From: a virus
DNA: 21,659 nt
Direction: 5' to 3' (one strand)
Virus record (IMG/VR): IMGVR_UViG_3300047300_000661
Location: 1-21,659 of that record
The translations under genes and the position numbers were made by a program. The notes beneath the pieces were generated by a model that saw only the letters and a list, made by a program, of their open reading frames with translations, was not told the origin of the DNA and ran no database searches. Shown here one piece after another: positions 1 to 21,659 of this stretch; within the stretch, counting starts at the first letter, position 1, and every line of letters begins with the position of its first letter.

Positions 1-6
1 ACTCAT
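1..6 (-). CDS. Start of a further leftward gene, cut by the window edge
   Basis: Only the ATG and the second codon (Ser) lie inside the window. The call rests on a very strong Shine-Dalgarno sequence on the - strand (AGGAGGT, complement of 15-21) eight bases before an ATG that overlaps the TGA stop of the preceding gene as ATGA. This is the same start-stop overlap used by several neighbours. Nothing can be said about its product. Confidence 0.5.
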
Positions 7-143
7 TCTTCGCTACCTCCTAGCGCAATTTTTAATCCATCTATCAAGCCTTCATAGTAATGAAAGGAACTATCTCCCCCGTCGTGTAGTTTTATATCTT
101 CTTCTGCTTGTCTTAACTCTCTAAGTAAATCTTCTTTATTCAT
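3..143 (-). CDS. Hypothetical acidic micro-protein, 46 aa
   Basis: The product is MNKEDLLRELRQAEEDIKLH followed by a Gly/Asp turn and a second amphipathic stretch ending GGSEE. It looks like a small, charged, helical, soluble protein with no signal peptide or cysteine. The start is fixed by a near-perfect ribosome-binding site (AGGAGG, nine bases upstream in the - strand), which lies inside the end of the preceding gene. The ORF overlaps that gene by 8 nt and its own stop overlaps the next start (ATGA), so translation is probably coupled. I do not recognise a family. The small size, strong RBS and gene-tight packing are typical of phage early-region accessory genes. Confidence 0.72.
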   Translation of the reverse strand: MNKEDLLRELRQAEEDIKLHDGGDSSFHYYEGLIDGLKIALGGSEE

Positions 144-240
144 CTTCGCCCTCCTCTACTAAGAATCCAAGGTCGCGCAGTGCTTGCACTGCTTGCTCTA
201 GTGTGCTAATTGCTGTGTCGATTTCTTCTTGTGTGCTCAT
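136..240 (-). CDS. Hypothetical acidic micro-protein, 34 aa
   Basis: The product is MSTQEEIDTAISTLEQAVQA plus a short acidic tail (LVEEGEDE). The heptad-like spacing of I/L/A residues suggests one amphipathic, possibly coiled-coil helix. The start is supported by AGACAGGAG (complement of 248-256), the same extended ribosome-binding sequence found before the longer genes further upstream in this operon. It overlaps the following gene by 8 nt and starts within the stop of the preceding one (ATGA at 237-240). Function unknown. It is below the size most gene callers accept, so its reality rests on RBS and overlap geometry. Confidence 0.65.
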   Translation of the reverse strand: MSTQEEIDTAISTLEQAVQALRDLGFLVEEGEDE

Positions 241-356
241 TTATTTTCTCCTGTCTCTTCATCTGCGATTGGTTGTGTGCTCAGTATTCCGAGCACAGAT
301 AGAACGATAATGGGTAGTCCTGCTAGTGTCAACAGAATCAAGGTCTGCACCCACAT
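237..356 (-). CDS. Single-span membrane micro-protein, 39 aa
   Basis: A short N-terminus (MWVQ) is followed by an unbroken hydrophobic segment (residues about 5-25: TLILLTLAGLPIIVLSVLGI) and a polar acidic tail ending ADEETGENK. This is a one-pass inner-membrane protein with no other visible domain. Small phage membrane proteins of this type include holin-like, superinfection-exclusion and host-modulating proteins, and the sequence does not decide between them. No clear Shine-Dalgarno sequence is seen; the start lies 19 nt inside the preceding gene, so translation would depend on coupling. The stop overlaps the next start as ATGA. The coding sequence also contains a 6-bp hairpin (277-282 with 291-296). 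Confidence 0.6.
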   Translation of the reverse strand: MWVQTLILLTLAGLPIIVLSVLGILSTQPIADEETGENK

Positions 357-493
357 TTCGAGATTGGTTCGAGATGGTCACCGCACAACGGTGTATTGTC
401 GAACTCGCAACAGTACCCGCAGAATTCATTCCCGCACTTGGTGCACTCGTTGCCCTCTGTGATTACCTTATCCCCGCACTGTTTGCAATTCAT
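338..493 (-). CDS. Small zinc-ribbon protein, 51 aa
   Basis: Cysteines fall in metal-binding pairs: CKQC (residues 3-6), CTKC (17-20), then CGYCC (25-29), C37 with H40, and CGC near the C-terminus (47-49). The first two pairs make a classic zinc ribbon, and the later Cys/His residues could form a second zinc site. Such small proteins bind nucleic acid or protein partners; no specific role can be assigned. The start has a good RBS (AGGAG, seven bases upstream). It overlaps the stop of the preceding membrane-protein gene (ATGA) and overlaps the next gene by 19 nt. The density of ordered CxxC pairs makes a chance ORF unlikely. Confidence 0.78.
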   Translation of the reverse strand: MNCKQCGDKVITEGNECTKCGNEFCGYCCEFDNTPLCGDHLEPISKCGCRP

Positions 494-642
494 AGTGAAT
501 CTCCTAGGCACTCGGTCATTGTTCCAATACAGATTCCGTTCTCAGTCCACCAAAACCCCGCAACTATCCACCACACTAAGGCGCAGACAATCCCGAAAAG
601 TAAAACCGCTCTCACTTGCTTGCCTCGTTTTGTTAGTTTCAT
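490..642 (-). CDS. Single-span membrane micro-protein, 50 aa
   Basis: A basic N-terminus (MKLTKRGKQVR) precedes one hydrophobic, Trp-rich segment (residues about 12-32: AVLLFGIVCALVWWIVAGFW). A short polar tail with two Cys residues (CIGTMTEC) follows. By the positive-inside rule the N-terminus would be cytoplasmic. The architecture would suit a small holin-like or membrane-modulating protein, but nothing identifies a function. GGAG lies about eleven bases before the ATG. The start overlaps the stop of the upstream gene as ATGA, and the stop overlaps the start of the zinc-ribbon gene in the same way. Confidence 0.68.
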   Translation of the reverse strand: MKLTKRGKQVRAVLLFGIVCALVWWIVAGFWWTENGICIGTMTECLGDSL

Positions 643-797
643 TTAATGCCACACTCCTTTATAAATAAATCTCGCTGAAATCGTGGGTTATCTTTTGCTA
701 GTGCGTCCGCTAGGTCGCTCACTAGGTCGCTCATTTTCACGGTATCTTCAAAGCCCAAGAGCACGTGAGAGAGGAGCAAGTAATCCTTCTTAGTCAT
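639..797 (-). CDS. Small conserved phage protein of the MTKKDY type, 52 aa
   Basis: The N-terminus MTKKDYLLLSHVLLGF, the Leu/Ala/Asp middle and the C-terminal NPRFQRDLFIKECGI resemble a family of 50-80-residue hypothetical proteins common in actinobacteriophages. This is from memory, not from a search. It looks like two short amphipathic helices around a basic turn. The start chosen is 63 nt upstream of an internal Met because it has GGAG about eight bases ahead and carries the typical family N-terminus. It overlaps the preceding gene by 8 nt and the next one by 4 nt (ATGA). Function unknown. Confidence 0.75.
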   Translation of the reverse strand: MTKKDYLLLSHVLLGFEDTVKMSDLVSDLADALAKDNPRFQRDLFIKECGIK

Positions 798-1143
798 TGC
801 TCGCGCTCCATTCTTCGAGTTCGTCCATCCATTTTTGAATTGTCCACCCGTCGCAGTACTTGTCCTCTGTGCGTGGGTGCCAGTTCGAGAAGTCCCACTG
901 AGAAAAGAATGTTTTCATCAACTTATGGGCGCACTTGTGGCAGAGATTGAACTCCAACTCTGCGGGGTTGAGGGCTACCGCGTCGACGAACTCGCCATAC
1001 CCTCCTGACATTGTGAGAGTGAGGGCGTTCGGAAAAGTTCCGTAATATTTATCCGCGTGCATAACTAGCCCGCACTTGTCGCACTGCTTGGTCAAGTTGG
1101 CATTCGTTGCGACGATTTCTGCTTGTGTTGGTTTGCGTGCCAT
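790..1143 (-). CDS. Zinc-binding phage protein with CxxC...CxxC, 117 aa
   Basis: Two cysteine pairs, C21-x2-C24 (CDKC) and C68-x2-C71 (CHKC), flank a Gly/aromatic-rich insert containing SGGYGEF (46-52). A Trp-rich acidic C-terminus follows (WDFSNWHP, then WIQK-like and WMDELEEW segments). Two CxxC knuckles separated by about 45 residues fit a treble-clef or zinc-ribbon fold binding one zinc ion. Similar proteins occur in phages and bacteria without assigned role. The start ATG shares one base with the TAA of the upstream gene (TAATG), and GAGGAGG lies on the - strand upstream within that gene. It overlaps the next gene by 8 nt. Confidence 0.82.
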   Translation of the reverse strand: MARKPTQAEIVATNANLTKQCDKCGLVMHADKYYGTFPNALTLTMSGGYGEFVDAVALNPAELEFNLCHKCAHKLMKTFFSQWDFSNWHPRTEDKYCDGWTIQKWMDELEEWSASND

Positions 1144-1553
1144 TAGTTGCCCGCCTCCTCTGTCTCGTTGATGTATGACACTACGACATTTACCGCGTTT
1201 AGATAGTAAGAGTATAGGTACGCGTCAAGAACTGACCATAGGGGAGAGTCTGACTCTGTGACCTGTGTTAGAAGTTCGTCGGCTCCTTGCTCTGCGTCAT
1301 CATCTGCCCATAGTGCGAGGTCGTTCATCTCCTGCCACTTTTCGCGGTAGTAAACTGGGACGAGTCCGTCCGCAATCTCGCCCGCGCAATCTTCCCAACT
1401 GTCGGGGCTGTACTGGTCAAGAGATGAGGCAACTGCGGAAACAGTCTGCGCCCAACCTTCGGCGGGGATATTGTTCCCCCGCTTTCCCATTAGTTCACTT
1501 GGTACATCTTGCGCGTTTTGGATTGCTGATAGTGCTTTGATTGTGTCGTTCAT
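1143..1553 (-). CDS. Acidic hypothetical phage protein, 136 aa
   Basis: The ORF is open further upstream (to 1634), but the start at 1553 is preferred because AGACAGGAG lies seven bases before it; the upstream extension would run through a structured leader. The protein is strongly acidic. Its middle (residues about 60-80, IADGLVPVYYREKWQEM) recalls, from memory, a group of actinophage hypothetical proteins built around a helical IADxxxPVY core with a C-terminal YLYSYYLN-type helix. No enzyme motif is visible. An acidic, DNA-mimic-like role is possible but unproven. The stop overlaps the next start as TAATG. Confidence 0.8.
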   Translation of the reverse strand: MNDTIKALSAIQNAQDVPSELMGKRGNNIPAEGWAQTVSAVASSLDQYSPDSWEDCAGEIADGLVPVYYREKWQEMNDLALWADDDAEQGADELLTQVTESDSPLWSVLDAYLYSYYLNAVNVVVSYINETEEAGN

Positions 1554-1559
1554 TTGTTG

Positions 1560-1645
1560 CTCCTGTCTTTGTGGGCTTGGCGTGGTTGCCTTGCCTCGTG
1601 CCCTAGTCTGTCGCGAGCAGGTGCCCTCTGTCAAGGGGCTAGGGC
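1560..1645 (-). ncRNA. Structured leader A of the gene at 1143-1553
   Basis: Read on the - strand, the gap between two genes contains a 7-bp closing stem (1639-1645 with 1600-1606, GCCCTAG/CTAGGGC). It encloses two hairpins: CCCT/AGGG (1634-1637 with 1624-1627) and CTG/CAG (1618-1620 with 1608-1610). Then follow ACGA and a hairpin at 1574-1595 (two GGC/GCC helices) with loop AACCAC. The ribosome-binding sequence AGACAGGAG (1560-1568) lies eight bases before the ATG. The gaps at 1790-1884 and 2134-2232 have the same order of parts, with different stem sequences. Pairings were made by eye. A leader controlling translation or mRNA stability is inferred. Confidence 0.6.
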
Positions 1646-1651
1646 TGTGGG

Positions 1652-1789
1652 TTAGTTGCCCACGCTTACAACTCGCACCGATTGCTTTAGGCTTTCGGCT
1701 ATCTTGCGGAACTCTGCGAAGTCTTCCGCGCTGAGTGTGTTCGTACTAATCAAACCGCTTCCGCCGTAGAGGTTGAATGTGATTTTCAT
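1652..1789 (-). CDS. Hypothetical protein, 45 aa
   Basis: The product is MKITFNLYGGSGLISTNTLS followed by an amphipathic helix (AEDFAEFRKIAESLKQS) and a short strand (VRVVSVGN). The predicted beta-turn-alpha-beta layout resembles a tiny single-domain fold. The ORF is open further upstream, but the ATG at 1789 is chosen because AGACAGGAG sits about seven bases before it, and translation upstream would run through leader B. It is flanked on both sides by structured gaps. No family is recognised. Confidence 0.72.
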   Translation of the reverse strand: MKITFNLYGGSGLISTNTLSAEDFAEFRKIAESLKQSVRVVSVGN

Positions 1790-1795
1790 TTCTTG

Positions 1796-1878
1796 CTCCT
1801 GTCTAAATTGGTGGAAGAGTTGTTTCTCCCACTCGTGCCCCGCCGAGTCTTGCTCTCGGTTGCCGTCTAGGACGGGGC
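1796..1878 (-). ncRNA. Structured leader B of the gene at 1652-1789
   Basis: This has the same layout as leaders A and C, read on the - strand. The closing stem is GCCCCG/CGGGGC (1873-1878 with 1837-1842). Inside it are a possible short hairpin CGTC/GACG (1871-1874 with 1864-1867, competing for two bases of the closing stem) and a hairpin CCGAG/CTCGG (1855-1859 with 1843-1847). ACGA follows. A hairpin at 1811-1832 has outer stem GTGG/CCAC and inner GAG/CTC, and its loop region carries AACAAC. The segment ends in AGACAGGAG (1796-1804) before the start codon. Confidence 0.6.
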
Positions 1879-1884
1879 GGCGTG

Positions 1885-2133
1885 CTAGTTCTTGTGCTTC
1901 TTTGCTCCTCCGTGATAGTGGAAGCCCTGCTCTGCGATTTTCTTTGCCTCTTTGAGTGCTTCCCAAAGTGCTATTTCGTAGGAAGGAAACCCGAAGCCAA
2001 GTCCTGCCGTTCCTCCGCACTTGCAACCCTTTGGGACGAAGTGGAACTCGTACTCTGTGGCGTTGCTCTTGATGATGTGAAACTGTCCTTCTGTGAGGTT
2101 GTCTAGTTCTGTCTTTAGGTCTGTCGCTAGCAT
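1885..2133 (-). CDS. Hypothetical protein, 82 aa
   Basis: The start is supported by AGACAGGAG seven bases upstream. The N-terminal half (LKTELDNLTEGQFHIIKSNA) is helix-turn-strand. A short CKC motif (C37, C39) sits before a Gly-rich loop (GGTAGLGFGF), then an Ala/Lys helix and a His/Lys-rich tail (FHYHGGAKKHKN). The two cysteines alone do not make a zinc site, although the C-terminal histidines could contribute ligands. No family is recognised. It lies between structured leaders B and C. Confidence 0.75.
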   Translation of the reverse strand: MLATDLKTELDNLTEGQFHIIKSNATEYEFHFVPKGCKCGGTAGLGFGFPSYEIALWEALKEAKKIAEQGFHYHGGAKKHKN

Positions 2134-2140
2134 TTTCTAT

Positions 2141-2224
2141 CTCCTGTCTGTTGCTCGGTGAGTGGTTTCTCCGAGTCGTGCCCCTCTAGGTCGTGAACCT
2201 TCGCCGACTGAATCGGGGAGGGGC
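2141..2224 (-). ncRNA. Structured leader C of the gene at 1885-2133
   Basis: This is the cleanest copy of the repeated layout on the - strand. The closing stem is GCCCCTC/GAGGGGC (2218-2224 with 2180-2186). Inside are hairpin CCGA/TCGG with a 5-nt loop (2204-2216) and hairpin AGGT/ACCT with a 5-nt loop (2188-2200), giving a three-way junction. ACGA follows. A hairpin at 2154-2175 has outer stem CTCG/CGAG, inner GAG/CTC and loop region AACCAC. Then comes AGACAGGAG (2141-2149) before the ATG. Compared with leader B, the outer stem of the last hairpin changes on both sides (GTGG/CCAC versus CTCG/CGAG), a compensatory change that supports a real RNA fold. Confidence 0.65.
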
Positions 2225-2232
2225 GGGTCTGT

Positions 2233-2505
2233 CTAGTTTGTGCTCCGCTTTTCTAGGAGTTGAGCACGCTTCTCGGCTATGTCGTTGTTCAAGGCTTGGC
2301 GGTGGACTCGTGCTGTCCACTCTGGGGATTCTGTCCAACCTAGACCACCACTTGGCTTTACTACTGGGGCTAACTTCTCCAAGAGTTCGACGAGTTCCTC
2401 ACGGCTTGCAATGAAGTTCAAGCGATATTCTCCAAGAGATAACTTCTCGGATTCGCTAGCAACGAGTTCGAAGATTGTCTCGGCTTGGCTGTTGTTGATG
2501 TACAT
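2233..2505 (-). CDS. Hypothetical protein, first gene of the leftward operon, 90 aa
   Basis: The start at 2505 has AGACAGGAG six to seven bases upstream. The N-terminal part (MYINNSQAETIFELVASESE) and the middle (FIASREELVELLEKLAPVVK) look like helices around a short strand. A Trp-containing turn (GGLGWTESPEWTARV) and a basic C-terminal helix (AEKRAQLLEKRSTN) follow. No domain is recognised. As the most promoter-proximal gene of the leftward unit it is a candidate early-expressed host-takeover or regulatory factor, but this is only positional inference. Confidence 0.75.
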   Translation of the reverse strand: MYINNSQAETIFELVASESEKLSLGEYRLNFIASREELVELLEKLAPVVKPSGGLGWTESPEWTARVHRQALNNDIAEKRAQLLEKRSTN

Positions 2506-2511
2506 CTCGTT

Positions 2512-2547
2512 CTCCTGTCTGACTGAGGTTCAGGGTAGTTCCTGACC
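2512..2547 (-). ncRNA. Shortened leader D of the first leftward gene
   Basis: On the - strand a hairpin (2527-2547: GGT, CAGG, loop AACTAC, CCTG, A bulge, ACC) precedes AGACAGGAG (2512-2520) and the start codon. This repeats the last part of leaders A-C: the same position, the same AACNAC loop and the same ribosome-binding sequence. The three-way junction is absent; in its place is one simple hairpin (about 2551-2566, TGAGA/TCTCA). Confidence 0.55.
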
Positions 2548-2557
2548 TTCTGAGAGA

Positions 2558-2587
2558 ATCTTCTCACGCGGGGCGGGAGCGTGTCAA
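2558..2587 (-). promoter_or_regulatory. Candidate promoter of the leftward operon
   Basis: On the - strand a perfect -35 hexamer TTGACA (complement of 2582-2587) is followed after 18 bp by GAAGAT (complement of 2558-2563), a weak -10 matching three of six consensus positions. Transcription from here would start near 2550 and include leader D. It is the only good -35 seen upstream of the leftward genes, and tandem operator-like repeats lie just behind it. The -10 is poor, so confidence is limited. Confidence 0.35.
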
Positions 2588-2603
2588 ACCCAAACGAGCC
2601 TTT

Positions 2604-2623
2604 TTTGGTAACAGTTTGGTAAC
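2604..2623. repeat. Tandem operator-like repeat TTTGGTAAC x2
   Basis: TTTGGTAAC occurs at 2604-2612 and again at 2615-2623, a spacing of 11 bp or about one helical turn, so both copies face the same side of the DNA. The pair lies about 17 bp upstream of the candidate -35 box of the leftward promoter. The placement fits a binding site for an activator or repressor, either phage- or host-encoded. Confidence 0.5.
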
Positions 2624-2690
2624 GTTTTCCTGAAAGAATCCTGAGAGCCGTTCCCCCTCTGTCTGTCGATTTGTCGACAATTGAAAAGTG

Positions 2691-2720
2691 ATTGAAGTTT
2701 CAACTATTGAAGTTTCAACT
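2691..2720. repeat. Tandem 15-bp repeat with internal dyad
   Basis: ATTGAAGTTTCAACT is repeated exactly at 2691-2705 and 2706-2720. Each copy contains an inverted repeat TTGAA-GT-TTCAA, the form of a dimeric repressor half-site pair. A GTCGA-containing direct repeat lies just before it (about 2665-2679). Any reading frame through it would encode a repeated VETSI, but no convincing gene covers it. A regulatory operator cluster for the divergent region is the preferred reading. Confidence 0.5.
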
Positions 2721-2845
2721 ACCTTCCCCCGATTCCATTGCCCCCGTGATTTGTGGAGGGGAGATAGTTCACTCAACTAGATTCCCGAATTAGTTCCTTT
2801 GTTTGCTCTAACTCTTCGGATTATTAGAACCAAAGTCTGCATTTA

Positions 2846-2861
2846 GTTATCCACAGATAAC
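2846..2861. promoter_or_regulatory. DnaA-box-like dyad
   Basis: The sequence GTTATC-CACA-GATAAC is a perfect 6-bp inverted repeat and contains an exact consensus DnaA box, TTATCCACA (2847-2855). A single box is weak evidence for an origin, and the dyad could equally be a repressor operator. The AT-rich stretch that follows from about 2930 would suit an unwinding region. Confidence 0.4.
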
Positions 2862-2895
2862 CCTAACCGTCAGGTATAGGTTGAGAGTTTCCGAG

Positions 2896-2916
2896 AACCC
2901 TCAGTCGGTGAGGGTT
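2896..2916. repeat. Hairpin, 8-bp stem
   Basis: AACCCTCA (2896-2903) pairs perfectly with TGAGGGTT (2909-2916) around a GTCGG loop. It is not followed by a T run on either strand, so it is not a standard terminator. It lies between the DnaA-box-like dyad and the AT-rich hairpin cluster. Confidence 0.5.
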
Positions 2917-2982
2917 TGAGGGGGCATTGATTAAAATCGGTGAGTTGTATGTATATATAGTCACAACAAATTTTTCTGTTAT

Positions 2983-3011
2983 AAGCCCTGTGACCAGGGC
3001 TTTTATATATA
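2983..3011 (+). terminator. Terminator-like hairpin without an upstream gene
   Basis: AAGCCCTG (2983-2990) pairs with CAGGGCTT (2995-3002) around a TGAC loop and is followed by TTATATATAT. On the + strand this is a reasonable intrinsic terminator. No + strand gene lies upstream within the window, so it may terminate or attenuate a leader transcript, or act as a DNA structural element. Confidence 0.4.
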
Positions 3012-3034
3012 TTAGCCCCCTATATAAAAATATA

Positions 3035-3280
3035 TTGAAACAGAATGTTCGGAATACCCGTTTCCAACGGGTTATCTTATATAGCAAGAACTTAATAAGT
3101 TCTAGCGAACTTCGCTTCGCTAGGGCTTCGCTCAGTTCGATATAATATATAAATATCGAACCTACTTCGTAGGAATGCGCCAGAGTTATGCCGTTTTATA
3201 ATTGGCGTTATTATCGTTATTTTTGCCCCCGCCAGGGGCACAGGTACAGACCCAGAGAAGACTGCAGAATACTCCTGGGT
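3035..3280. repeat. Dense hairpin cluster upstream of the terminase gene
   Basis: No convincing gene. Successive inverted repeats almost touch one another: ACCCGTT/AACGGGT (3056-3072); AGAACTT/AAGTTCT (3087-3103); CTAGCGAA/TTCGCTAG (3102-3123); GTTCGATAT/ATATCGAAC (3135-3161); CCTAC/GTAGG with TTC loop (3161-3173); TGCCCC/GGGGCA (3224-3240); ACCCAG/CTGGGT (3250-3280). CTTCGCT-type direct repeats overlap the third hairpin (3110-3132). A TATAAT (3141-3146) lies in the fourth and could be a -10 box for the rightward genes, without a good -35. Possible roles are a structured late-mRNA leader, an origin, or the packaging recognition site often found beside terminase genes. Confidence 0.55.
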
Positions 3281-3281
3281 A

Positions 3282-3334
3282 CCCACGGACACGTCCCTGA
3301 GACACCCTTATGGTGTGGACCAAACGCCCGTGGG
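3282..3334 (+). promoter_or_regulatory. Large stem-loop ending 11 nt before the terminase start
   Basis: CCCACGG (3282-3288) pairs with CCGTGGG (3328-3334). Inside it GTCC (3293-3296) pairs with GGAC (3317-3320) and ACACC (3302-3306) with GGTGT (3312-3316). The 11 bases between this structure and the ATG at 3346 carry no Shine-Dalgarno sequence, so the stem-loop may affect terminase translation. Alternatively it may be part of a DNA packaging site. Confidence 0.5.
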
Positions 3335-3345
3335 ATTTTATTTAG

Positions 3346-5226
3346 ATGGGACACTTAATGGGACGTAAGCCAGGTAAGGTAGACATCTCCAAGAAGGAAG
3401 CCCAGGAACGGGTACTCCTCAAACTAGCCGAGGGTATGACGATTACGGCGGCTATGGCTACCGTCAACCGCAACGATACGACTTTTAGACAATGGGTGAT
3501 GCAATCACCTGAGTTCAAGGAACGTTCTGAGAAAGCCCGCTTAGAGGGCAAAGGGGTCAAGGCTGACCTTAAGGACTTAAAAGACATCTCCTTCCCTGAC
3601 TTCTGTGAGCAGTTCCTAGATACCAAACTCTTCCCCCACCACCTCAACTGGTACGATATGATTGAGGGTCGGGAACCTAGGTGGCTACATCCTGCTATGA
3701 CCTATGAGCCAGCAGCGATGAACAGAATCCTGATTAACGTACCACCTGAGCACGCTAAGTCTACGGTCATTACGACCAACTACGTGGTCTACCGAATTGT
3801 AACCAACCCTAACACTAGAGTCATTATCGTCTCTAAGACTCAGGGTATGGCTCGTAAGTTTCTGGGGGCAATTAAGACTAGACTCTCACACCCAGCCTAT
3901 ACTAAACTGCAGGTTGCCTTTGGTCCGAACGGTGGATACAAGGCTGATGCCACCCAGTGGCAAGCAGATATGATTTACCTAGGTACTGGTCGAGACTCAG
4001 GCGAGAAAGACCCAACGGTCCAAGCCCTAGGTATTGGTTCCCAGATTTACGGTGCTCGTGCTGACTTGATTATCGTCGATGACGCAGTGATGGGTTCAAA
4101 TGCCCACGAGTGGGAAAAACAGATGGATTGGCTTCAGAAGGAAGTTATCACCCGTCTTGGTCGACACGGTAAATTAATTATCGTTGGAACCAGAGTGGCA
4201 CCGATTGACCTCTACAAGATGTTGCGTGACCCAGGGCAGTGGAGCGGTGGCAAGTCACCCTTCACCTACGCTGCTATGCCAGCCGTTCTTGAGTTTGATG
4301 AGAAGCCTGCTAACTGGAAAACCTTATGGGCTAAATCAGACCAACAAGAAAACGAATTGGACGAACCTGATGAGAACGGACTTTATCCCAAGTGGGACGG
4401 ACCTTCTCTCTTTACGCGTCGCTCTGAAGTCGCTCCGTCAGTATGGGCTATGGTCTACCAGCAAGAAGACGTCCAAGAGGACAGCATCTTCTCACCGCTG
4501 TGTGTGCAATCATCCGTCAACGGAATGCGAAAGCGCGGACCGCTAAAGGCAGGAACGCCAGGACATCCTAAGCACTTAGAGTCAACCTATACAGTTATGG
4601 GTCTTGACCCTGCTATGGCAGGTGCTACAGGTGCCGTCATCTGTACCTACAACAGAGCCGACGGAAAGATTTATGTTTTAGATGCAGTCAATATGACTGA
4701 ACCAACCCCAGCCAAGATTCAGAATCTGATTGAGGATTGGGTCGAGAAGTATCGACCACAAGAAGTACGAATTGAAATCAACGCTCACCAGAAGGCTTAC
4801 GCCCTGGATGAAAACTTAAGAAACTTTTTAGCCCAGTATGGGTGCCAGTTGAACTCACACTTCACTGGTAAGAATAAGTGGGACACCTCTTTTGGTGTGG
4901 CATCTATGGCAATGCTATTTGGTAATGCACGTGATGGACGTTTCCAAGATAACAACGTAATCGAACTGCCTTCTAACGAAGGTTCCGAGGGTCTTAAGAC
5001 CTTGGTTCAAGAGTTGATTACTTGGAAGCCAGACACCAAGAACCCTACCGACTGCGTTATGGCTTTATGGTTTGCGGTAATTCGTATACGCGAGTTAATG
5101 CAACAGTCATCCAGAGTGGGACAGTACCAGACAAACCGATGGGCAACACGGGCACAGATGTCTAATCGTGGCTCACTGAATTTAGATGAAGCCTTTGCAG
5201 AGCAATGGGCACAAACTTACGGATAG
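3346..5226 (+). CDS. terL: Terminase large subunit with N-terminal HTH, 626 aa
   Basis: This is the packaging motor ATPase-nuclease that drives DNA into the prohead and cuts the concatemer. The ATPase domain carries a variant Walker A, PPEHAKST (133-140), Walker B LIIVDD (241-246) and a coupling motif in IIVGTR (278-283). The C-terminal RNase H-like nuclease shows GLDPA (Asp421), RIEIN (Glu477) and NPTDC (Asp569), the expected acidic triad. Residues 15-60 form a helix-turn-helix-like segment (LLKLAEGMTITAAMATVNRN and TTFRQWV) of the kind normally found in small terminases, and no separate small terminase gene is seen. Two in-frame ATGs (3346 and 3358) are possible; the second has GGGA seven bases upstream. 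It is the first gene of the rightward unit. Confidence 0.95.
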   Translation: MGHLMGRKPGKVDISKKEAQERVLLKLAEGMTITAAMATVNRNDTTFRQWVMQSPEFKERSEKARLEGKGVKADLKDLKDISFPDFCEQFLDTKLFPHHLNWYDMIEGREPRWLHPAMTYEPAAMNRILINVPPEHAKSTVITTNYVVYRIVTNPNTRVIIVSKTQGMARKFLGAIKTRLSHPAYTKLQVAFGPNGGYKADATQWQADMIYLGTGRDSGEKDPTVQALGIGSQIYGARADLIIVDDAVMGSNAHEWEKQMDWLQKEVITRLGRHGKLIIVGTRVAPIDLYKMLRDPGQWSGGKSPFTYAAMPAVLEFDEKPANWKTLWAKSDQQENELDEPDENGLYPKWDGPSLFTRRSEVAPSVWAMVYQQEDVQEDSIFSPLCVQSSVNGMRKRGPLKAGTPGHPKHLESTYTVMGLDPAMAGATGAVICTYNRADGKIYVLDAVNMTEPTPAKIQNLIEDWVEKYRPQEVRIEINAHQKAYALDENLRNFLAQYGCQLNSHFTGKNKWDTSFGVASMAMLFGNARDGRFQDNNVIELPSNEGSEGLKTLVQELITWKPDTKNPTDCVMALWFAVIRIRELMQQSSRVGQYQTNRWATRAQMSNRGSLNLDEAFAEQWAQTYG

Positions 5227-5233
5227 GAAACCA

Positions 5234-7000
5234 ATGGCATTAACAATGGAGCAGGTTGCAGCCAGAGTTCAATCTCTGCGCTATCGCAACAATGAGCGTG
5301 ATGCACGCAACCTTGACGTCCTTGCTGTCCGTAAGGGCAAGATTTCTGAAGTCTATCCTGACTTCTTCCCAGATGGTGTTGATGCTAACGTAGTAGCCAA
5401 CTTCATTGATATCGTCGCACGCGACCTATCAGAAGTTATGGCTCCGCTTCCTGCAGTCAACTGCTCTGCAGCCAATGCTGTCAATGACCGTGCACGTAAC
5501 TTCGCTGATAAGCGTACTCGTATTGCTGCTAACTATTTCCAGCATTCTGATTTGGCTGTACAGATGTACTCAGGTTCTGACTGGTACATCACCTTTGGTT
5601 TCGTCCCTTTCATTATTGAATTAGACGAAGAAAGCAAGATGCCTCGCATCCGCGTAGAAAACCCAGTGGGGGCTTACCCAGAGTTTGACCGCTACGGACG
5701 CTGTGTTGCATTTGCTAAACGATATATGATGACACTAGGCGAACTCGTTACTCAGTTCCCTGAATACGATTCAATGCTCCTTGGACCAATGGGTTACAAG
5801 CAGGACTTGAATGCTCAGGTTGAGTTAATTCGCTATTACGACAAGGACCAGTCGGTCATCTATATTCCATCAAAGGACAACCTGGTACTGTCACGGGCGA
5901 TGAACCCTATCGGCAAGATGATGGTTGTAATCGCACGCAAGCCATCTATCGATGGTGAACTACGTGGACAATTTGATGATGTTCTTGGTATCCAGTTGCT
6001 ACGCAACCGCTTCGCGTTGCTTGCAATGGAAGCAGCAGAAAAATCTGTTCAGGCTCCTATCGTACTTCCACAAGATGTACAAGAACTTCAGTTGGGTGGA
6101 GATGCGGTTATCCGTACTGCAAACCCAGCAGGCGTTCGTCGCGTAGACCTTAACCTTCCTCAAGGTGCTTTCACTGAACAGCAACTGCTTAACTCAGAAC
6201 TGCGCGTTGGCGCACGTTATCCTGAAGGACGTACAGGAAACATTGATGCCTCTATTGTCACTGGACAAGGCGTACAGGCTCTTATGGGTGCATTCGACAC
6301 CCAAGTTAAATCAGCACAGGCAATCTTCGCTGCGGCACTTCGTGACGTAATCAGCGTTTGCTTTGAAGTTGATGAGAAGATTTATCCAGAAGAGAAGACC
6401 ATTCGTGGTGTTGACGCTGGTTCACCGTACGAGATTACGTACAAGCCTTCTAAGGACATCAAGGGTGACTACTCAGCCGATGTTCGTTACGGAATGCTTG
6501 CTGGTCTTAACCCTGCACAGGGTCTTATCTTTATGCTACAAGCACTTGGTGGCGGTCTTATCTCTAAGGATATGGCTATGCGTGAACTTCCATTCACAGT
6601 TAACGTCACACAAGAACTAGAAAAGATTGAAATTGAGAAGATGAGAGATTCTCTTCTTGGTTCCATTACTGCCTATACACAAGCCATCCCACAAATGGCT
6701 GCATCTGGCGGAGATGCCTCAGAGGTAGTTCGTAAAATTGCTGCGGTTATCAAGGCACGCCAAAAGGGACAGGCGCTTGAGGATGCTATTGAAGCAACCT
6801 TTGCCCCTCAGCAACAAGTTCCTCCTGCTGGGGCAGCACCTATGGTTGAGCAACCGTCCCCTGCTCCCGCCGCTACTCCAGCAGGAGGCGCTCTTCCACC
6901 TGAAGCGGGACAACCTGCACCAGATGTTATGAGCATTCTTTCAAGCCTCACTGCCTCAGGCGAAGCAGGCGGAAGTGTAAGAACAATCGCACGTAAATAG
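5234..7000 (+). CDS. Portal protein, 588 aa
   Basis: The dodecameric portal forms the DNA channel at one capsid vertex and docks the terminase. The assignment rests on position directly after the large terminase, suitable length and a portal-like N-terminal region (VANFIDIVARDLSEVMAPLP, about residues 56-75). A central mixed alpha/beta body and a long Pro/Ala/Gln-rich C-terminal tail (last 65 residues or so) follow. The ORF is open to 5186, but ATG 5234 is chosen because AGGAAA lies just upstream and it begins 7 nt after the terminase stop. The low-complexity tail probably projects into the capsid or tail lumen. The specific portal family is not identified. Confidence 0.85.
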   Translation: MALTMEQVAARVQSLRYRNNERDARNLDVLAVRKGKISEVYPDFFPDGVDANVVANFIDIVARDLSEVMAPLPAVNCSAANAVNDRARNFADKRTRIAANYFQHSDLAVQMYSGSDWYITFGFVPFIIELDEESKMPRIRVENPVGAYPEFDRYGRCVAFAKRYMMTLGELVTQFPEYDSMLLGPMGYKQDLNAQVELIRYYDKDQSVIYIPSKDNLVLSRAMNPIGKMMVVIARKPSIDGELRGQFDDVLGIQLLRNRFALLAMEAAEKSVQAPIVLPQDVQELQLGGDAVIRTANPAGVRRVDLNLPQGAFTEQQLLNSELRVGARYPEGRTGNIDASIVTGQGVQALMGAFDTQVKSAQAIFAAALRDVISVCFEVDEKIYPEEKTIRGVDAGSPYEITYKPSKDIKGDYSADVRYGMLAGLNPAQGLIFMLQALGGGLISKDMAMRELPFTVNVTQELEKIEIEKMRDSLLGSITAYTQAIPQMAASGGDASEVVRKIAAVIKARQKGQALEDAIEATFAPQQQVPPAGAAPMVEQPSPAPAATPAGGALPPEAGQPAPDVMSILSSLTASGEAGGSVRTIARK

Positions 7001-7014
7001 AAACGTAGGGGACA

Positions 7015-7557
7015 ATGACAACACTGATTGGTATCGAATACGACGATAGTTGTGTCATTGTCGCTGACAGTCAGACAACCGACTCTGTTGGTTATATTTA
7101 TAACCATCCTCAGGTCAAGAAGATTGCAGAAGTCAACGGTTATCTAGTTGCTGGTTCTGGTGAAGTATTACCCTGCGATGTAGCACAACATATCTGGGAC
7201 CCACCAGTTCCTAGTAAGTCTGAGAAAAAAGATTTATATCATTTTATGATTGCAAAGGCTATGCCTTCGCTAAGAAAAACTTTACAGTTGAATGGCTTCA
7301 ACTTTGATGAGCCTAAGACTGAGCAGAGATTCCAATTCCTTATCGCGCTATGCGGTGAGATATTTGATGTTGATGATGAACTCTCGGTAAGTAAGAACAC
7401 TAGCGGAGTTTATGCAGCAGGCTCTGGAGCACCTTTTGCAATTGGTGCGATGCACGCAGGTGCAGATGCTTACGAAGCAATGGAGATTGCAGCAAAAGTT
7501 ACAGCATTTACCGCTGGTCCTTACATATCTAAGTCACAATTCAAACATTCTAAGTAG
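7015..7557 (+). CDS. Proteasome/HslV-like Ntn-hydrolase peptidase, 180 aa
   Basis: The sequence matches the signature of proteasome beta subunits and HslV. After Met removal it would begin with a catalytic Thr (MTTLIGI, Thr2), followed by VIVADSQTT (Asp18, equivalent to Asp17), QVKKIAEV (Lys36, equivalent to Lys33 with a two-residue insertion) and YAAGSGAPFAIGAMHAGA (Ser137, equivalent to Ser129). All four catalytic positions are present. It lacks a propeptide, so Met aminopeptidase could expose the nucleophile directly. A typical beta subunit is 170-220 aa, so it is full length. It lies 14 nt after the portal gene with RBS AGGGGAC and is followed by virion genes. A role as prohead maturation protease is inferred from position; alternatives are host-protein degradation or an Anbu-like function. 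Confidence 0.85.
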   Translation: MTTLIGIEYDDSCVIVADSQTTDSVGYIYNHPQVKKIAEVNGYLVAGSGEVLPCDVAQHIWDPPVPSKSEKKDLYHFMIAKAMPSLRKTLQLNGFNFDEPKTEQRFQFLIALCGEIFDVDDELSVSKNTSGVYAAGSGAPFAIGAMHAGADAYEAMEIAAKVTAFTAGPYISKSQFKHSK

Positions 7558-7565
7558 GAGTAACT

Positions 7566-8039
7566 ATGGCAATTGCACAAGAGAACCGTGGAGGCGCTAA
7601 CGGCGGACCACAGTACGACCCTGCAAATGTCAATGGTCAGGGTGGCGATGGACAGAGTGGACAAAACTACACAGGTTTTGCATACAGCAAGAACAAAGAG
7701 ATAAATGACCAGATGAAGGGTGCTAAGTTGGCTAAGACATCAACACCCTCAACCAGTGCTGGCAATCCTTTGGATGCTATTAAGGGGCTTCTTTCTGGTC
7801 TAACACCACTTGATGCAGAACCAACAGACCCAACTGTTCCAGTATCTAACGGAGTTAACGTTGGACGTGGTGCAGGTGAAGAGGCATTGCCTGCTGCATA
7901 CCGTGCAGACCGTCGTGAGATTGAAAACATTGACCTAATTAAAAAATATCTTCCAGATATGATTAACGCAACCCGTGTTGAAGGTGCACCTGATTCTTAC
8001 AAGCAACTCGTTAATTACCTCAAAGGTCGGGTAATTTGA
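7566..8039 (+). CDS. Probable small virion-associated protein, 157 aa
   Basis: The N-terminal third is a low-complexity Gly/Asn/Gln-rich segment (ENRGGANGGPQYDPANVNGQ, then GGDGQSGQN). A Pro/Thr-rich linker and a basic-acidic helical C-terminus follow (RADRREIENIDLIKKYLPDM, about residues 113-132). The DPANVNGQGGDGQSGQ type of start is familiar from phage structural genes, but I cannot name the family. A good RBS (AGGAG) precedes the ATG, 8 nt after the peptidase gene. The stop overlaps the next start as TGATG. It could be a head protein or a substrate of the neighbouring peptidase. Confidence 0.75.
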   Translation: MAIAQENRGGANGGPQYDPANVNGQGGDGQSGQNYTGFAYSKNKEINDQMKGAKLAKTSTPSTSAGNPLDAIKGLLSGLTPLDAEPTDPTVPVSNGVNVGRGAGEEALPAAYRADRREIENIDLIKKYLPDMINATRVEGAPDSYKQLVNYLKGRVI

Positions 8040-8215
8040 TGCAATGGATGGAAAACACTTTCTTTGACCATCTTGATAAATTTTCTACCGCGCTAGGTTA
8101 CGAGAACTTTGGCATTGCCTTTTCTTTGGCAACGATTCCTTGGCAGTCAACCGATGAGCGCGATTCATTCATCTCCTCACTTACTGGCGGAGAACAACAG
8201 AGCGAGGTGAAGTAA
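8039..8215 (+). CDS. Small hypothetical protein, 58 aa
   Basis: Translation gives MQWMENTFFDHLDKFSTALG, then YENFGIAFSLATIPWQSTDE and a polar tail ending EQQSEVK. It is aromatic-rich and probably helical. It starts inside the stop codon of the upstream gene (TGATG) and ends with TAATG shared with the giant virion gene, so it is translationally coupled on both sides. This exact fit between two real genes is the main evidence for it. An AGG about twelve bases upstream may help initiation. Function unknown. Confidence 0.72.
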   Translation: MQWMENTFFDHLDKFSTALGYENFGIAFSLATIPWQSTDERDSFISSLTGGEQQSEVK

Positions 8216-11200
8216 TGTCTTTATGGAGTGACTTCACTGACGCCCTTAAAGGCGTTGCAAAAGGTGTCGCTACTGGTGGTATTGGTGGCGGTATTGCTGC
8301 AGGATTCAAAGAGGCTGCACCTCTTGTAAAAGATGTTGCTGCTCCTGTTGCTAAGGCTATTGGAAAGCAAGCAGCAAAGACTGGCTCTGGCATTATGCAG
8401 GGGCTAGGTGCTGCAGGTTACACTCCAGGCGAAGGTCCTGGAAATGTTATTGCTCAGGCTGGTGTTCAAATTGGAACATCAAAGGTTGCAAACATTGCTC
8501 AGGCTACAACTGGCGCAGACTTAACAGAGAAGGCACGTAAGTCATTACTTGATATTAATACTGCTGCTACTGAGCGTCAAGTAAAGCAGTATGACCCACT
8601 ACTTCAGTCATCACTACTTGCAGAAAAGAAAGTATTTAGCCCGTTTATCAAGCGACCTATTTCGACTGCAGGACTTCTTGCTGACCCTACATCTCCACTT
8701 TATGATGCTGGTCAGTATGGCTCAGGATTCCAACTTAGCGATGTTCAGGATGCGTATAATCGTTCTGAAAAAGTATCACTTGGTGTATCACTTTCTAAGA
8801 CTTTACTTAACGCTGGACTACACGTTACTGGATTGTCAGATAACGCAAAAGAAGCAGGTCTTGATTTAGATAAGGCTAACCTCTGGGACGATAACGATAT
8901 TCAAAAGTACTTTGTCGACAATACTCTTGGTCGATATATGTCAGGTCTTACGGATGCTGTAGTCGGCAACGTAGCAATCCAGGGTGGTATTTCTGGTGGG
9001 CTTGCTGTAGTTAAGGCTGGGGCAAAGGCTGCGGGTTTCGTCAATACTCTTAATGTTAAAGATGTAGCGACACTTACTAAACTTGAAGACCTTGCTACTA
9101 CTCATATCAATGGTACACAGAAGACCGTATTCGGTTCTGACATTGACCGTCTAGCAACATCAAAAGATATTAATGAGATTCTAGATATTCTAGAGCCACA
9201 TTCAAATAACCCACGTCTTGCTAACCTAGTTATGCAGACAGAGGACCCATCTGTCGTTCGTGACTTCATCCTCGCAGACAAAGGATACGGTCCAGCAATC
9301 GAACGCCTTGCAACACTTAAGCGTTCAGATGACTTATGGATTATGTCTGATGCTGGTAAGGAGCATTACGCTGACTTCGTTAAGAATGGTCAGTATCGTG
9401 AACTTACTGTTGAACAGCGCCAGCGTGTTGGTGCAGCATTTGATGATTCGATTGCAAAGAATCCAAAGCATCAAGAAATTTACGACGCATTCTTGCGTGA
9501 TGAAACAATCAAGGGTCCAATCACTCCTGATATGGCGGCACGTGGAATCGAACCTGGACAGATTGACTCAGTCCCACGCGTATTCGGTAAGAATTATGTA
9601 CCAGCAGAACCTAAGGTTCTTAACGGTGTCTACACAAACGCACGCAAGCGTGCATCTGAACTACGCGTTGCTACAGTAACTCGTGATTATAGCAATGTTG
9701 GTGGAGTAACGCAGCGCCTTATAGGTCGCGGTGGTGCAACTACAGCACTTATTAAGTTTGTTTCAACAAAGATGCCACGTGGCGTGGTAACCAACTCAGG
9801 TATCCGACCATTGGATGCAATCGAGGAAATTAACGCACACTTTGATGATATTGCTGCTTTCCGTAGTGGAAACAGTATGATTAAGTTATCACCAGTTGAA
9901 TCTATCCCAGCATCTGAATATCGCCGTCGTTTTATTGCTAAATATCTAGAGGCTCAGTCTGACGGGCAGCGTGGAATTATCCTCGATGAACTCAATAAGA
10001 CTCTAATGAGAGATGTTGCCCGCACACAGGGCATTACTCGCCTACAAGATATTGACAAGTTTGTTGAAGATGCTATGAATAACATTCGTAAGTATCAGAA
10101 TGACCTAGCAGAGAACTCATTTGCTATGGACCCAAGTGGTATGCGTGTAAAGGTTGACCCAGAAACACAGCGTCAACTACGCAATGCAACACCATTGTTG
10201 CCAGTTGCAGAGATTGAGCGTCAGATTATTGCTGCTCGTCGTGGCAAGAAAGCACAAGTCACTGGTATTGGCAAAGATGTAGCACAATTTGGGTTTGAAC
10301 TTGGTAATAAGGCTTTCTCGTTCACTCAGTTGGTACGACCTTCATACATTGGTAAGAACTCAATCATTGAGCCTATGCTCGTATCAACAATGTCTCTTGG
10401 CTCAAAGGTTCTAACCGATAACTTCAAGAGTTACTCAAGCAGTATTCTTGATGATATGCGTAAAAACGCTACTATTGCGATTCGCAAGGCTAAGAATATT
10501 AATTCTTCAGAAAAGAAGGCTCTTGCTGAGGACTTTACTCGCCTAACAGAGCAGGCTAACGAATCAGTTCAGATGCTTGATAACCACGTAGCAGAGTGGA
10601 TTGATTACTTTGTTACTAAAGATGGTGTATCACCAGCAACTCGTCTATCTAATAGCGAGATTGTAAAGCGCGAACTTCGTGCAGCGGAACGAGTCATTAG
10701 GGATATCGAAGTAAAAATGAATGCTGCTGCTCCAGAGTTCAGCACATCCTTTGATAAACTTCCTTCTTTATACAACTTGACGCGTAGAACTCAGTATCTA
10801 AAGACACTTAAGAATCCTAAGTATGGCTCAGATATTGCTAATGCTGAGGCTGCAATCTCTAAGGCTGCTGGAGATATCAATACTCTAGCACCTGACCTTA
10901 ATAAGATTAATCAGTCTATTGCAGATGAGTATAAAAAGATTGAGGCAGTGTTCGCAGAACTCGGTCCAGTACAGATTGCAAAGGCGAAGAAGTTCTCTGT
11001 TGCAGATAACAAAGTAGTTGAAAGTTCAACTAAAGATACTTTCAGTGTGCGACTAGCCAATGGCGAAGTTATCGATAACATTCCTACCTTTGGCAACAAG
11101 CAGAACCTTGGTACTGCATACCAGAGCGAAATTGCTAACACTCATACACGCCAGATTGAACTTACTGGCGATAAGATTTTTGCACAAAAGGTTAATATGT

Positions 11201-13452
11201 TTAACCGCAAGGGTCCAGCAGATATTACGGATATTACAAGCCCAGCATACTTTGATGAACTGTCATATGTTGTCAACAACTATATGCGTGGAGATGTCTT
11301 GATTGACAGAATCCTTGCTGGTGAATCACGTGAATCTCTGCTTGCTAACTGGGCTGGAACCCGTCAGGCTCGCTCTTATGCAGCAGAGTTTGGCAAGTCA
11401 CCTAGCGATATCGTAGCAATTATTGACAATCAGATTGCATATATCAATCGTTATCTGCCTAACCAGCAGGCACAATTGCTTGCTTCACAAGGTGAAGTTA
11501 AGGCTTCCGCCCTAGCCAATGCTTTGGCTGAAGAGATGCAGACAAATATTCTGACACCAATCCATCCAATGGATGTAAACTATTCGGTCAAGACATCTGG
11601 ACTCCAAAACTTCTCAGATGCTATTGATAGGTTGACATCTGCTGCTTGGGTTAAGTTGGCTACTCCTGAAAACAAAATTCGCTACGCTTGGGCAAGCACA
11701 GAGTACAAGCAGATTGTTGCTGAGAAAGCGCAACTACTTGCATCACAAGGCTACGAGATGACACCTAGTGTTATCCAAGGTATCCGTCAGTCTGCTGCGA
11801 CAGAGGTAGTACAGGAACTTGAGAATACATTCTACTCAATCCGTCGCGCTAATCGCGGTCTTTATGCAGCACGCACAGTGGCAGCATTCCCTACCGCTGC
11901 AGCATCAGGTATCTATCGCTACTCACGTCTAGCAGTTAAGAATCCCGATAGATTCTCAGTCTTACTTAACAGTTACTACAGCCTTTACAATACATTTGGC
12001 GTAGATAAGAATGGCAATAAGGTTGATAACCCACTTGATGCCGAGTTCTTTATTGTGCCAGGTACAAAGGAAATGGGTCTGGGAGATGGTCAGGGCTGGC
12101 GTCTAGGCGCACGAGCAACTAACTTTGCTGTCAACTTTGCAGGTCCTGCCTACACAGTTCCATTGGCACTAGGAACAGTTTATAAGATGTTCCAAGGAAC
12201 AGACAAGATTGCAAAGAAGGTTGTTAACGACACAATCGGTCATCTTCCTGGATATTCATATGACGAACTATTCCCTTATGGAGTAGAGACAAATGTTGCG
12301 AAACAACTACAGCGCACTGTTACACCAGGATGGTATGGCAATGCGTACAAGTATTTCTTCGGAGATGATGGAACTGTAGATTTTACTAACTCACTTTTAA
12401 GTCAGTATAAGTATCAGACTATCCTTTACGAGAACGGTCTTGGTCCTAAGCCAACAGATAAGAGCATTGAAAATGCTGCACGTCGCAACTATGGCTTGAA
12501 GGCTATGTGGCAATTTGGCTCAATCGTTGGTTCACCAGTATATGTTGAGACAAAGCCAGCATCAATTTTCCAGACACTCTTTAATGCTAAGGCAGATGCA
12601 GCGGTTGCTCAGGGTTACACCCGTTCAGAGGCTGCACAGATTGCAGAAGATTATCTAAACCTTCACGTCAATCTTCCTAAGGGTTCAATCTCTAAGGACC
12701 TTCTTAAGCAGAAATCTTCAGGCAAGGTTATCTATGTTCCACGCACACAGGAAACAGTTGACCGAATCTGGAAAGACCACGCTGATTTGGCAAAGCAACT
12801 AGAACTTAATGACCCACGCTTAGTTGGTCTTATGACTGCAGACCTTCCAATGGGAACAGACCCACAGGTTGGTAAGTTCCTTGATGACCCTAATCGTTCT
12901 TTGCCAGGTGGCAATACCCTCAATAAGAGAGTTAAGTCTGTTACTGAATTAGAGAATGACTTGGAGAAGTCACGTTTCTGGAAGGCTTACACAGACCTTA
13001 AGACAGAGTACAACAATGCAGCCAAGGCTGCTGGTTATGCAAGTTACCTTAGTGTTCCTGAACTCAAGGAATCACTACGTAGTTATGCAAAGACTCTAGG
13101 TAAAGCAAATAACTCTTGGGGTATTGAATACGGTCAGGGTGCTAGTGGAGATAATGCTGCACTATTTGCTAACGGTATGGCAATTGCTCTTAACAACAAG
13201 AAGTATATGGAGCAGTACGGCAACGGTCAGTTCTGGCAGCACGCTAAGGCTTTGATGCAGTACCGAGATAGTTATGCAAAACTTTATGCAGATGTACCTG
13301 CTGGTTCTAAGGGATATGTGCAAGAGAAATGGGTGGAATACCTAAACTCAAGTCTTAAGCAATGGGACCCAGCATTGCAGAATCTTATCAACATTTATTT
13401 CATTAATGACAATCTCCGCGAGACGGTTGTTAAGGTTAAGGAGAGCAAGTAA
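8215..13452 (+). CDS. Giant putative internal virion (DNA-ejection) protein, 1745 aa
   Basis: This is a very long, mostly helical protein. The N-terminus has Gly/Ala-rich apolar segments (about residues 13-32 and 245-270, GGISGGLAVVKAGAKAAGF) able to enter membranes. Long charged helical stretches follow (roughly 730-960). A segment at about 1210-1260 (RRANRGLYAARTVAAFPTAA, then YRYSRLAVKNPDRF) recalls the large capsid-enclosed proteins of marine and short-tailed phages. No catalytic motif (lysozyme, MuF, polymerase) was recognised. Location between portal and capsid genes, instead of after the tail genes, argues against a tape measure. The proposed role is an ejected or portal-core protein that helps DNA cross the host envelope, by analogy with the T7 internal virion proteins. 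Start and stop both overlap neighbours (TAATG). Confidence 0.6.
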   Translation: MSLWSDFTDALKGVAKGVATGGIGGGIAAGFKEAAPLVKDVAAPVAKAIGKQAAKTGSGIMQGLGAAGYTPGEGPGNVIAQAGVQIGTSKVANIAQATTGADLTEKARKSLLDINTAATERQVKQYDPLLQSSLLAEKKVFSPFIKRPISTAGLLADPTSPLYDAGQYGSGFQLSDVQDAYNRSEKVSLGVSLSKTLLNAGLHVTGLSDNAKEAGLDLDKANLWDDNDIQKYFVDNTLGRYMSGLTDAVVGNVAIQGGISGGLAVVKAGAKAAGFVNTLNVKDVATLTKLEDLATTHINGTQKTVFGSDIDRLATSKDINEILDILEPHSNNPRLANLVMQTEDPSVVRDFILADKGYGPAIERLATLKRSDDLWIMSDAGKEHYADFVKNGQYRELTVEQRQRVGAAFDDSIAKNPKHQEIYDAFLRDETIKGPITPDMAARGIEPGQIDSVPRVFGKNYVPAEPKVLNGVYTNARKRASELRVATVTRDYSNVGGVTQRLIGRGGATTALIKFVSTKMPRGVVTNSGIRPLDAIEEINAHFDDIAAFRSGNSMIKLSPVESIPASEYRRRFIAKYLEAQSDGQRGIILDELNKTLMRDVARTQGITRLQDIDKFVEDAMNNIRKYQNDLAENSFAMDPSGMRVKVDPETQRQLRNATPLLPVAEIERQIIAARRGKKAQVTGIGKDVAQFGFELGNKAFSFTQLVRPSYIGKNSIIEPMLVSTMSLGSKVLTDNFKSYSSSILDDMRKNATIAIRKAKNINSSEKKALAEDFTRLTEQANESVQMLDNHVAEWIDYFVTKDGVSPATRLSNSEIVKRELRAAERVIRDIEVKMNAAAPEFSTSFDKLPSLYNLTRRTQYLKTLKNPKYGSDIANAEAAISKAAGDINTLAPDLNKINQSIADEYKKIEAVFAELGPVQIAKAKKFSVADNKVVESSTKDTFSVRLANGEVIDNIPTFGNKQNLGTAYQSEIANTHTRQIELTGDKIFAQKVNMFNRKGPADITDITSPAYFDELSYVVNNYMRGDVLIDRILAGESRESLLANWAGTRQARSYAAEFGKSPSDIVAIIDNQIAYINRYLPNQQAQLLASQGEVKASALANALAEEMQTNILTPIHPMDVNYSVKTSGLQNFSDAIDRLTSAAWVKLATPENKIRYAWASTEYKQIVAEKAQLLASQGYEMTPSVIQGIRQSAATEVVQELENTFYSIRRANRGLYAARTVAAFPTAAASGIYRYSRLAVKNPDRFSVLLNSYYSLYNTFGVDKNGNKVDNPLDAEFFIVPGTKEMGLGDGQGWRLGARATNFAVNFAGPAYTVPLALGTVYKMFQGTDKIAKKVVNDTIGHLPGYSYDELFPYGVETNVAKQLQRTVTPGWYGNAYKYFFGDDGTVDFTNSLLSQYKYQTILYENGLGPKPTDKSIENAARRNYGLKAMWQFGSIVGSPVYVETKPASIFQTLFNAKADAAVAQGYTRSEAAQIAEDYLNLHVNLPKGSISKDLLKQKSSGKVIYVPRTQETVDRIWKDHADLAKQLELNDPRLVGLMTADLPMGTDPQVGKFLDDPNRSLPGGNTLNKRVKSVTELENDLEKSRFWKAYTDLKTEYNNAAKAAGYASYLSVPELKESLRSYAKTLGKANNSWGIEYGQGASGDNAALFANGMAIALNNKKYMEQYGNGQFWQHAKALMQYRDSYAKLYADVPAGSKGYVQEKWVEYLNSSLKQWDPALQNLINIYFINDNLRETVVKVKESK

Positions 13453-14597
13453 TGTGGGAACTTAATGCCGCAGGCACTGGCTATAGTTGGACAGGTGGGG
13501 GAAACCCAACAACACCTCCACCACCATTGCCAGTTAAAATCCCAGCAAAGGGCAGCAAGGCTCAGAAGACATACATCTGGTTCCCTAATGCAAAGGGTGA
13601 ACTTGTCAAGATGGAGTCATCTATTGCAAAGAAGTCATTTGCCACTTTAACCGAGGCACAGCAGACAGCACTTGCACAGTACCTACTTAATACAAACGTT
13701 ACCCCAACCACTTCATCACTTAAGTCTATCTGGGATAAGGTGATAGACGGCGCTGTAGCAGAGTATAAGGCTGGTAAGAAGAGCACCCCTTGGGATGTGC
13801 TTGCTACCGTAACAGCAAATACTCCAATCAGTACTGGCATCACAGAAACCGTAGTTAAAGACTTTAGCCCAACAAGTGCTAACGCTTATCTTAACAATGT
13901 TGCAGCATCTATTGGCTATGACATTACTGCACTTTCTGATGAAGATAGAAAAGACTTTGCAGCCAAACTCAAAGAGGCTGCTGGTGAATCAGGCAAGCAG
14001 ACAACTAGAGTTACAACAGCCGAAGGCAAAGTAACTACTATTACTCCTGACCTATTTGACCCTAAGACATTTGCTGAGAACTGGTTATGGGCTAAGGTTA
14101 ACCTAAACGATGTTGCTAAACTTCCTGCATCTGCAGTAACACAGTTAAGTACAGTTAAAAAAGTGCTAGATGGATTTAATATTGACTACCTATCTCAATC
14201 AGAGATTAATCAGTTGTCTGTCGGTCTTGCTTCAAAGAAACTAACAACACAGGCAATCATTGATAAGTATCGCCCAGAGGCAATTAAGAATTATCCTCTA
14301 TTGGCTGACCGACTCAATGCAAATCCAAGTGCTACAGTTATGGATATCCTAGAACCAGCGATTAATATCATTTCTAAGTGGCTTGAGATTCCTAAGTCTG
14401 AAGTAAAACTAAACAATAAGTTTCTAGACAAGTATGCACGTCCAGACGGGGTTGCTGGCAAGGTCGCAATGCCAAGCCTTTACGACCTAGAGGTAATGGT
14501 TAAGACAAGCGAAGATGCTGATAAGACATCTTGGGCAAACGAGGCTGCACGCGATGGTGCGGTTGGACTAGCACGAGCGATGGGATTTGGTATCTAA
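13452..14597 (+). CDS. Probable virion protein with Pro-rich N-terminus, 381 aa
   Basis: After a short N-terminus (MWELNAAGTGYSWTGGG) there is a proline run (TTPPPPLPVKIP, about 20-31) and a strand (KTYIWFPNAKGELVKM). The rest is largely helical and Ala/Leu/Lys-rich, including a dimer-like segment at about 255-330, and ends WANEAARDGAVGLARAMGFG. It is coupled to the giant protein gene by TAATG. No known fold is recognised. Together with its two neighbours it probably forms a set of internal or connector proteins; a separate enzymatic role cannot be excluded. Confidence 0.7.
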   Translation: MWELNAAGTGYSWTGGGNPTTPPPPLPVKIPAKGSKAQKTYIWFPNAKGELVKMESSIAKKSFATLTEAQQTALAQYLLNTNVTPTTSSLKSIWDKVIDGAVAEYKAGKKSTPWDVLATVTANTPISTGITETVVKDFSPTSANAYLNNVAASIGYDITALSDEDRKDFAAKLKEAAGESGKQTTRVTTAEGKVTTITPDLFDPKTFAENWLWAKVNLNDVAKLPASAVTQLSTVKKVLDGFNIDYLSQSEINQLSVGLASKKLTTQAIIDKYRPEAIKNYPLLADRLNANPSATVMDILEPAINIISKWLEIPKSEVKLNNKFLDKYARPDGVAGKVAMPSLYDLEVMVKTSEDADKTSWANEAARDGAVGLARAMGFGI

Positions 14598-14598
14598 T

Positions 14599-15924
14599 AT
14601 GGCTAGAGAAAAAATAGAACCAACCGTAACAATCGGTGGTGCGCCCGCAGGATATCAACCACTAACTACCTTGCAGTCTACTGCTAATTTTGGTGGCGCT
14701 CCTACAGCATATGAACAAGTTGCTACACCTAACTATATTACAGGTGCTGGCGTTCCTGGAGTACAGACATCTACTTACCGTGGATTTCGTGCAGCAGAAG
14801 AAGCATCTAATGCACCATTTTATGCAGCGAACCCTGATTATGTAGCAGCAATGATGGCACCTGAACCAACTCCACAGGCGCAAAATCAATATTCAACTGG
14901 TCTAAATGGAGAACTTCTTTTTAATGGTCAACCATTTACTGGCACATATAATGGCAAGACATACAAGAATGGTTTACCTGTTACAAGTTCAACTGCAGAT
15001 GGAACGATTCCAGCAGCATCTACTGGTCCAACTCTTGCTAAAGATACATTCAAGAATACTCTTGCACTGTTTTTTGGTCAGGCTGAAGTTGCAAAACCTT
15101 GGGTTGACGAACTATACAAACTAACTAATCCTTATTATAAGACTGGCTCCACAGTTGATGAGGCTCTTAACCTTGCCCTTCAAGAAGGACGCAATAATCC
15201 TAATCTTAAAGAATTTACTAATCGCTTCAAGGGAATCTTTGACCTACAAGATAAGTTGGTTAAAGGCATTGCAGTGACAGTTCCAACAATTGCTGAGTTT
15301 ATTGCATCTGAAGCAAAGATGGGCGATGTTCTTAACCAGGCTGGTCTGGGAGCACTTAATACTCAGGCTTATCTTGGTGACATTATTGGCAAGGGTGTTA
15401 ACGTTACAGAGTTCACCAACCGAATCAACAATGTTTACCAGCGCATTGACGCATTGCCTGCACAGGCTAAGAGTTTTATATCTCAATACCTACCAACTAT
15501 GGACAAGACTCAACTCGCAAAGTTCGTCCTTGGTGGAGAAAAGATGGCAGCAGATTTAGTGAAGGAACTTTCAGGTATGGAAGTACAGGCTGCGGGTGCA
15601 GCACAAGGTCTTACTACAGACCTAGCAACAGCACAAGATATTGCAGCCCAGGGCTACGGATACCAGGAATCACTTACTGGTTTCGGAACAATCAAGAAGG
15701 CATTGCCTGGATATGAGAAGTTGCTTGAAATGCGTACTGGGCAAGACATCCAGACATCTGATGTCCAGTCTATGTTGCAGAAGGCTACATTCAACAAGTC
15801 AGTTAAAGAGCAAGAGCAACTACAGAAAGTTGCTGAAGAAGAAGCAGCACGATTCCAGTCACGTTCTGGAAACATTGGAAGCAAATCGTTTGCATCAATG
15901 CAACGTGGTGCTGGCTTAATCTAA
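14599..15924 (+). CDS. Probable virion protein, 441 aa
   Basis: The N-terminal 130 residues are polar and repetitive in style, with two GGAP-containing segments (TIGGAPAGYQPLTTLQ and NFGGAPTAYEQVATP) and a strand-turn segment LLFNGQPFTGTYNGKTYKNG. The remainder is helical and ends with a Gln/Glu-rich helix and the tail SRSGNIGSKSFASMQRGAGL, a type of C-terminus I associate with uncultured phage virion proteins. A TTG start at 14587 is possible, but ATG 14599, one base after the preceding stop, is preferred. It closes the group of three large genes before a 123-nt gap. Function unknown; internal virion or portal-associated protein likely. Confidence 0.68.
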   Translation: MAREKIEPTVTIGGAPAGYQPLTTLQSTANFGGAPTAYEQVATPNYITGAGVPGVQTSTYRGFRAAEEASNAPFYAANPDYVAAMMAPEPTPQAQNQYSTGLNGELLFNGQPFTGTYNGKTYKNGLPVTSSTADGTIPAASTGPTLAKDTFKNTLALFFGQAEVAKPWVDELYKLTNPYYKTGSTVDEALNLALQEGRNNPNLKEFTNRFKGIFDLQDKLVKGIAVTVPTIAEFIASEAKMGDVLNQAGLGALNTQAYLGDIIGKGVNVTEFTNRINNVYQRIDALPAQAKSFISQYLPTMDKTQLAKFVLGGEKMAADLVKELSGMEVQAAGAAQGLTTDLATAQDIAAQGYGYQESLTGFGTIKKALPGYEKLLEMRTGQDIQTSDVQSMLQKATFNKSVKEQEQLQKVAEEEAARFQSRSGNIGSKSFASMQRGAGLI

Positions 15925-16047
15925 ACAAGAATCCTGAGCGGACCGACCAGCCCCGCCAGCGTATAAGACTGGTAGCAAGAGCCAGCCAATTTCCCCGAAT
16001 TGACCTGAGGCTTGCGAACTAACTAATAGAGAAGGGTGGCAGTTGCT
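15925..16047 (+). ncRNA. Structured leader before the scaffold and capsid genes
   Basis: The gap folds by eye into a hairpin ACCAG/CTGGT (15946-15950 with 15969-15973) and a second domain. In the second domain GCAAGAGCC (15975-15983) pairs with GGCTTGC (16009-16015, two-base bulge) around an inner hairpin CAATT/AATTG with TCCCCG loop (15987-16002). No T run follows, so it is not a plain terminator. GGTGG lies eight bases before the scaffold ATG. The GC-rich, unrepeated sequence in a genome with otherwise minimal spacers suggests a functional RNA or processing site controlling late structural gene expression. No known riboswitch class is recognised. Confidence 0.5.
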
Positions 16048-16521
16048 ATGAGCAACAACTACTGGGACGAAGAAGAAGACGAAGATACAACTACATCTAC
16101 AAACACTGAAGCCGATAAAGGATTTAATAATCTCAGAAAGGCAAAACGTGCAGATGAAAAGCGTATCAAGGAACTCGAAGAAAAACTTGAAGTTTATGTC
16201 AAGAAGGAACGAGAAACCTCAGTCGCAAAAGTCCTAGAACAAAAGGGTGTGAATCCTAAAGCAGCAAGACTAATCCTCAAGGACCTAGACGAAGTTAACG
16301 AACAGTCAGTTTCTAACTGGCTAGAAGATAACGGAGATTTGTTCGGGATTACTCAAACTCAGGAAGCACCGCAAGCGAGTGAAACAGACCGTGCTGCATT
16401 ACGTCAGCAGGATGTTATGACTCAGGGTGCAATAACACCCGATAGAGCAGAGAACCTAAGTTTGCGAATGGACCAGGCAGATAACCTGGACGATTTCCTA
16501 AACGTTCTACGCTCACAATAA
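16048..16521 (+). CDS. Scaffold-like protein, 157 aa
   Basis: It is acidic at the N-terminus (DEEEDEDTTTSTNTEADKG), then has a charged coiled-coil helix (about residues 25-65, RKAKRADEKRIKELEEKLEV) and a short globular part (VLEQKGVNPKAARLILKDLD). A polar C-terminus ends in a helix (MDQADNLDDFLNVLRSQ). Position immediately before the major capsid gene, small size and coiled coil are what is expected of a capsid scaffolding protein that templates prohead assembly. An in-frame GTG at 16036 would add four residues; ATG 16048 is preferred for RBS spacing. It could be a target of the peptidase at 7015-7557 during maturation, which is inference. Confidence 0.72.
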   Translation: MSNNYWDEEEDEDTTTSTNTEADKGFNNLRKAKRADEKRIKELEEKLEVYVKKERETSVAKVLEQKGVNPKAARLILKDLDEVNEQSVSNWLEDNGDLFGITQTQEAPQASETDRAALRQQDVMTQGAITPDRAENLSLRMDQADNLDDFLNVLRSQ

Positions 16522-16563
16522 CCAAACTAATCATAGTTTCTAACACTTAAGGAATATACCTAA

Positions 16564-17517
16564 ATGGCAAACGCATATACAACCACAGGTTCTGGCTCCC
16601 TTGGCGGAACCGCTGGTGCTGCAGGTCTTGTCCAAAAGGCTTATGACCGTCTCTTGGAGTTCGCACTCCGCTCAGAGCCACTCATTCGCTCAGTCGCTGA
16701 CAAGCGCCCAGCAAACCAGTCAATCCCAGGTTCAACCGTTGTTCTACAGCGCTACGTTGACCTTACTGCTCAAACAACAGCACTTACAGAAGATGAAGAC
16801 CGCGATGCAGTAGCGCTATCTACTCCAACATCTGTGACAATCACACTTGCAGAATACGGAAACTCAGTTCTCGTAACTCGTGCACTTGAACTCTTCTCAC
16901 TTGCAGATGTTGACCCAGCAATTGCTAACATCATCGCATTCAACCTTGCTGACTCAATCGATTCAGTTGCAATGACAACACTTCGTGGTGGAACAAACGT
17001 AATCTACGCAGGTTCAACTGCTACATCAACAGCAACAATCACAGCAGCAGCAACACTTTCATCTGCTAACGTCCGCAAGGCAGTTGCAAAACTCCGTGCA
17101 GGCAAGGCAACAGGTCGTAAGGGTTCACTCTACTGGGCTGGTATCCACCCAGAAGTTTCACACGACCTCCGCGCTGAAACAGGTTCAGCAGGATGGCTCC
17201 TTCCAAATCAGTACGGTTCATCACAGGACCGCATCTGGGCAGGAGAAATCGGTACATACGAAGGTGCATACTTCGTAGAATCACCACGTCTCTACAACGC
17301 AACAGACGGCGCAGCATCTGCAAAGAACTACCGTACAATCATTGCAGGACAGCAGGCAATGGCAGAAGCAGTGGCTGAAGAACCACACGTAGTTATCGGA
17401 CCAGTTGTTGACAAGTTGATGCGTCACCGCCCAATGGGTTGGTACGGCGTACTCGGCTTTGCTCGCTACCGCGAAGAGGCTCTATACCGAATCGAATCAG
17501 GTTCATCAATCGCTTAG
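16564..17517 (+). CDS. Major capsid protein, HK97-fold, N4-gp56-like, 317 aa
   Basis: The length, the Ala/Thr/Ser-rich composition and the order of elements fit the N4-gp56-type major capsid proteins with the HK97 fold. They include a polar N-arm, a strand-rich PGSTVVLQRYVDLTAQTTAL segment (about 56-75), the A-domain-like VTITLAEYGNSVLVTRALEL (91-110), SLYWAGIHPEVSHDLR (167-182), and a C-terminal MGWYGVLGFARYREEALYRI. The long N-arm has no obvious separate delta domain. Codon use is shifted to C-ending codons (CTC, ATC, CGC, AAC) compared with adjacent genes, as expected for the most highly expressed phage gene. AGGA lies about ten bases before the ATG. Confidence 0.85.
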   Translation: MANAYTTTGSGSLGGTAGAAGLVQKAYDRLLEFALRSEPLIRSVADKRPANQSIPGSTVVLQRYVDLTAQTTALTEDEDRDAVALSTPTSVTITLAEYGNSVLVTRALELFSLADVDPAIANIIAFNLADSIDSVAMTTLRGGTNVIYAGSTATSTATITAAATLSSANVRKAVAKLRAGKATGRKGSLYWAGIHPEVSHDLRAETGSAGWLLPNQYGSSQDRIWAGEIGTYEGAYFVESPRLYNATDGAASAKNYRTIIAGQQAMAEAVAEEPHVVIGPVVDKLMRHRPMGWYGVLGFARYREEALYRIESGSSIA

Positions 17518-17530
17518 TTGATTGACGGGT

Positions 17531-17552
17531 GGGGCTAGGGAAACCTAGCCTC
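17531..17552 (+). terminator. Strong GNRA-loop hairpin after the capsid gene
   Basis: GGGGCTAGG (17531-17539) pairs with CCTAGCCTC (17544-17552; one G-U pair) around a GAAA tetraloop, a very stable RNA fold. It begins 14 nt after the capsid stop. No T run follows (ATCAGTAAG), so it is more likely a 3' stabiliser, processing signal or partial attenuator than a full intrinsic terminator. Confidence 0.55.
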
Positions 17553-17577
17553 ATCAGTAAGTTCATTAAGGAGAACA

Positions 17578-17847
17578 ATGGCAAATTATATATTCAGACC
17601 ACCTTATGTACTTGAGGGTCCATCTGGTAAGCATCGTTTGTTTTACTTTGCCACTTTACGCAAAGGTGTAAGTATCGCTAAAAGTGGTGGAGTCTATTCA
17701 CAAGTCCGTTATGTGGTCGATTCAACCATTGCAGATTATGAAGAGTTTTATGCTGGCGGATGTCAGCACGTAGTAAGTGACACAACAAAAGCAGCACTTA
17801 TTGCTGCAGGTGTCGGAGTAACAGAGGCGAACTTCACAGCACAGTAA
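17578..17847 (+). CDS. Small head-region protein, 89 aa
   Basis: The sequence MANYIFRPPYVLEGPSGKHR is followed by a beta-rich core (LFYFATLRKGVSIAKSGGVY) and a helical end (TKAALIAAGVGVTEANFTAQ). Short proteins with this MANYxF...GPxGxHRLFYF start and GVTEANFT end are, from memory, frequent just after capsid genes in related uncultured phages. A head decoration or completion role is possible from position only. It has a strong RBS (AAGGAG) and follows the capsid hairpin. Confidence 0.78.
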   Translation: MANYIFRPPYVLEGPSGKHRLFYFATLRKGVSIAKSGGVYSQVRYVVDSTIADYEEFYAGGCQHVVSDTTKAALIAAGVGVTEANFTAQ

Positions 17848-17856
17848 GGGACAAAA

Positions 17857-18291
17857 ATGAATTGCAGTCACATTAGCAGAGTTAAAGAGTGGGGCTTTAC
17901 AGAAGACCACAACTTTAAGGCAATCCTTTGGGATTGTGTTCTATGTGGAGAAGTATCTGATGTAGGTTGGCTTGGTCTAGATGACAACGAAGCAATTGAC
18001 CACACAGCCTGTGACGAAGATTGCTTTGGCTGTAAAGCCAGAGGACTTCAGTTTGGCACAGGAGATGCAAGCAGAGATATTCCAGACAAGAAGTGGACTG
18101 GTGAACTGCAGGCTTACCGAGATGCGAGAGCACAAGGTATCCAGCCAGCAGGAACAACACGTGCCCACGTTGAGGCAGCATACGAAGCGTCAGCGACATT
18201 AGGCAAGGCGTACAACGCCGAGACTATGCCGAAGACAAAAGATATAAACAAGAAAACAACCGAAGTACTCAAGGAAGTGGGAGCAATCTAA
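17857..18291 (+). CDS. Zinc-binding phage protein, 144 aa
   Basis: Cys and His residues cluster in the N-terminal half: C3, H5, C27-x2-C30 (CVLC), H49, C52, C56 and C59 (HTACDEDCFGCKARGLQFG). This suggests one or two zinc sites. The C-terminal half is helical (ELQAYRDARAQGIQPAGTTR) with a Lys-rich tail. The segment DCxxCKxxxLQ followed by AYRDARxQGIQPxGT resembles a widespread actinophage hypothetical family, from memory. Zinc may only stabilise the fold; DNA or protein binding is possible. RBS AAGGGAC. It is coupled to the next gene by TAATG. Confidence 0.8.
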   Translation: MNCSHISRVKEWGFTEDHNFKAILWDCVLCGEVSDVGWLGLDDNEAIDHTACDEDCFGCKARGLQFGTGDASRDIPDKKWTGELQAYRDARAQGIQPAGTTRAHVEAAYEASATLGKAYNAETMPKTKDINKKTTEVLKEVGAI

Positions 18292-18434
18292 TGTCAGTTA
18301 AAGGTGAGAAGTACACATCTAAGAAGGCTATGAAGAAGCACGAAAAGATGGAAGGCTCTAAAGAGCGTATGATGGAATACGGCAAGAAGTCTGCTAAGAA
18401 GGCTGTTGTCAAGAAGATGGGTAAGAAGAAGTAA
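18291..18434 (+). CDS. Lysine-rich micro-protein, 47 aa
   Basis: Translation gives MSVKGEKYTSKKAMKKHEKM, EGSKERMMEYGKKSAKKAVV and KKMGKKK. Roughly a third of its residues are Lys, with Met and few other hydrophobics, so it should be strongly basic and able to bind nucleic acid. It starts and ends with TAATG overlaps, which is the main support for such a short gene. It is the first of four consecutive TAATG-linked ORFs. A DNA-compacting or packaging-assist role is conceivable but not shown. Confidence 0.75.
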   Translation: MSVKGEKYTSKKAMKKHEKMEGSKERMMEYGKKSAKKAVVKKMGKKK

Positions 18435-18619
18435 TGCCTAACCCAACATCTAAGCCACCAGTTAAGACATCACCTGCCTTGACTGTTGAACAGCGTAAAA
18501 TACAGGAACGTGCCCGCATTAAGAAGTTACAGGAAGCAGAGAAGGCGCGTACGAGTTCATCTAATATGACTCCAGCACAAAAGGCTGCTTACCTTGAGCA
18601 AGGAAGAATGGGCTACTAA
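18434..18619 (+). CDS. Small charged protein, 61 aa
   Basis: A Pro/Ser/Thr-rich N-terminus (PNPTSKPPVKTSPALTV) leads into a charged helix (EQRKIQERARIKKLQEAEKA) and a short helix (MTPAQKAAYLEQGRMGY). It has no cysteine and no hydrophobic core, so it is likely disordered to helical. Start and stop are both TAATG overlaps with the neighbouring basic genes. No family is recognised. Confidence 0.75.
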   Translation: MPNPTSKPPVKTSPALTVEQRKIQERARIKKLQEAEKARTSSSNMTPAQKAAYLEQGRMGY

Positions 18620-18777
18620 TGAAGAAGACAGCAAAGGTTAAGAAGGTTGCTAAGGTAATGAAGGAGTTCAAATCAGGAACTCTCCACTCAGGTTCCAAAA
18701 AGGGACCAAAGGTTACCTCTAAGAAGCAGGCTATTGCTATCGCCTTGAGCGAAGCAAAGATGGCAAAGAAGAAGTAA
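18619..18777 (+). CDS. DUF6496-like basic protein, 52 aa
   Basis: The core KVMKEFKSGTLHSGSKKGP followed by KVTSKKQAIAIALSEA matches what I remember of the DUF6496 family, found in bacteria and phages: a helix, a GTLHSGSKKGP turn, and a second helix with QAIAIALSEA. Here it is flanked by extra Lys residues at both ends. The family has no established function; its basic nature suggests nucleic-acid association. The gene is coupled to both neighbours by TAATG. Confidence 0.82.
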   Translation: MKKTAKVKKVAKVMKEFKSGTLHSGSKKGPKVTSKKQAIAIALSEAKMAKKK

Positions 18778-19034
18778 TGCAAGACCCAAGACTTAAGCGA
18801 GCAGGTGTCTCTGGTTTCAATAAGCCAAAGGCTACGCCTAATCACCCAACCAAGTCACACGTCGTTGTGGCTAAGGTAGGAGACAAGGTTAAGACAATCC
18901 GCTTTGGTCAGCAGGGTGTCAAGGGTTCACCTGATGGCTCTGCTAGAAACAAAGCATTCAAAGCACGTCACTCTAAGAACATTGCTAAGGGCAAGATGTC
19001 CGCAGCATATTGGGCTGACAAAGTTAAGTGGTAA
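18777..19034 (+). CDS. Basic conserved phage protein, 85 aa
   Basis: The N-terminus (MQDPRLKRAGVSGFNKPKAT) leads to a strand-rich segment (HVVVAKVGDKVKTIRFGQQG). A basic motif region follows with AFKARHSKNIAKGKMSAAYW and the end ADKVKW. The RFGQQGxKG ... FKARHxKNIxKGKxSAAYWAxKVKW pattern is, from memory, a conserved phage family without assigned function; the spaced His and Lys/Arg residues suggest nucleic-acid or phosphate binding. It is the last of the four TAATG-linked genes; a 15-nt gap follows. Confidence 0.8.
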   Translation: MQDPRLKRAGVSGFNKPKATPNHPTKSHVVVAKVGDKVKTIRFGQQGVKGSPDGSARNKAFKARHSKNIAKGKMSAAYWADKVKW

Positions 19035-19049
19035 GAAAGTAGGGGACAA

Positions 19050-19769
19050 ATGCAAGAGACAGTATCAATCGCCTGGTGCGATAACGGCAACGTAGACGGC
19101 AAGTTTATGCAGGGAGTTGTCGATGTACTCCTGAAGTCTGGGATTACATTCGACACTTCACTGCGTAGCCAAGGCAATCAGATTGCACGCCAGCGCGAGA
19201 AGGTAATCAATTACTGGTACGAACAGAACAAGACAGACTGGCTACTCTGGGTTGACTCAGATGTAGTTATCAGTGTCGATAAGTTTAAGTTACTTTGGGA
19301 CAACAAGGATGCTGTAGAGCGTCCGATAGTTTCAGGTGTCTACTTTACAACAGATACACCTGAAGAGCCATTGATGATTCCAATGCCCACTATCTACGAG
19401 TTCGGTGAAGCCGACGGTGTGGTAGGTATCAAGAGAATCCATCCAATGCCTGAGAATAAGTTAATCAAGATTGGTGCATCAGGAATGGGATTCGTCCTAA
19501 TGCATCGCAGTATCATAGACCGCATTCGTGAAGTGCTACCTGATGCTCCACTCTTTACTGAGGTAGGAGTCGGTAATACATTTATGGGTGAGGATATCTA
19601 CTTCTACGCAGTGTGCGACAAGGCTGAGATTCCAGTCTACTGTCACACAGGTGCGGTAGTTCCGCATATGAAGCGGTTCTCTTTTGATGAGCATTACTAC
19701 AAAGCCTTCTTTGGTGGAGTAGAGAAGCAATCTAACTTGGTATTACCAAAGCGATATAAGAAGGGCTAA
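19050..19769 (+). CDS. GT-A-fold glycosyltransferase, 239 aa
   Basis: Family 2-like glycosyltransferase features are visible. NQIARQREKVINYW (43-56) is in the nucleotide-sugar region. WLLWVDSDVVI carries the DxD motif (Asp69-Ser-Asp71) that binds metal and sugar-nucleotide. The acceptor-side motifs GASGMGFVLMHR (142-153) and GEDIYFYAVC (180-189) are followed by CHTGAVVPH (198-206). It is complete and soluble, without membrane spans. Its place among virion genes suggests it modifies a capsid or tail protein, or less likely phage DNA or a host surface glycan. RBS is AGGGGAC, as for the peptidase gene. Confidence 0.85.
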   Translation: MQETVSIAWCDNGNVDGKFMQGVVDVLLKSGITFDTSLRSQGNQIARQREKVINYWYEQNKTDWLLWVDSDVVISVDKFKLLWDNKDAVERPIVSGVYFTTDTPEEPLMIPMPTIYEFGEADGVVGIKRIHPMPENKLIKIGASGMGFVLMHRSIIDRIREVLPDAPLFTEVGVGNTFMGEDIYFYAVCDKAEIPVYCHTGAVVPHMKRFSFDEHYYKAFFGGVEKQSNLVLPKRYKKG

Positions 19770-19771
19770 CA

Positions 19772-20026
19772 ATGGCACTAGGCAAAGAAGGCAGCAGTCT
19801 TGCAGCAGAACTTAATAGGCTGGCAGGAACTACTGGATTAGATGAACAAGGCGCTGCTAATGCCTGGGCTGGAACAACTGGACTTGCAACTGTAGGTGCT
19901 TTGAACATCAAAGTATCTGCAGCGCGTACACGTGACAACTTCAAGGACCTTGATGGAGTTTGCAATGAACTTGCTAGCACAACTGGACTTGCTGCACCTG
20001 CAGCGTTAAGGAGCATCAACGCCTAA
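19772..20026 (+). CDS. Small repeat-containing protein, 84 aa
   Basis: The motif (L/W)A(G/S)TTGL occurs three times: residues 17-23, 32-38 and 67-73. The first and last copies sit in similar contexts (ELNRLAGTTGLDEQGAAN and VCNELASTTGLAAPAALR), so the protein looks like an internal duplication around a central linker. It is Ala/Gly-rich and probably helical. Similar units occur, from memory, in small or fused proteins beside tail genes of related phages. AAGG precedes the ATG; the stop overlaps the next start (TAATG). Confidence 0.78.
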   Translation: MALGKEGSSLAAELNRLAGTTGLDEQGAANAWAGTTGLATVGALNIKVSAARTRDNFKDLDGVCNELASTTGLAAPAALRSINA

Positions 20027-20961
20027 TGACAACTCTATCGAATATGATTGATGAAGTACTTGTCAATCTTGCAGGGTATACATTCCAGCAGGATAGAAGT
20101 ACTTATCTTACTACGGCAGTTTCTACAACTACCTCTTCTAGCGCATCTCCAACTGTCCTGAGCCTTGGGTCAACTGACTCAGTAGGTAAGGGTATCCTTG
20201 AGATTGACGAAGAACTTCTTTGGGTAGATTCATTTGACCGCGTTGCCAACACAGCAACAGTCTCACCTTATGGACGTGGCTACCTAGGTACAACTGCAGC
20301 AACACACGCTGCTGATGCTAAGGTTACTATCTCTCCCACCTTCCCACGCTTTAGCGTCAAGCGTGCAATCAATGACACTATCCGTTCACTTGGTGCAAAC
20401 ATCTTTGCAGTCAAGTCAACAACCTTTACCTTCAATGCTGCAGTATCTACCTACGCTTTTGCTAACTTGAACATCAAGAACATATTAACAATTCACTGGC
20501 AGGATATTGGACCTTCTAAGGAATGGCGTCCAATCCGTCGTTGGGATTTAGATGCTGTAGCAAACCCTGAAGCATTCGGTTATGTTACAGGCACTGACAC
20601 AGTGCAGACAATCACACTAGGTGAAGCACCTACCTCTGGTCGCACGGTCAAGGTTGTCTATGCTACTGACCCTAGCGCATTCTCAGCAAACACAGATGTC
20701 TATACAACAGTAACAGGTTTACCTGAATCAACTAGAGATGTAGTAGTACTAGGCGCAGCCTATCGTCTGCTCTCATTCCTAGACCCAGCACGTGCAGCAC
20801 AAGTCAGCCCACAGGCGGATGAGACTGACGCAAAGCGCCCATACGGTGCATCACAGAGTGCGACTAAGCAACTCTATGCTCTTTACACACAACGCCTTAA
20901 CGAAGAGACTAAGGCACAACAGCAGAACTATCCACCTAAAATCCATTATAGCCGCCGATAA
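20026..20961 (+). CDS. Head-tail adaptor-like protein, 311 aa
   Basis: Position between head genes and the fibre gene, length and architecture suggest a connector or adaptor that joins portal to tail. It has an N-terminal helix (LSNMIDEVLVNLAGY) and a beta module with ILEIDEELLWVDSFDR and YGRGYLGTTAATHAAD (about 57-103). A helical segment follows (FSVKRAINDTIRSLGANIF), then a beta-rich middle with Trp residues, and a helical C-terminus (ESTRDVVVLGAAYRLLSFLD). The beta module also appears in the following fibre protein. A tail-tubular protein is the main alternative. It is coupled to the upstream gene by TAATG. Confidence 0.6.
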   Translation: MTTLSNMIDEVLVNLAGYTFQQDRSTYLTTAVSTTTSSSASPTVLSLGSTDSVGKGILEIDEELLWVDSFDRVANTATVSPYGRGYLGTTAATHAADAKVTISPTFPRFSVKRAINDTIRSLGANIFAVKSTTFTFNAAVSTYAFANLNIKNILTIHWQDIGPSKEWRPIRRWDLDAVANPEAFGYVTGTDTVQTITLGEAPTSGRTVKVVYATDPSAFSANTDVYTTVTGLPESTRDVVVLGAAYRLLSFLDPARAAQVSPQADETDAKRPYGASQSATKQLYALYTQRLNEETKAQQQNYPPKIHYSRR

Positions 20962-20970
20962 GGACCAGCA

Positions 20971-21659
20971 ATGACAACTAGAAAATATTCATCCCGCTCA
21001 CAGCAGACAACGCTGACTGGCGCACTTACTTCATCTGGTACATCTGCTACTGTCGTATCAGGTACAGCACTCCTTGGTGGTGTCACCATCTCTGCTGGTG
21101 AAACCTTCACAGTTGTCATCGACCCTGATACAGCGCTTGAAGAAATTGTAGAAGTCACTGCAGTCTCAACTAACACTCTTACCATCACTCGCGGTGTAGA
21201 TGGCTCATCAGGTCAGGCTCACTCTGCTGGAGCAGTAGTACGCCATATGGCGATTGGTCGTGACTATCGTGAGGCTAACACCCACATCGAGGCTAGCACA
21301 GCCGTACACGGCATCACAGGGGCTGTGGTGGGTACTACAGATACTCAGACACTAACCAATAAGACTATCAATGCAGCCAACAATACAGTCACTGGCATTA
21401 CCTCAGCAATGATTACAGATGGAACTATTGTTAATGGTGACATCAACGCATCTGCGGCTATTGCCTATAGCAAGTTGAACTTGACTGGAGCAATTGTTTC
21501 AGCCGATATTGCTAACGATACAATTGTAGATGCAGATATTAACACTGCTGCCAATATTGCTTGGACAAAGATTGCTCCATCTAGCACAGTATCTGCAACT
21601 GAACTTGGATACCTTGATGGAGTCACATCTGCTATCCAGACTCAGATTGATTCTAAGTT
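20971..21659 (+). CDS. Tail fibre or spike protein, N-terminal 229 aa (runs off the window)
   Basis: The ORF starts 9 nt after the adaptor gene with AAGGA upstream and is open to the window end. Residues 1-50 are Ser/Thr-rich. Residues 52-95 form a beta module (LEEIVEVTAVSTNTLTITRG and GQAHSAGAVV) like that in the adaptor. GAVVGTTDTQTLTNKTI (117-133) is a motif common in phage fibres. Two 20-residue units, DGTIVNGDINASAAIAYSKL (150-169) and NDTIVDADINTAANIAWTKI (182-201), repeat with a 32-residue period, typical of trimeric fibre shafts. The receptor-binding end lies outside the window. Confidence 0.82.
   Translation, partial: MTTRKYSSRSQQTTLTGALTSSGTSATVVSGTALLGGVTISAGETFTVVIDPDTALEEIVEVTAVSTNTLTITRGVDGSSGQAHSAGAVVRHMAIGRDYREANTHIEASTAVHGITGAVVGTTDTQTLTNKTINAANNTVTGITSAMITDGTIVNGDINASAAIAYSKLNLTGAIVSADIANDTIVDADINTAANIAWTKIAPSSTVSATELGYLDGVTSAIQTQIDSK

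Follow-up and report, generated by a model that had tools for sequence, protein, structure and literature searches.

Along the leftward run of small genes that starts at position 2505 on the − strand of the window (the whole 21,659-nt stretch of viral DNA analyzed here, from IMG/VR record IMGVR_UViG_3300047300_000661), four early genes are separated by three gaps of 95–99 nt that share one common layout, which raises the question of what a structured element repeated at successive gene borders does for the genes around it. Read on the − strand, each gap contains a three-way junction, the tail ACGA, a hairpin with an AACNAC loop, the motif AGACAGGAG and the ATG of the next gene, in that order (Table 1). 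This layout had been described in an initial annotation of the gaps at 1554–1651, 1790–1884, and 2134–2232, and all of its parts were recovered at their positions on the − strand, including the junction span of 42–46 nt. The annotation had missed that in each of the three gaps the junction starts 6–8 nt past the upstream stop codon, that gap 1 has an additional hairpin around that stop codon, and that the leader of the first gene (2506–2560) carries the hairpin and AGACAGGAG with no junction. AGACAGGAG occurs five times in the window, always on the − strand, and zero times in a reversed-sequence control. Its fifth occurrence (248–256) lies ahead of a small leftward ORF (136–240) and is not accompanied by a junction. 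A Pfam search of the four early genes returned no domain. The roughly 800 bases at 2560–3340, from the leftward early genes to the terminase, hold several inverted repeats and no convincing gene, and this stretch is probably a divergent control region.

Table 1. Features of the early-gene run, in window coordinates; R1 is the covariance model described in the text.
Feature	Position	Strand	Basis or detail
Four genes bordered by elements	2233–2505, 1885–2133, 1652–1789, 1143–1553 (span 1143–2505)	−	Protein relatives in 7–9 other loci each
Predicted leftward promoter of first gene (TTGACA, 18 nt, GAAGAT)	2555–2587, approximate	−	Consensus match only
Leader hairpin of first gene, AACTAC loop, no junction	2526–2548	−	Sequence
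tRNA-shaped three-way junction, copy 1	1600–1645	−	P1 GCCCTAG/CTAGGGC, 46 nt; R1 match 1596–1645 including tail, 57.5 bits, E 5e-10 (R1 seed)
tRNA-shaped three-way junction, copy 2	1837–1878	−	P1 GCCCCG/CGGGGC, 42 nt; R1 match 1833–1878 including tail, 25.1 bits, E 0.013 (not a seed)
tRNA-shaped three-way junction, copy 3	2180–2224	−	P1 GCCCCTC/GAGGGGC, 45 nt; R1 match 2176–2224 including tail, 70.5 bits, E 5.5e-13 (R1 seed)
Tail ACGA	1596–1599 (copy 1), 1833–1836 (copy 2), 2176–2179 (copy 3)	−	R73 C74, position 75 never C
Leader hairpin, copy 1, AACCAC loop	1574–1595	−	Folding, sequence, class covariation
Leader hairpin, copy 2, AACAAC loop region, GTGGGAG/CTCTTCCAC	1811–1832	−	Folding, sequence, class covariation
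Leader hairpin, copy 3, AACCAC loop region, CTCGG/CCGAG	2154–2175	−	Folding, sequence, class covariation
Upstream hairpin of copy 1, around stop codon, GTGGG CAACTAA CCCAC plus A at −1 (1646)	1646–1662	−	Sequence, class statistics
AGACAGGAG Shine-Dalgarno motif	1560–1568; also 1796–1804, 2141–2149, 2512–2520	−	Motif count

Further copies were collected by pattern search of viral contigs and of 80 terminase relatives. The first pattern was loose, most of its 68 matches being due to chance, and only matches with the closing stem were retained. A covariance model, R1, was built on a seed alignment of 14 sequences in one register, which match R1 by construction and include window copies 1 and 3. 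Searching 0.94 Mb with R1 gave 132 matches, and loci fetched with two more patterns gave 154 further ones; after short matches were dropped, 281 full-length copies remained (163 distinct, from about 155 loci, some of which may share contigs). As the loci were selected either for a similar terminase or with patterns derived from the elements, these counts are not a census, and R1 overlooks some copies, such as that in L087, which was found by pattern. The copies come from related IMG/VR contigs and from two isolated Planktophila phages, and whole-record searches found them in 31 of 36 related records. Four Streptomyces phages with terminases about 45% identical yielded no clear copy (best E 0.07).

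That stem sequences differ while pairing is kept, first noticed among the three gaps, is borne out by the seed alignment, in which 97.4% of cells are paired and both partners vary at 11 of 14 pairs. The covariation score was 0.723, against 0.188 ± 0.033 for shuffled alignments; none of 500 shuffles scored as high, and the signal was lost when the partners were slid. At pair 6–67, for example, 159 distinct copies comprise GC 53, CG 53, AT 37, and TA 13 (99.4% paired vs. 41% shuffled). This covariation is decisive for the junction structure being real. Folding energy separates the elements from shuffled sequence moderately in the three window gaps (z −1.7, −2.1, and −2.5), and over 160 distinct copies the mean z was −2.5 for the junction (mean energy −20.0 kcal/mol vs. 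−13.6 shuffled) and −2.5 for the downstream 40 nt. On these sequence comparisons the junction is a well-supported RNA family, in keeping with the repeated structured RNA first supposed. Since a covarying structure recurs at early-gene borders, the junction or leader RNA likely has a separate effect on the expression of each early gene. Of the roles in translation, processing, or stability initially suggested, processing would fit the anatomy best.

Placement of the copies follows the genes closely. All 92 copies in terminase-oriented loci are on the leftward strand, 0.84–2.67 kb upstream of the terminase. In 135 of 231 copies the stem starts 5–9 nt past the stop codon of a reading frame at least 25 codons long, compared with 5.5% of random nearby positions. 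One class of copies (class A), window copy 1 among them, has a hairpin around the stop codon, typically GTGAN-GNRA-NTCAC, which ends 0–1 nt short of the junction stem. Its loop-closing pair covaries (GC 12, TA 8, CG 6, AT 3) and its outer bases vary little; averaged over copies, the 24 nt upstream have more stable folds than shuffles (z −1.3). The base at −1, directly before the junction, is A or C and never U. As TGTGA-N6-TCACA, the class-A hairpin occupies 16 nt upstream of the junction (e.g., of L023:8246–8295 and of those in L098 and L104), and in L118 and L158 this sequence also lies downstream of it. It fits the binding dyad of CRP-family regulators (e.g., GlxR of actinobacteria). The GNRA loops and covarying closing pair favor RNA; a double use as a CRP-type dyad is conceivable.

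In outline, the junction is shaped like a tRNA minus its anticodon arm, with a closing stem of 7 bp in most copies, a D-like arm, and an adjoining T-like arm with a 7-nt loop. Within the closing stem, G1-C72 (or G-U), C2-G71, and C3-G70 are nearly fixed; the last arm sits 0–2 nt from the stem, and its loop has the consensus NNCR(A/C)GA. Acceptor-like and T-like layers, with the frequent mismatch beside the stem taken as one layer, total 12 in 46 and 11 in 39 of 92 distinct copies (85 of 92 together), so that the about 12 stacked layers and 7-nt loop of an acceptor and T arm mimic are present. Compared with UUCRANY in the same number of distinct copies, using a parser that accepts 7-nt loops only, the T-like loop has C56 in 83 and R57 in 88, A58 in only 41 (C58 in 44), and A instead of Y at position 60 in 74; a fully canonical T arm (GTGG-TTCRATT-CCAC) is found in a minority (L028, L042, L054, L060). 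The tail begins with R73-C74 in 162 of 163 distinct copies and position 75 is never C, giving R-C-(G/T/A) and not the RCCA of a tRNA 3′ end. ARAGORN found no tRNA in the window and none in 15 related loci, and the tRNA model RF00005 did not match the junctions tested. Two of the most tRNA-like copies gave chance-level scores only with Rfam tRNA-like families (TLS-PK2, tRNA-Sec, and mascRNA); the mascRNA match (RF01684) was to one copy, at 13.4 bits and E 2.7. A true or degenerate tRNA gene was rejected on the ARAGORN and Rfam results, and the anticodon arm is absent. We call the element tRNA-shaped, not a tRNA, because the likeness is partial (C58 in about half of the copies, A60 in most, never RCC, and the Rfam scores at chance level).

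The repeated leader of the initial annotation stands as a structured RNA at early-gene borders, but not as a single leader. Judged by how its parts are distributed among loci, it is composed of two modules: an intergenic junction soon after the upstream stop codon, and a leader of tail, hairpin, and Shine-Dalgarno motif. The compensatory change reported for the last hairpin extends to its relatives, whose outer pairs covary (96, 96, and 93% paired vs. 72, 44, and 42% shuffled). In related loci a predicted promoter (TTGAC, 16–18 nt, NANNNT; all promoters here are consensus matches only) is often followed, about 6 nt on, by ACTA, ACAA, ATAA, or AGAA, then the hairpin and the Shine-Dalgarno motif. 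Because these predicted promoter-driven starts resemble the sequence after junctions, the 3′ edge of the junction corresponds to a predicted transcript start. The two kinds of tail are not identical: G75 is found after 108 of 163 junctions vs. 0 of 21 start leaders (the latter read by eye), C74 is nearly fixed only after junctions, and start-leader tails differ, so C74 and G75 seem to belong to the junction. Tail and hairpin track the downstream gene family across gene shuffles (difference −0.131, interval −0.205 to −0.051), and the junction tracks neither neighbor preferentially (−0.032, interval −0.104 to 0.045). A tie of the junction to the upstream gene, toward which a first test leaned (127 copies), was gone in a larger one (223 copies) and was discarded. 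Genes downstream of junctions belong to about 70 families, and the gene content surrounding the elements is a mosaic. In L103, L117, L121, L126, L135, L142, and L145 (e.g., L142:4786–4834), a promoter-like sequence (TTGACA, about 17 nt, TATACT-like) comes straight after the junction and replaces the hairpin and Shine-Dalgarno motif, its −35 box lying inside the hairpin after the tail.

We propose, at roughly even odds (about 0.5), that the junction is a processing mark between early genes, at which a long message would be cut into single-gene messages. We infer that a nuclease would cut the 3′ edge of the junction, within or beside the RC(G/T/A)N tail; the promoter-driven leaders suggest something close to the cleavage at ACGA first envisaged. 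The downstream message would then begin with a short tail and a capping hairpin, nearly as the predicted transcript of the first gene does, and the GACAGGAG ribosome-binding site would come after that hairpin. A second cut is possible at the 5′ edge, where the stop-codon hairpin often abuts, and would free the junction. Both cuts together would leave hairpins on both new ends, the stop-codon hairpin forming the 3′ end of the upstream message, and such hairpins could stabilize the products. The tRNA-like shape makes two host enzymes the obvious candidates, RNase P for the 5′ edge and RNase Z for the 3′ edge; a phage enzyme is possible. Arguing for a processing mark are the covariation, the strict orientation, the spacing from the stop codon, the T-arm likeness, the R73-C74 tail, the match to promoter-driven leaders, and the linkage of tail and hairpin to the downstream gene. 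On the other side, C is never found at position 75, which would leave RNase P an incomplete RCC contact, and one class has its upstream hairpin directly against the stem, where it should hinder RNase P; the loop bases C58 and A60 are non-canonical, U is avoided at −1, the scores with tRNA-like Rfam families are at chance level, and the junction has no stronger tie to the upstream gene than to the downstream one.

Mitochondrial tRNA punctuation and the RNase III sites of phage T7 early mRNA are known cases of border structures that cut polycistronic RNA into units. The elements here are not functional tRNAs and their cutting is putative; typical RNase III sites have longer stems than they do. 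Further precedents are phage M3 RNA, phage C4 antisense RNA, T4 gene 32 mRNA, his operon mRNA, and other mRNAs, all cut by RNase P (PMC11143913), which have in common with the junction a tRNA-shaped stem and arm within a phage or messenger RNA. Those substrates are single cases, whereas here a family of putative substrates is repeated at successive gene borders. The narrower reading that a family of Ca. Nanopelagicales phages uses anticodon-less tRNA mimics as operon punctuation, excised by host tRNA-processing enzymes, is tentative and on present evidence rather doubtful. If true, one early transcript would be divided into mRNAs of one gene each, capped by hairpins, and mitochondrial tRNA punctuation would have a counterpart in bacterial viruses; the arrangement suggests a way for a phage to set early expression gene by gene from one transcript.

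A junction that stays uncut could instead be a compact, stable block past the stop codon, which would stop 3′ exonucleases or separate finishing from starting ribosomes and thereby insulate the genes. Its near and fairly fixed distance from the stop codon, its high stability relative to shuffled sequence, and the copies that close an upstream unit by standing directly ahead of a promoter are what such a block predicts, but it would leave the nearly fixed R-C-(not C) tail and the match to promoter-driven starts unexplained, and a plain hairpin would suffice; we hold it to be unlikely, if worth serious attention. A lower probability attaches to an uncut element acting as the binding site for a protein of phage or host origin (or for a tRNA-binding factor) that controls the translation or decay of early mRNA. 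The conserved loop positions and the AACNAC loop of the leader hairpin do resemble recognition sites, but no candidate protein was found, and with the same layout ahead of many unrelated genes the control would have to be general.

Action at the level of DNA, as a promoter or operator or as a cassette-end recombination site (like integron attC) with the RNA fold secondary, appears improbable. The mosaic gene content would suit it, as would the fit of the class-A upstream hairpin to a CRP-type dyad and the TTGACA included in the class-A D-like arm; against it, stem sequence is free to vary while pairing is kept (as at pair 6–67), every copy keeps the direction of the operon, and the upstream hairpin loops are mostly GNRA and not palindromic. 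A recombination site that acts as a folded single strand keeps a small probability. No common −10 sequence is present ahead of position 73, which, together with conservation of pairing and not of sequence, led us to reject a promoter. A compact junction ahead of start codons might also recall a small-molecule riboswitch, but several copies per operon and a ribosome-binding site outside the junction speak against this, and, because the downstream genes fall into so many families, we consider a riboswitch very improbable and set it aside.

No Rfam family reached its cut-off for the elements. The nearest is DUF2693-FD (RF02926), listed in Rfam as a candidate structured RNA of unknown function, which matched copy 2 at 30.8 bits (E 5e-4, under the gathering threshold of 44.5) and none of the other copies tested. 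The element has the same plan of a 7-bp closing stem, a short first arm, and an adjoining arm with the 7-nt loop AGCGAGA, so DUF2693-FD may be a distant relative or a look-alike; its model differs in having no downstream leader hairpin and Shine-Dalgarno motif, and an exact search of the viral contigs for a DUF2693-FD-like arm found none. Mu-gpT-DE (RF03012) scored 23.5 bits at 2503–2535, in the leader of the first gene, under its gathering threshold of 49. With mascRNA/menRNA (RF01684) the junction has in common the idea of a tRNA-shaped processing mark, and no homology is claimed; those RNAs are eukaryotic, have a degenerate anticodon region, and are cut from a longer RNA. A comparable arrangement is that of the start-associated sequences (SAS and ESAS) in phages of Cluster K (mycobacteriophages) and Cluster EF (Microbacterium phages), where a motif recurs at the ribosome-binding sites of numerous non-structural actinophage genes, a subset of which have a further element upstream. 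SAS consists of the 13-mer GGGATAGGAGCCC, and ESAS of 17-bp inverted repeats whose sequence is conserved (PMC3203893, PMC7302621); the idea that ESAS form RNA hairpins found little support from the Cluster K authors (PMC3203893). The present elements do not belong with them, the motif being AGACAGGAG and the stems varying with pairing kept.

Among named phages, OX376640 and OX376641 are closest; by their record titles these accessions are Planktophila phages LanE43AprE7 and LanE43AprF5, the first phages isolated on Ca. Nanopelagicales (PMC10202952). R1 found three copies in OX376640, a phage of Ca. Planktophila LanE-43 (1383–1434, 1749–1794, and 2159–2208, all on the − strand), and one in OX376641. 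A host search with the terminase and portal in genome contigs gave no match. The RNA family, without an Rfam match at threshold, thus occurs in phages of a highly abundant freshwater bacterial group, and the element is present in two cultured phages of a cultured host. In many of the contigs a small protein beginning MTKKDYELI or MTKKDFELI recurs straight after the element (e.g., L007:4220–4266, L023:7843–7889, and L058:6515–6564).
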